NCBI GenBank assembly: GCA_913047695.1 | Contig: CAJWUI010000001.1 | Location: 124,001-188,000, forward strand | Origin: an uncultured Bacteroidota bacterium | Lineage (GTDB): Bacteria > Bacteroidota > Bacteroidia > Flavobacteriales > Flavobacteriaceae | Direction of reading: 5' to 3' | DNA length: 64,000 nucleotides | Part shown: piece after piece, positions 1 through 64,000 of the stretch | Position numbering within the stretch: the first letter of the stretch is position 1 | Layout: each line of letters opens with the position of its first letter | Translations under genes and position numbers: made by a program | The notes under the pieces: generated by a model | Seen by the model: the letters and a program-made list of their open reading frames with translations, nothing else | What the model was told of the DNA's origin: nothing | The model's database searches: none

Positions 1-80
1 TAAATACCAAAAAATATCAGAGGCAGGTCTACAGTGCCATTGGAGCCTAGAGTTAAAATTCTAAACACCTTGTTGTTCAT
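1..80 (-). CDS. Start of an unidentified protein, cut by the window edge
   Basis: Only the first 26 codons are in the window. An ATG at 80-78 opens a frame reading MNNKVFRILTLGSNGTVDLP and then a hydrophobic stretch, with no stop before the edge. It would be the next gene downstream of the glycosyltransferase on the same strand, about 200 bases away. A polysaccharide-related role would fit that neighbour, but nothing in the 26 residues identifies a family. Flagged as a probable gene because the frame is open and begins with a good ATG. Confidence 0.4.
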   Translation of the reverse strand, partial: MNNKVFRILTLGSNGTVDLPLIFFGI

Positions 81-282
81 TGTATTGTATTAGGTTTGAA
101 AAAAAATCTTTTCCTATATCGCATTCTTTCCAAGTTAATTTGTCAATTATATCATCAATTTTAATCTTTTCATTTATTTTTTTATGAGGATCTTGTATTC
201 TTCAAAATTAATTTGTCATCAAATCAATTTTGAAAACATAAAGAAAAAAAAATCTAACTGTATTCAAGTTAAATTTGATTGT

Positions 283-1419
283 CTATTTATTTTGTGACAA
301 ATATTTATCCCACATTGAAGCATACAAAGTCCAGCTATATTTACTAATATTTTTTTTTATGTTATTAGAGTATTCTTTATTTTTTCTTTTTTCTAATAAA
401 CGAATTATTCCTTTTGCAATAGATTGGGGATCATTTTCAACTACTTCCCCTGTTTTGTCTGTAATGATTGGATTCTTTAATCCATTCACATTTGATATTA
501 ATATGGGTTTGTTATAATGATAAGCAATGGGAGTCACTCCACTTTGAGTTCCCGTTATGTAAGTTTGTGCAATAATATCGGCTCCAGAAAACAGATTTTG
601 TATTTGTTTTTTATTCATAAAATTAAAATCAAGAATAATTCTCTTTCTCAACTTAAGTTTGTCCACTAATTTGAAATATTTTTTAGGATTTTCGTAGCAT
701 TCTCCTGCAACATAAAGTTTAATATTTTTATTCTTTAGAATTTTTGTACTAAAGGATTTTATTAAAAGATCAAGACCCTTATATTTCCGTATTAAACCAA
801 AAAACAAGACATAACAAGTTGATTGCTCCCAATTAAGTTTTCTACGAATTTCATCTTCATTTATTATGGGAAGAAGATTTTCATTAATAGGATGAAAACC
901 TGACCATATTGGTTTTTTAAATTGATTGTTTATTTGTTTTGCAACAAACTCAGATAGTGTGGTAAAAAAATCAATTTGTTTTCCGAAGAAATTATTTAAA
1001 CCGTTATCAAAAATATTTTTTTCGTGAGGAATCCAATTATCAACTAAAGCAACTCTTATAATTTTTTTTGAAAGTCTTTTTGCCATCCAGCCGTATGACA
1101 TTGCTAAGAAAGGTGTATAATATCTGAAAACAACAAACTTAGGAGAACAAGATTCAACATATCTTAAAACTCTTCTCCAATATAATGGATTATAAGCGTG
1201 CATTAACTTAGTAATTTTTAATTTTTCTGGAACCATTTCGTTACTAAATTGTGTTTTACCGGGAAATAAAATTTTTGGATAAAGATTCCTAAATGTTAAT
1301 AATTCGACTTTTCTCCCTTTTTCTTGAAGTGCCAAAGCAAGTTGATGTTGTGTTTCAGCAATACCACCTCGGAATGGATATGCAGGACCAATAAGAAGAT
1401 AATCCAAATTTTTTTTCAC
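283..1419 (-). CDS. Glycosyltransferase family 4 (GT-B fold)
   Basis: Probable sugar transferase of the GT4 type, 378 residues, cytoplasmic or at the inner face of the membrane. The N-terminus carries the IGPAYPFRGGIA nucleotide-fold loop typical of a Bacteroidetes GT4 subgroup. The C-terminal half carries a donor-sugar site region (GTQSGVTPIAYHYNKPIL, about residues 291-308) in place of the more usual EGFG/E-x7-E form. The start is GTG at 1419-1417; its G is shared with the TAG stop of the upstream hydroxylase gene, so the two are translationally coupled. The acceptor and donor sugars cannot be read from the sequence. Confidence 0.85.
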   Translation of the reverse strand: MKKNLDYLLIGPAYPFRGGIAETQHQLALALQEKGRKVELLTFRNLYPKILFPGKTQFSNEMVPEKLKITKLMHAYNPLYWRRVLRYVESCSPKFVVFRYYTPFLAMSYGWMAKRLSKKIIRVALVDNWIPHEKNIFDNGLNNFFGKQIDFFTTLSEFVAKQINNQFKKPIWSGFHPINENLLPIINEDEIRRKLNWEQSTCYVLFFGLIRKYKGLDLLIKSFSTKILKNKNIKLYVAGECYENPKKYFKLVDKLKLRKRIILDFNFMNKKQIQNLFSGADIIAQTYITGTQSGVTPIAYHYNKPILISNVNGLKNPIITDKTGEVVENDPQSIAKGIIRLLEKRKNKEYSNNIKKNISKYSWTLYASMWDKYLSQNK

Positions 1420-2678
1420 TATTTGGTTAAAGCTAGTTTTCTTTTTGAAATATTATACTTTGCCCAAATACCCACTCCAATTGTAAAAATAAAGTAAATA
1501 ATTAAAAAATTGGTTAGCCAGAAGTTGGTTTGAAGAATAATTTCTCCTTGCACTAAATAAAACAAAGTTAAAAAAGCAATACCTCTAAAGATTTCAAAAT
1601 TTGGAGCCCAATTGTAATAGTCCATTAGCGATGTGAAGCCAAATACAATAGTAAAAATTAAAATTCCAAAATTGAGCTGAAATACAGGAGTGAAATTGCT
1701 AAAATTAAACAGAAAATAAGCTAAAATCTTAATAAGGACTATAAAATGAAGAGAACCAATTACTTTCCATTTCCAATTGTATTGAGGAGAATATTTATCA
1801 TTAATATCCAACTTACGTTTCATAACCGGGAAACGAATTTGCATATCTTTTGGACGCCACCCAGTAGGTTTAAACCAAAGTAAAAATTTGTCTCTCCATT
1901 TTTCAGTATACCAAGCATCTCTTGCCAATAAAAAAAAATGTTGAAAATTTATCCAAAAGGGGTTCCAGCTCGAAACAGGTTTTAATGTTCCATAAATTGG
2001 AGGTTCACTATCTAATTCCTCTTGGAAGGTTCCAAAAACACGGTCCCAAACACAAAAAATTGCTGCTAAATTTTTGTCTATGTATATCGGGTTTATTGCA
2101 TGATGAACTCTGTGTTGAGAAGGGGTTACAATTATGTATTCCAAAAAGCCCATTTTACCAATGTGTTTTGTATGATACCAAAATTGTGCAAATAAATGGA
2201 TAGGGGTAAGTGTTGAAATCACTTCTGTAGGTACACCAATAAGTGCTGCTGGGATTAAAAAAATACCCCCAAAACCTAGTAAATTTGAAATACTCTGTCT
2301 TAGGGCACAAGCTAAGTTAAATTCCTCACTGCTGTGATGAATAATATGTTGGTTCCAAAAAAAATTTACTTTATGATTAATTAAGTGAACAAAATATGAG
2401 GCCAGATCAATACAGATGAAAGCAATGATATAAGTTAAAGGACTGTTTTCGACTTCAAAAATTGCAATTTTTTCAAGGATATATGGGTATGAGATTATAA
2501 TTACAGCAAGCCCAAGTATATCTTTCAAAATATTTGTTATACCTGAGCTTAAACTTGCTAGTGTATCCATGAACACGTAGGATTGTTTTTTTGTTATGTG
2601 GCCATAAAGAATTTCAAAAGTTACTAGAACCAAAAAGCCTGGAATTGCCCAAAGCAAAACCGACGCATACTCATTCAT
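1419..2678 (-). CDS. Sterol desaturase / fatty acid hydroxylase superfamily protein
   Basis: Integral membrane di-iron oxygenase of 419 residues. Four histidine clusters are visible: HxxxH at 98-102, HxxHH at 111-115, HxxH at 169-172 and HxxHH at 189-193. This is the ligand set of the fatty acid hydroxylase superfamily, which inserts oxygen or double bonds into lipid chains. Hydrophobic segments flank the clusters, and a further C-terminal hydrophobic block (about 310-410) extends beyond the core domain. It is coupled by a 1-base overlap to the downstream glycosyltransferase, which suggests a shared lipid or envelope modification pathway; that is inference. The substrate is unknown. Confidence 0.87.
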   Translation of the reverse strand: MNEYASVLLWAIPGFLVLVTFEILYGHITKKQSYVFMDTLASLSSGITNILKDILGLAVIIISYPYILEKIAIFEVENSPLTYIIAFICIDLASYFVHLINHKVNFFWNQHIIHHSSEEFNLACALRQSISNLLGFGGIFLIPAALIGVPTEVISTLTPIHLFAQFWYHTKHIGKMGFLEYIIVTPSQHRVHHAINPIYIDKNLAAIFCVWDRVFGTFQEELDSEPPIYGTLKPVSSWNPFWINFQHFFLLARDAWYTEKWRDKFLLWFKPTGWRPKDMQIRFPVMKRKLDINDKYSPQYNWKWKVIGSLHFIVLIKILAYFLFNFSNFTPVFQLNFGILIFTIVFGFTSLMDYYNWAPNFEIFRGIAFLTLFYLVQGEIILQTNFWLTNFLIIYFIFTIGVGIWAKYNISKRKLALTK

Positions 2679-2707
2679 ACTTATCTAATTTTCTTAAAAT
2701 TAATAAA

Positions 2708-5700
2708 TTATGAACTAATGACCCATTCTCCATTTTTTATCATCAGCTCTGCTTGCTTAAATTTTAAACTCTTTGTCTCCCCAGTATTTACATTTTTAAT
2801 CGTGACTCTTTCGTTTCTACCAATTTTTGGTTTTTCACGAACAATTGTTTCAATAATTCTTTGTTGGGAATTACTAGCTCCTGCTCCAACTGACCTTGCT
2901 TTTTCGGCCATTTCCTCAGTATTTAGGATATCATCTTTCGAAGTTTTTAGCTTTTGTTTATTATTTGGTCTTTTAGCTTCTTGAATTGTAGATGCATTTT
3001 GGTTTGGAAGACTTCCTTTTATAAGAAAAGAGATAATTTCTTTATTTAATGCACTAATCATAGCTTTAAAAAGTTCAAAGGCCTCAAATTTGTATATTAG
3101 CAATGGATCTTTTTGTTCATGCACAGCTAATTGGACAGATTGTTTTAGCTCATCCATTTTTCTTAAATGGTCTTTCCATGAGTTGTCAATTATTGCTAAT
3201 GTTATGTTACGCTCAAAGTCATTTATCAAACTTTTTCCGTTTGTTTGATATGCTTGCTTCAAATCAGTCACAACATTTAAAGACTTTACACCATCACTAA
3301 AGGGTACAACAATTCTTTCAAATTTATTGTCAGGTCTTTCAAAAACTTCTCTTATTACAGGATATGCTGAATTTGCGTTGTCTTGGCATTTATTATTGTA
3401 GTGATTTAGTAAATCACTATATAGTTTTTTTGTGATTTTATTTTCGTCAATTTCTTCAAATTCAGACTCACTTACAGGCGAAGTCATTGAAAAATTACTA
3501 ATTACTTCAAATTCAAAATTTTTAAAATCTTTAGCCGATTTATTAATTAAAACAATCTCTTCACAGGTATCAAAAAGCATATTCAATATATCAAGTTTTA
3601 GTCGAGAACCATCAATTGCATGCCTCCGTCTTTTATAAATTACTTCTCTCTGCGAGCTCATCACATCGTCATATTCCAAAAGACGCTTTCTAATACCAAA
3701 ATTGTTTTCTTCTACTTTTTTTTGTGCACGTTCTATAGATTTTGTCATCATTGAGTGTTGAATCACTTCTCCGTCCTCTAGTCCCATTCGATCCATTACT
3801 TTGGCTACTCTTTCAGATCCAAAAAGACGCATTAGGTTATCTTCTAAAGAAACAAAAAATTGAGAACTCCCTGTATCTCCCTGTCTGCCAGAACGACCTC
3901 TTAATTGGCGGTCAACTCTACGTGAATCATGGCGTTCAGTACCAACAATCGCAAGACCACCTGCATCCTTTACTTTCTGGGACAATTTTATATCAGTTCC
4001 TCTTCCTGCCATATTTGTTGCTATTGTAACTATACCAGGATTTCCTGCCTCAGCAACAATTTCAGCTTCTTTTTTGTGAAGCTTAGCATTCAAAACATTG
4101 TGCTTAATTTTTCTTATGTTCAGCATCTTACTAAGCAGCTCTGATATCTCCACAGATGTAGTACCAATTAAGACTGGTCTTCCATCCGAAGCAAACTTGC
4201 TTACCATTTCAATTACTGCATTATATTTTTCTCGTTTACTTTTATAGATTAGATCGTTTTCGTCTTTTCTAGCTACAGGTTGGTTTGTGGGGATTTCGAT
4301 AACATCAAGTTTATATATTTCCCAAAATTCTCCAGCTTCAGTTATTGCTGTACCTGTCATACCAGAAAGTTTTTGATACATTCTGAAATAGTTCTGTAAA
4401 GTTATAGTTGCATATGTTTGTGTGGCAGCCTCAATTCTCACACTCTCTTTCGCCTCAATTGCTTGATGAAGACCGTCTGAGTATCTTCTACCTTCCATAA
4501 TTCTACCAGTTTGCTCATCTACAATTTTCACTTTATTATCCATCACAACATACTCAACATCCTTTTCAAAAAGTGTATATGCTTTAAGTAGTTGATTTAA
4601 ACTGTGAATACGTTCACTTTTAAGATCAAAATCTTTAAATAACTCTTCTTTTAATTTTGCTTCTTTTTTCGGATCTTTTGTTTTTGATTCGATTTTTGCA
4701 ATCTCAGCCCCAATATCAGGCAAAATGAAAAAGTTTGGATCAGAATTATCTTGAGAGAGTACCTCTATTCCTTTGTCAGTTAGATCAATCTGATTATTTT
4801 TTTCATCAATAACAAAATATAATTCAGCGTCAATAATATGCATTTCACGATTATTATCTTGCATATAATGATTTTCTGTTTTTTGCAACAATTGCTTTAC
4901 CCCCTCTTCACTTAAAAATTTTATTAGGGCCATGTTTTTGGGTAGGCCCCTAAATACCCTAAGGAGATTAATACCCCCTTCATTATTATCACCTGATTTT
5001 ATTTTATTTTTTGCCTCAGCAAGCTCATTATTAAGCAGGTTTCTTTGTTTTGTGACTAGGCTGTTTACCTTAGACTTTAAAACATCAAATTCATGTCTAT
5101 CTCCCCGTGGTGTTGGACCAGAAATTATTAGAGGTGTTCTAGCATCGTCGATTAATACAGAATCTACTTCATCCACGATTGCAAAATTATGTTTAGGTTG
5201 AACCAAGTCTTCGACCGTATGAGCCATATTATCTCTTAGGTAATCGAAACCAAATTCATTATTTGTCCCGTATGTAATATCTGCTCTATAAGCATTTCTC
5301 CTTTCAATACTGTTGGGAGGGTGATGGTCAATGCAGTCGACACTCAAGCCATGGAATTCAAAAAGTGGAGCCATCCAGGCACTATCACGTTTAGCTAAGT
5401 AATCATTAACAGTAACTAGATGTACGCCCTTTCCAGTCAGAGCATTAAGATAAACTGGTAAAGTGGCAACCAATGTTTTCCCCTCTCCTGTTTGCATTTC
5501 TGCAATTTTGCCTTGATGAAGAGCAATACCACCAATTAACTGGACATCATAATGAACCATGTCCCAGGTGATTGGTTTACCTGCTGCATCCCAAGAATTA
5601 GACCATACAGAAAAATCATTTGTTAGATTAACGTACGACTTTAATTGGGATAACTGTCGATCATAAGCTGTTGCTTTTACTTTAATTTTCGAATTGTCAA

Positions 5701-6070
5701 CAAATCTTCTAGCAGTTTCCTTAATTACAGCGAAAGCCTCAGGAAGTATCTCATTCAAAAAAATGTCAGTATTTTCCTGAATATCTTCATTTAGTTTATC
5801 GATTTCTTTGTATAAACTTTCTTTTTCATCAATAGCTTCTGTAGTTTCTACCTCTTTATTAAGTAAATCAACTTTCTCAAAAAGCATTTTGTTTTTTTCA
5901 AATAATCGAGATTTAAATTCCTCTGTTTTATTTCGGAGTTTGTCATGGTTTAAACTTTCAAGATCTTTTTGGTATTTATTTATTTTATCTACCAATGGAC
6001 TTATTTGTTTGAGATCTTTTTTTGTTTTGTCTCCAACAAAAGTTTTAATAATAGTATTTAGTAAGCCCAT
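2708..6070 (-). CDS. secA: Protein translocase ATPase SecA
   Basis: Motor ATPase that drives preproteins through SecYEG. It is 1120 residues, the long form usual in Bacteroidetes, with an extra charged, coiled-coil-like segment near residues 60-105. Walker A (MQTGEGKT) is at 192-199, followed by the DEVDSVLIDDART Walker B region and, in the second motor domain, ATNMAGRGTDIKL. The C-terminus lacks the cysteine-rich zinc motif of E. coli SecA and ends in MIKNGEWVISS. ATG start at 6070. It lies 78 bases downstream of the DUF2795 gene with AT-rich hairpins between them, so it probably has its own transcript. Confidence 0.98.
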   Translation of the reverse strand: MGLLNTIIKTFVGDKTKKDLKQISPLVDKINKYQKDLESLNHDKLRNKTEEFKSRLFEKNKMLFEKVDLLNKEVETTEAIDEKESLYKEIDKLNEDIQENTDIFLNEILPEAFAVIKETARRFVDNSKIKVKATAYDRQLSQLKSYVNLTNDFSVWSNSWDAAGKPITWDMVHYDVQLIGGIALHQGKIAEMQTGEGKTLVATLPVYLNALTGKGVHLVTVNDYLAKRDSAWMAPLFEFHGLSVDCIDHHPPNSIERRNAYRADITYGTNNEFGFDYLRDNMAHTVEDLVQPKHNFAIVDEVDSVLIDDARTPLIISGPTPRGDRHEFDVLKSKVNSLVTKQRNLLNNELAEAKNKIKSGDNNEGGINLLRVFRGLPKNMALIKFLSEEGVKQLLQKTENHYMQDNNREMHIIDAELYFVIDEKNNQIDLTDKGIEVLSQDNSDPNFFILPDIGAEIAKIESKTKDPKKEAKLKEELFKDFDLKSERIHSLNQLLKAYTLFEKDVEYVVMDNKVKIVDEQTGRIMEGRRYSDGLHQAIEAKESVRIEAATQTYATITLQNYFRMYQKLSGMTGTAITEAGEFWEIYKLDVIEIPTNQPVARKDENDLIYKSKREKYNAVIEMVSKFASDGRPVLIGTTSVEISELLSKMLNIRKIKHNVLNAKLHKKEAEIVAEAGNPGIVTIATNMAGRGTDIKLSQKVKDAGGLAIVGTERHDSRRVDRQLRGRSGRQGDTGSSQFFVSLEDNLMRLFGSERVAKVMDRMGLEDGEVIQHSMMTKSIERAQKKVEENNFGIRKRLLEYDDVMSSQREVIYKRRRHAIDGSRLKLDILNMLFDTCEEIVLINKSAKDFKNFEFEVISNFSMTSPVSESEFEEIDENKITKKLYSDLLNHYNNKCQDNANSAYPVIREVFERPDNKFERIVVPFSDGVKSLNVVTDLKQAYQTNGKSLINDFERNITLAIIDNSWKDHLRKMDELKQSVQLAVHEQKDPLLIYKFEAFELFKAMISALNKEIISFLIKGSLPNQNASTIQEAKRPNNKQKLKTSKDDILNTEEMAEKARSVGAGASNSQQRIIETIVREKPKIGRNERVTIKNVNTGETKSLKFKQAELMIKNGEWVISS

Positions 6071-6099
6071 AATAACTTTTCAGTCAAGTAAAAATAATT

Positions 6100-6121
6100 A
6101 AAAAAAAATGTTATAATAACA
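6100..6121 (-). terminator. Possible weak terminator between the DUF2795 gene and secA
   Basis: On the minus strand an AT-rich inverted repeat (TGTTA-TTA-TAACA) is followed directly by a run of nine T. It lies downstream of the DUF2795 gene and just upstream of secA. The stem is short and AT-only, so termination would be inefficient at best. Confidence 0.3.
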
Positions 6122-6130
6122 GTTACTAAT

Positions 6131-6149
6131 ATTCATTCTTGGAATGAAT
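6131..6149. repeat. Perfect inverted repeat at the end of the DUF2795 gene
   Basis: ATTCATTC-TTG-GAATGAAT, a perfect 8-base stem with a 3-base loop, abuts the stop codon of the DUF2795 gene. It has no T-run of its own. It could act as an mRNA-stabilising hairpin or combine with the AT-rich hairpin at 6100-6121. Confidence 0.45.
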
Positions 6150-6370
6150 CAATATTCGTCTTCATTCCACAGGTAATCTTCTTCTGTAGGGAAGTCCGGC
6201 CAAATTTCTTCAATTGATTCGTAAATATCTTCTTCATCTTCCATTGACTGAAGATTTTCAACAACCTCAAGTGGAGCTCCGGTTCTAATTGAAAAGTCAA
6301 TTAATTCATCTTTTGTTGCAGGCCATGGTGCGTCGCTTAAATATGAGGCAAGTTCAAGTGTCCAATACAT
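6149..6370 (-). CDS. DUF2795 domain protein
   Basis: A 73-residue acidic protein with the DUF2795 pattern: an N-terminal YWTLELASYLSDAPWPATK segment, then IDFSIRTGAPLEVVENLQ. The C-terminal third is very rich in Asp and Glu (EDEEDIYESIEEIWPDF). Small proteins of this type are widespread and conserved in flavobacteria, where they sit as single genes; no biochemical role is established that I can cite. ATG start at 6370. A hairpin overlaps its stop codon. Confidence 0.85.
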   Translation of the reverse strand: MYWTLELASYLSDAPWPATKDELIDFSIRTGAPLEVVENLQSMEDEEDIYESIEEIWPDFPTEEDYLWNEDEY

Positions 6371-6483
6371 AAGACAAGTTTTTTTTGCAAAAATAAATTT
6401 TTATCTAAAAAATGCAATCATTTAATAAAATTTGTTGATAATTAAAAATTTAAATTCATTTTATCAGGCAAAGACTCTTAAAT

Positions 6484-8088
6484 TTATATTTTCTTTAGAC
6501 GGCCACTAATAGCGATAAGCATCAGAATTCCAGAAATAAATATGGCCCACCGTCCAATTAGATCTCCATAAATAGTGTAGAAGGTCAATTCTGATCTAGG
6601 ACTAATTTCTCCAACAAGCACAGCTTTTGTATTGTATTTTGTTTTATTTATGATTTCTCCCCTTGCGTTAATGATTGCTGATATTCCCGTATTTGCACTT
6701 CTTACAATATCCCTTCGATTTTCAATAGCTCGAAGTCGGGAGTAACTTAAAAGTTGTTTATGTCCAGGAGTCTTTCCCCACCAAGCATCATTAGTTAATA
6801 TTGCAAAAAAATTTGCTCCTTTTTTGGTAAATCCTGTTACAAACTCACCAAAAATTGATTCATAACAAATTATTGGAGCAATTTTTTTGGAAATAGAATT
6901 ATGATTGAAAACAGAGCGATTGTTTTGAGTAACCCTACTCGAAACAGTTCCACCTAAATTGATTAGTACGTCTCCTAAAAGTGGTTTTAGAATATTTTTA
7001 AAAGGCATATTTTCCACACCTACTACTAATTTTGATTTATGGTACACTTCAAATTCTTTTTCAAATTGCTCACTTAAAGCACTGTTATAGAATTCTAACC
7101 ACAAATTTTCACGAACTAAATTAGCTGTCAATGATGGTGGTTTCTCTTGAAAATATTTATTGAAAAACTGAATACCAGTTATAAACTCTAAATTTGGATA
7201 ATCATAAAGAATTTTTTGAATTTCTTTATGAAGTAAACTAGATTTAAATTTGCTTAACTCTTCACCATAACCTTCAGCAAAAAAAGTTTCAGGATTTATA
7301 ACATATGATGTTTTATTTGATATAAATGCTTTTGAGTCTTTAATAAAATTTTCTAATGACGAAATATTTGATATTTGATATTTTGAACTGTAAGGATCAA
7401 TATTTGGTTGCATTATTACTACTTGTAATTTTTCTCCTTTATATTTTATTTGTCTAGATAAATAAATAGAAAAAATTATGGGAATTACGATAAAAAGAAT
7501 TGGGCCAATAGTTTTTTTTATACTAAAATTTAATTTCTTAAAATTAGAACTCTTGATTATTTCATAAATCCATATGTTTAATATTAGAACCCATAATGAA
7601 CCACCAAAAGTACCTGTATACTCATACCATTGAATCCAATTAGTTTTCTCAGAAAAAACATTACCCAAATTTAACCATGACCAGGAAAAGTCCCACGTTA
7701 AGTGAAGCTTTTCAAAAGCTAGCCAACAACAACTAAAAAATATATAAGCACTTCGTAATGGCATTCTGCTCTTGACCCAGTAAAACAACAAAAAAATTAT
7801 AGAGTAAAATAAACTATTACAAAAATTTGCAAAAAGCATCCCATAAAAAGTAGAATTGTAAAGCCACCACGTTGTAATCAAGTTCCAAATCAAAAAACTT
7901 AAATAACTATAACAAAATATTCTTACAGCTTTTCTATGATTAAAATCGTTCCTTACAAGTTTTTCAAGATAGAGTAGTGGTATTAGAGATATAAAAATTA
8001 GTAAGGTAAAACCATTTGTTGGCCAGGCAAGCCCAAGTGCTAAACCAGACAATATTGATAAAAAAAGGTATTTAAATTGACTAAACAT
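6484..8088 (-). CDS. lnt: Apolipoprotein N-acyltransferase
   Basis: Inner-membrane enzyme that adds the third acyl chain to the N-terminal cysteine of lipoproteins. It is 534 residues: a hydrophobic N-terminal half (starting LFLSILSGLALGLAWP) and a C-terminal nitrilase domain. The nitrilase triad is recognisable as Glu in NPETFFAEG, Lys in YHKSKLVVG and Cys408 in PIICYESIFG. Further hydrophobic residues close the C-terminus. The window also encodes several lipoproteins (DUF1573, DUF6452 and the 291-residue protein at 59605-60480) that would be substrates. It is divergent from pssA. Confidence 0.96.
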   Translation of the reverse strand: MFSQFKYLFLSILSGLALGLAWPTNGFTLLIFISLIPLLYLEKLVRNDFNHRKAVRIFCYSYLSFLIWNLITTWWLYNSTFYGMLFANFCNSLFYSIIFLLFYWVKSRMPLRSAYIFFSCCWLAFEKLHLTWDFSWSWLNLGNVFSEKTNWIQWYEYTGTFGGSLWVLILNIWIYEIIKSSNFKKLNFSIKKTIGPILFIVIPIIFSIYLSRQIKYKGEKLQVVIMQPNIDPYSSKYQISNISSLENFIKDSKAFISNKTSYVINPETFFAEGYGEELSKFKSSLLHKEIQKILYDYPNLEFITGIQFFNKYFQEKPPSLTANLVRENLWLEFYNSALSEQFEKEFEVYHKSKLVVGVENMPFKNILKPLLGDVLINLGGTVSSRVTQNNRSVFNHNSISKKIAPIICYESIFGEFVTGFTKKGANFFAILTNDAWWGKTPGHKQLLSYSRLRAIENRRDIVRSANTGISAIINARGEIINKTKYNTKAVLVGEISPRSELTFYTIYGDLIGRWAIFISGILMLIAISGRLKKI

Positions 8089-8155
8089 TTTTACGAAATT
8101 AATTTTTTTGAAGCTATAGCAATTATTATCTTGTCAAAAACTTAGAATATTTTTA

Positions 8156-8920
8156 GTGCAAATATTAAAAAGGAGTATACCTAATACCTTAACAGCTTTA
8201 AATCTAATCAGTGGTTGCTTTGCGGTGTTTTTTGCTTTAAAAGGTTTTTTCGAGATAGTTTTTTTTTTAGTACTTCTAGGGACTTTTTTTGACTTATTTG
8301 ATGGTCTTATTTCACGCCTACTTAAGGTTGAAAATGACTTTGGAATTCAATTTGATTCAATGGCAGACTTAATAACATGTGGAATGGTTCCAGGAATTGT
8401 TATGTATAATTTACTCGCTGGAATAGATATTAAGGCTACAAATTTTATTTTTGATCTTTTTGAAAATGAATTAAATATTTCATTTGTGCCACTAGGTTTT
8501 ATGAGTTTTTTGATAACTCTAGCAACTTCAATACGTTTATCGAGGTTTAATATCACGAGGGATGTTAGAAATGAATTTAAAGGGCTTCCCGCTCCAGTTA
8601 ATGCTCTATTTATTGTTAGTTTACCATTAGTTATTGAAAATCCCTTGTTAATGGATTTTAGATATTTTATAGAATCCAAAACTACTTTTTTAGTCATAAT
8701 TATAATCTCGAGTTTACTAATGAATAACAATATTCCTTTTTTTTCATTAAAATCAATATCATTTAAAATTGAAAGTTTAAAAAAAATAGTTCTTATAACT
8801 TTAAGCATCCCCCTTTTTTTTATTTTTTGTTTCACTGCATTTCCAATGATCATTTTGATTTATATTCTTATAAATTTATTGATATTCGTTGGTAGAAAAT
8901 TTAGACATGGTTTTAAATAA
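8156..8920 (+). CDS. pssA: CDP-diacylglycerol-serine O-phosphatidyltransferase
   Basis: Membrane enzyme that makes phosphatidylserine, the precursor of phosphatidylethanolamine. It is 254 residues with several hydrophobic helices. The CDP-alcohol phosphotransferase motif spans residues 49-71: D49-G50, S53-R54, G63, D67 and D71. The usual Ala before the Arg is Ser here, a mild change. The start is a GTG at 8156 (MQILKRSIPNTLTALNLISG), which gives the usual N-terminus of flavobacterial homologues. It is divergent from lnt, another membrane-lipid enzyme, and convergent with lptB. Confidence 0.93.
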   Translation: MQILKRSIPNTLTALNLISGCFAVFFALKGFFEIVFFLVLLGTFFDLFDGLISRLLKVENDFGIQFDSMADLITCGMVPGIVMYNLLAGIDIKATNFIFDLFENELNISFVPLGFMSFLITLATSIRLSRFNITRDVRNEFKGLPAPVNALFIVSLPLVIENPLLMDFRYFIESKTTFLVIIIISSLLMNNNIPFFSLKSISFKIESLKKIVLITLSIPLFFIFCFTAFPMIILIYILINLLIFVGRKFRHGFK

Positions 8921-8931
8921 AGAGATTCATA

Positions 8932-9672
8932 TTAAAATAGTAATTTCTTTTTTCTAAGTTCAAAGTTTTTACCTAAATAGACTTTTCTTACAATTTTATC
9001 CTCAGATAATTCTTGAGGCGTACCAGCTTTTAGAATATTTCCTTCAAACATTAGATATGTTTTGTCAGTGATAGCTAAAGTTTCCTGAACATTATGGTCT
9101 GTTATAAGTATGCCTATATTTTTTCTTTTAAGGTGGGCAACTATTCTCTGAATATCTTCAACTGCCACAGGATCGACACCAGCAAAAGGCTCATCAAGAA
9201 GAACAAATTTTGGATCTGTTGCAAGAGCTCTAGCTATTTCAGTTCTTCTCCTCTCACCTCCCGAAAGTAAGTCTCCTCTATTTTTACGAATATGTTCAAG
9301 ACCAAACTCTTTTAATAATGATTCCATTTTTTCTTTTTGTTCAGATTTACTAAGATTTGTCATTTGTAGAACACTTAATATATTATCCTCAACACTAAGT
9401 TTTCTAAAAACGGAGGCCTCCTGAGCAAGATATCCAATTCCTTTTTGAGCTCTTTTGTACATGGGAAGTTTAGTTATCTCATTATTGTTTAAAAAAATAG
9501 AACCATCATTTGGTTTTATAAGCCCAACAATCATATAAAATGAAGTAGTTTTTCCTGCGCCATTTGGCCCTAATAAACCTACTATTTCGCCTTGAGAAAC
9601 TTCTAGTGAAATTCCTTTGACAACTTTTCTGCCTTTATAAGCCTTTTCAATTTTTTCTGCCTTTAGTTTCAT
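8932..9672 (-). CDS. lptB: LPS export ABC transporter ATP-binding protein LptB
   Basis: ATPase of the LptB2FG complex that extracts lipopolysaccharide from the inner membrane. It is 246 residues with Walker A (GPNGAGKT) at 35-42, the Q-loop, the LptB-style signature LSGGERRRTEIARAL, Walker B (FVLLDEPFAGVDP) and the switch His in ILITDHNV. The LSGGERRR form distinguishes LptB from general ABC ATPases. It lies 9 bases downstream of tatC on the same strand, a conserved flavobacterial pairing. Confidence 0.96.
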   Translation of the reverse strand: MKLKAEKIEKAYKGRKVVKGISLEVSQGEIVGLLGPNGAGKTTSFYMIVGLIKPNDGSIFLNNNEITKLPMYKRAQKGIGYLAQEASVFRKLSVEDNILSVLQMTNLSKSEQKEKMESLLKEFGLEHIRKNRGDLLSGGERRRTEIARALATDPKFVLLDEPFAGVDPVAVEDIQRIVAHLKRKNIGILITDHNVQETLAITDKTYLMFEGNILKAGTPQELSEDKIVRKVYLGKNFELRKKKLLF

Positions 9673-9681
9673 TATATAGTT

Positions 9682-10494
9682 TTAAATATTTTGTTGTTTT
9701 CTGGTTACAATTCTAGATATCAAAATACTAACTTCATAAAGAATTAATATAGGAATACTTACAATTATTTGACTTGCAATATCAGGGGGCGTTATTATAG
9801 CTGATAAGCTTAGAACAACAACTAAAGAAATTTTTCTATTTTTTTTTAAAAAACTTGGTGTAATGACTCCTACTTTAGTTAAAAAATAAACAACAATTGG
9901 CAATTCAAAAATTATACCTGAGGCCAACACTGACGCTCGTAATAGTCCAATATAGCTACTAAGATCAAAATCGTTGAAAATTTCACTACTCACAGAGTAG
10001 TTTCCTAAAAAGTTTATCGATAGCGGTGTTACAATATAATATCCGAACAATACCCCTAAAAAAAATAATACAGAAGAAATAAAAATAAAACCTCTTGCAT
10101 TTTTTCTTTCATTTTCATAGAGACCGGGGCTTATAAACTTCCAAAATTCGAATACAATATAAGGGAATGCTAAAATAAATCCTGCCAAAATTGATGTCCA
10201 TAGATGTGCGGAAAATTGACCTGCCATAGTTCTACTCTGAATTCTGAAAGGCAGCTCTTCTATACAAAAGCTGTTACCTTGACCTATAGTTTGGGATATT
10301 GAACAAAACCATTTATAGGTAATAAAATCTTTTTGTTTTGGACCAAAAAGAAGAACGTCAAAAATAAAGTCTTTGAAAATAAAGGCAAAAATTGCTATAA
10401 AAAGTATTGCTAATACAGATCTAATTAAGTGCCAACGTAACTCTTCCAAATGATCCAAAAATGACATCTCATCCTTCGGTGATTCAGCACTCAT
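9682..10494 (-). CDS. tatC: Sec-independent protein translocase TatC
   Basis: Twin-arginine signal receptor and core of the Tat translocase; 270 residues with six predicted membrane helices. The N-terminal SFLDHLEELRWHLIRS and the FEFWKFISPGLYENER loop are TatC hallmarks. tatA/tatB are not in this window. Possible Tat clients are present here: the glycosylasparaginase (37231-38211) and the gluconate dehydrogenase-like subunit (34817-35506) both begin MNRR. In other flavobacteria a KpsF/GutQ isomerase gene often lies between recQ and tatC; it is absent here. Confidence 0.96.
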   Translation of the reverse strand: MSAESPKDEMSFLDHLEELRWHLIRSVLAILFIAIFAFIFKDFIFDVLLFGPKQKDFITYKWFCSISQTIGQGNSFCIEELPFRIQSRTMAGQFSAHLWTSILAGFILAFPYIVFEFWKFISPGLYENERKNARGFIFISSVLFFLGVLFGYYIVTPLSINFLGNYSVSSEIFNDFDLSSYIGLLRASVLASGIIFELPIVVYFLTKVGVITPSFLKKNRKISLVVVLSLSAIITPPDIASQIIVSIPILILYEVSILISRIVTRKQQNI

Positions 10495-10514
10495 TTGATT
10501 TTAATTAATATTTG

Positions 10515-10533
10515 TTTTGCTTTCTAAGCAAAA
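10515..10533. repeat. Perfect palindrome in the tatC/recQ divergent region
   Basis: TTTTGCTT-TCT-AAGCAAAA, an 8-base perfect inverted repeat with a 3-base spacer, 21 bases upstream of the tatC start in the 183-base divergent intergenic region. There is no adjacent T-run, so a terminator is unlikely. A regulator-binding site or 5' UTR hairpin is possible. Confidence 0.5.
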
Positions 10534-10677
10534 ATATCAAAAACAATTTGGAATGTTAACTATTTTATCTAACCTTTTACTCTCATTTTTATTAAAAAAG
10601 GCTTATAGGTTATCGTTAATTATTTTTATCTTAGAAATAAATATTTCCTTTAAATAATTCAACTCTATTTCCTCTTG

Positions 10678-12867
10678 ATGAAGATTGATGAGCTCAAATT
10701 TCAATTAAAAAAACTTTTTGGTTTCAACAGTTTCAAAGGACTACAAGAGAACGTTATTAGAAATCTTTTAAATAGAGAAAACTCCTTTGTTATAATGCCA
10801 ACTGGTGGAGGAAAATCACTATGCTATCAATTCCCAGCTTTAGTTCAAAGAGGGACTGCAATTATAGTTTCTCCTTTAATCGCATTAATGAAAAATCAAG
10901 TAGATGCTCTGCGCGGTATTTCTACAGAAAACGGAATTGCACATGTTCTTAATTCTTCTTTAAATAAAACAGAAATAGCTCAAGTCAAAAATGATATAAC
11001 TTCCGGTGTGACAAAACTACTCTATGTTGCTCCAGAATCTCTAACTAAAAGCCAAACTATTGATTTTTTAAAATCTGTCACTATTTCTTTTTTAGCTGTT
11101 GATGAGGCTCATTGCATTTCTGAATGGGGGCATGACTTTCGACCTGAGTACCGAAACCTAAAATATATTGTAGAACAGTTTGATCAAAAAATACCCATCA
11201 TTGCCCTTACAGCCACTGCAACTCCAAAAGTACAGGAAGATGTAATGAAAAATTTAGGGATTCTAAATGCTAAAATTTTTAAATCATCTTTTAACAGGCC
11301 AAACCTATATTATGAAGTTAGAGCAAAGACAAAAAATATAGATCATGATATCATTCGTTTTGTAAAGCAAAATGTTAGTAAGTCTGGAATTATTTACTGT
11401 TTATCAAGAAAACGTGTTGAGGAGCTTGCTCAAATACTACAAGTAAATGGAATTAATGCTTTACCCTATCATGCAGGATTGGATTCAAAATCTAGAATAT
11501 TTAATCAAGATCAATTTCTAAAAGATGATTGTGACATAATTGTTGCGACAATAGCATTTGGAATGGGAATAGATAAACCTGATGTAAGATTTGTTATTCA
11601 TCACGACATTCCTAAAAGTATTGAAAGTTATTATCAGGAAACTGGTCGTGCTGGTCGCGACGGTGGTGAGGGACATTGTTTAGCATTTTATTCATATAAG
11701 GATATTGAAAAATTAGAAAAATTCATGTCTGGCAAACCTTTGGCTGAAAAGGAGATCGGTATGGCATTGTTATCAGATATGGTTGCTTATGCAGAAACTT
11801 CGATTTCAAGAAGAAAATTTATTTTACATTATTTTGGTGAAGAATTTGACAATGAAACTGGAGAAGGAGGTGATATGGATGATAATATGCGTTATCCTAA
11901 AAATAAACTTGAAGCTAAAATTGAATTAGAGATTTTATTAAAAGTAGTTAAAGAGACAAGAGAAATCTATAAAGCTAAAGAATTGATTAAAACCTTAATG
12001 GGTGAAAATACTGCATTGATCAAATCGCACAAAACAAACATATCATCAGCATTTGGTTCCGGATCACAAAAGGAGTCTTCTTTCTGGAGGGCCCTAATAA
12101 GGCAGGCAATTGTTTCAGGTTTTTTGTCGAAAGAAATTGATAATTATGGTTTGATTCGTCTTTCTTCGAAAGGAGAATCTTTTCTCAAACAGCCTGGGAG
12201 CTTCTTAATGTCAGAGGACCACAAATATGAAACTATTGACACCACAGAATTTAAAAGTAATAAGGAAAATATAATTTTTGATAAAAGACTTATGCAGATT
12301 TTAATTAAGCTTAGAAAAGACGTGGCAAAGGTGAATGAAGTACCCCCATATGCAGTTTTTCTGGAAAATTCATTAGAAGAAATGTGTTTAAAGTATCCAA
12401 TTACGAACAAAGAGTTGTCAAATATTAATGGTGTTGGTGAAGGCAAAGCAAAGCGATATGGACAAAAATTCGTAGAGACAATTAAAATATACGTTAATGA
12501 AAATAATATTACAAGGCCAGACGATTTAGTTGTAAAAAGTACAGGAGTAAATTCTGGATTAAAACTTTACCTAATACAAAATATTGATAGAAAATTACCT
12601 TTTGAGGACATTGCAAACGGGAAAGGTATGGAAATTAAGGATTTGATTGAAGAAATGGAATCAATTGTATTTTCCGGAACAAAATTAAACATTAATTATT
12701 ATTTAGAAGAAATTTTTGATGAGGATCAGTTAAATCAGCTTTACGAATATTTTATTGAATCTGATTCAAATTCGATAAAGCTCGCTGAAGAAGAATTTAA
12801 GGGTGAATATGACGAGGAGGAATTAAGACTTTACAGGTTAAAATTTATGAGTGAAATTGCAAACTAA
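10678..12867 (+). CDS. recQ: ATP-dependent DNA helicase RecQ
   Basis: 3'-5' superfamily 2 helicase for recombination and replication-fork repair, 729 residues from the ATG at 10678 (a TTG three bases earlier is in frame but less likely). Walker A (PTGGGKS) is at 41-47, followed by DEAHCISEWGHDFRPEY (motif II and aromatic-rich loop), TATATP (motif III) and QETGRAGRDG (motif VI). A winged-helix region and an HRDC-type domain (about 530-610) follow. The C-terminal extension of about 120 residues after HRDC is usual for Bacteroidetes RecQ. The zinc-binding cysteines of E. coli RecQ are not apparent. Confidence 0.96.
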   Translation: MKIDELKFQLKKLFGFNSFKGLQENVIRNLLNRENSFVIMPTGGGKSLCYQFPALVQRGTAIIVSPLIALMKNQVDALRGISTENGIAHVLNSSLNKTEIAQVKNDITSGVTKLLYVAPESLTKSQTIDFLKSVTISFLAVDEAHCISEWGHDFRPEYRNLKYIVEQFDQKIPIIALTATATPKVQEDVMKNLGILNAKIFKSSFNRPNLYYEVRAKTKNIDHDIIRFVKQNVSKSGIIYCLSRKRVEELAQILQVNGINALPYHAGLDSKSRIFNQDQFLKDDCDIIVATIAFGMGIDKPDVRFVIHHDIPKSIESYYQETGRAGRDGGEGHCLAFYSYKDIEKLEKFMSGKPLAEKEIGMALLSDMVAYAETSISRRKFILHYFGEEFDNETGEGGDMDDNMRYPKNKLEAKIELEILLKVVKETREIYKAKELIKTLMGENTALIKSHKTNISSAFGSGSQKESSFWRALIRQAIVSGFLSKEIDNYGLIRLSSKGESFLKQPGSFLMSEDHKYETIDTTEFKSNKENIIFDKRLMQILIKLRKDVAKVNEVPPYAVFLENSLEEMCLKYPITNKELSNINGVGEGKAKRYGQKFVETIKIYVNENNITRPDDLVVKSTGVNSGLKLYLIQNIDRKLPFEDIANGKGMEIKDLIEEMESIVFSGTKLNINYYLEEIFDEDQLNQLYEYFIESDSNSIKLAEEEFKGEYDEEELRLYRLKFMSEIAN

Positions 12868-12915
12868 GAACTTTTAATTAATGATATTGATATATTTACT
12901 CTAAAGAAAATTTAA

Positions 12916-13842
12916 ATGGAAGGAATATTTGCAAGAATTGAAACTTCAAAAGGGGAGATTCTAATTGAATTAACATATAGACTAACACCGGGGGCAGTAG
13001 CTAACTTTATTAATTTATCTGAGGGACTAAAGGAAAACAATTATAAGGAGCTGGGGGAGCCATTTTATAATGGATTGAAATTCCATAGGGTTATTGATGA
13101 TTTTATGATTCAAGGAGGCTGCCCTCTTGGATCAGGAACTGGTGATCCAGGCTATAAGTTTGATGACGAATTTCATAAAGATTTGAAGCATTACAGGGCA
13201 GGTACACTTTCTATGGCAAATTCAGGACCTAACACAAATGGAAGCCAATTTTTTATAACTCATGTTCCAACCAGTTGGCTTGATGGAAAGCATACAGTTT
13301 TTGGTTATGTGAAAAAAGGGCAGGATGTTGTAAATCAAATTGTAAGGGATGATATTATCAAAAACATAACAATAGATCGTTATGGAGAAGATTCTAAAAA
13401 GTGGGATTCAGTATTAGCATTTGAACAATTTAATAGCCAAGGCGAAATTAGAAAAAAAGAAGCTATTGAATCTTCAAAAAAAGCTATTGCATCAATCACT
13501 ATTGGTATGAAAAAAACTAAAAATGGATTATACTATTCTATTTTAAAACCTGGGATCGGAAATAGTCCTTTAAAAGGTGATAAAGTTTCGGTTCACTATA
13601 AAGGAAGTCTTACTGATGGAACAGTGTTTGATTCTTCTTATCAGAGAAATGAACCTATAACATTTTCATTAGGAGTTGGGCAGGTTATTGCTGGATGGGA
13701 TGAGGGTATAATGCTTTTAAATAAGGGGTCTAAAGCAAGATTTGTTATACCCAGTAATCTTGCATATGGATCGCAAGGTGCTGGAGGAATTATACCACCT
13801 AATGCCACACTAATTTTTGAAGTAGAATTAATTAAATTTTAA
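12916..13842 (+). CDS. Dual peptidyl-prolyl isomerase: cyclophilin-FKBP fusion
   Basis: A 308-residue fusion of two unrelated prolyl isomerase folds. Residues 1-165 are cyclophilin, with [13 protein letters not shown] (catalytic Arg region), [10 protein letters not shown] and [10 protein letters not shown]. Residues 205-308 are FKBP, with [16 protein letters not shown], the IAGWDEGI pocket and the [16 protein letters not shown] ending. A charged helical linker joins them. No signal peptide is seen, so it is probably cytoplasmic. Fusions in this order (CFBP, dual-family immunophilin) are known from Flavobacterium. It follows recQ by 48 bases. Confidence 0.95.
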
Positions 13843-13851
13843 GGCTCTATT

Positions 13852-14409
13852 TCAAGGGTGCCATTTTATATTGCAACCCATGCTCGGATACTGCATTTTT
13901 AGTTGACCAGAATTGGATATCATTAAATCAACAGCCTTATGTAAGTCGTAGCCACTTACTTTTGTTTGATTGCCAGGTCTTGACTGATCGTATCTGCCTC
14001 TGTAACTTAAAATTAATTTTTTATCGAATAAATAAAAGTCAGGTGTGCATTCAGCTTTATATCTTTTTGCAACTTCTTGAGTTTCATCATACAAATAAGG
14101 AAAATTAAATTTTTTTGAAATAGCTAATTTTTTCATTTCATCGGGGCCATCTTGGGGATGGGTAATTATGCTATTGCTAGATATGGCAATAGTTTTTATT
14201 TTTTTGTTAAATAATTTTTGTGAAGTATTTAAGATACTATCTAAAAGGTGAATTACATATGGACAATGGTTGCACATAAAAATAATTAAAGTTCCATTTG
14301 AACCCTTCAGTCTCAAAAGCTCTTGCATTTCACCATTTACTACGTTAGGTAATTTAAATGATGAAGCTTTTGTGCCTAATGGAAGCATAAAAGATTCTGT
14401 TAATGCCAT
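13852..14409 (-). CDS. Thioredoxin-like redoxin
   Basis: A 185-residue AhpC/TSA-type thioredoxin-fold protein. A redox pair is seen at Cys46 and Cys49 in FMCNHCPYV, in the usual position after the first strand. The fold continues with IAISSNS, the ATP-independent peroxiredoxin-like YLYDETQEVAKRY, and TPDFYLF, which supplies the cis-Pro region. There is no signal peptide, so it is probably cytoplasmic. The likely role is thiol redox or peroxide handling; the partner is unknown. It is convergent with the isomerase fusion, leaving 9 bases between them. Confidence 0.88.
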   Translation of the reverse strand: MALTESFMLPLGTKASSFKLPNVVNGEMQELLRLKGSNGTLIIFMCNHCPYVIHLLDSILNTSQKLFNKKIKTIAISSNSIITHPQDGPDEMKKLAISKKFNFPYLYDETQEVAKRYKAECTPDFYLFDKKLILSYRGRYDQSRPGNQTKVSGYDLHKAVDLMISNSGQLKMQYPSMGCNIKWHP

Positions 14410-14517
14410 TATTAATTATTTTAATTTTTAAACTCTAATTTTCAATAAATGCTGGAGTTGGTTCCTAAATTTCAATTTTAAAAACAATTAATTACATACT
14501 AATTATTTGAAAAAAGA

Positions 14518-14838
14518 TTAATCAGTATTAATTCTGTCAGGAGAATAATCTTTTTGGTGACGCTCACTAATAACCTCTGTACCTCTTTGATCAAAAATAA
14601 ATGACATTGTTTCATTTAAAAATTCTGAAAAATTTTCAAAATCTTCCTTATAAACATAGATTTTATGTTTTTTATAGTAAAATGAACCATCTTCATTTGT
14701 GAATTTTTTGCTCTCAGTAATGGTTAGATAATAATCACTAGCTTTTGTTTCTCTTACATCAAAAAAATAAGTCCTTCTTCCAGCCCTAAGCACCTTAGAA
14801 AATATTTCTTCTTGATTTTCACTCAAATTATTTGTCAC
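14518..14838 (-). CDS. PUR family DNA/RNA-binding protein (DUF3276)
   Basis: A 106-residue protein with a single PUR-alpha-type repeat: IFSKVLRAGRRTYFFDVRET, then DYYLTITESKK and KIYVYKEDFENFSEFL. Bacterial PUR-alpha-like proteins bind single-stranded nucleic acid as dimers and are common in Bacteroidetes. It stands alone between the redoxin and the ABC exporter. ATG start at 14838. Confidence 0.92.
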   Translation of the reverse strand: MTNNLSENQEEIFSKVLRAGRRTYFFDVRETKASDYYLTITESKKFTNEDGSFYYKKHKIYVYKEDFENFSEFLNETMSFIFDQRGTEVISERHQKDYSPDRINTD

Positions 14839-14898
14839 TTTGTTTGAAGTTTATAATGAATAATTAGCAATTTTATTAAAAAAATTAAACAAAACAAA

Positions 14899-16653
14899 TT
14901 ATTTGCTATGCTCAGCGTTTTGTTTTTGAAATAATTCTTGATAATAGCCCTTAACCCCCATCAATTCTTGATGTTTGCCTTGTTGAACTATTTTACCATT
15001 TTCGAAAACAATAATTTTTTCAGCATGTTTTAATGACGATATTCTATGACTTACAATAATTGTTGTTTTATTTTTTGAAATAGATTTTAAATGTTCTAAG
15101 ATTTCCATCTCAGTATCAGAGTCGACAGATGAAAGACAATCATCCAGGAGTAATATTTTTGAGTCCTTAAGTATTGCTCTTGCAATTGAAATTCTTTGTA
15201 TTTGTCCTCCTGAAAGTGTAACACCTCTTTCACCCAGAAGTGTTTTGTATCCATCTAAAAAACTAATAATATTTTCGTGTACCACTGCTTTTTTGCTTGC
15301 CACAACTATATCATTAAATTTTGCATTTTTTGATCCTAAACCTATGTTATTTTCAATACTTTCAGAAAATAAAAAATTGTTTTGTGGGACGTAGGCGATG
15401 GCTTTACGAAGCTTTTTTAAAGAGTATTTTTTGATATCGATACCGTCAATTTTTATAACTCCACTAACGGGATCATATAAGCGAACTATCAAATTTAAAA
15501 GGGAAGTTTTACCCGAACCTATATTTCCTATTATACCTATTGTACTTCCGGCTGATATTTTTAGTTTCACACTATTAACAGCTTTAATCTTTGTCTCAGG
15601 ATAAAATAGTGATACATCATCGAATTCAATCGAACCCTGAATATAACTTTTTACACCCCGCCCGTCTTTAATCTCAGGAGTCTCCTTTAAAAAATCATTA
15701 ATTCTTTTTTGTGAAGCCTCTGCTTGTTGGATAATTGAAGTCACCCAACCAACTACAGCAACTGGCCATGTAAGCATATTTATATATATAATAAATTCTG
15801 CTAGTACTCCAATAGCAATTTCATTATTAATATATTTTGAACCTCCGACATAAATTACAATTATATTGCTACAACCTATTAAAAGTATCATCAAAGGGAA
15901 AAACCATGCTTGAAGTTTAGCCAGAGACATGTTTTTTTGATAACTCTGTTTTGATAAATCTTCAAAACCATCAAAAATTCTATTTTGAATATTATATGAC
16001 TTTATTACTGAAATTCCAGTGAAACTCTCTTGAGCATAAGATGACATTTTCGATAAAACTTCTTGAACAAGTGTGCTTTTTATATTGATAACTTTACTTA
16101 GCTTGTAAATTGTGATAGATAATATTGGTAAGGGTAATAATGCGTAAAGAGTTAATTCTGGGGCAATACTAAGCATATATGAAATTACTATTATAAATAA
16201 TGAGATAGTATTAATACTGTACATAAATGCTGGGCCAACATACATTCTTACTTTCCCAACATCTTCACTTATGCGATTCATCAAATCACCAGTACGATTA
16301 TTTTTGTAAAAACGTTGTGTCAGTTTTTGGTAGTGCCAAAAAATTTCATTTTTTAAGTCAAACTCCACATACCTAGAAACATTTATTATAGTTTGACGCA
16401 TCAAGAATGTGAAAAAACCTGAAATAAAGGTTGTAACTACAATTACCACTATATTAATCAATAAAATACTTTTAATATTATCAAAGTCAGTTTTTTCAGA
16501 GCTTATGTATCTTTCAACTGCTGTTAATGAATTTCCAATTAAACGTGGTGCAACTAATGAAAAAATCCGGGCGATAATAGTAATTAGAAATCCTAAAAAT
16601 AGTTTTGTTCTGTACTTGTAGAAATATTTGTTTAAATATTGTAATGCCCTCAT
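14899..16653 (-). CDS. ABC exporter, fused membrane and ATPase domains
   Basis: An MsbA/MdlB-type half transporter of 584 residues from the ATG at 16653. A TTG start 21 bases upstream is possible, but homologues begin close to MRALQYLNKYF. Six membrane helices fill residues 1-310. The ATPase domain has Walker A (GNIGSGKT), signature LSGGQIQRISIARAI and Walker B KILLLDD. The residue after the Walker B Asp is Asp, not the usual catalytic Glu, as in the degenerate half of MdlA-like heterodimers. No partner half-transporter is adjacent. The substrate cannot be told. Confidence 0.93.
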   Translation of the reverse strand: MRALQYLNKYFYKYRTKLFLGFLITIIARIFSLVAPRLIGNSLTAVERYISSEKTDFDNIKSILLINIVVIVVTTFISGFFTFLMRQTIINVSRYVEFDLKNEIFWHYQKLTQRFYKNNRTGDLMNRISEDVGKVRMYVGPAFMYSINTISLFIIVISYMLSIAPELTLYALLPLPILSITIYKLSKVINIKSTLVQEVLSKMSSYAQESFTGISVIKSYNIQNRIFDGFEDLSKQSYQKNMSLAKLQAWFFPLMILLIGCSNIIVIYVGGSKYINNEIAIGVLAEFIIYINMLTWPVAVVGWVTSIIQQAEASQKRINDFLKETPEIKDGRGVKSYIQGSIEFDDVSLFYPETKIKAVNSVKLKISAGSTIGIIGNIGSGKTSLLNLIVRLYDPVSGVIKIDGIDIKKYSLKKLRKAIAYVPQNNFLFSESIENNIGLGSKNAKFNDIVVASKKAVVHENIISFLDGYKTLLGERGVTLSGGQIQRISIARAILKDSKILLLDDCLSSVDSDTEMEILEHLKSISKNKTTIIVSHRISSLKHAEKIIVFENGKIVQQGKHQELMGVKGYYQELFQKQNAEHSK

Positions 16654-16769
16654 CAGTCTCTCAAAGGTAAACAAATGAAGATGTATTATTTTATTCTTTA
16701 AACTTTTTGTTAGATTAAACTCATGATAATTTTTATTGAATTAATTTTACGAAATTAAAGTTCTAAACT

Positions 16770-17714
16770 ATGTTAACTCGGAGGCACATTCGGATAAAAA
16801 TTATTCAATCTGTTTACTCTTTTAGCTTAGATAAGGGAAAAAAAATTAAAGACGAAATTATTTTTTTTAATAAAAGTATATATGACACATACGATCTATA
16901 CGTTTTGATACTATCACTTTTCAAAGAAGTCAAAAATCATACTAATGAACAAATCAAGGCTTACAAAAAAAACAACATAAAAAAAGATGAAAATTTTAAA
17001 GGACTTAATTATTTAGCCAAAAATAAAGCACTTGAATTTTTAAATAACCATATTGAGCTTGAGAGACAAATCAAAAAGCGAAATTTTATAAAATGGGATT
17101 TAGAATTTAAATTCATAAAAAAACTTGTTTTGAAGATAATTAGGTCTGATAATTTTAAAAATAAATCTTTAGTTAAAAATCCTAATTTGATTTCTGACAA
17201 AAGCTCTCTAATAGATTTTTTCAAGAATATAATTGCTCCATCAACTTACTTATATAATTATCTTGAAGATCAAAATTTAACATGGGGTGCAGACTTGCCA
17301 TTAGTAAATACTTTTTTGTTAAAAACATTTAAAAATTTGGATTTTAAGGATCCCAATAACTTAAAATTTCCCAATCCAGAAGAGAAAGAAGAAGATTTAA
17401 AGTTTGGAATACAATTACTTAATCTTGTTATTTCTAAAAAAGAAGATCTGCTTGTTGAAATAGAAGGTAAGACACCTAATTGGGACCTTGAAAGAATTGC
17501 ATTTTTAGATCAAGTTATCCTTAGAACTGCAATTGCAGAATTACTTTACTTTGAAGATATTCCTACAAATGTGACATTAAATGAATATTTAGAGATTGCT
17601 AAAGATTATTCTACTCCCAACAGTAATAATTTTATTAATGGAGTTTTAAATAAATTAGTAAAAGATTTTAAAAAACAAAATAGACTAATGAAATCTGGTA
17701 GGGGCTTGTTGTAA
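16770..17714 (+). CDS. nusB: Transcription antitermination factor NusB
   Basis: RNA-binding factor for rRNA antitermination complexes, 314 residues, about twice the length of proteobacterial NusB. The N-terminus (LTRRHIRIKIIQSVYSF) and the C-terminal NusB core (WDLERIAFLDQVILRTAIAEL, split here by family position, then NVTLNEYLEIAKDYS and FINGVLNKL) are clear. The region between is a Lys-rich insertion typical of Bacteroidetes NusB. It starts the cluster nusB - DUF1573 - yajC, conserved in flavobacteria. Confidence 0.95.
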   Translation: MLTRRHIRIKIIQSVYSFSLDKGKKIKDEIIFFNKSIYDTYDLYVLILSLFKEVKNHTNEQIKAYKKNNIKKDENFKGLNYLAKNKALEFLNNHIELERQIKKRNFIKWDLEFKFIKKLVLKIIRSDNFKNKSLVKNPNLISDKSSLIDFFKNIIAPSTYLYNYLEDQNLTWGADLPLVNTFLLKTFKNLDFKDPNNLKFPNPEEKEEDLKFGIQLLNLVISKKEDLLVEIEGKTPNWDLERIAFLDQVILRTAIAELLYFEDIPTNVTLNEYLEIAKDYSTPNSNNFINGVLNKLVKDFKKQNRLMKSGRGLL

Positions 17715-17756
17715 AAACATTTTTTGTTAATTTTGATAAAATTAAAAAATTAAAGG

Positions 17757-18269
17757 ATGAAAAAAACTCTTTCATATATTCTCACAATTTTTCTAGTTGT
17801 ATTTATTTCTTGCCAAGAAAGTGCAGCTAAAAAAATAAATAATTCTACTTCAGTTGAGACAATACAGGCATCATCATCAAAATCATCTACTGATTCTGAG
17901 GGACCAGTAATGACTTTCAACAAGACTACTCATGACTTTGGAACAATTAATGAGGGTGATAAAGTCACAACCGATTTTTCTTTTACAAACACCGGAAATT
18001 CAGACCTAATAATCGTTGATGCAAGGGGTAGCTGTGGTTGTACAGTACCAAAATATCCGAAAAATACAGCAATCAAGCCTGGTCAGTCTGAAACTATTAC
18101 AGTCAGTTTTGATTCAAATAATAAACCCGGAATGCAGCAAAAGTCTGTAACACTTTCAGCAAATACATCCTCAGGTAGGGAAATGTTAAGAATTAAAGCG
18201 AACGTTACACCTGACCCTATCAAACAAAAACAAAGAGAAGCTCAAGCCAAAGCTCGACAACAAAATTAA
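17757..18269 (+). CDS. DUF1573 lipoprotein
   Basis: A 170-residue exported protein. The N-terminus is a lipoprotein signal, with hydrophobic ILTIFLVVF and then the lipobox FISC (Cys19). A Ser/Thr-rich linker leads into the DUF1573 immunoglobulin-like domain: FNKTTHDFGTINEGDKV, FTNTGNSDL and ARGSCGCTVP, whose Cys pair is a family hallmark. Its function is unknown. It lies between nusB and yajC, a stable arrangement across Bacteroidetes. Lnt and Lol processing are expected. Confidence 0.93.
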   Translation: MKKTLSYILTIFLVVFISCQESAAKKINNSTSVETIQASSSKSSTDSEGPVMTFNKTTHDFGTINEGDKVTTDFSFTNTGNSDLIIVDARGSCGCTVPKYPKNTAIKPGQSETITVSFDSNNKPGMQQKSVTLSANTSSGREMLRIKANVTPDPIKQKQREAQAKARQQN

Positions 18270-18284
18270 AATAATCAGTATAAT

Positions 18285-18581
18285 ATGTCTGAAGGCTTAT
18301 CTGGTCAACTACCTTTCCTACTTTTAATGCTTGTAGTCTTTTTCTTTTTTATAATCTTACCTCAGCAGCGTAGGCAAAAAAAAGAAAAAAGCTTTATGAA
18401 CTCCATGAAAAAAGGAGACAGGGTAATCACTAAGAGTGGACTTCATGGTAAAGTAATGGAATTGAATAATAAAGACAATACCTGTGTTATTGAAACACTA
18501 GCAGGTAAATTAAAGATTGAAAGGACAGCGATTTCACTAGAACTCAGCTCTAAATTAAATCTTCCACCTTCTAAAAAATGA
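18285..18581 (+). CDS. yajC: Preprotein translocase subunit YajC
   Basis: Small accessory subunit of the SecDF-YajC complex, 98 residues. One membrane helix (LPFLLLMLVVFFFFIILP) is followed by QQRRQKKEKSF and the cytoplasmic KKGDRVITKSGLHGKV domain. It is the last gene of the nusB cluster, 15 bases after the DUF1573 gene, and is followed 13 bases later by a strong intrinsic terminator. Confidence 0.96.
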   Translation: MSEGLSGQLPFLLLMLVVFFFFIILPQQRRQKKEKSFMNSMKKGDRVITKSGLHGKVMELNNKDNTCVIETLAGKLKIERTAISLELSSKLNLPPSKK

Positions 18582-18593
18582 TTATTTCTTATG

Positions 18594-18617
18594 CCCGCTA
18601 AGAGCGGGTTTTTTTTT
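18594..18617 (+). terminator. Intrinsic terminator after yajC
   Basis: CCCGCT-AAG-AGCGGG forms a 6-base GC-rich stem with a 3-base loop, followed by nine T (18609-18617). It is one of the few GC-rich hairpins in this AT-rich window. It separates the nusB-DUF1573-yajC transcript from pyrD, which starts 9 bases later. Confidence 0.93.
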
Positions 18618-18625
18618 AAAATAGT

Positions 18626-19651
18626 ATGTATAAGCTCCTTTTAAAACCATTATTTTTTTTATTCGATCCAGAATTTGTTCATCATACTGTTTTTAAATTA
18701 ATAAAATTATCAAATAAAATTCCAGGTATTTCGAATGTTGTACGCTCGATTTATGTCATAAAAGACAAAAGATTAGAGCGTCATTTGTTTGGTTTAAATT
18801 TTCCTAATCCAGTCGGACTTGCAGCCGGTTTTGATAAGGACGCAAAACTTTATCATGAATTATCAAATTTTGGATTTGGTTTTATTGAAATAGGTACTTT
18901 AACACCGAAACCACAAGATGGAAACCCAAAAAAGCGTATGTTTCGATTAACAGAAGATAAAGGGCTTATCAATAGACTAGGCTTCAATAATGAAGGGGTA
19001 GAATCAGCAATCACGAGGTTAAAAAAAAATAAGGGTGTTCTTATTGGAGGCAATATTGGGAAAAATAAAACTACTCCTAATCAAAATGCAGTGAAAGATT
19101 ATGTGTATTGCTTTAATATGCTTTTTGATTACGTAGATTACTTTGTTGTAAATGTAAGTTCTCCAAACACCCCAAATTTAAGAGAACTACAAGAGAAAAG
19201 TAATTTAAAAAAACTCTTGTCTACTCTTTCAGATTTAAATAAAAATAAAGATAAGCGAAAACCAATTCTTCTTAAAATCGCACCTGATTTAAACAAAAAA
19301 CAATTGTTAGACGTTGTTCAAATAGTAATCGATCTAAAGATAGACGGTGTAATTGCGACAAATACTACATTAGAAAGGGTAAATTTAAAATCATCTAAAA
19401 AAAATGAAACTGGAGGGCTTAGCGGTTTACCATTAAAAGATAAAAGTACTGAAGTCATAAAGTTTTTAAATGAAAAAAGTAAAAATGCTTTTCCAATTAT
19501 TGGTGTAGGAGGAGTCCATGAACCAGAAGATGCTATCGAAAAACTCAGTGCAGGAGCTAGTTTAGTTCAAATGTACACTGGGTTTATCTATGAGGGTCCT
19601 GGTGTAGTAAAAAGAATTAATAAAGCTTTGTTAATTAGAGATAGAATTTAG
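18626..19651 (+). CDS. pyrD: Dihydroorotate dehydrogenase (quinone), class 2
   Basis: Membrane-associated flavoprotein that oxidises dihydroorotate to orotate in pyrimidine synthesis, passing electrons to quinone. It is 341 residues with an N-terminal amphipathic region ([16 protein letters not shown]) typical of class 2, FMN-binding [12 protein letters not shown] and [22 protein letters not shown], and the active-site Ser in [13 protein letters not shown]. The phosphate-binding end is [12 protein letters not shown]. The start is only 9 bases after the upstream terminator. Confidence 0.97.
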
Positions 19652-19663
19652 TATTTGACTCTT

Positions 19664-20749
19664 TTAATTTAAATCAAAGTAACTAAATGACTCCCCATTT
19701 TTAATGGAAAGAACAGTTTCATAAATCAACTTAATTACATTTTCAACATCATTACGATGGACCATTTCAACTGTTGTATGCATATAACGTAATGGCAATG
19801 ATATTAATGCAGAGGCTACACCACCGTTACTGTATGCGAATGCATCTGTGTCTGTTCCAGTGAATCTAGAAGAGGCTAGTCTTTGAAAAGGGATTTTTCT
19901 ATTTGAAGCTATCTCAATAATTCGCTCTCTTAAATTATTTTGAACTGCAGGAGCATAAGAAATTACAGGACCGCTTCCAATTTCAGTATGTCCCTCAATT
20001 TTTTTATCAATCATTGGTGTAGTTGTGTCATGGCATACATCTGTTACTATTGCAATATTGGGTTTTATTGTTTGTGTTATCATTTCGGCCCCTCTTAAAC
20101 CAACTTCTTCTTGGACGGAATTTGTTATATATAATCCAAACGGTAGTTTTACTTTATTTTCATTAAGTAGACGACCAACTTCGGCAATCATAAATCCACC
20201 TATTCTGTTATCTATTGCACGACAAATAAATTTATTATTATTAAGTATTTTAAAAGAATCAGGATATGTAATTACACAACCAACATGAATCCCCATTTTT
20301 TCAACCTCTTTTTTATCTTTAGCACCTACGTCAATAAAAATGTTTTCTAATTTTGGAACTTCTTCTTTGCCATGTTTTCGAGTGTGTATTGCTGGCCAAC
20401 CAAACACACCTTCTATGATCCTATTTTTTGTATGAATATTCACCCATTTTGATGGAGCAATTTGATGATCACTACCTCCATTTCTAATGACATAAATTAA
20501 TCCATTGTCAGTTATGTAGTTTACATACCAAGATATTTCATCTGAGTGTCCCTCAATTACTATTTTGTATTCAGAGTCGGGATTAATTACTCCGACAGCA
20601 GTCCCATAAATGTCAGTTATAAAATTATCCACATAAGGCTTGAGGTAGTCCATCCAGACTTTTTGCCCAGTACTTTCATATCCAGTTGGGGAAGCATTGT
20701 TTAAATATTTTTCTAAAAATAAAAGTGATTTTTTATTAAGAATACTCAT
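19664..20749 (-). CDS. M42 family aminopeptidase
   Basis: A metal-dependent cytosolic aminopeptidase of 361 residues. Visible metal and catalytic motifs are EGHSDEISWYV (first His), CRAIDNRIGG (bridging Asp), VQEEVGLRG (catalytic Glu pair), VTDVCHDT (Asp) and a late MHTTVEMVH (last His). The family forms large tetrahedral assemblies that trim peptides. It is next to a divergent DUF4294 gene, a pairing common in flavobacteria. Confidence 0.93.
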   Translation of the reverse strand: MSILNKKSLLFLEKYLNNASPTGYESTGQKVWMDYLKPYVDNFITDIYGTAVGVINPDSEYKIVIEGHSDEISWYVNYITDNGLIYVIRNGGSDHQIAPSKWVNIHTKNRIIEGVFGWPAIHTRKHGKEEVPKLENIFIDVGAKDKKEVEKMGIHVGCVITYPDSFKILNNNKFICRAIDNRIGGFMIAEVGRLLNENKVKLPFGLYITNSVQEEVGLRGAEMITQTIKPNIAIVTDVCHDTTTPMIDKKIEGHTEIGSGPVISYAPAVQNNLRERIIEIASNRKIPFQRLASSRFTGTDTDAFAYSNGGVASALISLPLRYMHTTVEMVHRNDVENVIKLIYETVLSIKNGESFSYFDLN

Positions 20750-20796
20750 CTACAAATAATTAATTTATCAAAAATAAGAATATTCCGTAACAAAAG

Positions 20797-20823
20797 TTGT
20801 ACTTCAAAATATTTGTAATTTTG
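20797..20823 (+). promoter_or_regulatory. Candidate Bacteroidetes promoter for the DUF4294 gene
   Basis: TTG at 20797-20799 and TAATTTTG at 20816-20823 match the Bacteroidetes -33 TTG / -7 TAnnTTTG pattern with a 16-base spacer, slightly short. The DUF4294 start codon is 28 bases downstream. Confidence 0.45.
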
Positions 20824-20851
20824 ACCAACAATGGAGTTAATTTTCAAATAA

Positions 20852-21541
20852 ATGAATCGATTATTTCTAAATACGCTTTTAATGATTTTAGGAAACATTA
20901 TCATTGCTCAACAAAATGGTGAAAACGATATCGAGCCAGAGTTACTCTACAAATTTGAGACAGATTCAATTCCACAGTCAGGAATTCGTCTTAAAGAAGT
21001 AGTTCTTTTTCAGCCTTTGAAATTTAAAACTATTGATGAATTAAAAGATTATGTTTTACTTAGAAATAGAACACTTAGAGTTTATCCCTATGCTAAACTA
21101 GCTTCAGATCGTTTAGATACTCTTAGTAAAAGATTGAAAGAGATTAAAAGTAAAAGATCAAAGAAAATTTACATGAAGCGTATTGAAAAGTTCATCTATT
21201 CTGAATTTGAACAAGAGCTAAGAAAACTTTCAAGATCACAGGGAAGGATCTTAATAAAGTTAGTCCATCGACAAACAGGTGAGACAACTCATTCACTTGT
21301 TAAAGATTTACGTAATGGTTGGAGGGCATTTTTATATCAAACAACTGCTTCTATGTTTAAGTTGTCATTGAAAGATACTTATAATCCTGAAACTGTTTAT
21401 GAAGATTTTTTAATAGAAGATATTTTACAAAGGGCATATGGTGATAGTATTATCGATTTGGATCCAACAGCGCTTACATATAATCTAGACTCGCTTTATA
21501 CAACATGGAAAGAGCCTAAAGATCCAATTGAAAAACAGTAA
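20852..21541 (+). CDS. DUF4294 exported protein
   Basis: A 229-residue protein with an N-terminal signal peptide (hydrophobic LLMILGNIIIAQ) and the DUF4294 domain: LRVYPYAKLASDRLDTL, a basic KEIKSKRSKKIYMKRIEKF segment, SRSQGRILIKLVHRQTGE and DLRNGWRAFLYQTTASMF. It is likely periplasmic or attached to the envelope; function unknown. It is divergent from the M42 peptidase gene. Confidence 0.9.
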   Translation: MNRLFLNTLLMILGNIIIAQQNGENDIEPELLYKFETDSIPQSGIRLKEVVLFQPLKFKTIDELKDYVLLRNRTLRVYPYAKLASDRLDTLSKRLKEIKSKRSKKIYMKRIEKFIYSEFEQELRKLSRSQGRILIKLVHRQTGETTHSLVKDLRNGWRAFLYQTTASMFKLSLKDTYNPETVYEDFLIEDILQRAYGDSIIDLDPTALTYNLDSLYTTWKEPKDPIEKQ

Positions 21542-21544
21542 GAA

Positions 21545-21949
21545 TTATTTGTGAGTGCAACAATCATCATCTTCGCAAGTACAATATTTTAGGTTGTATA
21601 CATGTAAAAAACCAAGTGCGATTGACGCTCCATAACTGAAATATTCTTTTAAAGAAAATATTTCAAATGCTTCATTAATAATAGTTGATAAAAGAATAAA
21701 GCAACATAACCACATAGCAACTCCTAAAGACCTGTTAGTTGTGTTTTTGTTTGATCTATAGACCGCATATAATGATACAGGGATAATCAATAAACTTGCT
21801 AAACGCCACCATATTTCTGGCAAGTCTGTGTAGCTATTTAAAATTGTTGGTTGCGAAATGAATAAAAGGGGGGTAATGGCGCAATGCAACAAGCAAAGCA
21901 GACTTGAAATGATTCCCATTTTGTCTGAATTTAATGCCTCGATTTTCAT
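21545..21949 (-). CDS. MerC-like membrane protein
   Basis: A 134-residue protein with four predicted membrane helices and a paired-Cys/His motif in the first (LLCLLHCAITPLLF), as in the MerC family of mercury transporters and its Bacteroidetes relatives. The C-terminus is a short metal-ligand-rich tail, YCTCEDDDCCTHK. No mer operon surrounds it, so mercury transport is not implied; general metal handling is a guess. It is convergent with the DUF4294 gene, with 3 bases between stops. Confidence 0.85.
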   Translation of the reverse strand: MKIEALNSDKMGIISSLLCLLHCAITPLLFISQPTILNSYTDLPEIWWRLASLLIIPVSLYAVYRSNKNTTNRSLGVAMWLCCFILLSTIINEAFEIFSLKEYFSYGASIALGFLHVYNLKYCTCEDDDCCTHK

Positions 21950-22077
21950 TACTGCAAAATTACTAAAAGAAATTTGTCTTTAAAAATTGAGATTATGTTT
22001 TATTTATCTAAAAGAATTAAAAAATATTTGATCTAATTAATGCTATTTTTGATTTCTAATATAACTTCTTATTTAAA

Positions 22078-23235
22078 GTGTCGGTAGATTTTAAAATGTT
22101 GGCAAAGACTTTCTATGGCTTTGAGGATATACTAGAAAAAGAATTAGTTGACTTAGGGGCTAAAAAAGTTATTAAAGGCAATCGAATTGTGTCCTTCGAG
22201 GGTGATAAGGGATTTTTATACAAAGCAAACCTTAGTCTTCGAACTGCTTTAAAAATCTTAAAACCCATTTATAAATGCAAAATTGATAATGAGAATCAAT
22301 TATACAATGTGTTTTATGAATTTCCTTGGGAAAAGTATATGAATATTTCTTCAAAATTTATGATTGATAGCGTAGTTCAAGGCACAATATTTAATCATTC
22401 TCATTATGCTTCTCAAAAGGCTAAAGACGGTTTGGTAGACCGTTTTCGCAAAAAATATAACAAAAGGCCTAACGTTGACAAGACATCACCTGATATAAAA
22501 ATCAATTTACATATTCAAAATAATTTATGTTCAATTTCTTTAGATAGCTCAGGTGAATCCCTTCATAAAAGAGGATATAGGGCTTCAACTAATATTGCAC
22601 CTATAAATGAGGTACTTGCAGCTGGACTTATTTACCTTTCTGGTTGGGAAGCTAAAAATGATTTTTTAGATCCAATGTGTGGTAGTGGCACTTTTTTAAT
22701 AGAAGCAGCGATGTTGGCTTCTAAAATTCCCGCAAATATAAATAGGAAAAGTTTTTCTTTTGAAAAGTGGAATGATTTTGATGCTAAGCTTTATAAACTT
22801 ATCATTGATAGTCAATTAAATAAGGTTATAGACCCTAAAATACTGATAAAAGGTTCAGACAAAGCACCATCAGCAATAAAAAAAACAAAAGAAAACATCA
22901 AGAATGCTAAACTAGATAGATTTATTAAAGTAGATCGAGTAGATTTTTTTCAGATAAAAAAAGAAAATAAAAAAAATTTACACCTTCTAACTAATCCACC
23001 ATATGGACATAGATTGAAAGGTGATATAAAATATCTATACAAAAGTATAGGTGATAATTTTAAAACCGGATTTCCTAATACTGACGCGTGGTTAATTTCC
23101 TCTAACATAGAGGCTTCTAAATTTATTGGCTTAAGACCCAGTAAGAAAATTAAAGTTTTTAATGGAAAACTTGAATCTCGTTTATTACATTTCAGAATCT
23201 ATGAAGGTTCCAAAAAAGTTCACAAGTTTAAATAG
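22078..23235 (+). CDS. THUMP-domain RNA guanine methyltransferase (RlmL-type)
   Basis: Probable 23S rRNA N2-guanine methyltransferase, 385 residues, related to the N-terminal half of E. coli RlmL. The THUMP domain occupies about 1-160. The Rossmann methyltransferase domain has FLDPMCGSGTFLIEAA (SAM loop) and the catalytic TNPPYGHRL. The start is GTG at 22078 (MSVDFKMLAKTFYGFED); an ATG six codons in would cut the first strand. It is convergent with the DUF6048 gene, 6 bases apart. Confidence 0.92.
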   Translation: MSVDFKMLAKTFYGFEDILEKELVDLGAKKVIKGNRIVSFEGDKGFLYKANLSLRTALKILKPIYKCKIDNENQLYNVFYEFPWEKYMNISSKFMIDSVVQGTIFNHSHYASQKAKDGLVDRFRKKYNKRPNVDKTSPDIKINLHIQNNLCSISLDSSGESLHKRGYRASTNIAPINEVLAAGLIYLSGWEAKNDFLDPMCGSGTFLIEAAMLASKIPANINRKSFSFEKWNDFDAKLYKLIIDSQLNKVIDPKILIKGSDKAPSAIKKTKENIKNAKLDRFIKVDRVDFFQIKKENKKNLHLLTNPPYGHRLKGDIKYLYKSIGDNFKTGFPNTDAWLISSNIEASKFIGLRPSKKIKVFNGKLESRLLHFRIYEGSKKVHKFK

Positions 23236-23241
23236 TTAGAC

Positions 23242-23973
23242 TTATTTTTTTTTGGATAAAAGCGAAAAATTATAAGTAAGAGTATAATTAAATCCAGCTC
23301 CAAATATATTGTCTTGTGTTTTTTTGTTGAATCCTGGGATATAAATGTTATCAAAATTTGAAGGTATTTTATCACTTATCAATCTGTTTAATCTAAGACT
23401 TACACCCGAGTATATATTTTTTAAAATTTGAACTTTAAAATTTAATACAACTTCAAACCAAAGTGCATTTAAATCAGATCTTTCTCCAGTTGCAAATCCG
23501 TTTGTAACTGGTAAATCAGAAGTTGACCAGTATCTTGTTCGATCGAGTATAGTGTAGCTGTTCAAAATTTGATTGTGTTTGCTTGATCCAATCCTTGCAC
23601 CTATAGTTATATGATTATTCATACCCTCTAAATTTTCAAGCATGTTGTAATCAAATCCCATTTTAAGATAACTACCATTAGTAGTAAAATTTACTTGCTC
23701 TACTTGTTTGGTTGTTTCTAGATTTCCCAATTCTAAAGCGATAAAAAAATCTTCACCAACTTTAAGATCTCCAACAATTTCAAAACCCTCAAAGTCGTTA
23801 GATACTCTGGAAAGTATTGTTCTGTAAAGATCAAAACCTACTCTCAAATTTATTGATTTAACTTTTTTTAAATTCAGACTATCATCGATAGGTAGATTAT
23901 CATTTTGTTGGCCCAAAGAGTAGCCTAGGGATAAAAAGCTAATGTAAAATACCCAAGTGTGCGTTAGTTTCAT
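23242..23973 (-). CDS. DUF6048 family outer-envelope protein
   Basis: A 243-residue protein with a signal peptide (HTWVFYISFLSLGYSLGQ) and alternating beta-strand-like segments (IALELGNLET, LKMGFDYNML, HITIGARIGSS), ending in an aromatic strand (NYTLTYNFSLL). This suggests a small outer-membrane beta-barrel. The place beside a DUF6452 lipoprotein gene and rlmD is a flavobacterial constant. Its first 35 bases overlap the end of the DUF6452 gene in another frame. Function unknown. Confidence 0.82.
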   Translation of the reverse strand: MKLTHTWVFYISFLSLGYSLGQQNDNLPIDDSLNLKKVKSINLRVGFDLYRTILSRVSNDFEGFEIVGDLKVGEDFFIALELGNLETTKQVEQVNFTTNGSYLKMGFDYNMLENLEGMNNHITIGARIGSSKHNQILNSYTILDRTRYWSTSDLPVTNGFATGERSDLNALWFEVVLNFKVQILKNIYSGVSLRLNRLISDKIPSNFDNIYIPGFNKKTQDNIFGAGFNYTLTYNFSLLSKKK

Positions 23974-24436
23974 CTGATATTGTATCTCTTAATATTGTAA
24001 AGCCTTTTATCCAGTTATTTCCTGGATTTAATACGCTCACTGGTAGTTTTTCAAGAATATAATTTGATCTAAAACCACATGCTGAGTTTATGAAGCTGTC
24101 AAACCTTTCATAATTAATTTGCAATGTATCGATATTTTCCTCTGCAGTCCCTTTGTTTGTAATAAATTCAAATTGTACAATGTTTTCTTGAATTTTTAGC
24201 GGAAGAACAATAGAATCCTTTGTTCCCCTTGAGGGAAGTTCTACATTGTTATCTATTGCAAGAATTGAAAATCCTGCGGGTTCTTTTCTTTGAATTTTAT
24301 TTTCAATGTCAAGCATTAAAATGATTAAATCTGGACTTTCCCTAATATCTTCAATACATATGTCATCTCTTTCGCAGTTTATAACTAGTATTAGAGTCAA
24401 AAGTCCTACACAAAACTTTATTAATGGTTTAAACAT
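23939..24436 (-). CDS. DUF6452 family lipoprotein
   Basis: A 165-residue lipoprotein: hydrophobic VGLLTLILV then lipobox VINC (Cys21), followed by ERDDICIED. The mature part has strand-like segments and a Cys in SACGFRSNY, a family feature. It overlaps the rlmD end by 8 bases upstream and the DUF6048 start by 35 bases downstream, so the three are probably co-translated. Function unknown; a partnership with the DUF6048 barrel is inferred from constant linkage. Confidence 0.82.
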   Translation of the reverse strand: MFKPLIKFCVGLLTLILVINCERDDICIEDIRESPDLIILMLDIENKIQRKEPAGFSILAIDNNVELPSRGTKDSIVLPLKIQENIVQFEFITNKGTAEENIDTLQINYERFDSFINSACGFRSNYILEKLPVSVLNPGNNWIKGFTILRDTISDETNAHLGILH

Positions 24437-25847
24437 TTTTTGACTTTAGATGTAAAAGTACAATATTTTCAACATGATGGGTTTGAGGAAACATGTCAAC
24501 AGCTCGACTAATTTTTAATTCATATTTTTCTTTAATAAGTTCTAAATCTCTTGCTTGAGTTGAACTATTGCAACTTACATATACAATTCTTTTTGGTTCT
24601 AATACCATAAGTTTTTTTACTATTTTTTTGTGAATACCACCTCTAGGTGGATCCAAAATGACTACATCAGCTTTACCATGTTTATTAAAAAAAATTTCAT
24701 CAAATACATCAATCATTTCACCTTCCTCAAAAAAAGCATTGTTAATTTGATTTAGTAGGCAGTTTTCTTTTGCTGCATTTACTGCTTCTGGTATTGATTC
24801 AATACCTATTATTTTTTTGCAATAATTAGAGAGATATAGAGTTATTGTTCCAATTCCCGAATACAAATCATAAACTATTTCATCCCTCTTTAAGGCAGCA
24901 AAATCTTTAATTATTTCGTAAAGTTTTTTTGTTTGTTTAGGATTAGTTTGATAAAAAGACTTTGGATAAATTTTAAATTTTAATTTATCAATATTCTCTG
25001 TTATAAAGTTCTTTCCATAAAAACAGATTATATTTTGATCATAGATCGAATCATTTTCTTTAGAATTTATGCAATAAAGTAGTGATTTTATTTCCTTGAA
25101 GTTAACTTTTAGAAAATCAAGAATTAATTCTCTTTGAACTTTATTTTCCTTAAAGAATTGAAATATAACCATAACTTCACCCTTGAGAGTATTTCTGATG
25201 ATAATCGATCTTAAAAAACCCTTTTTTTCTCTTGGATCAAAAAATTCTAATTGGTTTTTAAGAGCAAAATCTCTAACTGCGTTTCGAATCATATTTGAAG
25301 GCTCAGCTTGGAGATAACATAAATTAATATCAACTACTTTATCCCACCTTCCTTGTTTATGAAAACCGAGAGCATTTTTATTGATCGATCCCTTTTTTTC
25401 GATTTCATTTTTTGTTAGCCATCGATTCTTTGAAAATGAATATTCCATTTTATTTCTATAGAAATAAGAGTCGGCGGCACCAAGTATTGGTAGTTTTTTT
25501 TGAATTTCAACTTTTCCTATTTTTTTTAAATCATTGATAACGCTCTTCTCCTTGTAAACTAATTGCTCTTCATATTTCATATTTTGCCACTTACAACCTC
25601 CGCATACACCAAAGTAATCACATCTAGGATTCACTCTTTTTGATGACTTAGTCACCCACTTGATTGGCGCTGCTTCAATATATCCTTTCCTTTTTTTATA
25701 GGGATTTACATCAACTATGTCACCGGGGATAGTATTTTTTATGAAATAAACAATACCCTCAGGGGATTTTGCTACTCCCATACCTTTCTTATTAATATCA
25801 ATTACACGTAAACCTTTTGTATAACTTTTAAATTGTTTCTTCAGCAT
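24429..25847 (-). CDS. rlmD: 23S rRNA (uracil-5-)-methyltransferase RlmD
   Basis: SAM-dependent enzyme that methylates U1939 (E. coli numbering) of 23S rRNA; 472 residues. An N-terminal TRAM domain (IDINKKGMGVAKSPEG) is followed by the [4Fe-4S] ligands CDYFGVCGGC and a later Cys in INLCYLQ. The methyltransferase domain has VYDLYSGIGTITLYLS (SAM site), ILDPPRGG, and the catalytic Cys in YVSCNSSTQARDL. All key residues are present. It is first in a three-gene overlapping set with the DUF6452 and DUF6048 genes. Confidence 0.95.
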   Translation of the reverse strand: MLKKQFKSYTKGLRVIDINKKGMGVAKSPEGIVYFIKNTIPGDIVDVNPYKKRKGYIEAAPIKWVTKSSKRVNPRCDYFGVCGGCKWQNMKYEEQLVYKEKSVINDLKKIGKVEIQKKLPILGAADSYFYRNKMEYSFSKNRWLTKNEIEKKGSINKNALGFHKQGRWDKVVDINLCYLQAEPSNMIRNAVRDFALKNQLEFFDPREKKGFLRSIIIRNTLKGEVMVIFQFFKENKVQRELILDFLKVNFKEIKSLLYCINSKENDSIYDQNIICFYGKNFITENIDKLKFKIYPKSFYQTNPKQTKKLYEIIKDFAALKRDEIVYDLYSGIGTITLYLSNYCKKIIGIESIPEAVNAAKENCLLNQINNAFFEEGEMIDVFDEIFFNKHGKADVVILDPPRGGIHKKIVKKLMVLEPKRIVYVSCNSSTQARDLELIKEKYELKISRAVDMFPQTHHVENIVLLHLKSKNV

Positions 25848-25935
25848 TCTGTAAATTTAGTCTGGTTAATAAAATAAATAACAATCTCTTCTAGGTTTTT
25901 GGGATCTATATTTAGTATTTTTACTTACTAAGTAT

Positions 25936-27177
25936 ATGCTCTTGGAAACAATTTCTAAATCAAAATATTTTTTTGATCTTGAATACAATCACGGCGCACA
26001 CAATTATAAACCTCTGCCAGTAGTATTATCAAAAGGGAAAGGAGTTTATTTGTGGGATGTGGATGGGAAAAAATACTTTGATTTTTTATCGGCATATTCT
26101 GCTGTAAATCAAGGTCATTGTCACCCTGAGATAATAGAGGCACTTGAATCTCAATCAAAAAAATTGACCCTAACCTCACGAGCTTTCTACAACGATGTTT
26201 TAGGCACCTATGAAAAATACATTACAGAATTATTTAAATATGATAAGGTACTTGCTATGAACACTGGAGTTGAGGGAGGTGAGACAGCAATTAAATTAGC
26301 AAGAAAATGGGGTTATTTAAAAAAGAGAATTCCGAAAAATAAAGCTAGAATTATTTTCGCGAATGGTAACTTTTGGGGAAGAACTTTAGCAGCTATATCA
26401 AGCTCAGATGATCCTTCATCATATAAAGATTTTGGGCCTTACATGCCGGGTTATGATATTATACCCTATAATGATTTAGAATCGTTAGAAGTAAAATTAA
26501 AAAATCCTCATACAGCCGCTTTTATGGTTGAACCTATTCAAGGTGAAGCTGGTGTTATTATCCCTGACCAAGGTTATTTGACAGGTGTAAGATCTTTGTG
26601 TTCAAAATATAATGTTTTATTTATTGCTGACGAAGTTCAAACTGGTTTAGGAAGAACTGGGAGAATGTTAGCGACTGATTACGAAAATGCTAGGCCTGAT
26701 ATCTTAATTTTAGGTAAAGCACTCTCAGGAGGTGTAATTCCGGCTTCAGCAGTTTTAGCTGATAACGAAATTATGCTTTGCATTAAACCAGGAGAGCATG
26801 GATCTACGTTTGGTGGGAATCCATTGGCTTGTGCTGTTTGCTTGGCTGCATTAAAAATTGTAGTCAATGAGGATCTTGCTGCAAATGCATCTAAGCTAGG
26901 AGAAAAGTTTAGGTCATCTATGAAAAACTATTCGAGAATTAGTTCTATTGTTAATAATGTGAGAGGTAAAGGGTTATTGAATGCAATTGAAATAGATAAT
27001 ACTTATGATAACGATATTGCTTGGGAAATATGTTTAAATTTTATGCGTAGTGGTCTATTAGCAAAACCTACTCATGGTAATATAATAAGATTTGCCCCGC
27101 CTTTAACAATAACAGATGAACAAATCAATGATTGTATTTCAATTATTAAAAACACTTTAGAGAATTTTGAATCCTAA
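25936..27177 (+). CDS. rocD: Ornithine aminotransferase
   Basis: PLP enzyme that converts ornithine and 2-oxoglutarate to glutamate semialdehyde, linking arginine breakdown to proline and glutamate. It is 413 residues with [54 protein letters not shown] (PLP-ring Asp) and the Schiff-base Lys in ILGKALSGG. The close match of these to the ornithine branch, rather than acetylornithine aminotransferase, supports the name. It is followed by a cysteine desulfurase gene 20 bases downstream. Confidence 0.93.
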
Positions 27178-27197
27178 AATTTTAATATTTTGTGCTA

Positions 27198-28340
27198 ATG
27201 AATGTTTATTTTGATAATGCAGCTACAACCCCCATGAGAAAGGAGGTGATAGATTCCATTTCCTCGGTAATGAAAGACTCCTTTGGAAATCCATCTTCTA
27301 CTCATGCATTTGGAAGAAATGCAAAAAAATATGTTGAAACTGCAAGGAAGAAAATAGCAGGTTTGCTCAATGCTTCTCCCCAAGAAATTATTTTCACATC
27401 TGGTGGTACAGAATCGGATAATATGATACTAAACTGTGCAGTAAAAGATTTAAAGGTAAAAACTATTATTTCATCACCAATTGAACATCATGCTGTAATT
27501 CATGCACTAGAAGCATTAAATAAAATTCATAAAGTAAATATAGACTATATTAATATTGATAATGATGGTTCAATTGATCTTGAACATTTAGAAATTTTAT
27601 TAAAAAAAGATAATTCTAAAAAGTTAGTAAGTTTAATGCATATTAACAATGAAATTGGTAATATACTCGATATTAAAATGGTTGGTGAGTTATGTCATGA
27701 AAATGGAGCATTTTTTCACACGGATGCAGTTCAAGGAGTTGGCCACTATACTTTTGATATGGAAAATCTGCCTATTGATTTTCTTTCCTCAGCGGCACAC
27801 AAATTTCATGGACCCAAAGGAATAGGTTTTTCATTTATTAAAAAAAACATTGGCATAGAGCCATTTATATATGGAGGCGCTCAAGAAAGAGGATTAAGAG
27901 CTGGGACAGAATCAGTACACAATGTTGTTGGAATGCATAAAGCTTTAGAAATGGCCTATTCAAATCTAGAGTCCGAAAGATCTCACATATTAAATTTGAA
28001 AAATTATTTTAAAAATTCATTATTAAATATTTTTCCTGATGTTATCTTTAATGGTCTTTCTAGTAGTACTAAATTTAGCACTTATACACTATTAAATGTT
28101 GCTCTACCAATCGATAATGAAAAAGCAAGTCTTTTAGACTTTCATTTAGATTTAAAGGGAATAGCTTGTTCTAAAGGAAGTGCATGTCAATCTGGTAGCA
28201 CTACAGGGTCACACGTATTAAACTCAATTCAATCTAAAGAACTGCGGAAAAGACCATCACTACGATTTTCGTTTTCTATTTTTAACTCAATAAAGGAGGT
28301 AGATTATGTGATTTCTTCTCTAAAAGAATTTACAAATTAG
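27198..28340 (+). CDS. Cysteine desulfurase, NifS/IscS type
   Basis: PLP enzyme that takes sulfur from cysteine for Fe-S clusters or tRNA thiolation; 380 residues from the ATG at 27198 (MNVYFDNAATTPMR). A GTG two codons upstream is less likely. Motifs are SGGTESDN, SSPIEHHAVI, HTDAVQGVG, the PLP Lys in SSAAHKFHGPKG, and the active Cys loop SKGSACQSGS. No iscU or sufU gene is beside it, so the acceptor is not evident. Confidence 0.94.
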   Translation: MNVYFDNAATTPMRKEVIDSISSVMKDSFGNPSSTHAFGRNAKKYVETARKKIAGLLNASPQEIIFTSGGTESDNMILNCAVKDLKVKTIISSPIEHHAVIHALEALNKIHKVNIDYINIDNDGSIDLEHLEILLKKDNSKKLVSLMHINNEIGNILDIKMVGELCHENGAFFHTDAVQGVGHYTFDMENLPIDFLSSAAHKFHGPKGIGFSFIKKNIGIEPFIYGGAQERGLRAGTESVHNVVGMHKALEMAYSNLESERSHILNLKNYFKNSLLNIFPDVIFNGLSSSTKFSTYTLLNVALPIDNEKASLLDFHLDLKGIACSKGSACQSGSTTGSHVLNSIQSKELRKRPSLRFSFSIFNSIKEVDYVISSLKEFTN

Positions 28341-28363
28341 TTGACCTGGTTTAATTCTAAAAA

Positions 28364-30031
28364 CTATTTGGTCTTCCTATAATATTTAATTTTATAAACT
28401 GTTTTATTTCCTGCTTGGTCTTCTGCTTCAATTTTCAGGTTATGTAGACTTGTATCGAAATCAAGATCATCCAAATTGTAAAATAATCTATTTTTTTTTG
28501 GTTCAAATTCGAGCAAAATCCATTTTCCATTTATTTCGCCATTGTATCTTTTGATACCTGAATAATCATCTGAAATTCTAAAATTTAAAAAACTGTAATC
28601 ATTTACCCACTGGTTGTTTCTAAAATTCTGAGCTCTGATTTCTGGAGCAATACTATCTCTACTTATTATAAAACTTCCTAATATTTTTGATTTGGCTTCC
28701 CAATAGCCTTCATTTATGTCTCCACTTAAAAAAGATGATTTTCCATTTTTGTCTAAAAAGGCTAAAAATGATTGAGAGATTTTTAAACTGTCTTCTTCAG
28801 GAATTCTGGATCTTATTGAAAAGGGTTTTTTTAATGGAAAAATATTTTCACCAACTTTTAAAGTATCACCTTTTTCCTCGACTTTCAAATTCACTTCATA
28901 AAAAAAACTATTTTTTGGAAAAAAAACAGATTTATCTTCAAATTCGAAATTATACTCATTTTCTTGAAGTATTAAGTTTTCAACATCCATTTCAGGTGAA
29001 ATAATTTCTGGAATTCCTTTAAGGTATGCCTCTAGATAACTAGTATTTTTGTTGTAATCTCGTATTTGAATTAACAACTGATAAGATTTTCCATTTTCAA
29101 TAAGAACTTTACCAGATAAAGTTGAATCTTTTAAAAATGATATTTTTTGTTCGGGATGTAAAAAAAATCGATGGATTTTTCTTCTACTACTAATTAATTC
29201 ATTATAATCTAAAAATAGATTTATATATTTAGAATCATTGAATGATATTTTATTCATTTTATAAGAAAAAATCTCAAGCCCATTCAATTTAGCTTTAGCA
29301 CTATAAATTCCATTTTTGTATTGCGAAAGATTCTGACGATCAAAAAATTCTAGACCTATATTTAATCTTCCAGCTTCAATAACTCCAGCTGTAGTATAAA
29401 CACTGTCATTTTTTTTCACAAGCAAAAATTCTTTTCTCTTTTCATTTGGGCCAAAACCTTTATACAAATAAAAACTTTGAATCTGTGGATTTCTGGAATC
29501 CTCGACGTATATATTCCCATACTGTATTGGATTGATAGGAATTTGACCATTTGCTTCCCTAAGTTCAAAATGTAAGTGCGGACCAAGAGATCCTCCAGTA
29601 TTTCCGCTGTAGCCGATTACCTCTCCTTCATTAACTTTAAGTTCATTTTCACTAGGGAATAACTCGATAGAAAAAGATTTTCTGCTGTATTGCTTTTTCT
29701 TAAGATAGGATTCGATTCTAGGATTAAATTTTTTTAAGTGTGCATAAACAGATACAAGTCCATCATTATGCTCTATATATAATGCCTTTCCATAGCCGCT
29801 TAAACTAACTTTAAGTCTATTAATCCAACCTGATTTTATTGATCGTATTGGTAATCCCTCCCGACCGCGTGTTCTAATGTCTAACCCTGCATGGAAATGA
29901 TTTTTTCGGAGTTCTCCAAATGTTCCTGAGAGCTGAATAGGGATATCCACTGGTAAAATATTACTTTTCTCATTCTGTGGTAGTATAAAGTTAGAAGTAA
30001 GTAAAAAATAAATTAAGTAATGGGTTTTCAA
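28364..30031 (-). CDS. M23 family metallopeptidase
   Basis: A 555-residue exported cell-wall or envelope peptidase of the LytM/M23 type. A signal peptide (LIYFLLTSNFILPQ) leads into the peptidase domain with HFHAGLDI (first zinc His and Asp) and HLHFELR (HxH). The remaining 400 residues are beta-rich with no family I recognise, ending in an Ig-like DQAGNKTVYKIKYYRK. The gene is divergent from the zapB-like/zapA pair, a conserved flavobacterial neighbourhood linked to division. Confidence 0.93.
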   Translation of the reverse strand: MKTHYLIYFLLTSNFILPQNEKSNILPVDIPIQLSGTFGELRKNHFHAGLDIRTRGREGLPIRSIKSGWINRLKVSLSGYGKALYIEHNDGLVSVYAHLKKFNPRIESYLKKKQYSRKSFSIELFPSENELKVNEGEVIGYSGNTGGSLGPHLHFELREANGQIPINPIQYGNIYVEDSRNPQIQSFYLYKGFGPNEKRKEFLLVKKNDSVYTTAGVIEAGRLNIGLEFFDRQNLSQYKNGIYSAKAKLNGLEIFSYKMNKISFNDSKYINLFLDYNELISSRRKIHRFFLHPEQKISFLKDSTLSGKVLIENGKSYQLLIQIRDYNKNTSYLEAYLKGIPEIISPEMDVENLILQENEYNFEFEDKSVFFPKNSFFYEVNLKVEEKGDTLKVGENIFPLKKPFSIRSRIPEEDSLKISQSFLAFLDKNGKSSFLSGDINEGYWEAKSKILGSFIISRDSIAPEIRAQNFRNNQWVNDYSFLNFRISDDYSGIKRYNGEINGKWILLEFEPKKNRLFYNLDDLDFDTSLHNLKIEAEDQAGNKTVYKIKYYRKTK

Positions 30032-30148
30032 AATTTGTTCCTTCTAGTGTATAAAGATCTTATTTTTTTCAATTCAAATTTACTAAGATTTGTAAACTAA
30101 AATTATTAACTAATGATACCTATAAGCTATTAATGAAAAAAGATTCAA

Positions 30149-30156
30149 TAAATTTG
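30149..30156 (+). promoter_or_regulatory. Candidate -7 element upstream of the zapA pair
   Basis: TAAATTTG matches the Bacteroidetes -7 element TAnnTTTG, 29 bases before the start codon at 30186. No TTG is found at the expected -33 distance, so support is partial. Confidence 0.3.
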
Positions 30157-30185
30157 TTATCAATAAATCGTTTTGATTGTCATAA

Positions 30186-30482
30186 ATGAACCAAAACCTC
30201 CAGTCAATTAAAATTTTAGAACAGAAAATTATAGCACTGCTAAATAAGCTAAAAGAAAATCACCTAAATATTGTCAAATCTAAAGAATTACAAATAGCTC
30301 TTGAATTGGAAAACAAGAAACTAAAGGATAAAGTTTTAAAACTTGAGGATGATAATAAATCTTTAAAGGTAGCAAATAATTTACTCGGAAGCAGTGATGG
30401 GAAGTCTCAAACAAGAACAAAAATAAATAATTTAATTAAAGAGGTTGATTATTGTATTCAGCAGCTTTCATCAATGAATTAG
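30186..30482 (+). CDS. Small coiled-coil protein upstream of zapA
   Basis: A 98-residue protein, mostly one long predicted coiled coil: heptad-like Leu/Ile spacing from ILEQKIIALLNKL through LKDKVLKLEDDNKSLKVANN. A conserved-looking C-terminal INNLIKEVDYCIQQL follows. It lies 4 bases upstream of zapA. Size, coiled coil and linkage resemble ZapB, the ZapA-binding division protein, but sequence similarity alone does not prove that role. Confidence 0.8.
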   Translation: MNQNLQSIKILEQKIIALLNKLKENHLNIVKSKELQIALELENKKLKDKVLKLEDDNKSLKVANNLLGSSDGKSQTRTKINNLIKEVDYCIQQLSSMN

Positions 30483-30486
30483 TATT

Positions 30487-30783
30487 ATGAGCGAAAAATT
30501 AAAAATTAAATTGACTATTGCAAATAGGGTATATCCACTTACAATTCCAGTTGACCAAGAATTTTCTCTTAGAGAGTCAGCAAGAAAAATAGAGAGTACT
30601 ATTAAGCAACTTGAAAAAAATTATGCTGTTCGGGATAAGCAGGATGTGCTTGCAATGTGTTCTCTTCAGTTTGCTGCACAGCTAGAAAAGTATAAAATAA
30701 ATACATCAACATCATCAACTTACGATGAAGAGAAAATTAAGAATTTAATAGAAATGATTGAAATACACTTAGGTACTTATTAA
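30487..30783 (+). CDS. zapA: Cell division protein ZapA
   Basis: FtsZ-ring stabilising protein, 98 residues, with the ZapA N-terminal strand pair (LKIKLTIANRVYPLTIP) and the helix beginning EFSLRESARKIESTIKQL. The central DKQDVLAMCSLQFAAQLEKY matches the family core. It is probably co-transcribed with the coiled-coil gene 4 bases upstream. It is followed by a 6S RNA, as in many bacteria. Confidence 0.92.
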   Translation: MSEKLKIKLTIANRVYPLTIPVDQEFSLRESARKIESTIKQLEKNYAVRDKQDVLAMCSLQFAAQLEKYKINTSTSSTYDEEKIKNLIEMIEIHLGTY

Positions 30784-30798
30784 TAAAACTAATGTTTA

Positions 30799-30956
30799 GC
30801 CTGTGCTAGTTTTTTTGATAAACTCAACGAGTTTTTAATTAGAAGAGGTGAGTTTCATTTGTAAAAGAAAGCTGTCTTTGAGCAGATCCTTGATCAATTG
30901 TGTAGCCTCAAACTTGATTTTTTGGAGTTTATACAAAAAATCTTTCTGGCACAGGT
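30799..30956 (+). ncRNA. ssrS: 6S RNA (Flavobacteria type)
   Basis: A long interrupted hairpin right after zapA, the usual place for this RNA. The ends pair: CCTGTGCT (30800-30807) with GGCACAGG (30948-30955), then a T-rich run. An internal 5'-side hairpin is AAACTC-AAC-GAGTTT (30820-30834). An inner stem TTTGAG (30877-30882) pairs with CTCAAA (30907-30912), and TTTGTA/TACAAA can pair between. The rod with an open bubble is the form that mimics promoter DNA and binds RNA polymerase. The ends are estimated to within a few bases. Confidence 0.75.
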
Positions 30957-31013
30957 TTTTTTCTTTTGACTATTTCCACAAACTTATTTTCAGAAAAAAA
31001 CAAAATGATAGGA

Positions 31014-31757
31014 CTATAATAAAAAATTATAAATTATCCCTGCTATTGCTCCTCCTAAAAAAGGTCCTAGAATTGGAACCCAACTATAATTCCATTCAGC
31101 ATTTTTATTTTTTCGGGGAAGCAACTGGTAGATAATTCTTGGCCCAAAGTCTCTAGCCGGGTTAATTGCATAACCAGTTGTCCCACCAAGAGCCATTCCA
31201 ATGAGCCAAACCAAAATCCCAATTGGTAATGCCTCCAATGCTCCTAAACCAAAATTTTCAACTTCAGTACCATTAATTTTAATATTAGGCTCAACAATAA
31301 ATAATGCACCAAACACAAGCATAAAAGTTCCAATTGTCTCACTAAAAAAATTATTCTTAATGTTCTTAATCGCTGGGCCTGTACAAAATGTGCTCCTCAC
31401 AGTTGTTTCATCATCAGTTAAACGATAGTGATCTATATATGTTATATAAGCTAACCAACTACCAACCATAGCTCCAGCAAGTTGTGATATAAAATATCCA
31501 GGAACTAGAGACCACGAAAATTTTTTTGCAACAGCTAGGCCCAAAGTAACAGCTGGGTTAAGATGGGCACCACTAGATTGGGAAGTAATAAATACACCTA
31601 CGAAAACAGCAAATCCCCATGCGGCAGTTATTAAAACCCATGGAGTTTGTTTCTCGGCGATGGTTTTATTTAAATTGACATTTGCTACTACTCCTGTTCC
31701 AAATAAAAGTAATATAGCAGTACCAATGAATTCAGCTAAAAAAGGGTTTAATATCAT
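31014..31757 (-). CDS. glpF: Glycerol facilitator, aquaglyceroporin family
   Basis: MIP-family channel of 247 residues with six membrane helices. The two half-helix NPA boxes are HLNPAVTLG and INPARDFGPR; the Asp after the second NPAR is the mark of glycerol-conducting members. It is last in the glpK-glpD-glpF run, overlapping glpD by ATGA (31754-31757). Glycerol import for the adjoining kinase and dehydrogenase is the clear role. Confidence 0.95.
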   Translation of the reverse strand: MILNPFLAEFIGTAILLLFGTGVVANVNLNKTIAEKQTPWVLITAAWGFAVFVGVFITSQSSGAHLNPAVTLGLAVAKKFSWSLVPGYFISQLAGAMVGSWLAYITYIDHYRLTDDETTVRSTFCTGPAIKNIKNNFFSETIGTFMLVFGALFIVEPNIKINGTEVENFGLGALEALPIGILVWLIGMALGGTTGYAINPARDFGPRIIYQLLPRKNKNAEWNYSWVPILGPFLGGAIAGIIYNFLL

Positions 31758-33301
31758 ATTTTATAATTTTTTACAAGTGATTTGAATGTTTTTAACTCTT
31801 GATTAATCCAGGTATTATTTTTTTTCATTTCATCAGCCATTATCATTGCAACCTCTTCTGCTATTTTTTCAGTTTCAGATGAATCTAAAAATAAGCACCT
31901 TGTTCTTCGAGCTAAAATGTCCTCGAGTGAAATAGCCATTTCCTCTCTCAAGGCCCATAAAATTTGATTTTTCGTTATATGTAGTTTTTTTGAAAGTGAT
32001 TGATTTCCAGTTTTAGATAATTTTTTTATTTTTTTAGCTTCTGTACCATAGAAATGTAGAGGGTCTTGCCAATTGGTATTTTGATCAGAACCAAAAATGG
32101 GTATTCCCTCAGTTTTACACTTTTTCTCTGATAAGCCACCAACGGTTTGCACAGTATTTACCGTATCTTCCGCAATTTTTCTGTAGGTAGTCCATTTTCC
32201 ACCTAAAACACTTATAAGTCCACTGGTACTAACAGTAACTTTGTGGTGTCGCGAAACTTCTTTAATTGGCTCACTATTATTTTTTGATGCTGCAAGTGGA
32301 CGTAATCCAGCAAACACACTTTTAACATCTGAAATTTTGGGTTTTTTTGTCATATAATTTCCCGCATTTTCTAGGATAAAATTGATTTCTTTTTTTAACG
32401 CAATAGGTTCATAAGTTGCGCTTTCAATAGGTGTATCAGTTGTACCTACCACTACATAATTATTCCATGGTACTGCAAAAAGTACTCTACCATCTGAGGT
32501 TTGGGGTACCATAATAGCATGGGGTCCATTGAGAAATTTTTTTTCTAATACTAGGTGAACTCCTTGTGAAGGCCGAATCATCGGTTTAGCATTTGGTTGA
32601 TCTAACTTAATTAGTTGATCAGAAAAAACCCCAGTGGCATTAACAACAACTTTTGCTCTGATATTATAATTTTTATCACTTAGATTATCACTAATACTGA
32701 ATCCATTAATTAGTTCACCTTCTTTTATAAAGCTCTTTACCTCAGCATAATTGATAAGGGTAGCTCCTTCTTTTGCTGCCGTAAGAGCTAAACTAATTGC
32801 CATCCTAGCATCATCGAATTGACCATCGTGGTATATTATACCCCCCCTTAACCCTTTTTTATTAACATTTGGAATATGATCAAGTGTTTCTTGTTTATTT
32901 AGCAAAGTTGAAGGTCCTAGTCCCAATTTTCCAGCCATCATATCGTAAACTTTTAGACCAAATCCATAAAAAGGGCTACTCCACCAATCATATGATGGGA
33001 TTACAAAACTTAAATCTCTTACTAAATGCGGTGCATTTTTTCTAAGTATCCCCCTTTCTCTAAGCGCTTCAATTACCAATGAAATATCACCATTTTGTAA
33101 GTAGCGTACACCACCATGTATTAGTTTAGTACTTCTCGACGAAGTGCCTTTAGCAAAATCATGTCTTTCAACTAACAGTGTTTTAAGACCTCTATTTGCA
33201 GCATCTATTGCTATACCTAAACCAGTTGCACCTCCACCAACTATAGCTAGGTCCCATTCTATATTTTTCGCAATAACATTGAGGTTAAAATTCCTATTCA
33301 T
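31754..33301 (-). CDS. glpD: Glycerol-3-phosphate dehydrogenase, FAD-dependent
   Basis: Membrane-associated flavoprotein that oxidises glycerol-3-phosphate to dihydroxyacetone phosphate and passes electrons to quinone. It is 515 residues with the FAD loop LAIVGGGATGLGIAIDAANRG cut here at its core GGGATG, then KGTSSRSTKLIHGGVRYL, VVNATGVFSDQL and GGKWTTYRKIAED, all family hallmarks. It overlaps glpK by 8 bases and glpF by 4. Confidence 0.96.
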   Translation of the reverse strand: MNRNFNLNVIAKNIEWDLAIVGGGATGLGIAIDAANRGLKTLLVERHDFAKGTSSRSTKLIHGGVRYLQNGDISLVIEALRERGILRKNAPHLVRDLSFVIPSYDWWSSPFYGFGLKVYDMMAGKLGLGPSTLLNKQETLDHIPNVNKKGLRGGIIYHDGQFDDARMAISLALTAAKEGATLINYAEVKSFIKEGELINGFSISDNLSDKNYNIRAKVVVNATGVFSDQLIKLDQPNAKPMIRPSQGVHLVLEKKFLNGPHAIMVPQTSDGRVLFAVPWNNYVVVGTTDTPIESATYEPIALKKEINFILENAGNYMTKKPKISDVKSVFAGLRPLAASKNNSEPIKEVSRHHKVTVSTSGLISVLGGKWTTYRKIAEDTVNTVQTVGGLSEKKCKTEGIPIFGSDQNTNWQDPLHFYGTEAKKIKKLSKTGNQSLSKKLHITKNQILWALREEMAISLEDILARRTRCLFLDSSETEKIAEEVAMIMADEMKKNNTWINQELKTFKSLVKNYKI

Positions 33302-34787
33302 TTTCTTGAGAATTACTCATTTTTGAAATGCGTTTTTCCCAGTTATTAATAATGCTTAAAGTTTCATCATTTTCTTCGGGATTAAATTCTCTGTCAATCT
33401 CCCACACAGAGGATAGTTTTTCTAAAGATGACCAAAAACCACTAGCAAGTCCTGCAAAAAAAGCAGCGCCTAGTGCAGTCGTTTCGGTAGTCTTAGGTCG
33501 AATCACATTTACACCGAGTAAGTTAGATTGTATTTGCAATAACAGGTTATTATTACTTGCACCTCCATCAACTTTTAAAGATTTAAATTTAAATTTTGCA
33601 TCTTTTTGCATAGCTGTGATTATCTCTTTTGTTCTCATTGCTATTGCTTCAAGAGTTGCTCTTGCAAGATGACCCTTTTGGGTTCCACGAGTGATCCCTG
33701 TAATTGTGCCTGTTGCATGTGGATCCCAGTAGGGAGCTGCTAAACCAGCGAGTGCAGGAATAAATGTTACACCTCCATTATTTTCGACAGTTTTTGCTAA
33801 AAACTCTATTTCAGAAGCTGATGAAATGATTCCTAATTGGTCTCTTAACCATTGAACAGCTGCACCAGCCACAAAAACACTACCTTCTAATGCATAATAT
33901 GTTTGATTATTAATTTGGTAACCTATCGTGGTTAACATTTTATTTTTTGATTTCACAGGTTTAACGCCTGTGTTCATAATACAAAAACATCCAGTTCCAT
34001 AAGTATTTTTTAAATCTCCAGGATTAGTGCACATTTGTCCAAATAATGCAGCTTGCTGGTCACCTGCAATACCACTTATTAGAATTTTATCTTTAAATAA
34101 TCCATCTTTGGTGTAAGCTATTTTCTCTGAACAAGAAACTATTTTTGGTAGAATTTTTACCGGGATGTTAAGAATTTCTAATAACTCTGGATCCCATTTT
34201 AGAGAATGTATATTAAATAAAAGTGTTCTGCTAGCATTTGTAACATCAGTAACATGAACCTTTCTTCCCGTAAGATTCCAGATCAACCATGTATCTATAG
34301 TTCCGAAAAAAATTTCTCCGTTTTCTGCTTTTTTTCTTAAATCAGGGTCTTGATCTAAAATCCATTTTATTTTTGTACCTGAGAAATAAGAATCTAGAAT
34401 TAATCCGGTTTTATCGAGGAATAAGTTTGCCTTATCTTTTTTTACAATATCATTGCATATTTCAGTTGTCCTCCTGTCTTGCCAGACAATGGCTTTATGT
34501 ACGGGAATTCCAGTATTTTTGTCCCAAAGTAATGTGGTTTCTCTTTGATTTGTAATTCCTAGTGCATTAATCTGAGAAGCATTGATATTTGTCTTTTGAA
34601 GAACCCCGTTAATGGCCTTAAGTTGAGTTTCCCAGATTTCTAATGCATCATGTTCTACCCAACCCTTTTTTGGGAAAAACTGGGTAAATTCGTGTTGAGA
34701 TACTCCTACTGCATTTCCTTTTTTATCAAAAATTATGGCTCTTGAACTTGTTGTACCGGCGTCAATGGATAGTATATATTCACTCAT
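33294..34787 (-). CDS. glpK: Glycerol kinase
   Basis: Phosphorylates glycerol with ATP; FGGY family, 497 residues. Motifs are SIDAGTTSSRAIIFD (phosphate 1), WVEHDALEIWE, GITNQRETTLLWD, GTIDTWLIWNLTG, GIAGDQQAALFGQ, the FGGY-type NTYGTGCF and KVDGGASNNNLL. The full length matches bacterial GlpK. It starts 29 bases after the gluconate dehydrogenase-like gene and overlaps glpD by 8 bases. Confidence 0.97.
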   Translation of the reverse strand: MSEYILSIDAGTTSSRAIIFDKKGNAVGVSQHEFTQFFPKKGWVEHDALEIWETQLKAINGVLQKTNINASQINALGITNQRETTLLWDKNTGIPVHKAIVWQDRRTTEICNDIVKKDKANLFLDKTGLILDSYFSGTKIKWILDQDPDLRKKAENGEIFFGTIDTWLIWNLTGRKVHVTDVTNASRTLLFNIHSLKWDPELLEILNIPVKILPKIVSCSEKIAYTKDGLFKDKILISGIAGDQQAALFGQMCTNPGDLKNTYGTGCFCIMNTGVKPVKSKNKMLTTIGYQINNQTYYALEGSVFVAGAAVQWLRDQLGIISSASEIEFLAKTVENNGGVTFIPALAGLAAPYWDPHATGTITGITRGTQKGHLARATLEAIAMRTKEIITAMQKDAKFKFKSLKVDGGASNNNLLLQIQSNLLGVNVIRPKTTETTALGAAFFAGLASGFWSSLEKLSSVWEIDREFNPEENDETLSIINNWEKRISKMSNSQENE

Positions 34788-34816
34788 TTAGCTAAAATAG
34801 AAATTTATATGATTCC

Positions 34817-35506
34817 CTAGCTAATTAAGTTTCCGTCATCGTCCCATTTTGCTATATCATTTCTTTTTAATGGATCTACAAATTTATAATTCCAATCCTT
34901 CTCATAAGAGAAACCATGATCTCTCATTATTTCATCAGGAACCCCATCCCAGAAGTTGGGTTGGTTACCCTTGTAGCCAAGATCATTTATTCCTACTTCA
35001 GAAGTAAAGTATCCGGTAATAACTAAATCTTTGAATGTAGAAAAAAAAGCTTCCTCTTTATTTTTTTTCCCCTTAGGGAATGCTACTGAATCTAAAATTG
35101 ACTTTTGCTCAGATTCGTTGCAATCAATAAAATTTTTTTCAAATTCCTTATTTGATATTATATCTACCCATTTCAAACCGTCTCTAAAAATATCCTGAAA
35201 TGATGGTGCATCTTTGGCTATAAACTCAATGAATTCTGGAACTTCAGCGTCATCGATATTACCATCTTTATTTGGTGGGACTATTAAATTTGCTAGTACA
35301 CGAATTTTATTTAATTCTTCACTTGAAAAGAAAACTTGATTCAAAAGTTCGAGATCTCTTTTTAGTTCCTCAGGTGTACGACCATACTTATATTTCCAAA
35401 CGTTCTCATATATTATTTTTTTCTCTTTTGACAGGCAGCCCTCAAGCAACAGTCCACTGGCTAATGAGCTAATTACAATTGTTTTGATGCTATCTCTTCT
35501 GTTCAT
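34817..35506 (-). CDS. Gluconate 2-dehydrogenase subunit 3-like Tat lipoprotein
   Basis: A 229-residue partner subunit for the GMC flavoprotein next door. The N-terminus MNRRDSIKTIVISSLASG combines a twin-arginine motif with a lipobox (LLEGC, Cys24), so Tat export and lipidation are likely. The domain (IRVLANLIVPPNKDGNIDDAEVPEFIEF) fits the gluconate dehydrogenase subunit 3 family, which helps assemble and export the large subunit. It lies 2 bases after the GMC gene. No cytochrome c subunit gene is nearby. Confidence 0.88.
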   Translation of the reverse strand: MNRRDSIKTIVISSLASGLLLEGCLSKEKKIIYENVWKYKYGRTPEELKRDLELLNQVFFSSEELNKIRVLANLIVPPNKDGNIDDAEVPEFIEFIAKDAPSFQDIFRDGLKWVDIISNKEFEKNFIDCNESEQKSILDSVAFPKGKKNKEEAFFSTFKDLVITGYFTSEVGINDLGYKGNQPNFWDGVPDEIMRDHGFSYEKDWNYKFVDPLKRNDIAKWDDDGNLIS

Positions 35507-35508
35507 GG

Positions 35509-37224
35509 CTAAATGTTTTGCTTTTTTAACTCATCAATAATATATTCAGATGTTCTCCAGGACAGAGCCATTATTGTCCAAGTAGGATTCTTATCTGCTT
35601 GTGAAACGAAAGGTCCACCATCAACTATAAAAACATTTTTAGCATCGTGAAGTTGTTCATATTTGTTTACAACTGATGTCTTCGGATTGTTCCCCATTCT
35701 TGTTGTTCCAACCTCATGAATTACCTCGCCAGGTGTTAAGAGGCCGTTATCACGCCCTCCATTTTCCCAAAGCATGTGGCCTCCAATATTGTGAACTACT
35801 TCTTTTATGGTCTCATTCATATGTTTTGCTTGTTTACGTTCATAGTCTGACCAATTATAGTTAAATCTTAATACAGGTATTCCATATTTATCCTTTTTTT
35901 CTGGGTCTATTTCACAATAATTATCAATATTTGGAATGGATTCTCCTCTTGTAGAAAAGCCCATTGTTGAGCCATAATATTTTTTTACTTCTTCACGTAC
36001 CCTATCTCCGTATCCTCCAACCTCTAATCCAAAAAAACTATTTAAACTGTTAAAATTAAAACCTGTTCCATATGAAGGAGTTCCGAGGCCTCCCCAAATT
36101 TCTATATGATAACCTCTTGGAAAATCCAAATTTTTATTGTCAAGCCACCAGGGAGAATATAGGTGCATATTTCCCATCCCATCTTCATTATATGTTTTTC
36201 TATTCATTAAATCTGGAATAAAAGCCATATTATTTGTACCTGTTGAATCGTGCAAATATTTTCCAACCATATTGGAGCTATTTCCAAGGCCATTTTCGTG
36301 ATAAGGGCTTTTAGAATTTAATAAGATCCTGGCACTCTCACATGCAGATGCAGCGAGGACAACAACTTTAGCGTTTATTTTATATTCTTTATTATCATCT
36401 TTGTTTATATAAACTACTCCATTTGGTTTCCCTTTTTTATCAACAGAAACCTCTCTTACCATACTGTTTACATATAAATCAAGTTTTCCTTGGGCGTTTC
36501 TTTGAGCTGGAAAAACTAAACAAGAGCTGGCTGAAAAATCAGCATATGATCCGCAAGATCTTCCACATTGACCACAATAGTAGCAAACCCCTCTTTCATT
36601 GCTTATTCTTTTTGTTAGAATTGACAGCCTTGACGGAATTACTTTTACTCCTGCTTTTTCAGCACCCTTTTTATAATACATTTCGTGAAGCCTTGGTTTT
36701 GCTGGGGGAAGAAAAAAACCATCTGGTTCATTGTATATATTTTCTTTTGTACCAGTTACTCCAATTAACTTATCAACTTTATCATAATAAGGTTTAACGT
36801 CTTCATATCCAATAGGCCAGTTATCTCCCAAACCGTCAACACTTTTTCTTTTAAAGTCATTAGGACCAAATCTTAAAGAAATTCTTCCCCAGTGATTTGT
36901 TCTTCCTCCCAACATTCTACTTCGCCACCAATTAAATTTAGTGTCTCCCTTCGTCTCATAAGGCTCTCCTTCAACTTTCCAATCACCATATGAAGCGTGA
37001 AAGTCTCCGAAAGCTCTAGTGGAACCTCGGCCCCTCCGTGGTGATTCGTAAGGCCATTTAAGATGAAGCTGTTGATCTGGATTTGCTGGATCAAAGAAAG
37101 GTCCTGCTTCCATTAAAGCGACGGTTAAACCGTTATCAGTAAGTATTTTTGTTGCCATACCACCTCCGGCTCCTGATCCTACGATTACAACATCATATTT
37201 CTTTTTGTTTTCGATTATCTCCAT
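35509..37224 (-). CDS. GMC family oxidoreductase with a cysteine cluster
   Basis: FAD-dependent sugar or alcohol dehydrogenase, 571 residues. The FAD loop is VVIVGSGAGGGMA, followed by RMLGGRTNHWGR. The catalytic pair is the His in VIHEVGTTRMG and Asn in KNPTWTIMAL. A four-Cys group at 214, 217, 220 and 224 (CYYCGQCGRSC) resembles the Fe-S site of FAD-dependent glucose dehydrogenases. With no signal of its own, it is probably exported with the Tat-signal subunit encoded 2 bases downstream. The substrate is unknown. Confidence 0.93.
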   Translation of the reverse strand: MEIIENKKKYDVVIVGSGAGGGMATKILTDNGLTVALMEAGPFFDPANPDQQLHLKWPYESPRRGRGSTRAFGDFHASYGDWKVEGEPYETKGDTKFNWWRSRMLGGRTNHWGRISLRFGPNDFKRKSVDGLGDNWPIGYEDVKPYYDKVDKLIGVTGTKENIYNEPDGFFLPPAKPRLHEMYYKKGAEKAGVKVIPSRLSILTKRISNERGVCYYCGQCGRSCGSYADFSASSCLVFPAQRNAQGKLDLYVNSMVREVSVDKKGKPNGVVYINKDDNKEYKINAKVVVLAASACESARILLNSKSPYHENGLGNSSNMVGKYLHDSTGTNNMAFIPDLMNRKTYNEDGMGNMHLYSPWWLDNKNLDFPRGYHIEIWGGLGTPSYGTGFNFNSLNSFFGLEVGGYGDRVREEVKKYYGSTMGFSTRGESIPNIDNYCEIDPEKKDKYGIPVLRFNYNWSDYERKQAKHMNETIKEVVHNIGGHMLWENGGRDNGLLTPGEVIHEVGTTRMGNNPKTSVVNKYEQLHDAKNVFIVDGGPFVSQADKNPTWTIMALSWRTSEYIIDELKKQNI

Positions 37225-37230
37225 TATAAT

Positions 37231-38211
37231 TTATTTGTAAACCGAATCTGATGATATGTTTTTATTTATTTTGTTTTTGTAGAAGGTGTATGAAAAACCT
37301 TTTTGTATACTGTATGCACCGACTTCACCATTTATATTTGTAGAAAGGTAAGCAACTTGAAAGTTTGGTTTTACTTTTTGCTTTTCTAATATTCTATTTA
37401 CAGCTTCTTCACAAGCTTCTTGTGGACTTAGACCGCTGCGCATCAGTTCAACAATTAAAAAGCTTCCAACAGTTTTGATCACCTCTTCACCTAAGCCAGT
37501 TGCTACTGCTCCACCAACTTTGTTATCAATATACAATCCAGATCCAATGATTGGTGAATCGCCTACACGCCCTGACATTTTGTAAGCTAATCCACTTGTT
37601 GTGCAAGCACCTGAAAGGTTACCTAATTTATCACAACAAATCATCCCAATAGTATCGTGATTTTCAACATTGATTTCAGGTTTATAGTTTTTATTTTTGA
37701 GCCATTTTTTCCAAGCTTTTTTACCTTGTTCCGTTAATAGATTTTCTGGCTTATACCCTTGCTTTATGGCAAATTGGCGAGCTCCTTTTCCTGCTAATAT
37801 TACATGAGGGGTTTTTTCCATAACTTCTTTTGCAAGGGCTGCTACATGAGTTATATTTTCCACAGCCAAAACAGCACCACAATTACCAGTATGGTTCATT
37901 ACACAAGCATCTAAACTAACAATGCCGTCACGATCCGGTGCACCGCCCTTTCCAACAGTTGTATTTAGCAGATTTGATTCCTCATAAGCTACACCATTAA
38001 CCGCAGCCTCAATCGCACTAAATCCAGCTTCAAGGGCCTTGCCAGCTATCATATTTGCTTTAGACACATCCCAGGTACTTATAGCATATAAGGGCGTTTC
38101 ATTCGAATAAGAAGGTTTTTTATTTTTACTCAACCCGGAGATTGTTTCAGGTGCAATTAACAATGACGTTGCACCCAAATAACTCCTACTCAAAAATTTT
38201 CTCCTGTTCAC
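37231..38211 (-). CDS. Glycosylasparaginase, N-terminal nucleophile hydrolase
   Basis: Cleaves the GlcNAc-Asn bond of N-glycopeptides; 326 residues. A Tat-type signal (MNRRKFLSRSYLGATSLLIA) predicts periplasmic location. The precursor self-cleaves before Thr in NHDTIGMICCDKLG; the substrate loop SGRVGDSPIIGSG and the ATGLGEEVIK region are intact. An N-terminal GTPLYAIST-type strand and AVNGVAYEE complete the family pattern. It is close in type to the well-known Elizabethkingia enzyme. It starts the minus-strand run leading to the GMC and glp genes. Confidence 0.94.
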   Translation of the reverse strand: MNRRKFLSRSYLGATSLLIAPETISGLSKNKKPSYSNETPLYAISTWDVSKANMIAGKALEAGFSAIEAAVNGVAYEESNLLNTTVGKGGAPDRDGIVSLDACVMNHTGNCGAVLAVENITHVAALAKEVMEKTPHVILAGKGARQFAIKQGYKPENLLTEQGKKAWKKWLKNKNYKPEINVENHDTIGMICCDKLGNLSGACTTSGLAYKMSGRVGDSPIIGSGLYIDNKVGGAVATGLGEEVIKTVGSFLIVELMRSGLSPQEACEEAVNRILEKQKVKPNFQVAYLSTNINGEVGAYSIQKGFSYTFYKNKINKNISSDSVYK

Positions 38212-38306
38212 TGAAATTGCAAGTTAACAACATTTTTAAACTAATAAAAAAAGGAGAAATAATTATTACTTATTTTAGGGTAAGTTTTTTCTATAATTTA
38301 AGCGAG

Positions 38307-39035
38307 ATGAGAGTTGAAGTATGTGCAGATTCCATTGTATCAATCCAAAATGCATTTTCTGCAAAAGTAGATCGTGTAGAGTTATGCTCAGCACTTGGAA
38401 TAGGAGGTTTAACTCCTTCGTATGGTTTTATTAGTGAGGCTATCGATCAAAGTCTTTTACCTATTCACTGTTTAATAAGACCCCGGCCTGGACATTTTTT
38501 TTATGATAAAGAGGAAATAAAAGTTATTGAAAAAAACATATTAAATGCAAGAGAATTAGGATGTCACGGTGTTGTAGTTGGTGCACATAATCAAAATTTC
38601 AAGCTTGACATTTCGTTGCTTAAAAGATGGAAAACTATGGCAGGGTCCATGTACATAACATTTCATAGAGCTTTTGATGTTTTAATTAGTCCTTTAGAAG
38701 CAATAAATCAATTAATTGATTTGGGTTTTGATTGTATACTTACCTCGGGCCAAAAAGAAAAAGCCGAAGAGGGAATTGAGAATCTTATCTCTTGGAATAC
38801 TAAATTTGGTTCAGATATTATTATAATGCCAGGTAGTGGAGTCGGAGTTTCAAACTGTAAAAAATTTAAAAAAGCAGGCTTTAAATATATTCATTTATCC
38901 GCAGGTGAAGATTTAAAACCAATTCCAATGCCAGATGGAATTAATCAAAACTTGTCTTTTTTAAAACAAACAATTCGACATAGCGACAACCAAACTTTGA
39001 TTGAGGTTGTTAAATCCTTAAAATCAGTTGAATAA
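38307..39035 (+). CDS. cutC: CutC family copper homeostasis protein
   Basis: A TIM-barrel protein of 242 residues from the ATG at 38307 (MRVEVCADSIVSIQNA). The frame is open 55 codons further upstream, but that part is not family-like and would run into the glycosylasparaginase gene. Motifs are RVELCSALGIGGLTPS, IRPRPGHFFY, GVVVGAHN, TFHRAFDV and ILTSGQKEKAEEG. The name comes from E. coli copper studies; the activity is not settled. It overlaps the convergent TauE/SafE gene by 12 bases. Confidence 0.93.
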   Translation: MRVEVCADSIVSIQNAFSAKVDRVELCSALGIGGLTPSYGFISEAIDQSLLPIHCLIRPRPGHFFYDKEEIKVIEKNILNARELGCHGVVVGAHNQNFKLDISLLKRWKTMAGSMYITFHRAFDVLISPLEAINQLIDLGFDCILTSGQKEKAEEGIENLISWNTKFGSDIIIMPGSGVGVSNCKKFKKAGFKYIHLSAGEDLKPIPMPDGINQNLSFLKQTIRHSDNQTLIEVVKSLKSVE

Positions 39036-39827
39036 AATCATAACTCCACCTAGCGCTGTAAACAAAAGTATTAGTCTGCGATAACTATTTTCATTTATTT
39101 TTTTCACAAGAAACACCCCTGATATTAACCCAAAAATTTCGAAAGGCATTAGCTCTAAACTTTTTAAAAACGAAGCCTTGTTTATAGTTTGCCAAGACCA
39201 AATATGAAACGGAACTTTGAAAATATTTATTATAAAAAAAAGCCATGCTGCAGTTCCAATAAATGCATTTTTTGGTAATCGCATAGCTAAAAAATAAATA
39301 TTTGAAAAAGCCCCAGCCAAATTTCCAACCATTGTTGTAAATCCGGCAAAAATTCCCATAGAACTGGCAAAACTCCAGTGACTTGGAATTTTTTTTTCTT
39401 TTCTTCTTTCCCAGTAATACATTTGCCCAACACTAAATAAAATAATTCCTGCCATAGAATATTTAAAAACAATTTCTGATATCGAGGCTCCCCCAATTAC
39501 TCCAATTAGCACACCTAAAATCATCCATGGTAAAAGCTTTATTATATAGTTCCACTTTACGAAACCTTTATAATAACTTACTGCAAAAATATCACCTAAA
39601 AGCAAAAGGGGCATCAAAATACCGGTGGATGCTTTGGCACCGTAGGCTAGTGCAAATCCAGTCACTATTAAGGCTGCTATTCCTTTTATACCGGCTTTTG
39701 AAATCCCCAACAGGAATGCACAAAAAGCTGCAACGAAAAATTTATAAATTTCTAAATCAAACAATAAATAAAACTTACACACAAGATAATGTATATTATT
39801 ATAAACATATTCTCTAATTATAAACAA
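39024..39827 (-). CDS. TauE/SafE family permease
   Basis: A membrane protein of up to 267 residues with about eight helices, of the sulfite-exporter TauE/SafE family. The core begins FFVAAFCAFLLGISKAGIKG and has the duplicated pattern, with the second half at FAGFTTMVGNLAGAF. The first 25-30 residues are not typical, so translation may start later at a GTG or TTG; the start given is the longest ATG-initiated form. The substrate (sulfite, sulfonate or other small anion) is unknown. Confidence 0.85.
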   Translation of the reverse strand: MFIIREYVYNNIHYLVCKFYLLFDLEIYKFFVAAFCAFLLGISKAGIKGIAALIVTGFALAYGAKASTGILMPLLLLGDIFAVSYYKGFVKWNYIIKLLPWMILGVLIGVIGGASISEIVFKYSMAGIILFSVGQMYYWERRKEKKIPSHWSFASSMGIFAGFTTMVGNLAGAFSNIYFLAMRLPKNAFIGTAAWLFFIINIFKVPFHIWSWQTINKASFLKSLELMPFEIFGLISGVFLVKKINENSYRRLILLFTALGGVMILFN

Positions 39828-39857
39828 ATCTGTTTTTAGATATTTGCAATAAAAAGG

Positions 39858-40706
39858 TTGGATTCTAAATTTGTCAAGTCCATTAAATTTATGATACTAA
39901 GCACTTTGTCCTTTGCAGTAATGAATGCATTAGTAAAGTACTTAATTAATTATCATACATTTCAACTAGTTTTTTTTCGCTCATTTGGATCTTTAATTAT
40001 CACCTTTTCAATACTTAAATCGAAAAATATTCCTCTTTTAGGAAATCAAAAAACATTATTATTAATTCGTGGATTAGTTGGAGTTTCTTCCATGATACTC
40101 TTTTTTTTAGGAATTCAATCCATAGGTGTCGCTAGCTCAGTAACACTTCGCTACACATCCCCAATTTTTGCCTCAATTTTAGCTGTTATTTTTTTAAAAG
40201 AGAAAATTAAAATACCTCAATGGACATTTTTTTTTCTTGCCTTTTTTGGGGTTTATCTTATAAAAAGCTTTCAACCCTTATCATCAAGCATAGGAGTTTT
40301 AATGATCTTAGGAGCTGCATTCTTATCTGCAATTGTTTATCTAATTATTTCAAGAATTGGTGATAATGATCATCCAGTAACAATAGTCCACTATTTTATG
40401 TTTATTGCCACTTTAGTTGGTGGTATTGGATCTATTTTTTTTTGGAAAACTCCTGAATTCAAAGAACTTCTACTTTTAATTAGTCTAGGTTTTTTTGGCT
40501 TTTTCGGACAATATTATATGACCCGAGCTTTTCAAAATTATAAGCCACATTTAGTAGCCCCATTTAAATATGTTGAAGTTTTTTTTACATTCACAATGAG
40601 CATATTTTTGCTAGATGAAGCATACGATTTTATTCAAATCTTAGGAGCTGTATTAATAATCGTTGGTCTATTACTAAATATTTGGTATAAATTTAGGTTC
40701 AATTAA
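39858..40706 (+). CDS. DMT superfamily (EamA) permease
   Basis: A 282-residue transporter with ten predicted membrane helices and two EamA repeats, the first ending ASILAVIFLKEKIKIPQW and the second MSIFLLDEAYDFIQILGA. A TTG codon at 39858 is the likely start; it gives the usual short basic leader (MDSKFVKSIKF) before helix 1. It is divergent from the TauE/SafE gene with only 30 bases between. The substrate is unknown. Confidence 0.88.
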   Translation: MDSKFVKSIKFMILSTLSFAVMNALVKYLINYHTFQLVFFRSFGSLIITFSILKSKNIPLLGNQKTLLLIRGLVGVSSMILFFLGIQSIGVASSVTLRYTSPIFASILAVIFLKEKIKIPQWTFFFLAFFGVYLIKSFQPLSSSIGVLMILGAAFLSAIVYLIISRIGDNDHPVTIVHYFMFIATLVGGIGSIFFWKTPEFKELLLLISLGFFGFFGQYYMTRAFQNYKPHLVAPFKYVEVFFTFTMSIFLLDEAYDFIQILGAVLIIVGLLLNIWYKFRFN

Positions 40707-40731
40707 GTTAAGCCAGCTCCTTAAATCAGAA

Positions 40732-41568
40732 TTATCTAGATAATTCAGCAATTGTTTTGGTATTCATTCTCACGTAATCTTGGTTTCCAGCTTTCTTAGA
40801 ATATTTAAGTGAATTTTTTGAAGCCTCTATTGCACCCTTTTTTTCACCTAATCCAATTAAAATTAGAGCCTGCTGCCTGTACATCCAATATTTACCTGGA
40901 TCCTTTTTAATTGCATATGCAATCCATTTTTTGGCTTTCTTAAGATCTTTACCACTTTCTCTAAAGTATACAGCTGCTTTATAATAATCAATTGGAGCCG
41001 GATTTTTGCTTAAAGTTTTTTCAATAGTACTCATCGCTTTTTTGTCAGTAGGTACAGTTAAAGGAATATTAATTTCAGTTTTTTCCCAAGCTAACCTTAT
41101 GAAAGCCCCATCATTTTTAATTGATTCAATTGAAATAGTAAAATTTTCTCTAGGTTCACTTACATTTTTAGTTTTAACGTTTAAACTTGCAGCAATCAAT
41201 GACTCATCCCATGGTTTAGGTAACCCTGAATTATCAGTTTTATTATAGAAATAAACTTTCCAACTTGTTTTTTCTGGTCTTGTATATATAGAATACTTTC
41301 CAGCTTTCAAAGTTTTATTACCCACCAAAACATCATCACTAAAACTTATTAAACTATTATCATTAGCTCCTGTTCTCCAAATTGCACCGTATGGTATTAA
41401 GTCTCCCATTATTTTTCTTCCCCTCATAGAAGGTCTTGAGTAAGTTATTTTAATTTTAGTTAACCCTACAATTTGAGTAAAATTAGCTATTTGACTGGCT
41501 TGTGGTGTTTGAACTTGTGCTAAAGTAGTAGCAGATAATAAAAAGATTAAAAACTTAAAAAAATTCAT
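40732..41568 (-). CDS. DUF2911 exported protein with helical repeats
   Basis: A 278-residue periplasmic protein. A signal peptide (FLIFLLSATTLAQ) is followed by the DUF2911 domain: ITYSRPSMRGRKIMGDLIPYGAIWRTGANDN, split by its known core SRPSMRGR and IWRTGAN, then LKAGKYSIYTRP. The C-terminal third (YYKAAVYFRESGKDLKKAKKW onward) looks like two TPR-type helical repeats. The family is common in Bacteroidetes; function unknown. Confidence 0.9.
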   Translation of the reverse strand: MNFFKFLIFLLSATTLAQVQTPQASQIANFTQIVGLTKIKITYSRPSMRGRKIMGDLIPYGAIWRTGANDNSLISFSDDVLVGNKTLKAGKYSIYTRPEKTSWKVYFYNKTDNSGLPKPWDESLIAASLNVKTKNVSEPRENFTISIESIKNDGAFIRLAWEKTEINIPLTVPTDKKAMSTIEKTLSKNPAPIDYYKAAVYFRESGKDLKKAKKWIAYAIKKDPGKYWMYRQQALILIGLGEKKGAIEASKNSLKYSKKAGNQDYVRMNTKTIAELSR

Positions 41569-41580
41569 TTTGTTTTTTTA

Positions 41581-41611
41581 TAAATATAGATTTTTACTTG
41601 TAAAATTTCAA
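41581..41611 (-). promoter_or_regulatory. Candidate promoter for the DUF2911 gene
   Basis: On the minus strand TTG (41611-41609), a 20-base spacer and TATATTTA (41588-41581) approximate the TTG / TAnnTTTG Bacteroidetes promoter with one mismatch. The start codon is 13 bases downstream of the -7 element. Confidence 0.35.
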
Positions 41612-41693
41612 GTTTCATCTTCACATACAATTTTTTGTTGAAAACTATCCAAAATAAATGTTTAATGAATATCAAAAATACTTAAACATTTTC

Positions 41694-41701
41694 TATATTT
41701 G
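41694..41701 (+). promoter_or_regulatory. Candidate -7 element for the photolyase operon
   Basis: TATATTTG fits TAnnTTTG exactly, 16 bases before the ATG of the first operon gene. No TTG is at the expected -33 distance. It is the only such element I see before the eight-gene run, and the short leader leaves little room for other signals. Confidence 0.4.
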
Positions 41702-41717
41702 TTAAAAACAAAAAGTT

Positions 41718-42185
41718 ATGAAAATTTATCGCCTAGAAGCGATTCAAAACTTACCCATTTCTCAGAAGGAGGCATGGACCTTTTTGTCTGATCCGAAAAA
41801 TTTAAAACAAATTACCCCAGATTACATGGGATTTAAAATAGTCAGTGGTCTGTCAGAAAAGATTTATGCAGGCCAAATAATACAATATATAGTCACCCCA
41901 ATTCTAGGCATACCCACAAGGTGGGTAACTGAGATAACCCATGTCGAAGATGGTAATTATTTTGTTGATGAACAACGTTTCGGACCTTATGATTTGTGGC
42001 ATCACAAACACTTTATTAAACCAATTGAAAGAGGAGTTGAAATGACTGACATTGTTGATTATAAAATCCCGTTTGGATTTTTAGGAAGGCTTCTACATCC
42101 TTTGCTTGTATTTCCCAAACTAAAGGAAATTTTTGAATATAGAAAAAAAGCGTTGATTGAAATTTTTGGACCATATTCTAAATGA
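41718..42185 (+). CDS. SRPBCC family protein, first gene of the photolyase operon
   Basis: A 155-residue START/Bet v1-type protein with a hydrophobic cavity fold. It begins YRLEAIQNLPISQKEAW and has FLSDPKNLKQITPDYMGF and WHHKHFIKPIERGVEMTDIVDY. Relatives are annotated as ligand-binding or cyclase-like proteins. Its ATGA junction with the SDR gene (42182-42185) and its constant place beside photolyase genes in other marine bacteria, known to me from general genome experience, suggest a role with light-related chemistry. The ligand is unknown. Confidence 0.88.
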   Translation: MKIYRLEAIQNLPISQKEAWTFLSDPKNLKQITPDYMGFKIVSGLSEKIYAGQIIQYIVTPILGIPTRWVTEITHVEDGNYFVDEQRFGPYDLWHHKHFIKPIERGVEMTDIVDYKIPFGFLGRLLHPLLVFPKLKEIFEYRKKALIEIFGPYSK

Positions 42186-42883
42186 TTAAAGATAAAAACA
42201 TATTAATTATAGGTGGTAGCTCTGGCATTGGTTTAGCTTTAGCAGAAATTCTGTCCCCCTCAAATTCGGTTTTTGTAGCTAGTAGATCAAATGAAAATTT
42301 GAGTAGCTTAAATTTAACCCATCTATCTTATGATGCAACATCTGCTGAATTAGATACTTCAGTATTGCCTGACGAACTACATGGATTTATTTATTGTCCT
42401 GGAAGTATAAATCTACGACCCTTTAAGGGGCTCTCAACAGAAGCATTTGAAAAAGATTTTCAAATTAATGTTACTGGTGCCATTAACTCATTAAAAGCAG
42501 TTTTGTCAAGGTTAAGCGCTAGTGGTAATGCTTCTGTTGTCTTTTTCAGTACAGTTGCAGTACAAACTGGAATGCCTTTCCATAGTTCTGTAGCAGCTTC
42601 AAAAGGTGCTTTAGAGGGGCTTACACGCTCACTGGCTGCAGAATTTGCACCTAAAATAAGAGTAAATGCTATAGCGCCATCTCTTGTAAATACACCTCTT
42701 GCTTCAAAATTTTTAAATAATGAATCTAAAATTGAAAAAGCAAATGAAAGGCATCCTTTAGGAAGGATAGGTAACGCTAAAGAGATTGCTCAAGCTGCAG
42801 GGTTTCTGCTTGGTCCAGAAAGTAGTTGGATGACTGGAAGAGTTTTACAACTAGATGGTGGAATAGGTAACCTTAAAACATAA
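42182..42883 (+). CDS. SDR-fold protein lacking the catalytic tyrosine
   Basis: A 233-residue Rossmann protein of the short-chain dehydrogenase family. The dinucleotide loop GGSSGIGLA, the NVTGA segment, the Ser in FFSTVAVQTG, INAIAPSLVNTPL-type substrate loop and C-terminal LQLDGG are all present. The active-site YxxxK is changed: Lys141 is kept, but the position of the Tyr is Val137 (SSVAASKGALEGL). A classical hydride-transfer mechanism is therefore doubtful. It overlaps the SRPBCC gene by 4 bases and precedes the first photolyase gene by 5. Confidence 0.9.
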   Translation: MIKDKNILIIGGSSGIGLALAEILSPSNSVFVASRSNENLSSLNLTHLSYDATSAELDTSVLPDELHGFIYCPGSINLRPFKGLSTEAFEKDFQINVTGAINSLKAVLSRLSASGNASVVFFSTVAVQTGMPFHSSVAASKGALEGLTRSLAAEFAPKIRVNAIAPSLVNTPLASKFLNNESKIEKANERHPLGRIGNAKEIAQAAGFLLGPESSWMTGRVLQLDGGIGNLKT

Positions 42884-42888
42884 TTTGA

Positions 42889-44190
42889 TTGGAAAAATAT
42901 ACTCTTTTTTGGTTTAGGCGTGACTTGAGAATTGAGGACAACCATGGTTTTTATAAAGCCTTGAATGGAAAAAATAAAGTTATACCTATTTTCATTTTTG
43001 ATCCAAACATCTTAGACAGACTGCCAAGAGAAGATGCTAGAGTTGAATTTATTTTATTAGCCTTGGGTGCCATAGATATTGCTATGAAGAGGAACAGGTG
43101 CAATGTTGGAGTATATCATGGTACCCCCGAGGCTATTTTTAGTAGATTGATCGATCAATTTCAAATTGAAGAAGTTATTTGTAATGATGATTATGAGCCC
43201 TATGCCACTGAAAGGGATAAAAAAGTTAAAATATTTTTAAACAGAAAAGGAGTAGAATTTAAAGCTTATAAAGACCAAGTAATCTTTGAAAAAAATGAAA
43301 TTGTTAAGGATGATGGAAATCCATACAAAGTTTATACACCATATTCAAGAAAATGGTTATCATCTTTTAAAACCCAGCTCCCAGAAGCATATCCATCTGA
43401 ATCTTTATTAATCAATTGTTATTCTGAACAAGAACTTCCCAAAATAAAATTAGATCAGTTAGGATTTAAAAGTAGTGTTGTAAATCAACCCAAATATTTT
43501 TTTGACAATCAAATTATTGATGACTATGAGTCAACCAGAAACTTTCCTTATTTAAATAAAACTTCAAGAATTGGAACAGCACTGAGATTTGGTACGATTA
43601 GTATAAGAAAAGTAGTAAAAAAAGCAGCCAGTAGACCTAATAAAACTTTTTTGAAGGAACTTATTTGGAGGGAGTTTTTTATGCAGATTTTGTGGCATTT
43701 TCCTCACACTTGCAATGAAAGTTTTAAACCTCAGTATGATAGAATAGAGTGGAGAAATAATGAAAACGATTTTGAAAATTGGTGTTCAGGTAATACAGGT
43801 TTTCCCCTTGTTGATGCAGGCATGAGAGAATTAAACAAAACAGGTTTTATGCATAATCGTGTGCGCATGCTAGTTGGTAGTTTTTTATGTAAGCATCTCC
43901 TTATTGACTGGAGATGGGGTGAAGCATATTTTGCAAAGAAGCTTTTTGATTATGAGATGTCAAGTAATGTTGGTAATTGGCAATGGGTAGCTGGTTGTGG
44001 TGTCGATGCGGCTCCATATTTTAGAATTTTTAATCCAACAGAACAAGTAAAAAAATTTGACAAACAATTGCACTACATAACTAAGTGGGTGCCCGATTTT
44101 CAAGAAATATCTTATCCAAAACCAATAATAGATCATAAACTAGCACGTGAACGTTGTTTAAAAACATATAAAAGCGCTTTAAATTCTTAA
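42889..44190 (+). CDS. phrB: Class I deoxyribodipyrimidine photolyase
   Basis: Light-driven repair enzyme for cyclobutane pyrimidine dimers, 433 residues. The antenna domain starts [17 protein letters not shown]; the FAD domain has [28 protein letters not shown] and MHNRVRM. The flavin-contact Asn and first Trp ([11 protein letters not shown]) and the two outer Trp positions ([16 protein letters not shown]) match the E. coli electron-transfer triad. The start is TTG at 42889, forced by an in-frame TGA immediately upstream. It ends TAATG, coupling to the DUF2256 gene. Confidence 0.94.
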
Positions 44191-44336
44191 TGAAGCACGT
44201 ATTAAAAACAAACTTACCTACGAAAATTTGTCTTAATTGTGGGTATCCTTTTACTTGGAGAAAAAAATGGGAAAGAGATTGGAACAATGTTAAATATTGT
44301 AGTAAAAGATGCAAAACAAAAAAAAGAATGCCTTAA
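44190..44336 (+). CDS. DUF2256 small cysteine-rich protein
   Basis: A 48-residue basic protein: [20 protein letters not shown] followed by [14 protein letters not shown]. The two CxxC/CxxxC pairs form a likely zinc ribbon, and the FTWRKKW core is the DUF2256 signature. Its ATG shares a base with the photolyase stop (TAATG), and its last 28 bases overlap the CRY-DASH gene in another frame. DUF2256 genes are often beside photolyase/cryptochrome genes. A nucleic-acid or partner-protein contact is plausible but unproven. Confidence 0.92.
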
Positions 44337-45607
44337 TATGGCTAAGAAATGATTTAAGAATTAGCGATCATTTTGGTTTTTATAATGCCTCAAAAAATTG
44401 TGACAAGGTTTTTGCTTATTTCAGTTTTGAGCCAATAAATTTTGAAAATACTGAATGGGGATTTAAAAAAACTGAAAAATTTAGAACACTTTTTTTAATT
44501 CAAACTCTAACATGCCTAAAAGATGAATTGAAGAAAAAAAATATTACACTTATTGTTGATATTAAATCAGCATTGTTTGGTATTCCAAAATTTATTGATT
44601 CTCTAAAAATAACAGATTTGTTCTATCAAAATGAGTGGACAAAGGAAGAAAATAATATTTCAGATAATGTTAAAAGGTCAATATCAAAAGAAATTAAAAT
44701 ACATACTTATTATGATCAATTTTTATATCATCCAAAGGACATTTCATTTCAACTCGATGCATTACCTGAAGTGTTCACAATTTTTAGAAAAAGTTGTGAA
44801 AAAAACTCATTGGTTAGAAAAGTTTCTCCTGAAATCAAAGCATTTCCTAAAACAAATCTTCTAGATGAAGAGTTTACTATACCAACGCTAAAAGATTTTG
44901 GTTTATCAGAATTTTACCATGTTCCTTTTTCTGCTTTTCCATTTAAGGGTGGAAGTAAAAGCGGTCACAGTAGGCTAAAGAATTATCTGTGGGATACTAA
45001 AAAAATATCAACATACAAAGAGACTCGTAATGGTTTAGTTGGGAAAGACTACAGTTCTAAATTTTCTCCATGGTTAGCAAACGGATCATTATCAGCAAGA
45101 GAAATCTACTGGCAGATCAAGGATTTTGAAAGTAAAGTGAAAAAAAATCAATCAACATATTGGATGATTTTTGAATTGATTTGGAGAGATTATTTTAAGT
45201 ATGTCTCACTTAAACATGGAAATAATATTTTTAGGCTAGATGGTATTTTAAAAAAAAGATACAGTTGGAAATCTGACCATAAAATTTTAATGTCGTGGAT
45301 TAATGGAGACACTATTGAACCATTTGTGAATGCAAACATGATAGAATTAAAAAAAACTGGTTGGATGAGTAATCGAGGAAGACAAAATGTGGCTTCTTTT
45401 TTTTCTAAGCATTTGTTTATGGACTGGAGGATCGGTGCTGCATATTTTGAATCCCAACTAATTGATTACGATGTGCACAGTAATTATGGAAATTGGATGT
45501 ATGTTTCTGGAGTCGGAAATGACCCAAGAGATCGCAAGTTTGATATATCCTGGCAATCAGAAAAATATGATCCACAAAAACAATTTCAAAAATTATGGAT
45601 AAAGTAG
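44309..45607 (+). CDS. DASH-type cryptochrome
   Basis: A 432-residue CRY-DASH flavoprotein, a family that repairs dimers in single-stranded DNA and may signal. The start is [25 protein letters not shown] hallmarks are [47 protein letters not shown] and the ending [19 protein letters not shown]. The flavin Asn and all three Trp-chain positions ([18 protein letters not shown]) are kept. The start overlaps the DUF2256 gene by 28 bases and the end overlaps the next gene by 13. Confidence 0.93.
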
Positions 45608-47085
45608 AAAATATTGCTTCAATAGTTTTACCTAATCAATTATTTGAAAAATCACCAGTATTTTCAAATGATGCCCCTATTTACCTAGTTGAGGAATTTT
45701 TATTTTTTAATCAATACTCATTTCATAAGCAAAAACTTTTTTTTCATAGATTATCAATGAAAAAATATGAACATTTTTTGAGGGGTAAAGGAATTTATGT
45801 ACAATACATTGATGCATCCGAAAAACTTTCAGATCTTAGAAATTTAATTGAAAATATATCAAATAAGTATGACATAATACAGATTATAGACCCAAATGAC
45901 TTCCTAGTCGAAAAAAGGTTAAAAAGAGTTTGTGTAAAACATAATATTAAATTAATCATACTAGAGAATCCGATGTTTTTGTGTAACAAGAGTGATTTAG
46001 GTTTCTTTAAGCCTGATAAGAAGAAATTTTTTCAAACTTCTTTTTACAAATCTCAAAGAGAAAAATTCAATATTCTTGTCGATATTAGTGGTGGACCAGA
46101 GGGTGGAAGTTGGACCTATGACACCATGAACAGAGAAAAATATCCAACAAATAAAAAGCCTCCTGAAATCATTTCTATAAATAATAAAACCAAACTTCTG
46201 TCAGAGACATTTGAGTATATAAGTAATAACTATAGCAAAAATTTTGGCACACTAGAATCAGAATTCTTTTATCCTACCGATTTTGACCAATCAAAAAAAT
46301 GGTTTAATGATTTTTTAGAAAATAGATTTACAGAATTTGGACCCTACGAAGACGCTATTGTTGATAGTGAGAGTTTTTTAAACCACAGCTTATTATCACC
46401 GCTTTTAAATACTGGTCTTCTTGATGTAAGCTATGTCATAAGTCATACAATAGAATTTTACAAAAAAAATAACATACCATTAAATTCATGTGAAGGTTTT
46501 ATAAGACAAATTTTAGGTTGGAGAGAATTTATTCGAGGTATATATTTTGCAAAAAGTGTAGAGGAAAGAACTAAAAACTATTGGAATTTTAAAAGAAAAA
46601 TTCCTGATTCATTTTATGATGGATCAACAAATATTTTACCCGTAGACATATGTATAAAAAAAATTTTGAAAACTGGTTATGCGCATCACATAGAAAGATT
46701 AATGATAATAGGTAATTTCATGTTACTTTGTGAATTTGACCCAGATGAGGTATATAGATGGTTTATGGAAATGTTTATTGATTCATATGACTGGGTTATG
46801 GTTCCAAATGTTTATGGTATGAGTCAATTTGCCGATGGGGGATTAATGTCAACAAAACCCTATATAAGTGGAAGTAGCTATATTCTTAAAATGAGTAATT
46901 ATAAAAAGGGAGAATGGACAATCATTTGGGACTCTTTATTTTGGAATTTTATTGATAAAAGAAGAGACTTTTTTATCAAAAATCCAAGAATGAGGATGTT
47001 AGTGTCTAATTTTGACAAAATGAATTCACATAAAAAGAAAGAACTGCTAGAGACAGCTGACAATTTTCTTCAAAATCTTAGATAA
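45595..47085 (+). CDS. DPRP/FeS-BCP-like photolyase without the Fe-S cysteine set
   Basis: A 496-residue relative of the bacterial (6-4) photolyase PhrB of Agrobacterium. The family pattern is clear: IVLPNQLFE, GGSWTYDTMNREKYP, QILGWREFIRG, the His pair 364-365 in GYAHHIERLM, and YGMSQFADGGLMSTKPYISG. Of four expected [4Fe-4S] cysteines only Cys353 remains. The later CxxC and third Cys positions read NYKKGEWTIIWDSLFW. It therefore probably folds without the cluster. The frame is intact and coupled to both neighbours. Confidence 0.9.
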   Translation: MDKVENIASIVLPNQLFEKSPVFSNDAPIYLVEEFLFFNQYSFHKQKLFFHRLSMKKYEHFLRGKGIYVQYIDASEKLSDLRNLIENISNKYDIIQIIDPNDFLVEKRLKRVCVKHNIKLIILENPMFLCNKSDLGFFKPDKKKFFQTSFYKSQREKFNILVDISGGPEGGSWTYDTMNREKYPTNKKPPEIISINNKTKLLSETFEYISNNYSKNFGTLESEFFYPTDFDQSKKWFNDFLENRFTEFGPYEDAIVDSESFLNHSLLSPLLNTGLLDVSYVISHTIEFYKKNNIPLNSCEGFIRQILGWREFIRGIYFAKSVEERTKNYWNFKRKIPDSFYDGSTNILPVDICIKKILKTGYAHHIERLMIIGNFMLLCEFDPDEVYRWFMEMFIDSYDWVMVPNVYGMSQFADGGLMSTKPYISGSSYILKMSNYKKGEWTIIWDSLFWNFIDKRRDFFIKNPRMRMLVSNFDKMNSHKKKELLETADNFLQNLR

Positions 47086-47097
47086 CCACTTTAAGAC

Positions 47098-48579
47098 ATG
47101 ATAAACACTAACAAACCAGTTGTAATTGTATGGTTTAAAAGGGATTTACGTTTAGAAGATAACGAGGCAATAAATTCAGCATTAGCGAATAATAAGTTGG
47201 TATTACTGCTTTATGTTTTTGAGAATTCTTTAATTCAAAACAATCATTTTAGCAAACGCCATCTGAATTTCATAAAACAATCTCTTGAAGACTTAAACCA
47301 AAGATTGGCGAAATTTAATACTGAAATTTTGACTGTTTGTGGTGAGGTACAATCAAATTTTGAAAAACTTAGTAAATATTTTTCAATTAAAAAAGTTTAT
47401 TCTCATTATGAAACTGGTATTGATATTACGTACAAAAGGGACAAAAAAATGGCAAAATGGTTTGCTGAAAATAAAATTAGGTGGTATCAGAAAAGACAAC
47501 AAGGGGTATTCAGAGGAATCGCCGATAGGAAAAATTGGTCAAAATTAATGAATTCGTTTATAAATCAACCTATTAAACCCATACCGGAAATGAAAAATAA
47601 ATTGGTATCATTAAAAACTTTAAAACAAATAAAAAATAAATTTGATGTATTAGAATTAAAAACGGAATATTTAAATGATGTTCAACTAGGGGGTGTTACA
47701 AAAGCAAATAAATACTTAGAATCTTTTTTTAAAAATCGTTATCAAAATTATCAAAATCACATATCAAAACCAGATTTATCACGTAAAAGTTGCAGCAGGC
47801 TTTCACCATACATAAGCTATGGGAATTTGTCGATAAGACAAATTTTTCATCGAATAAAAGAAAAAAAAGTCCAAACTAAGAACAGTTTTGCTATTAGTGC
47901 ATTTGAGTCTCGTTTAAGATGGCATTCTCATTTTATTCAAAAGTTCGATATGGAACCCAGCATGGAGTTTTTAAGTGTAAATAAAGGTTATCACAAACTT
48001 TTAAAACCTATCAATAAAAAATTTATTAAAGCATGGGAAAGGGGAAAAACAGGAGTTCCAATAGTTGATGCATCTATGCGATGTTTGGTTAAAACAGGGT
48101 ATTTAAATTTTAGAATGCGAGCTCTGATTGTTTCTTTTTTTGTTCATCAGTTATGGCAACCATGGCAAGCTTGTTCAGCATTTCTAGCGAGACAATTTCT
48201 TGATTTCGAACCCGGAGTTCATTTCCCTCAACTTCAAATGCAGGCTGGCGAGACTGGAATTAACACTCTACGTATCTATAACCCTGTTAAAAACGGAAGA
48301 GAGCATGATCAAAATGGAGAATTTACACGTAAATGGTTACCAGAACTTAAATCACTTTCAGATAAATTAATTCATTCGCCATGGTTGATTACTCGTCTCG
48401 AGGAAGAAATTTTTGAATTCAAAAAAGGAATTGATTATCCTAATCCTATTGTTAATCTAGAAGAGTCTAGGAGATTTGCTTCGGATACACTTTGGAACTT
48501 AAAAAACGATGTAATAGTATTTAAAGAAAATCAGCGTATTTTAAAAAAACATACTTCTGGGAAAAGTGTAAGTAGCTAA
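47098..48579 (+). CDS. Divergent photolyase/cryptochrome-family flavoprotein
   Basis: A 493-residue fourth family member. The antenna domain (IVWFKRDLRLEDNEAINSAL) and FAD domain (SPYISYGNLSIRQIFH, AWERGKTGVPIVDASMRCL, LRIYNPVKNGREHDQNG) are plain. The flavin pocket differs from class I: by hand alignment the Asn is His375, the flavin-proximal Trp is Leu379 and the outermost Trp is Lys303, while the middle Trp (PWQACSAF) is kept. The ending FEPGVHFPQLQMQAGETG typifies a separate subfamily. Dimer repair is uncertain; photosensing is possible. Confidence 0.9.
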   Translation: MINTNKPVVIVWFKRDLRLEDNEAINSALANNKLVLLLYVFENSLIQNNHFSKRHLNFIKQSLEDLNQRLAKFNTEILTVCGEVQSNFEKLSKYFSIKKVYSHYETGIDITYKRDKKMAKWFAENKIRWYQKRQQGVFRGIADRKNWSKLMNSFINQPIKPIPEMKNKLVSLKTLKQIKNKFDVLELKTEYLNDVQLGGVTKANKYLESFFKNRYQNYQNHISKPDLSRKSCSRLSPYISYGNLSIRQIFHRIKEKKVQTKNSFAISAFESRLRWHSHFIQKFDMEPSMEFLSVNKGYHKLLKPINKKFIKAWERGKTGVPIVDASMRCLVKTGYLNFRMRALIVSFFVHQLWQPWQACSAFLARQFLDFEPGVHFPQLQMQAGETGINTLRIYNPVKNGREHDQNGEFTRKWLPELKSLSDKLIHSPWLITRLEEEIFEFKKGIDYPNPIVNLEESRRFASDTLWNLKNDVIVFKENQRILKKHTSGKSVSS

Positions 48580-48581
48580 AA

Positions 48582-48872
48582 ATGAAAAAAAAACCAGCGC
48601 TTTCAAACGAACAAATTGATAGAATTATAGAGATGGCATGGGAAGATCGCACCCCTTTTGATGCAATTTTAATACAATTTGGATTAAATGAAAAAAATGT
48701 AATCGATCTAATGCGGAAAGAGCTAAAAATAAATAGTTTCAGGCTATGGCGTCAACGTGTTCAAGGAAGAAAAACTAAGCATAGTAAAGTTCGTTCAAAT
48801 GATGTGAATAGATTTAAGTGTTCAAGACAAAAAAATATTAGTAATAATAAAATTTCCAAGCGAAGGCAATAA
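48582..48872 (+). CDS. TIGR03643 family protein
   Basis: A 96-residue basic protein. The first 65 residues match TIGR03643: LSNEQIDRIIEMAWEDRTPF, then IQFGLNEKNVIDLMRKELK and SFRLWRQRVQGRKTKH. The predicted helix-turn-helix-like helices resemble a small DNA-binding domain. The tail is Lys/Arg-rich. It starts 2 bases after the fourth photolyase homologue and closes the operon. The family is often found beside photolyase and DUF2256 genes; function unknown. Confidence 0.9.
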   Translation: MKKKPALSNEQIDRIIEMAWEDRTPFDAILIQFGLNEKNVIDLMRKELKINSFRLWRQRVQGRKTKHSKVRSNDVNRFKCSRQKNISNNKISKRRQ

Positions 48873-48956
48873 TTTGGATTAAAAATTAGTCTCGGTTTCA
48901 CAGAAAATCAAAAAATATGAAATAATCTAATTACAAAAAGACCTCACAGCTATTTA

Positions 48957-50270
48957 TTAGGTAACAACTCTTTTAATCTTTGCACCTAACTTTTTTAATC
49001 GCCCATCTATATTTTCATAACCCCTGTCTATTTGCTCGATATTATGGATCGTGCTTTTACCCGATGCTGAAAGTGCTGCTATAAGAAGTGATACTCCGGC
49101 TCTTATGTCAGGAGATGTGAGTGTTGTTGCTTTTAATTGAGATTCAAAATCATGTCCTATAACAGTTGCACGGTGGGGATCACAGAGAATTATTTTAGCT
49201 CCCATATCAATTAGCTTATCAACAAAAAACAAACGGCTTTCAAACATTTTTTGATGTATTAATACACTGCCTCTGGCTTGACTGGCAACAACTAAAATAA
49301 TGCTTAATAAATCAGGGGTAAAACCAGGCCATGGGGAGTCAGAGATAGTGAGTATAGAACCGTCAATATAATTTGTTATTTCATATCCATTTTTGTGGGC
49401 AGGGATAAAAAGATCTTCACCATGCTTTACGACATTTATTCCAAGTTTTTTAAAAGTACCTGGAATAATACCTAGTTGATTCCAATTTACATTTTTAATT
49501 GTAATTTCACTTTTTGTCATAGCAGCTAAACCAATCCAACTACCAATTTCTATCATATCTGGAAGAATAGTGTGCTCAGTACCATATAGCTTTTCAACAC
49601 CATCAACAATTAAGTAGTTTGAACCAATCCCACTTATTTTAGCTCCCATTTTATTTAACATCTTGCATAATTGTTGAACATATGGTTCACATGCGGCATT
49701 GTAAATTGTTGTTCTACCACTGGACAAAACAGCAGTCATAATAATATTAGCTGTCCCAGTTACAGATGCTTCGTCAAGAATTATATCTGCCCCATTTAAC
49801 TTATTTGCCTCTACATTGTAAAATGAGCTCTTTTTATTTTGTGAAAACTTTGCACCCAGTTTTATAAGACCTTCAAAATGAGTATCTAACCTCCTTCTAC
49901 CTATTTTGTCTCCACCAGGTCTTGGCACAGAACCTTTTCCAAATCTAGCAAGTAGTGGTCCAACTATCATGATTGATCCTCTTAATCTTTGTCCATCATC
50001 TTTAAAATTATTTGAACTTAGATAATCGAGATTAATATTATTTGAACGAAATCTATAACTACCCTCACTAATTTTATCAATTTCAACCCCTAAATTAGTG
50101 AGTATTTGAATAAGCTGATTGACATCAAGTATATTAGGTATATTATTTACAACTATTGGTTCCGAAGTTAAAAGAGTAGCGCATAAAATTTGTAGGGCTT
50201 CATTTTTTGCTCCTTGAGGCTTTATCGAACCTTTTAGGGGCTGTCCTCCTTCAATAATAAATGATTCCAT
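48957..50270 (-). CDS. murA: UDP-N-acetylglucosamine 1-carboxyvinyltransferase
   Basis: First committed enzyme of peptidoglycan synthesis; 437 residues with two EPT domains. Conserved parts are GSIKPQGAKNEALQIL (Lys-Asn), GPLLARFGK, and the active loop PRPGGDKIGRRRLDTHF. The residue in place of the catalytic Cys115 of E. coli is Asp121, the change that makes mycobacterial and chlamydial MurA insensitive to fosfomycin. The C-terminal RGYENIDGRLKKLGA is usual. It lies 6 bases after the DUF4290 gene on the same strand. Confidence 0.96.
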   Translation of the reverse strand: MESFIIEGGQPLKGSIKPQGAKNEALQILCATLLTSEPIVVNNIPNILDVNQLIQILTNLGVEIDKISEGSYRFRSNNINLDYLSSNNFKDDGQRLRGSIMIVGPLLARFGKGSVPRPGGDKIGRRRLDTHFEGLIKLGAKFSQNKKSSFYNVEANKLNGADIILDEASVTGTANIIMTAVLSSGRTTIYNAACEPYVQQLCKMLNKMGAKISGIGSNYLIVDGVEKLYGTEHTILPDMIEIGSWIGLAAMTKSEITIKNVNWNQLGIIPGTFKKLGINVVKHGEDLFIPAHKNGYEITNYIDGSILTISDSPWPGFTPDLLSIILVVASQARGSVLIHQKMFESRLFFVDKLIDMGAKIILCDPHRATVIGHDFESQLKATTLTSPDIRAGVSLLIAALSASGKSTIHNIEQIDRGYENIDGRLKKLGAKIKRVVT

Positions 50271-50276
50271 CTATTT

Positions 50277-50915
50277 TTAATATCGTTTTCTATTCCTTTT
50301 CCTTGGTTTACTGTGGTTACTGCTAGGCCCACTTCCGTTTTTATGTTTGAATCGAATTAGATCAGCCGAATCACTTAAAGGTAGTTGTGAAGCTGCAACT
50401 TTTAGTTTTCCTTCTGAAAGTTCTTCTAGGTGGGCAAGTATAACAGTGTCTTCAACTGTATCTTTATTCCAACTTAAAAAGTTTTTTTTCATATGGTTAG
50501 CTATTGTGAAAACTAAGACATCTTTAAGTTCACCGTCTTCCCAACCAATCGCAGCGTCAATCATACGTTTTATATTATTTCCATAGAAACGATATTTTGG
50601 AAAGTTTTGAGGATAAGGCAACTTACCTGGTTTCATGTCCAACAACTCTTTCTGAGGTTTTTCAAATGGACAATCAACGTCAATATCAAAGTCTGCCATG
50701 ATGAAGAATTGATCCCACAATTTGTGCTGGAAGTCTGCTACATCTCGTAGGTGAGGATTTAAGTTTCCCATAACACCAATTATAGCTTTAGCTTTTTTAT
50801 TTCTCTCTTCAGGATTAGTCTCCAATTTAGCCTGTTCTATCATAATATGAATGTGTCTTCCATACTCAGGTATTACAAGCTGTTTACGCTTAGTGTTGTA
50901 TTTTAAAGTATCCAT
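50277..50915 (-). CDS. DUF4290 domain protein
   Basis: A 212-residue protein from the ATG at 50915 (MDTLKYNTKRKQLVIPEYGRH cut at Arg by family form). The frame is open 15 codons further upstream, but relatives start near YNTKRKQL. Motifs are VIPEYGRHIHIMIEQA, GNLNPHLRDVADFQHKLWDQ and VLVFTIANHMKKNFLSWNKD. The C-terminus is a basic tail (KPRKRNRKRY). It is always near murA in flavobacteria; function unknown. Confidence 0.9.
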   Translation of the reverse strand: MDTLKYNTKRKQLVIPEYGRHIHIMIEQAKLETNPEERNKKAKAIIGVMGNLNPHLRDVADFQHKLWDQFFIMADFDIDVDCPFEKPQKELLDMKPGKLPYPQNFPKYRFYGNNIKRMIDAAIGWEDGELKDVLVFTIANHMKKNFLSWNKDTVEDTVILAHLEELSEGKLKVAASQLPLSDSADLIRFKHKNGSGPSSNHSKPRKRNRKRY

Positions 50916-51001
50916 TAGGTGATTGTGAATGTGTTCTTTAAGTAGAAAAATATATTGCAAATTAGTAAAATCCTTTGAATTGCAAACTATATTGATTAAA
51001 A

Positions 51002-51295
51002 TTAGAGAGCTATAACTCCTTTTAGCTTACTGCAAAATTTGTAAATTTCAATTACTTCTTTTGGAGAATTCATGTTTACTTTTATACTTAAACTAGTAAA
51101 TTTTTTCTTCGATGATTTTTTTTCAAAAAAAAAGGCTTTTTTTGCTGAAAAAATTGATTTTAACTTACTCAAGTTATCCGATTCAGACTTTACTATAAAT
51201 TTAAAAAAATAAATTCCAGGCCAGTTCTGTGATTGACTCAGTTGATCAAAAAAGCGTGAATAAAATTCTTCTTTATTATCATTTACATTCAACAT
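51002..51295 (-). CDS. DUF493 family protein
   Basis: A 97-residue protein of the DUF493/YbeD-like ferredoxin-fold family. The pattern is FYSRFFDQLSQSQNWPGIYFF, then IVKSESDN, a Ser/Lys-rich loop, and SLSIKVNMNSPKEVIEIYKF. A small-ligand or regulatory role is known for some relatives but not for this group. It is divergent from the AAA ATPase gene, with 44 bases between starts. Confidence 0.88.
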   Translation of the reverse strand: MLNVNDNKEEFYSRFFDQLSQSQNWPGIYFFKFIVKSESDNLSKLKSIFSAKKAFFFEKKSSKKKFTSLSIKVNMNSPKEVIEIYKFCSKLKGVIAL

Positions 51296-51339
51296 GAGGC
51301 TTACATTTGTATAAATATACTGGTTTTATTATTTACAAA

Positions 51340-51882
51340 ATGACAAATATTCGCCGGATACTTATTACAGGAAGTCCAGGATCAGGTAAGACAACACTTA
51401 TAAAGGGTTTAAAAAGTAGGGGCTATGAGGTTTTTGATGAATTCTCAAGATCACTTGTAAAAAGTCCTGAAAATGAAGAAGGTGAAAATTTATTTTTAAA
51501 AGATCCAATAAATTTTAGTGCAAGATTATTGGAAATGAGAATTAAGCAATTTAATGACGCAAAAAGAATTAAAAAAGCAAAGAATGATCTAGTTTTCTAT
51601 GATAGAGGGATCCAAGAAATTTTTGGATACTTAAAGGCAATCGGTTTAGAGAAATCATCATGGAATCAAAAGCTGACTCATTATCGATATGATATTGTTT
51701 TTATAGCTTCGCCATGGCAAAAAATTTATATTAATGATAGAGAAAGGTTTGAAACATTTAAAGAAGCAAAAATTTATTATCCTTTTATCAGGGATTCATA
51801 TGAAATTATACATGAGCTTATTGAAATCCCCAAAATCGATATTGAGCGTAGGATCGATTTTGTAGAATCTTATGTCATTTGA
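51340..51882 (+). CDS. AAA-type ATPase of unknown function
   Basis: A 180-residue P-loop protein from the ATG at 51340 (MTNIRRILITGSPGSGKTTL); codons upstream in frame are not family-like. Walker A (GSPGSGKT) is at about 10-17. DEFSRSLVKSPENEEG, FYDRGIQEIFGYL and ERFETFKEAKIYYPFIRDSYE match the small AAA_28 group, related to NadR-type kinases. A kinase-like use of ATP is possible. It lies in the flavobacterial DUF493-ATPase-fmt neighbourhood. Confidence 0.87.
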   Translation: MTNIRRILITGSPGSGKTTLIKGLKSRGYEVFDEFSRSLVKSPENEEGENLFLKDPINFSARLLEMRIKQFNDAKRIKKAKNDLVFYDRGIQEIFGYLKAIGLEKSSWNQKLTHYRYDIVFIASPWQKIYINDRERFETFKEAKIYYPFIRDSYEIIHELIEIPKIDIERRIDFVESYVI

Positions 51883-51987
51883 ATGCATATAATTTTAATT
51901 TTTAGGAATGTTAAAAATCGAAACTATCAAAATGCTGAAAATAAATCTCTAACTAATTTGGTAGCATGCAAAATTTATTAAATAAGA

Positions 51988-52956
51988 ATGCTAATGGAAA
52001 ACATTAAAGAAGCGCTCAAAATTATCTTTTTTGGCACACCTGAATTTGCAAGATTTTGCCTACAGGAATTATTATTTAGTAATGAATTTATTGTAAAGGC
52101 AGTTGTTACTGCTCCTGACAGAAAGGCAGGAAGAGGTAAAAAATTTAAGAAATCAGCGGTAAAGAATTATGCAGAAATTAATGGATTTACAATTTATCAA
52201 CCCGAGAATCTAAAATCTATTGAATTTGTAAATGACTTAAGAAAAATCGGTGCTGATGCATTCGTTGTTGTAGCTTTCCGAATGTTACCTAAGCTAGTAT
52301 GGAGTATTCCTAATTTAGGGACTATAAACCTTCACGCCTCTCTTTTGCCTAACTACAGAGGAGCAGCACCAATAAACTGGGTTTTAATTAATGGAGAAGA
52401 GTCAACAGGAGTAACTACATTTTTAATAAACGAAAAAATTGATACTGGTTTAATTCTAATGCAAGAAGAAATTTTTATTAGTAAAACTGATAATACTGAA
52501 ATATTAAGTAATAAACTACTAAAAATAGGAGCTCCGATACTAATCAAAACCTTATTAGGTCTTAAAAAAAAGATAATTGTACCAGTGTCTCAAAAACCAA
52601 GTGGAAATGAAAAATTAGCTTTTAAGTTAACAAAAGAGAACACTATGATAAATTGGAATAATTCTTTAGAACAGATTAAAAATTTTGTCAGAGGTTTAAG
52701 TCCATATCCTGGAGCCTGGACAAATTTAATCGTTAATGGTTCATCACAAAGAATAAGAATTTTTGATGCTGATCCAGTATACGAAACACATCCACATCAA
52801 ACAAATCTAATTGTAATTAAAGGGAATAAAATTTATATTTCACATACGGAGGGATTTTTAAATTGTAAAGAAATACAGATTCCAAACAAGCGTCGTATGG
52901 ATGCAAAAACATTTTTAAATGGCTATAAATTCTCAAAAGACAGTTCCGTTTTATAA
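51988..52956 (+). CDS. fmt: Methionyl-tRNA formyltransferase
   Basis: Adds formyl to the initiator Met-tRNA, using 10-formyl-tetrahydrofolate; 322 residues. The catalytic domain has IIFFGTPEFARFC, the HASLLPNYRGAAPINW block (active His and the SLLP loop), and GVTTFLINEKIDTG. The C-terminal tRNA-binding domain has VRGLSPYPGAWT. The start ATG at 51988 is used; a second ATG two codons on cannot be excluded. Confidence 0.96.
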   Translation: MLMENIKEALKIIFFGTPEFARFCLQELLFSNEFIVKAVVTAPDRKAGRGKKFKKSAVKNYAEINGFTIYQPENLKSIEFVNDLRKIGADAFVVVAFRMLPKLVWSIPNLGTINLHASLLPNYRGAAPINWVLINGEESTGVTTFLINEKIDTGLILMQEEIFISKTDNTEILSNKLLKIGAPILIKTLLGLKKKIIVPVSQKPSGNEKLAFKLTKENTMINWNNSLEQIKNFVRGLSPYPGAWTNLIVNGSSQRIRIFDADPVYETHPHQTNLIVIKGNKIYISHTEGFLNCKEIQIPNKRRMDAKTFLNGYKFSKDSSVL

Positions 52957-52960
52957 AAAA

Positions 52961-53018
52961 TGACCTTCCATTATTAACAAATGACCTTACTTATTAACAA
53001 ATAAGTCATTTTCCCTAG
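52961..53018. repeat. Direct repeats plus inverted repeat upstream of the HU gene
   Basis: Two near-identical units, TGACCTTCCATTATTAACAA (52961-52980) and TGACCTTACTTATTAACAA (52982-53000), stand in tandem. AATAAGTCATTT follows, which is complementary to parts of each. It can form a hairpin after fmt, but has no clear T-run. It may be a regulatory site before the HU promoter or a remnant of a duplicated terminator. Confidence 0.5.
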
Positions 53019-53047
53019 CTTTTTTAACAGTTACACGAAAATCCATA

Positions 53048-53055
53048 TAAATTTG
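53048..53055 (+). promoter_or_regulatory. Candidate -7 element for the HU gene
   Basis: TAAATTTG fits TAnnTTTG, 27 bases before the ATG at 53083. A TTG at the -33 distance is not evident. It lies downstream of the repeat block at 52961-53018. Confidence 0.4.
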
Positions 53056-53082
53056 TTAAATAACCTTATAATAAATAAAATT

Positions 53083-53355
53083 ATGAACAAAACTGAATTA
53101 ATTGACGCGATGGCAGCAGATGCTGGCATCTCAAAGGCAGCAGCTAAAAAAGCTCTTGAATCTCTTATGGGAAGTGTATCGGGAACTCTAAAAAAAGGGG
53201 GACGTGTTTCGTTAGTTGGATTTGGATCATGGTCTGTTTCTAAGAGAGCTGCACGTGATGGTAGAAACCCTCAAACTGGTGCAACTATAAAAATTGCTGC
53301 CAAAAATGTTGTGAAATTTAAAGCAGGTGCTGAGTTATCAAGCACAGTTAATTAA
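53083..53355 (+). CDS. HU family DNA-binding protein
   Basis: Nucleoid protein of 90 residues from the ATG at 53083 (MNKTELIDAMAADAGISKAA). An in-frame TTG ten codons upstream is not family-like. HU core motifs are GGRVSLVGFGSWSVSKRAAR and DGRNPQTGATIKI, which form the DNA-clasping arms, ending with NVVKFKAGAEL. It is a single-gene transcript: a candidate promoter is upstream and an intrinsic terminator follows. It probably acts as a homodimer. Confidence 0.96.
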   Translation: MNKTELIDAMAADAGISKAAAKKALESLMGSVSGTLKKGGRVSLVGFGSWSVSKRAARDGRNPQTGATIKIAAKNVVKFKAGAELSSTVN

Positions 53356-53371
53356 TCCTTCAAAAGCATAC

Positions 53372-53401
53372 GAAAAGGCTCCTTCTAGGAGCTTTTTTTT
53401 T
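53372..53401 (+). terminator. Intrinsic terminator after the HU gene
   Basis: GCTCCT-TCT-AGGAGC (53378-53392) forms a 6-base stem with a 3-base loop, followed by nine T (53393-53401). The A-run before the stem could extend the pairing into the T-run. yqgE starts 11 bases later. Confidence 0.9.
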
Positions 53402-53412
53402 ATATTTATTTT

Positions 53413-53958
53413 ATGAATCAGGGTAAATTGATAGTCGCTACTCCGTCAATACTAGGTGATTTTAATTTTCGTAGATCGGTTATTTTACTTGCAAGTGAAA
53501 AGAATTCTGGAAGTATTGGTTTCATATTAAACAAAAAGACAAGCTATAAACTTGATGATGTAGTAGAAGATATAAATATAAAATTTCCATTGTTTTATGG
53601 TGGACCAGTAGAACAGGATAATCTATTTTATTTACACAGGATGGGTAATCTAATACCAAATAGCATTAGTATAAATGATTCTCTCTTTTGGAATGGTGAT
53701 TTCAAATTTGTAATAAAACTTGTCAATGAAAAAAAACTTTCAGTAAGCGATATTCGTTTTTTTTTGGGTTGTAGTAGCTGGACGAAAGGGCAGTTAGGAA
53801 AAGAACTCAAAGAAAAATCGTGGGAGCCATTTGAAATTAGGTCGCCAAAAAATATAATGAAAATGAAAATTGAAAATATGTGGCAAGAGTGTATGGTCTC
53901 ATTAGGTGGAAAATACTTATTATGGTCAAATGCACCTGAAAACCCGAATTTTAATTAA
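53413..53958 (+). CDS. yqgE: YqgE/AlgH family protein
   Basis: A 181-residue protein of the YqgE/AlgH family. It begins GKLIVATPSILGDFNFRRSV and has GSIGFILNKKT, LFYGGPVEQDNLFYLHR, and FFLGCSSWTKGQLGKEL. The ending WQECMVSLGGKYLLWSNAP is typical of Bacteroidetes members. The fold is known; the cellular role is not. It overlaps the convergent class IV aminotransferase gene by 4 bases, so both share the TTAA at their ends. Confidence 0.93.
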   Translation: MNQGKLIVATPSILGDFNFRRSVILLASEKNSGSIGFILNKKTSYKLDDVVEDINIKFPLFYGGPVEQDNLFYLHRMGNLIPNSISINDSLFWNGDFKFVIKLVNEKKLSVSDIRFFLGCSSWTKGQLGKELKEKSWEPFEIRSPKNIMKMKIENMWQECMVSLGGKYLLWSNAPENPNFN

Positions 53959-54767
53959 TTCAGAAATGATTCAAATTTCTCCAAAAGGATTAGTCCTTTA
54001 TCTGGTGAATATGTAGATTTTTTATAGTTTGTGAGACATTGTAAACCCTTTTCAAGTGAAACAATGAAAATTTCTTCGGATTTTTGAAGTTCAAACGGAT
54101 TAATTTCTTTTTCTAGAACATTATATTCTTTAGCATTTTTTTTTATCCATTCTAAGAATACCTGTCTTAGAACAAAATCTTGGCATCCAGAGTATAAACT
54201 AGGAGTTTGTATTTGATTCGATTCTAATAAAAATATTGAGCCATTAAGTGTTTCTGTAATTTTCTTTTGATCATTTATAAGGATAACATCGTCTAGACCA
54301 TTTTCTATTGCGTACATACTCGCAATTAAGCGTAAATCAATATTTGTTTTTGACATGTTAGATAAGTTGTGTGAATACATTAAAATGTCTTTGTACAAAT
54401 CAACTTGATAATTTTCAACACCTATTTTAATTGGATTTGTATCTGAAAGACTTAATATAAAACTTGTTTGTTTAAAATTCTTAATGAATTGAAACCTGAA
54501 AAGAGCATTTTCAGTTTTGCTATCAATGGAATTAAAAAGTTTAAGCAACTCTCCCTCTAATTTTTCCATTGTAAACGAAATTGGAATTTTGCATCTGTAT
54601 CTTCTGAGACTTGCTATGATCCTAAAATAGTGTTTTTCCCAAAAAAGTATTTTACCATTGGAAATACGAACGTTCTCAATAAAAGAAAAGTTTTTGTGTA
54701 AATCGAAAATTAGGTCAGGATCAGCATCAATTAATTGAGATACAATTAAGCCATTACAATTAAACAT
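53955..54767 (-). CDS. Class IV aminotransferase
   Basis: A PLP enzyme of the BCAT/PabC fold, 270 residues. FIENVRISNGKILFWEKHYFR marks the N-terminal lobe (split at its known GKILFW). The likely PLP Lys is in NMSKTNID, followed by AIENGLDDVILINDQKKITETLNGSIFLLES. Size and form suggest aminodeoxychorismate lyase or a D-amino-acid-type enzyme; no neighbour decides this. It lies 11 bases after the START-like gene. Confidence 0.88.
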   Translation of the reverse strand: MFNCNGLIVSQLIDADPDLIFDLHKNFSFIENVRISNGKILFWEKHYFRIIASLRRYRCKIPISFTMEKLEGELLKLFNSIDSKTENALFRFQFIKNFKQTSFILSLSDTNPIKIGVENYQVDLYKDILMYSHNLSNMSKTNIDLRLIASMYAIENGLDDVILINDQKKITETLNGSIFLLESNQIQTPSLYSGCQDFVLRQVFLEWIKKNAKEYNVLEKEINPFELQKSEEIFIVSLEKGLQCLTNYKKSTYSPDKGLILLEKFESFLN

Positions 54768-54778
54768 ATTGGATAAGT

Positions 54779-55171
54779 TTAACTAGAACCCAAAATTTGC
54801 TTTAAACTGGCAATCAAGTTATCCCACAACATCTTAGATTCCTCTAATTCATCTTCTTCTGCGAAATCTGTAATTATCAACGAAACGTCGTTTGTTAGGT
54901 CATCAACTTGAATTTTGAATTCAAAATAATACTCATTATTTTCTTCTTCGTCGATTTTCCACTTAAAGCGAACACGTTCGTTATTCTTTTTTTGAATTAA
55001 TTTTGCACTTTCCTCACTATCATCCCAAATAAAGGTAAAATTTTCACCTCTTGAATTTACATCATCTGCAAACCACTCTCCAAGACCTGATGGTGTTGAT
55101 AAGTATTGAAAAAGCATTTGTCTTGAAGCATGAAAATCGTATTCTATTGAAAAAAGTTGTTTAGTAGTCAT
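54779..55171 (-). CDS. START-like (SRPBCC) domain protein
   Basis: A 130-residue protein with the Bacteroidetes START-like pattern: SIEYDFHASRQMLFQYLSTP, LGEWFADDVNSRG and FTFIWDDSEESAKLI, then an acidic C-terminal half ending LWDNLIASLKQILGSS. A ligand-cavity fold is expected, with the ligand unknown. The same order yqgE - aminotransferase IV - START-like is usual in flavobacteria. It is distinct from the SRPBCC protein in the photolyase operon. Confidence 0.9.
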   Translation of the reverse strand: MTTKQLFSIEYDFHASRQMLFQYLSTPSGLGEWFADDVNSRGENFTFIWDDSEESAKLIQKKNNERVRFKWKIDEEENNEYYFEFKIQVDDLTNDVSLIITDFAEEDELEESKMLWDNLIASLKQILGSS

Positions 55172-55288
55172 TTATAAAAATTAGAATCCCAATATATTGA
55201 AAATTCGATTAGAAGTACGTTTATTTCAAAATATTTTCAAAAGGTTGTAGGTAGAAAATTATGTTTCTATATTAGAGAATTAAAAAAT

Positions 55289-55362
55289 GGCGAGATAGCT
55301 CAGGCGGTTAGAGCGTCGGATTCATAACCCGGAGGTCGGGAGTTCAAGTCTCCCTCTCGCTA
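55289..55362 (+). tRNA. tRNA-Met (anticodon CAT)
   Basis: A cloverleaf can be drawn: acceptor GGCGAGA/TCTCGCT with one G-U pair, D-stem GCTC/GAGC, anticodon loop TTCATAA with CAT at 55323-55325, and T-arm GGGAGTTCAAGTCTCCC. No CCA is encoded. The G-U end pair and D-arm fit elongator Met rather than initiator. A tRNA-Ile2 with modified CAT cannot be fully excluded. Confidence 0.95.
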
Positions 55363-55401
55363 CTCTATTTACTTTAGGATTCCTCCCTAACGCAAAGAAA
55401 A

Positions 55402-57054
55402 TTAGATTTCAGATTCTGAAAATAAAATATTTTGTAAAAACAAACTCAAAAATACAGTTGCTAAAGCACCAATGAGATTAAGCCATAAAAACCCAATCTT
55501 ATCGATAGAAAATAATATAATAACGAAAACTTCTGATATAATAGCTGCCCAAAAGACAGCTTTTCCTTTTACATGGGTATTGAAAATACCTATTAAAAAT
55601 ATGCCCAAAATTGTTCCATAAAAAATTGAGCCAATTATATTGATTAATTGAATTAAATTTTCAAAAAGGTTCCCAAAGCATGCAAAAATGATTGCTATTA
55701 ATCCCCAAATAAGCGTGAATGTCTTAGATACTTTTAAGTAAGTTGTCTCAGTTTTATTTTTGTAATTTCTTTTATACAAATCAATTGTACTAGTAGCGGC
55801 TAGAGCATTTAATTCTGATGCAGTTGAACTCATCGATGCTGACAGTATTACAGCAATTAGTAGACCTATTAAACCAACAGGTAGATGAGATAAAATAAAT
55901 GATATAAAAATATAATCCTTATCATTAGTCTCTTGTTTCGGATCTGACCTACTGATAATTTCTCTGGCAATATCTCGTTGTTTTAATTCTTTTTTTCTTA
56001 AGGCATCAATTTCTTTACTAGAACCATTGTTAAGCAAAAGGTTTTTAATTTGTTTTTGGGTTTCTAAATTTTCAATTTCCAATTTTGAAAACTCTTCAAT
56101 TTGTTTTGATTCTTTTACTGTCAAAATTGCTTTCGGATTAAAATTTAATGGAGCTGACTCAAATTGATAAAATACAAACACCATCACTCCTGTGAAAAGA
56201 ATGAAAAACTGCATAGGAATCTTCAGAAAACCATTCATTATGAGCCCCATCTGACTTTCTCTTATAGACTTACCAGATAAATATCTTTGAACTTGTGATT
56301 GATCTGTTCCGAAATAAGAAAGAGATAAAAATAAGCCCCCTGTTATTCCGCTCCAAAATGTATATCGGCTTTTTAGGTTAATACTAAAATCAAAAAAGTT
56401 TAGTTTTTCAGCTTTTCCAGCAATACTTATAGCATCAAGAAATGAAATTTGATTTGGGAAATTAGTTATAATGAAATAGAACGCTAGAAACATTCCGGAA
56501 AAAATGATAAACATTTGAAGTTTTTGTGTCATGTTTACAGCTCTTGTACCCCCAACCAAGGTATACAAGATAACTAATGAACCCACAATTAAAGCAGTAA
56601 TTCTTAAATCCCAATTCAACACAATACTGAGAATTATAGCTGGTGCATAAATTGTAATTCCAGCTGCTAAACCTCTTTGCATTAAGAATAAACTAGCCGT
56701 AAGAGTTCGAACTCTTTTATCAAAACGGTTTTCTAAAAATTCATAAGCAGTATAAATTTTTAATCTGTGATATATTGGAATAAAAAACAAACATATGATT
56801 ACCATTGCGAATGGTAAACCGAAGTAGAACTGTATAAAACCCATCCCATCATTAAATGCTTGACCGGGTGTTGATAAAAATGTAATAGCACTTGCTTGAG
56901 TTGCCATTACCGATAGGCCAACAGTCCACCATCGACTCTGATTTCCAGCTTTTAAATATTCATTTATGTTCTTTGGATTTTTATTTTTCCAAATACCGTA
57001 AAAAACGATAAAAATTAGTGTACCTATGAGAACTGCCCAATCTAGAGTTTGCAT
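55402..57054 (-). CDS. Sodium:solute symporter family transporter
   Basis: A 550-residue membrane transporter with about 13 helices of the SSS family. Motifs are GNQSRWWTVGLSVMATQASA, STPGQAFNDGMGFIQFYFG, GTRAVNMTQKLQMFI and YFGTDQSQVQRYLSG, with a charged cytoplasmic loop (about 335-375). The ATG (57054) shares a base with the stop of a 29-residue peptide gene, and that gene overlaps the PIG-L gene. The linkage suggests uptake of a sugar or sugar derivative released by the deacetylase; inference only. Confidence 0.92.
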   Translation of the reverse strand: MQTLDWAVLIGTLIFIVFYGIWKNKNPKNINEYLKAGNQSRWWTVGLSVMATQASAITFLSTPGQAFNDGMGFIQFYFGLPFAMVIICLFFIPIYHRLKIYTAYEFLENRFDKRVRTLTASLFLMQRGLAAGITIYAPAIILSIVLNWDLRITALIVGSLVILYTLVGGTRAVNMTQKLQMFIIFSGMFLAFYFIITNFPNQISFLDAISIAGKAEKLNFFDFSINLKSRYTFWSGITGGLFLSLSYFGTDQSQVQRYLSGKSIRESQMGLIMNGFLKIPMQFFILFTGVMVFVFYQFESAPLNFNPKAILTVKESKQIEEFSKLEIENLETQKQIKNLLLNNGSSKEIDALRKKELKQRDIAREIISRSDPKQETNDKDYIFISFILSHLPVGLIGLLIAVILSASMSSTASELNALAATSTIDLYKRNYKNKTETTYLKVSKTFTLIWGLIAIIFACFGNLFENLIQLINIIGSIFYGTILGIFLIGIFNTHVKGKAVFWAAIISEVFVIILFSIDKIGFLWLNLIGALATVFLSLFLQNILFSESEI

Positions 57055-57143
57055 TAATATTTGAAATTAACTGTAAGAAGATAAAATATAACGAGGTAAA
57101 CAATATTTGTAATAATTAATACGAAATATATATTTTTTTTCAT
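57054..57143 (-). CDS. 29-residue single-helix membrane peptide
   Basis: ATG at 57143 opens a frame of 29 codons: MKKNIYFVLIITNIVYLVIF, then YLLTVNFKY and TAA. Two lysines precede one hydrophobic helix of about 20 residues, with a basic/aromatic end. The start forms ATGA with the stop of the PIG-L gene, and the stop forms TAATG with the start of the symporter gene. These two tight junctions support real translation. A subunit or regulator of the symporter is a reasonable guess. Confidence 0.72.
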   Translation of the reverse strand: MKKNIYFVLIITNIVYLVIFYLLTVNFKY

Positions 57144-59596
57144 TGCCCGTATGAAATAAGATTTAGAAAAAGGCGATAGGCACCAGGCACACCTAATGGA
57201 AGTTGACGAAAGAAACTTAATCCTGTAAAAATAAATTTACCTTTTCCGCAGTCGGCGACAAGTAGGCTTCCTTTTTTTTCTGACTCACCTTTATCACTCA
57301 TAGATAATAATGCTTCATATCTTTTATCCCAAGAATTTGCAAAATATAGACCACGCTCTTGAACCCAATCGTTAAAATCTATTTCTGTAATTTTATTCGG
57401 CTCTTTAAGTAGAATATGTTCTTTATTTAAAATAGTTACATGTGCGTTTTCATCAGTTACTCTTTCACGGGAAATATTAATTCGAAAAGGTGCTAGGATT
57501 GAGGAATCAAAATTTCGACTCGTGTTATATTGAATAATAATAGTCCCTCCTTGCATTGCAAAATTCCATAATATTTGATTTTTAAATGCTAGGTCATTAT
57601 GAACATTAAATGCCCGTATACCTACAACTACTGTTGAATATTCTAAAAGTGACTCTAATTTTAGTTTATCGACATCAAACTCCTTTACTTTAATTCCAAC
57701 ATTTCTTAAACTTTCTGATATTTTATCACCCGCACCTTTGATATATGCAATTTCATTAATCTTAGTTTTTAAATCTATTTTTGAAACAATTGTTTTGTTT
57801 GGGCTTAAGAGAAATTGCTTTTGAATATGTGGATAATTGATCTCTTCAAGTGACATTTTATATTCTTTATTTTCACTTTTAACAATTGACTTTAAAATCG
57901 TTTTGGAATTTCCATTGGGCGGTATGACTCTAAAGATAAACTCTTTGGATGTACCAGACTTTTCAATATTTACTATTTGACTTTTTGGAGAAAATTCCCA
58001 ATTTTCGGAACTCATTAATGAAACATCACCGGAGAAATTATTTACGTTTGAATTTACTCTCACAGTAATATTTTTCGGCTTTTCATTTGAAAACAAAATA
58101 ACATCGTTTTCAATTTCTGAAGTCACTCTAGGTAGAATTTGGAAATCTTGCACGACTTCACCAATAACTCTATCAGTTTTACGATAGGTGAGAGGTATTT
58201 CAATTGGAATTTGAACTTCTTGGATTTTGAAATTAAAATATATTTTGATTGGATTAGGCGTTTCAGCTAGACCTATTAGATTTTTATTTTTCACCTTATA
58301 ATTTCCTAAATCTTTTTCCTCTAACAACCAATACGGGGTTGTTACAGCATCAGTAATTGATAAGTTTTTGTTTACATTCCAAACCTTATTGTTTGATAGT
58401 TTTTTTGACACATCAATATTTAAGGCTCCATCAACATTAATAAGTTCTATTTCGAAATTACTGGAATTTGAAGCTATAAGTTCAGTGGATATTTTGGTTT
58501 TATCGACTCCTGATTCTACACTAGAATTAAATTGCAACCTTAGCCCTAAGCAGCCTTTAATTATATCCCTAACTTCTTTTAATTTAATTTTTTTCCAATG
58601 GTTATTTTCAATTTTACTAATTTCTTTATACAAATTTGCAAGTAATAAAATAGAATTACTAGGCTCTTCAAAATCAAAATCTGCAATAATTTGATTTATA
58701 AGTTTTTCAATCTTTTTTCCATCTATAATTCGACTCCATGTTGTATCTGTTTGATCAAAAGGATTAGAATTTAAAAGATTATCTCCATTAATTAACTCTA
58801 GGTACTCTAATTGTTTCCCTATACTTGGTGAATTACCGAACCCTTGCGATTTATGTTGACTTCTACTCAAAGCAGCAACTTCTTCATTGGTTTGTCCTGT
58901 TAAAAAATCAATTGGATTACTATCAATTGGGATAAATTTACTTTTATCGACTCTTCTAAATTGTTCCTTTCCTCCATATGCCCACCAAGATGTATTATAA
59001 AATTGACGCTTTGGTTTCCAAATATCGACTTTAGATAATTGATCTGGAAAAGCTGATGGATCACTTGCAAGCTGAAAAGCTTTTTTACTTAATATTGCTG
59101 AACTTGTATGGTGTCCATGTGTAGTTCCCGGTGTTCGATGATCAAAACGATTGATTATAATATCTGGTTTAAATGATCTTATTAAATAAACAATTTGCGC
59201 TAATATTTCTTCTTTATTCCAAATTGAGAGAGTTTCATCTGGATGTTTTGAGAATCCAAAATCATTTGCAGTTGTAAAATACTGAATTCCTCCATCAATT
59301 TTTCTAGCTTCTAAAAGTTCTTGTGTGCGAATAAGACCTAGGCCTTCTCCAAGTTCTGTACCAATTAAATTTTGTCCTCCATCACCACGAGTTAATGACA
59401 AATATGCTGTTCTAGAATAATAATGATTTGAAAAAAGAGAAATTAATCGTGTATTTTCATCGTCAGGGTGTGCAGCAATATAGAGTACAGATGAAAGAGT
59501 TTTTAGTTTTTTTAGTTTTTTATAAATTTCCGCGCTGTCTTGACATAGTAAAATGGAATAATTTAGCAGAAAGATGAAAAGTAGTCTTTTTTTCAT
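57140..59596 (-). CDS. PIG-L family deacetylase with C-terminal extension
   Basis: An 818-residue exported protein. A signal peptide (LLFIFLLNYSILLCQ) leads into a PIG-L/LmbE zinc deacetylase domain with AAHPDDE (metal ligands), INRFDHRTPGTTHGHHTSS and the long RGDGGQNLIG loop. Beta-rich modules fill about 330-600. The last 200 residues look like a ThuA/glutaminase-type Rossmann fold (VVVGIRAFNVHND, GGTIIIQYN). The likely substrate is an N-acetyl sugar. The stop overlaps the micropeptide start. Confidence 0.9.
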   Translation of the reverse strand: MKKRLLFIFLLNYSILLCQDSAEIYKKLKKLKTLSSVLYIAAHPDDENTRLISLFSNHYYSRTAYLSLTRGDGGQNLIGTELGEGLGLIRTQELLEARKIDGGIQYFTTANDFGFSKHPDETLSIWNKEEILAQIVYLIRSFKPDIIINRFDHRTPGTTHGHHTSSAILSKKAFQLASDPSAFPDQLSKVDIWKPKRQFYNTSWWAYGGKEQFRRVDKSKFIPIDSNPIDFLTGQTNEEVAALSRSQHKSQGFGNSPSIGKQLEYLELINGDNLLNSNPFDQTDTTWSRIIDGKKIEKLINQIIADFDFEEPSNSILLLANLYKEISKIENNHWKKIKLKEVRDIIKGCLGLRLQFNSSVESGVDKTKISTELIASNSSNFEIELINVDGALNIDVSKKLSNNKVWNVNKNLSITDAVTTPYWLLEEKDLGNYKVKNKNLIGLAETPNPIKIYFNFKIQEVQIPIEIPLTYRKTDRVIGEVVQDFQILPRVTSEIENDVILFSNEKPKNITVRVNSNVNNFSGDVSLMSSENWEFSPKSQIVNIEKSGTSKEFIFRVIPPNGNSKTILKSIVKSENKEYKMSLEEINYPHIQKQFLLSPNKTIVSKIDLKTKINEIAYIKGAGDKISESLRNVGIKVKEFDVDKLKLESLLEYSTVVVGIRAFNVHNDLAFKNQILWNFAMQGGTIIIQYNTSRNFDSSILAPFRINISRERVTDENAHVTILNKEHILLKEPNKITEIDFNDWVQERGLYFANSWDKRYEALLSMSDKGESEKKGSLLVADCGKGKFIFTGLSFFRQLPLGVPGAYRLFLNLISYGQ

Positions 59597-59604
59597 TTGA
59601 ACTT

Positions 59605-60480
59605 TTATTTTAATCCCAATGAGTCACGATAATTCTCCTCACCGAGATTATTTAATTTCCAATAAGGAAGCTTAACAGTTTTTATAACTTTTGCCTTTGT
59701 TACTTGCTCTGGAAATCTTAAATCATACTCAGCCCACTCAATTATCCCATAGGGCCTTACATTTTTAAAACTTATAGAATGTTTTCTTTGAAGTTCAGGA
59801 TAAATAATTAAATATGTATTAATTCCTTCTTTTTGAACAATTGAAGCTTCCGCTTCATAAAACTTGATTTTTTTGTGATTAAGTTGTAAATATTCAATGG
59901 AAGGTAGGATCAAAATCTTTCCTTTAGGAAGAAGTTCTGGCTGTGTTCGTATTAATGTCCAAATTTCATCTTCAGTTAAGTTGTCTTTTAAATTTATATT
60001 TTGGTCTGCCTCATCTTCAAAATATGAGTGACTCGAAATTTTTAGATTTCCTCTACGGTTTAACTGGGTATATGATTGACCACACCATTCCTGAATTGAT
60101 GATGTTATCTTAACCAATGGCTTTTTTTTCTCAAGACGAGAAAAAATACTAGTCATTATAGAGTAGGGGTAAACACCTGTCAAAAAGTTTTTAGTTCGAT
60201 TTAATTTCAAAATATTTAGGGTTGATGAAGATTCCTTGTTTGCTTTGACTTGTTTATTGGGTAAAAAGTCCTCGGTTACATAGATCAAAACCGAGCTTCC
60301 CTTTCTGTTTTGGCCGTATCGATATTGATTTAATTCATAACTAGTTATTTCTGCAGTTCCATCAAACCAATAATTTTTAAATTCTTGATCTAAGAAAATA
60401 TTTTGATCAATTGATTTTTCCAACCCTAATCGATTACAATTGATAACTAAAATCGAGCATAAAAGAATTATTTTTTTCAT
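59605..60480 (-). CDS. Flavobacterial lipoprotein of unknown function
   Basis: A 291-residue lipoprotein: hydrophobic ILLCSILV then lipobox VINC (Cys15). Recognisable features are FKNYWFDGTAEITSYELNQ, VLIYVTEDF, YPYSIMTSIFSRLE, and IQEWCGQSYTQLN with a second Cys. Relatives are confined to Bacteroidetes as far as I know and have sometimes been labelled septum-formation proteins because of the neighbouring maf gene. It lies 8 bases upstream of the PIG-L gene on the same strand. Confidence 0.78.
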   Translation of the reverse strand: MKKIILLCSILVINCNRLGLEKSIDQNIFLDQEFKNYWFDGTAEITSYELNQYRYGQNRKGSSVLIYVTEDFLPNKQVKANKESSSTLNILKLNRTKNFLTGVYPYSIMTSIFSRLEKKKPLVKITSSIQEWCGQSYTQLNRRGNLKISSHSYFEDEADQNINLKDNLTEDEIWTLIRTQPELLPKGKILILPSIEYLQLNHKKIKFYEAEASIVQKEGINTYLIIYPELQRKHSISFKNVRPYGIIEWAEYDLRFPEQVTKAKVIKTVKLPYWKLNNLGEENYRDSLGLK

Positions 60481-60513
60481 TTAATTAAGATATTGGGAAT
60501 ATTATAAAATCAT

Positions 60514-61122
60514 TTAATTCTGGTTTACAATTTCATTTATTTTTTCATACACCTGAGCGACAGGTAATCCTATAACATTTGTAAAACTACCTTCGATATG
60601 GATTATATTAATAGTACCAAAAGAGTCTTGAATGCCATAGCCACCTGCTTTATCAAATGGTAATCCAGATTTAATGTATTTTTCAATTTCCAAATTTGAT
60701 ATTTTTCTAAATGTAACTTTAGAAACTTCATGAATTATTTCTAGTTTCTGTTTTTGCAAAAAGCCTACAGCAGTTATAACCTCGTGTGTACTATTAGATA
60801 ATCTTATTAACATATCTTTTGCTTCAGACACATTCTTTGGTTTACCCATAAACTTATTTTCGTGCCAAACAATAGTATCTGCTGTAATAATTATTTCCTT
60901 TTCATTTACAATATCTAAAAAAGGAACTGTTTTTTTTTTAGTGATATGACTAGCAATTTCAACACCATTAAGTCCGGTCGGAAAATCTTCATTAACGGGA
61001 ATCACTTTATTTTTAAAATCTAAACCCATTTCTTTAAAAAATGCTTTTCTCCTTGGAGATCCTGAGGCTAAAATAATTTTATATCCATTAAGACTATTCA
61101 TGTTTCGTGTTTCAAACGTCAT
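60514..61122 (-). CDS. maf: Maf-like nucleoside triphosphate pyrophosphatase
   Basis: House-cleaning pyrophosphatase that hydrolyses non-canonical or dTTP/UTP nucleotides; 202 residues from the ATG at 61122. An ATG at 61101 gives MNSLNGYKIILASGSPRRKA and 195 residues, closer to the usual length. Motifs are ASGSPRRKAFFKEMG, ITADTIVWHENKFMGKP (catalytic Asp), THEVITAV and the GLPFDKAGGYGIQD loop. It is 6 bases after kdsC. Confidence 0.93.
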   Translation of the reverse strand: MTFETRNMNSLNGYKIILASGSPRRKAFFKEMGLDFKNKVIPVNEDFPTGLNGVEIASHITKKKTVPFLDIVNEKEIIITADTIVWHENKFMGKPKNVSEAKDMLIRLSNSTHEVITAVGFLQKQKLEIIHEVSKVTFRKISNLEIEKYIKSGLPFDKAGGYGIQDSFGTINIIHIEGSFTNVIGLPVAQVYEKINEIVNQN

Positions 61123-61128
61123 ATGTAC

Positions 61129-61629
61129 TTACCATTTTTCTTGAACTCTAAGAACTTGTTCTATAATTTCCCGTACACAACCCTTACCTCCTTTTTTATG
61201 GGAAACATAATCTACAACTGATTTTACATCTGTTACAGCATCTGATGGGCAGCAGCTAACTCCTACTTTGTTTATTAAGGGTATATCTGGAATGTCATCA
61301 CCTATATATAATATTTCATCTGGTTTTAGTTTATAATTATTAACTATCTCATTGTAAGCTGCAGATTTTTCGTGAGCGCCTAGATAAATATCTTTTACCC
61401 CTAAAGCCTGAAAACGATTACGAATACCTTCATTCGTACCACCAGAAATTATAGCGATTTTAAAACCCTTTATCATGGCATATTTCATAGCATAACCATC
61501 TTTTGTATCTAATGTCCTATACATTTCACCTTCAGTAGTAACGATAACTTTTCCATCTGTAAGAACTCCATCTACATCGAATATAAATGTTTTGATTTTG
61601 AATAATTTTGACTTATAATTTTTTTCCAT
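61129..61629 (-). CDS. kdsC: KDO-8-phosphate phosphatase, HAD family
   Basis: Releases KDO for lipopolysaccharide synthesis; 166 residues with HAD motif I FIFDVDGVLTDGK, motif II AIISGGTNEG, and motif III YIGDDIPDIP. The absence of a cap domain and the form DTKDGYAMKYA fit the tetrameric KdsC type. The C-terminal GGKGCVREIIE loop is usual. It overlaps the DUF2520 gene by 17 bases. LptB, also encoded here, acts on the finished product. Confidence 0.93.
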   Translation of the reverse strand: MEKNYKSKLFKIKTFIFDVDGVLTDGKVIVTTEGEMYRTLDTKDGYAMKYAMIKGFKIAIISGGTNEGIRNRFQALGVKDIYLGAHEKSAAYNEIVNNYKLKPDEILYIGDDIPDIPLINKVGVSCCPSDAVTDVKSVVDYVSHKKGGKGCVREIIEQVLRVQEKW

Positions 61630-62365
61630 TATTTCTTTGGATTTCTTTAGTTAACAATTTGTAGATAGATCTAAGATGAGGCTTTTTTAATAGTCTGAGA
61701 TGTTGCGTTATAGTTTTTTTGTCATTCCTTATAGCCGGTCCTGTTTGAGCATCTAGAGGGCTTAGCTGATCTAATTTACTAACTGTTTCAAATAATAAGG
61801 GTTTTAAAAGCTCAAAAGAGAGTCCTTTTTCAATACATAGCACCTCTGCTTGAGCGTATAAATAATTAGGAAAATTATTAACTAGAACAGCTGCTAAATG
61901 AAGTTGTCTTCTTTGATCAGAATTGATATGCAAACAATTAGCACCAAAGAAATTTACAAGCTTTTCTAATATCATGTAATCATTTTTTGTTCTAGACTCA
62001 AGACCTATGGAAATAGATGAAAAATCAATATTTCTTCCTTTACTGAAAGTTTGAATAGGATAAAAAACTCCTCTGCGGCTTTGTTTTATTTTATTTATTG
62101 AGATACATCCTGAAGTGTGAACGACAAAAGAATTTTTAGGAAGAATATTTGAAACTTTTTCGATAGCATTATCTGAAACTGCAAGAATATAAATATCAGT
62201 TTGTTTTAGTTTTTTAGCATCATTGGTTATCGTTATACCCTCATTAGTTTTATTTTTTTTTGATGAGCGGATATACCATTGTACAAATTGAATTTCTTCA
62301 ATATATGTAAGTTTCGCATATAGCTGCGTACCTAATTTTCCTGCACCAACAAGAGTTACTTTCAT
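61613..62365 (-). CDS. Rossmann-like and DUF2520 domain protein
   Basis: A 250-residue protein from the ATG at 62365 (MKVTLVGAGKLGTQLYAKL). A TTG nine codons upstream is less likely. The N-terminal dinucleotide fold has GAGKLG; the C-terminal DUF2520 half has HTSGCISINKI, GVFYPIQTFSKGR and LHLAAVLVNNFPNYLY. It resembles an oxidoreductase of the 3-hydroxyisobutyrate or ketopantoate reductase type with an unknown substrate. It is first in the run with kdsC and maf and divergent from ccsA. Confidence 0.92.
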   Translation of the reverse strand: MKVTLVGAGKLGTQLYAKLTYIEEIQFVQWYIRSSKKNKTNEGITITNDAKKLKQTDIYILAVSDNAIEKVSNILPKNSFVVHTSGCISINKIKQSRRGVFYPIQTFSKGRNIDFSSISIGLESRTKNDYMILEKLVNFFGANCLHINSDQRRQLHLAAVLVNNFPNYLYAQAEVLCIEKGLSFELLKPLLFETVSKLDQLSPLDAQTGPAIRNDKKTITQHLRLLKKPHLRSIYKLLTKEIQRNNGKKL

Positions 62366-62472
62366 ATAGTATGCAAAAATACAAAAACGCAAGTTTCATT
62401 TTGTTTAAAAGAGCGAGATGTGTCTATAAAATTTTTTAATCCAAAAGCAAGTAATAATTTGCTATTCAAGTG

Positions 62473-62480
62473 TATATTTG
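62473..62480 (+). promoter_or_regulatory. Candidate -7 element for the ccsA gene
   Basis: TATATTTG fits TAnnTTTG, 23 bases before the ATG at 62504. No TTG is at the expected -33 distance. It sits in the 138-base divergent region between the DUF2520 gene and the cytochrome c assembly gene. Confidence 0.35.
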
Positions 62481-62503
62481 CAATCTGAATGATGATGATG
62501 TAA

Positions 62504-64000
62504 ATGATTAAAGGCAGGATATTAGACTTTCTATTTTCTAATCGACTTACTGCCCTCCTTTTCATATTATACCCCTCAGCCATGGCTATTGGTACTTTTA
62601 TTGAAAGTTGGTATAGTACAGATACTGCCAAAATTTGGATTTACAATGCCTGGTGGTTCGAGTTTTTAATGCTCCTTATGGGTATTAATTTTATTGGTAA
62701 TATTTTTAAATACAGATTACTTAGAAAGGAAAAATGGGCTGTTCTATTGCTCCATATTTCATTTCTGATGATACTAACTGGAGCCTTTATTACTAGATAT
62801 ATTGGATATGAGGGTGTTATGCCAATTAGAGAGGGTGCAACAGAAAATGAAATTCTTTCTGAGAAAACTTACCTTACTGTTTTAATAGACGGTGAAATCA
62901 ATGGAGAACTCCGCAGAAAAAAATTGGAAGATGATTTGTTACTATCAGAACATGTTAATAATCAGTTTGAGTGGTCAAGCGATTTTAATAGTCAGCCATT
63001 TCAAATTAATTATGTTGATTACATCGAAAATGTTACTGAGGGCTTAGTTTTAGATGATAAGGGGAATAGATATCTTAAAATTGTCGAAGCCGGTGATGGT
63101 ACACGACACGATCATTATATAAAAGAAGGTGAAATAGCAAATATTCATAACATTCTATTTACACTAAATAGCTATCAAAGTGGGGCTATAAATATTACTC
63201 TCAAAGATGGATTATATTCAATTAACTCACCTTTTTCAGGAGAGTTTATAAGAATGTCAGATCAATTTCGAGGAAATTTGAAATCTGACATTGAGACCCC
63301 TTTGCAATTTCGCTCTCTTTATTCAATTCCAAACTTTCAATTTGTAATACCTGAACCTGCTCTTCGTGGCAAACTTGATATTGTAAAAGCTGACACTCAA
63401 GGAGAATCAATTCAGAACGCACTTCGTCTGGAAATACAATCTAATGGGGAAAGCCAGTCTATTACATTATTAGGTGGAAAAGGAATTACAAACAACCCTA
63501 AGAAAGCTTCTGTTGGAGGGCTTGATTTTTATTTAAAATTTGGTTCTCTACCGATTAAACTCCCGTTTGCATTAAAACTAGATGATTTTATCGCAGAAAA
63601 GTATCCTGGGACTGAAAAAAGTTATTCTTCATTTATGAGTAAAGTCAGAGTTGAAGATACAGAATCCTTCGACTATGATATTTATATGAATCATGTATTG
63701 GATCACAAAGGCTATCGGTTTTTCCAAGCATCGTTTAATCCTGATGAAAAGGGAACAATTCTATCTGTAAATCATGATTGGTGGGGAACATACATTACTT
63801 ATTTTGGCTATATTTTTCTTTATTTAAGTATGATAGGTATTTTTTTTGTTGGAAAAACTCGTTTTCAAGACCTTTCAAAAGCTTTAGACAAAATAAAAAA
63901 GAAAAAGAGTGCTTTAACTACTTTAACTGTTTTGTTAATAATGCAATCTTTTCAGCTTCAATCCCAAAACTTAGAGAATTTTGAAAAGAATGCTTTTCTT
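62504..64000 (+). CDS. ccsA: Cytochrome c biogenesis protein, ResB/CcsA type (partial)
   Basis: The frame is open from ATG at 62504 to the window edge, 499 codons with no stop. It starts MIKGRILDFLFSNRLTALLF and has ResB-like helices (FILYPSAMAIGTFIESWYS region, then WWFEFLMLLMGINFIGN), a long exported part with the SPFSGEFIRMSDQFRG segment, and YRFFQASFNPDEKGT before a further helix. In Bacteroidetes this is fused to a CcsA domain that attaches haem to apocytochrome c; that part is beyond the edge. It is divergent from the DUF2520 gene. Confidence 0.9.
   Translation, partial: MIKGRILDFLFSNRLTALLFILYPSAMAIGTFIESWYSTDTAKIWIYNAWWFEFLMLLMGINFIGNIFKYRLLRKEKWAVLLLHISFLMILTGAFITRYIGYEGVMPIREGATENEILSEKTYLTVLIDGEINGELRRKKLEDDLLLSEHVNNQFEWSSDFNSQPFQINYVDYIENVTEGLVLDDKGNRYLKIVEAGDGTRHDHYIKEGEIANIHNILFTLNSYQSGAINITLKDGLYSINSPFSGEFIRMSDQFRGNLKSDIETPLQFRSLYSIPNFQFVIPEPALRGKLDIVKADTQGESIQNALRLEIQSNGESQSITLLGGKGITNNPKKASVGGLDFYLKFGSLPIKLPFALKLDDFIAEKYPGTEKSYSSFMSKVRVEDTESFDYDIYMNHVLDHKGYRFFQASFNPDEKGTILSVNHDWWGTYITYFGYIFLYLSMIGIFFVGKTRFQDLSKALDKIKKKKSALTTLTVLLIMQSFQLQSQNLENFEKNAFL

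Follow-up and report, generated by a model that had tools for sequence, protein, structure and literature searches.

The main new result of this analysis is that the small protein family DUF2256 tracks the 6-4 photolyase family, and does so more tightly than it tracks either DASH or CRY4 (a divergent fourth photolyase/cryptochrome homologue). One of its members lies in a head-to-tail row of eight genes, at positions 41718-48872 of the + strand of the window (the whole stretch of 64,000 nucleotides that was analysed), in which all eight open reading frames (8/8) were found. They are listed here together with a promoter element placed shortly 5' of the first start codon.

41694-41701, + strand: candidate Bacteroidetes-type -7 box TATATTTG, weak
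41718-42185, + strand: gene 1, SRPBCC-like small protein, 155 aa (best family match Polyketide_cyc, E 0.0084, 16.8 bits, below the cut-off of 23.4)
42182-42883, + strand: gene 2, short-chain dehydrogenase/reductase (SDR), 233 aa (PF13561, E 4.5e-39)
42889-44190, + strand: gene 3, class I-like CPD photolyase, 433 aa, TTG start (PF00875 and PF03441)
44190-44336, + strand: gene 4, DUF2256, 48 aa, four-Cys zinc-finger-like (PF10013, E 4.8e-21, 75 bits)
44309-45607, + strand: gene 5, CRY-DASH, 432 aa (TIGR02765, 465.3 bits, cut-off 317.05)
45595-47085, + strand: gene 6, prokaryotic 6-4 photolyase relative without Fe-S ligands, 496 aa (PF04244, DPRP, 164 bits)
47098-48579, + strand: gene 7, CRY4, 493 aa (PF00875 and PF03441)
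48582-48872, + strand: gene 8, DUF2805/TIGR03643 small basic protein, 96 aa (TIGR03643, 121.1 bits, cut-off 66.55)

The junctions calculated from these coordinates are, in order, -4, +5, -1, -28, -13, +12 and +2 bases, in agreement with the single coupled row described in the earlier note, and the eight genes would thus probably form one transcript. Its claim that four separate photolyase branches are represented also holds by clade membership, with one class I-like gene, one DASH, one relative of the prokaryotic 6-4 photolyases and the divergent fourth. A single operon thus brings together four members of the family that differ in their active sites. These are the four PF03441 matches of the genome (1.96 Mb, from an assembly that is 89% complete), the one in gene 6 being under the cut-off. 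The gene murA adjoins the cluster, and the same genome has a rhodopsin gene. The row is not a product of chance, because the same eight genes in identical order were found in L075, a record from an uncultured bacteroidete obtained as a single amplified genome.

Among 158 genomes, DUF2256 and DPRP were both present in 48 and both absent from 103, with DUF2256 alone in 4 and DPRP alone in 3 (7 discordant out of 158). The phi coefficient of DUF2256 was 0.90 with DPRP, compared with 0.71 for DASH, 0.57 for CRY4 and 0.52 for any PF03441 protein, the p-values of co-occurrence being overstated by the shared ancestry of the genomes. Within the family to which the operon genome belongs there were no exceptions, both being present in 10 genomes and neither in 6. 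At the level of loci, a photolyase gene starts no more than 50 bases downstream of DUF2256 in all 50 loci that have DUF2256, out of 80. Photolyases are usually viewed as stand-alone enzymes, and we know of no dedicated protein partner for any of them. That DUF2256 comes and goes with the 6-4 class, even where the latter has no Fe-S ligands, points to such a partner, for which we found no assay. Most likely, judging from these distributions, DUF2256 would be a small zinc-finger protein dedicated to assisting the prokaryotic 6-4 photolyase. No literature linking DUF2256 with a photolyase was found in a search covering few of the subscription journals, and no photolyase is mentioned in passages from some of the papers on DUF2256, TIGR03643, DUF2805, PF10013 or PF10985, a literature in which most titles deal with unrelated organisms.

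It could be argued that the eight genes merely cohabit, as unrelated light-induced genes under one promoter whose small proteins are not linked to any particular photolyase. The order and membership of the loci do vary widely from one to another, and SDR, FolE, GPx and TspO have functions that are common in photo-oxidative stress generally. However, DUF2256 follows the 6-4 family even where the genes lie apart and when the other classes are controlled for: in photolyase genomes with neither DASH nor CRY4 it was found in 13 of the 16 that had DPRP and in 1 of the 44 that did not, the corresponding figures for genomes with DASH or CRY4 being 35/35 and 2/4. Other phyla were covered through plasmid records, the lists of which are partial and non-random. 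The comparison of 71 records with a 6-4 homologue (out of 87 in one listing and 85 in another) against 84 of 133 with DUF2256 gave 26 records common to both sets, with the pair within 4 kb in 20 of them. On plasmids of Alpha-, Beta- and Gammaproteobacteria the pairing of DUF2256 and photolyase recurs, which again argues against mere cohabitation, although on some plasmids DUF2256 lies away from photolyases, as the cohabitation reading would have it. Of seven plasmid stretches around DUF2256, a photolyase was adjacent in 3 and not in 4, and two plasmid 6-4 photolyase genes had no annotated DUF2256 near them. Along similar lines, Pantoea accounts for 57 plasmid records with DUF2256, yet it is missing from the list of ten genera with 6-4 homologues. 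On balance we consider simple cohabitation unlikely.

The nature of the partnership can be narrowed by gene 6. Its predicted model superimposes on PhrB (4dja) with a TM score of 0.92, and it keeps PhrB Q306, H365/H366, M371, Y424 and Y430, but the four cysteines that serve as Fe-S ligands in PhrB (C350, C438, C441 and C454) are all missing, as they are in 85 of its 88 relatives. The label "(6-4)/FeS-BCP relative" given earlier to this gene is refined accordingly. Besides the cysteines, gene 6 has lost about ten residues with respect to PhrB; Y391 and Y395 are replaced by F, and E403 by M. Its closest known counterparts are PhrB, CryB, VcFeS-BCP and SePhrB, and the absence of the four cysteines is shared with subgroup M, the Cys-less prokaryotic 6-4 photolyases/FeS-BCP already published, including PromaPL of Prochlorococcus (PMC9178010); the loss is thus not new. 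In the comparison with PhrB and the relatives, gene 6 has the family fold, the lesion-site residues and the lack of cysteines of this subgroup, and it would be expected to have 6-4 photolyase activity. The pair that forms the ceiling over DMRL in PhrB (E37/R108) is F and L in gene 6, whose relatives have F at the first position and mostly W or L at the second. F37 is similar to the apolar residue found in proteins that bind 8-HDF and had suggested an 8-HDF antenna, a candidate that gained no support: CofH did not exceed its cut-off in any of the 158 genomes (weaker matches appeared in 103, and none in the genome with the operon), which makes 8-HDF unlikely.

The four cysteines of DUF2256 are invariant among 30 aligned sequences and Pfam places the family in the TRASH metal-binding clan (PMC4047054), which together with its tight co-occurrence with the 6-4 family might suggest a factor delivering iron-sulfur or another metal to the photolyase. 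Against this, the 50 adjacent pairs sit in loci whose 6-4 homologues have 0/4 of the Fe-S ligands. Since the pairing persists in the Fe-S-free clade, delivery of Fe-S is largely refuted, and we regard metal delivery as very improbable. If DUF2256 is the dedicated partner that we propose, its target would be something common to enzymes with and without Fe-S, i.e., engagement of the DNA or lesion, folding or FAD loading, rather than delivery of the cluster.

Gene 7 presents a very different pattern. E274, N341, N378 and W384 of the E. coli enzyme are replaced by R, F, H and M in gene 7 and in 40 out of 40 relatives, and W382 is never Trp in any of them (F, L, I or V in the relatives), while the clade keeps W277, R342 and W359. 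Gene 7 thus lacks the canonical combination of E274, N341, N378 and Trp triad of CPD photolyases and, with its active site rewritten in the same way throughout the clade, it is unlikely to be an ordinary CPD photolyase. A bifunctional enzyme of the PhrSph98 type (class II-like) was also discarded, as the class II-type model gave only 48.3 bits against a cut-off of 550. The joint proposal that DUF2256 is a dedicated 6-4 photolyase partner and that CRY4 is a new class of photoreceptor or enzyme, with His in place of the Asn facing flavin N5 and no proximal Trp, is rather unlikely.

Such a rewritten site in a conserved protein would also be compatible with a signalling module, in which CRY4 (perhaps with the Fe-S-free 6-4 relative) acts as a blue-light receptor that passes its signal through DUF2805 to light-responsive genes, the repair chemistry having probably been given up, judging from the key residues replaced in 40/40 relatives. 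The model predicted for DUF2805, which is possibly helix-turn-helix-like, has four helices and a low-confidence basic tail; the fold search returned no significant match, the best (insignificant) ones being sigma-4 and other HTH domains. CryB of R. sphaeroides, a member of the 6-4 family, does have regulatory roles (PMC9178010). However, 25 of the 45 genomes with DUF2805 have no CRY4 match, and the gene adjoins CRY4 in 5 loci, against 15 of 80 in which it directly adjoins SPL, a short photolyase-like protein (in the single SPL tested the FAD domain is present and PF00875 absent). No SPL was found in the genome studied here, where the four PF03441 matches are all accounted for. Furthermore, a V. 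cholerae triple photolyase/cryptochrome mutant retained its blue-light transcriptional response (PMC5241685). We consider the signalling module quite unlikely, and the suggestion of the earlier note that the accessory proteins relay a signal found no direct support; DUF2805 would probably be a small DNA-binding accessory.

Gene 3 keeps the nine E. coli Phr active-site and Trp-triad positions (E274, W277, W306, N341, R342, W359, N378, W382 and W384; 9/9), as does each of its 19 relatives. We call it "class I-like" because it falls under the curated class I cut-offs (348 vs. 884.6 bits for TIGR03556 and 318.7 vs. 506 for PRK10674). Gene 5 keeps W306, W359 and W382, and its nearest solved structure is 1np7; the DASH family carries out repair of CPD in single-stranded DNA. 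The accessory families are, as the earlier note had staked its reading on, found with photolyases in other genomes. They are linked to them, but not uniformly: an SRPBCC-like gene is present in 14 of the 16 loci with a class I gene, DUF2256 goes with the 6-4 family, and DUF2805 is looser, lying no more than 6 kb from a listed photolyase match in only 18 of 45 genomes. SDR and SRPBCC would probably act on a redox cofactor or on a ligand used by the class I/DASH part.

Taken together, we find it fairly probable that the eight genes form an operon for photoprotection and photorepair in a rhodopsin-bearing bacteroidete, with the gene roles proposed here, those of all the accessory genes being inferred. 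One transcript would yield a class I-like CPD photolyase, a DASH enzyme for single-stranded CPD, a 6-4 photolyase that no longer carries an Fe-S cluster, and CRY4, probably not a standard CPD enzyme. The Bacteroidetes -7 consensus is TAnnTTTG. No clear -33 box was seen upstream of the candidate -7 box; a similar motif precedes the gene 1 homologue in L075 and L077, and not clearly in eight other aligned sequences. The promoter scan was not above chance (43 sites vs. 38.0 expected, sd 5.3), and the terminator scan of 41400-49100 gave none on the + strand and two on the - strand (chance alone would give 3.3 over the two strands).

A 17-gene cluster that includes all eight genes, with murA adjoining, was found in L140 and L153 (Winogradskyella) and in L101; L139 also has the 17 genes (murA not in view) and L138 has 15 of them. 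The extra genes include TetR, UbiB, flavin reductase, SDR-epimerase, FolE, GPx and TspO, of which TetR and UbiB head the long cluster, and both are absent from the eight-gene row, which looks like a streamlined form of this Winogradskyella superoperon. The long form provides a list of candidate cofactor and stress genes of the bacteroidete light response, and the making of a chromophore, suggested earlier for the accessory proteins, is better supported for its FolE and flavin reductase than for the genes present here.

Photolyases in operons have been described before. In Synechococcus sp. PCC 7335 two overlapping photolyase genes form one UV-B induced operon, and two earlier reports were already known to its authors (PMC9649867). 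That operon holds a pair of photolyases and no accessory genes, one enzyme of the pair being class II-like and bifunctional, whereas here there are four photolyase-family and four accessory genes. The best reading by analogy is that our operon is akin to the LitR/PplR light-inducible clusters of Pseudomonas and the singlet-oxygen-induced genes of Rhodobacter, sets with phrB, cryB (6-4 family), SDR, FAD-oxidoreductase, folE and GPx (PMC9758184, PMC7074977), and it may likewise be induced by light or singlet oxygen. On inspection of their genes, the Bacteroidota clusters showed no recognisable LitR/PplR-type regulator. Compared to the Pseudomonas and Rhodobacter sets, the Bacteroidota clusters add DASH and CRY4, and have TetR and UbiB at the head of their long version.

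The eight genes run head-to-tail, and the flanking genes on both sides point in the opposite direction (DUF2911 upstream; DUF4290 and murA, the latter named by reading its sequence and not by a model, downstream).

41718-48872, + strand: genes 1 to 8, in the order SRPBCC-like, SDR, class I-like photolyase, DUF2256, CRY-DASH, 6-4-type homologue, CRY4 (the divergent fourth photolyase/cryptochrome homologue) and DUF2805/TIGR03643
48957-50960: murA side of the cluster

The junctions measure, in order, -4, +5, -1, -28, -13, +12 and +2 bases. Open reading frames and family models bear out the row first noticed in the sequence, four photolyase homologues with SRPBCC-like, SDR, DUF2256 and TIGR03643 genes, and the coordinates reproduce the junction range claimed then, from a 28-base overlap to a 12-base gap. 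Across the organism's own genome the photolyase FAD-domain family PF03441 had four matches (the fourth below cut-off), all of them the operon photolyase genes, in an assembly that is 89% complete and could still lack a fifth. The genome also contains a rhodopsin gene, which fits life in sunlit water. Outside the operon this 2 Mb genome has four matches to FolE (GTP cyclohydrolase I), on contigs C11, C18, C17 and C1; those on C17 and C18 are each no more than 3.2 kb from the contig start and might represent a single region twice.

The identical eight genes in identical order were found in a single-amplified genome (L075), and in four other loci (L140 and L153, both Winogradskyella, L101 and L139) they sit inside 17-gene clusters with the order TetR, UbiB, flavin reductase, SDR-epimerase with DUF2867, DUF2256, DASH, 6-4, CRY4, a 141-aa protein, DUF2805, FolE, a 74-aa protein, SDR, GPx, TspO, SRPBCC and class I (for TetR, UbiB, flavin reductase, FolE and TspO a single representative of each was assigned by Pfam; GPx was named from its sequence by eye). 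Another locus, L138, has 15 of the 17 genes, without TetR and UbiB. As in the window, murA is near the cluster in fifteen loci, 14 of the best 80 of at least 578 plus L070 (L070, L075, L077, L081-L083, L085-L087, L089, L090, L093, L101, L140 and L153), and this place is kept in spite of widely differing content. A fixed site with varying content makes gene gain and loss traceable at one place, and since the window shares it, its operon appears to be a streamlined version that occupies an old site. Among these 80 loci, some of them truncated by contig ends, four photolyase types were present in 6, three in 24, two in 29 and one in 21.

Some smaller proteins recur in these clusters. The 141-aa protein, without Pfam match, adjoins the 6-4 homologue, CRY4 or DUF2805 in locus L035 (9376-9798, - strand) and in 18 of the 80 loci L075-L154, and in six loci the 74-aa protein, also without match, separates FolE from SDR. 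A short photolyase-like protein (SPL, ca. 370 aa; the one tested had the FAD domain only) occurs in 28 of the loci L091-L154 (e.g., L091:4281-5393), immediately following DUF2805 in 15 of them; none was found in the window's own genome.

In a quick tree of 70 rows, the class I-like, DASH, Cys-less 6-4, Fe-S 6-4 and SPL sequences were each split off by one branch, with long branches meeting and a support of just 74% for the class I-like one. CRY4 required two changes, because one Salinivibrio photolyase, a neighbour of DUF2256, carried a separate label; BLAST groups this protein with CRY4 (43% to gene 7 against 24% to gene 3, its top twelve matches all being CRY4). The claim of four separate branches is supported by the tree. 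Aligned with E. coli Phr, gene 3 keeps nine of the nine tested residues and scores below the curated cut-offs of the class I models, while gene 5 (DASH) keeps eight of nine, with W384 replaced by Tyr.

Gene 6, described earlier as a (6-4)/FeS-BCP relative, matches PhrB, CryB and further 6-4 photolyases; superposed on PhrB 4dja, its AlphaFold model (mean pLDDT 89) reaches a TM of 0.92. However, it lacks all four Fe-S cysteines, along with some ten residues around two of them. Among 88 aligned relatives, 85 had none of the four and 3 had at least three, a ratio biased by the 80 that came from a Cys-less-seeded scan (best 80 of at least 578); the remaining eight, found beside DUF2805 genes, were five Cys-less and three not. 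Each of the 86 Cys-less rows, gene 6 among them, retains Q306, H366, M371, Y424 and Y430, whereas at H365 there are 71 rows with His and 15 with Asn. In the antenna pocket, E37 is replaced by Phe in 86/86 and R108 by Trp (62), Leu (16, including the window) or Tyr (6). 8-HDF is unlikely as antenna, since CofH was over cut-off in none of 158 genomes; the weaker matches that occur are presumably menaquinone-pathway relatives. E403 has become Met in all 86 rows. A Cys-less "subgroup M" has already been described, and a Met near flavin N5 is common there and in sister groups (PMC9178010, in the part available), so that gene 6, judging by its residues, extends a known subtype by one member; this subtype is seen here in many Bacteroidota.

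Gene 7 (CRY4) has only weak relatives of solved structure (top 132 bits). It shares with 40/40 relatives the replacements E274 to Arg, N341 to Phe, N378 to His and W384 to Met, and W277, R342 and W359 are kept throughout. W382 is Leu in gene 7 (Phe in 24 relatives, Leu in 14, Ile in 1 and Val in 1), and the W306 column is uncertain, as gene 7 has a Trp nearby. For the flavin-N5 position, His is an unusual residue. The conservation among the relatives suggests that CRY4 is presumably functional, and on the same alignment it is unlikely to be a standard CPD photolyase. Outside Bacteroidota, a CRY4-type photolyase lies directly before DUF2256 on a Salinivibrio kushneri plasmid (L160, 4407-6150), and that plasmid also has a 6-4 homologue, ca. 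170 kb away.

The co-occurrence survey proposed in the earlier note covered 158 genomes drawn evenly from the phylum, and the accessory families do accompany photolyases. DUF2256 was found in 52 and DPRP (PF04244, marker of the prokaryotic 6-4 family) in 51, with both in 48 and neither in 103; the discordant genomes were G011, G072, G082 and G138 (DUF2256 only; weak, partial matches in G011 and G082) and G066, G081 and G143 (DPRP only). The phi coefficient of DUF2256 was 0.90 with DPRP, 0.71 with DASH (36 genomes), 0.57 with CRY4 (22 genomes at E 1e-70 or better) and 0.52 with any PF03441 match (98 genomes, 88 over cut-off). Among photolyase genomes without DASH and CRY4, DUF2256 was present in 13/16 with DPRP and 1/44 without it; where DASH or CRY4 occurred, the figures were 35/35 and 2/4. 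All 22 CRY4 genomes have DUF2256, and in the window's family DUF2256 and DPRP were both present in 10 genomes and both absent from 6. The tie is looser for DUF2805: DPRP occurs in 39 of the 45 genomes that carry DUF2805, 12 DPRP genomes are without DUF2805, and all 45 have some PF03441 match. A photolyase match lies within 6 kb of DUF2256 in at least 37/52 genomes, and of DUF2805 in at least 18/45. Within the 80 loci L075-L154, DUF2256 was found in 50 (45 with a stricter ORF filter), in every one with a photolyase start no more than 50 bases downstream (37 times a 6-4 gene, 12 times DASH and once class I-like), and SRPBCC was present in 14/16 class I loci. The observation behind the earlier light-handling module is confirmed, and its interpretation is supported in part. 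The accessory genes are not uniform: DUF2256 goes with DPRP, SRPBCC with class I, and DUF2805 more loosely.

Among 14 named control genomes, DUF2256 was found in Caulobacter and Synechococcus elongatus, and DPRP in these two and Haloferax. The plasmid records compared were 71 that bear a 6-4 homologue and 84 that bear DUF2256, 26 being common to both, and in 20 of these 26 the two lie within 4 kb. An Acinetobacter schindleri plasmid has 6-4, DUF2256 and TIGR03643 together, and a Cupriavidus plasmid DUF2256 followed by the 6-4 gene. However, in four of the seven plasmid stretches read (Erwinia, Azospirillum, Spirosoma and Sphingobium, the last with SDR and FolE nearby) no photolyase adjoins DUF2256, and no annotated DUF2256 was near the 6-4 gene in stretches from Rhizobium tropici and Agrobacterium pusense. 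The 6-4 gene also occurs on plasmids of cyanobacteria, haloarchaea and Streptomyces, none of which is among the DUF2256 records listed. In Erwinia persicina, DUF2256 and the 6-4 homologue are on separate plasmid records (NZ_CP146505 and NZ_CP146502), apparently of one isolate. DUF2256 is also on 57 Pantoea plasmid records, a genus not named among the main plasmid holders of the 6-4 homologue.

The most valuable lead is DUF2256 as partner of the 6-4 photolyase. The pairing outlasts both the loss of the Fe-S ligands and the altered antenna pocket, which points to a target common to both enzyme types; candidates would be the FAD domain, the lesion site and DNA. DUF2256 itself is basic, carries four invariant cysteines and belongs to the TRASH clan (PMC4047054, in the part available), features from which we propose that it would help the 6-4 photolyase to engage DNA or to fold with FAD. 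The DUF2805 model has four helices and a low-confidence tail, and its structure search gave no significant neighbour, the nearest being sigma-4 and other HTH domains (top E 0.6). A photoprotection and photorepair operon is the best explanation, and we hold it to be probable, with a confidence slightly lowered by the four of seven plasmid stretches in which no photolyase adjoins DUF2256.

Neither a four-photolyase operon nor a DUF2256 link was met in the literature searched, which left subscription journals mostly outside, with four-photolyase operons not queried as such and DUF2256 or DUF2805 named in part of the queries only. Nonetheless, the kind of system is already known, as shown by published operons responding to light, singlet oxygen or UV-B. 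In the parts of these papers available, a two-photolyase UV-B-inducible operon is presented as the first of its kind, with two prior reports of photolyases in operons (PMC9649867), and the photolyase operons of V. cholerae respond to blue light, the photolyases not being needed for the response (PMC5241685). Light-inducible clusters of Pseudomonas contain phrB, SDR, FAD-oxidoreductase, ufaM, folE and cryB (PMC9758184), and singlet oxygen induces all four genes of a Rhodobacter capsulatus operon that comprises GPx, CryB and two hypothetical genes (PMC7074977).
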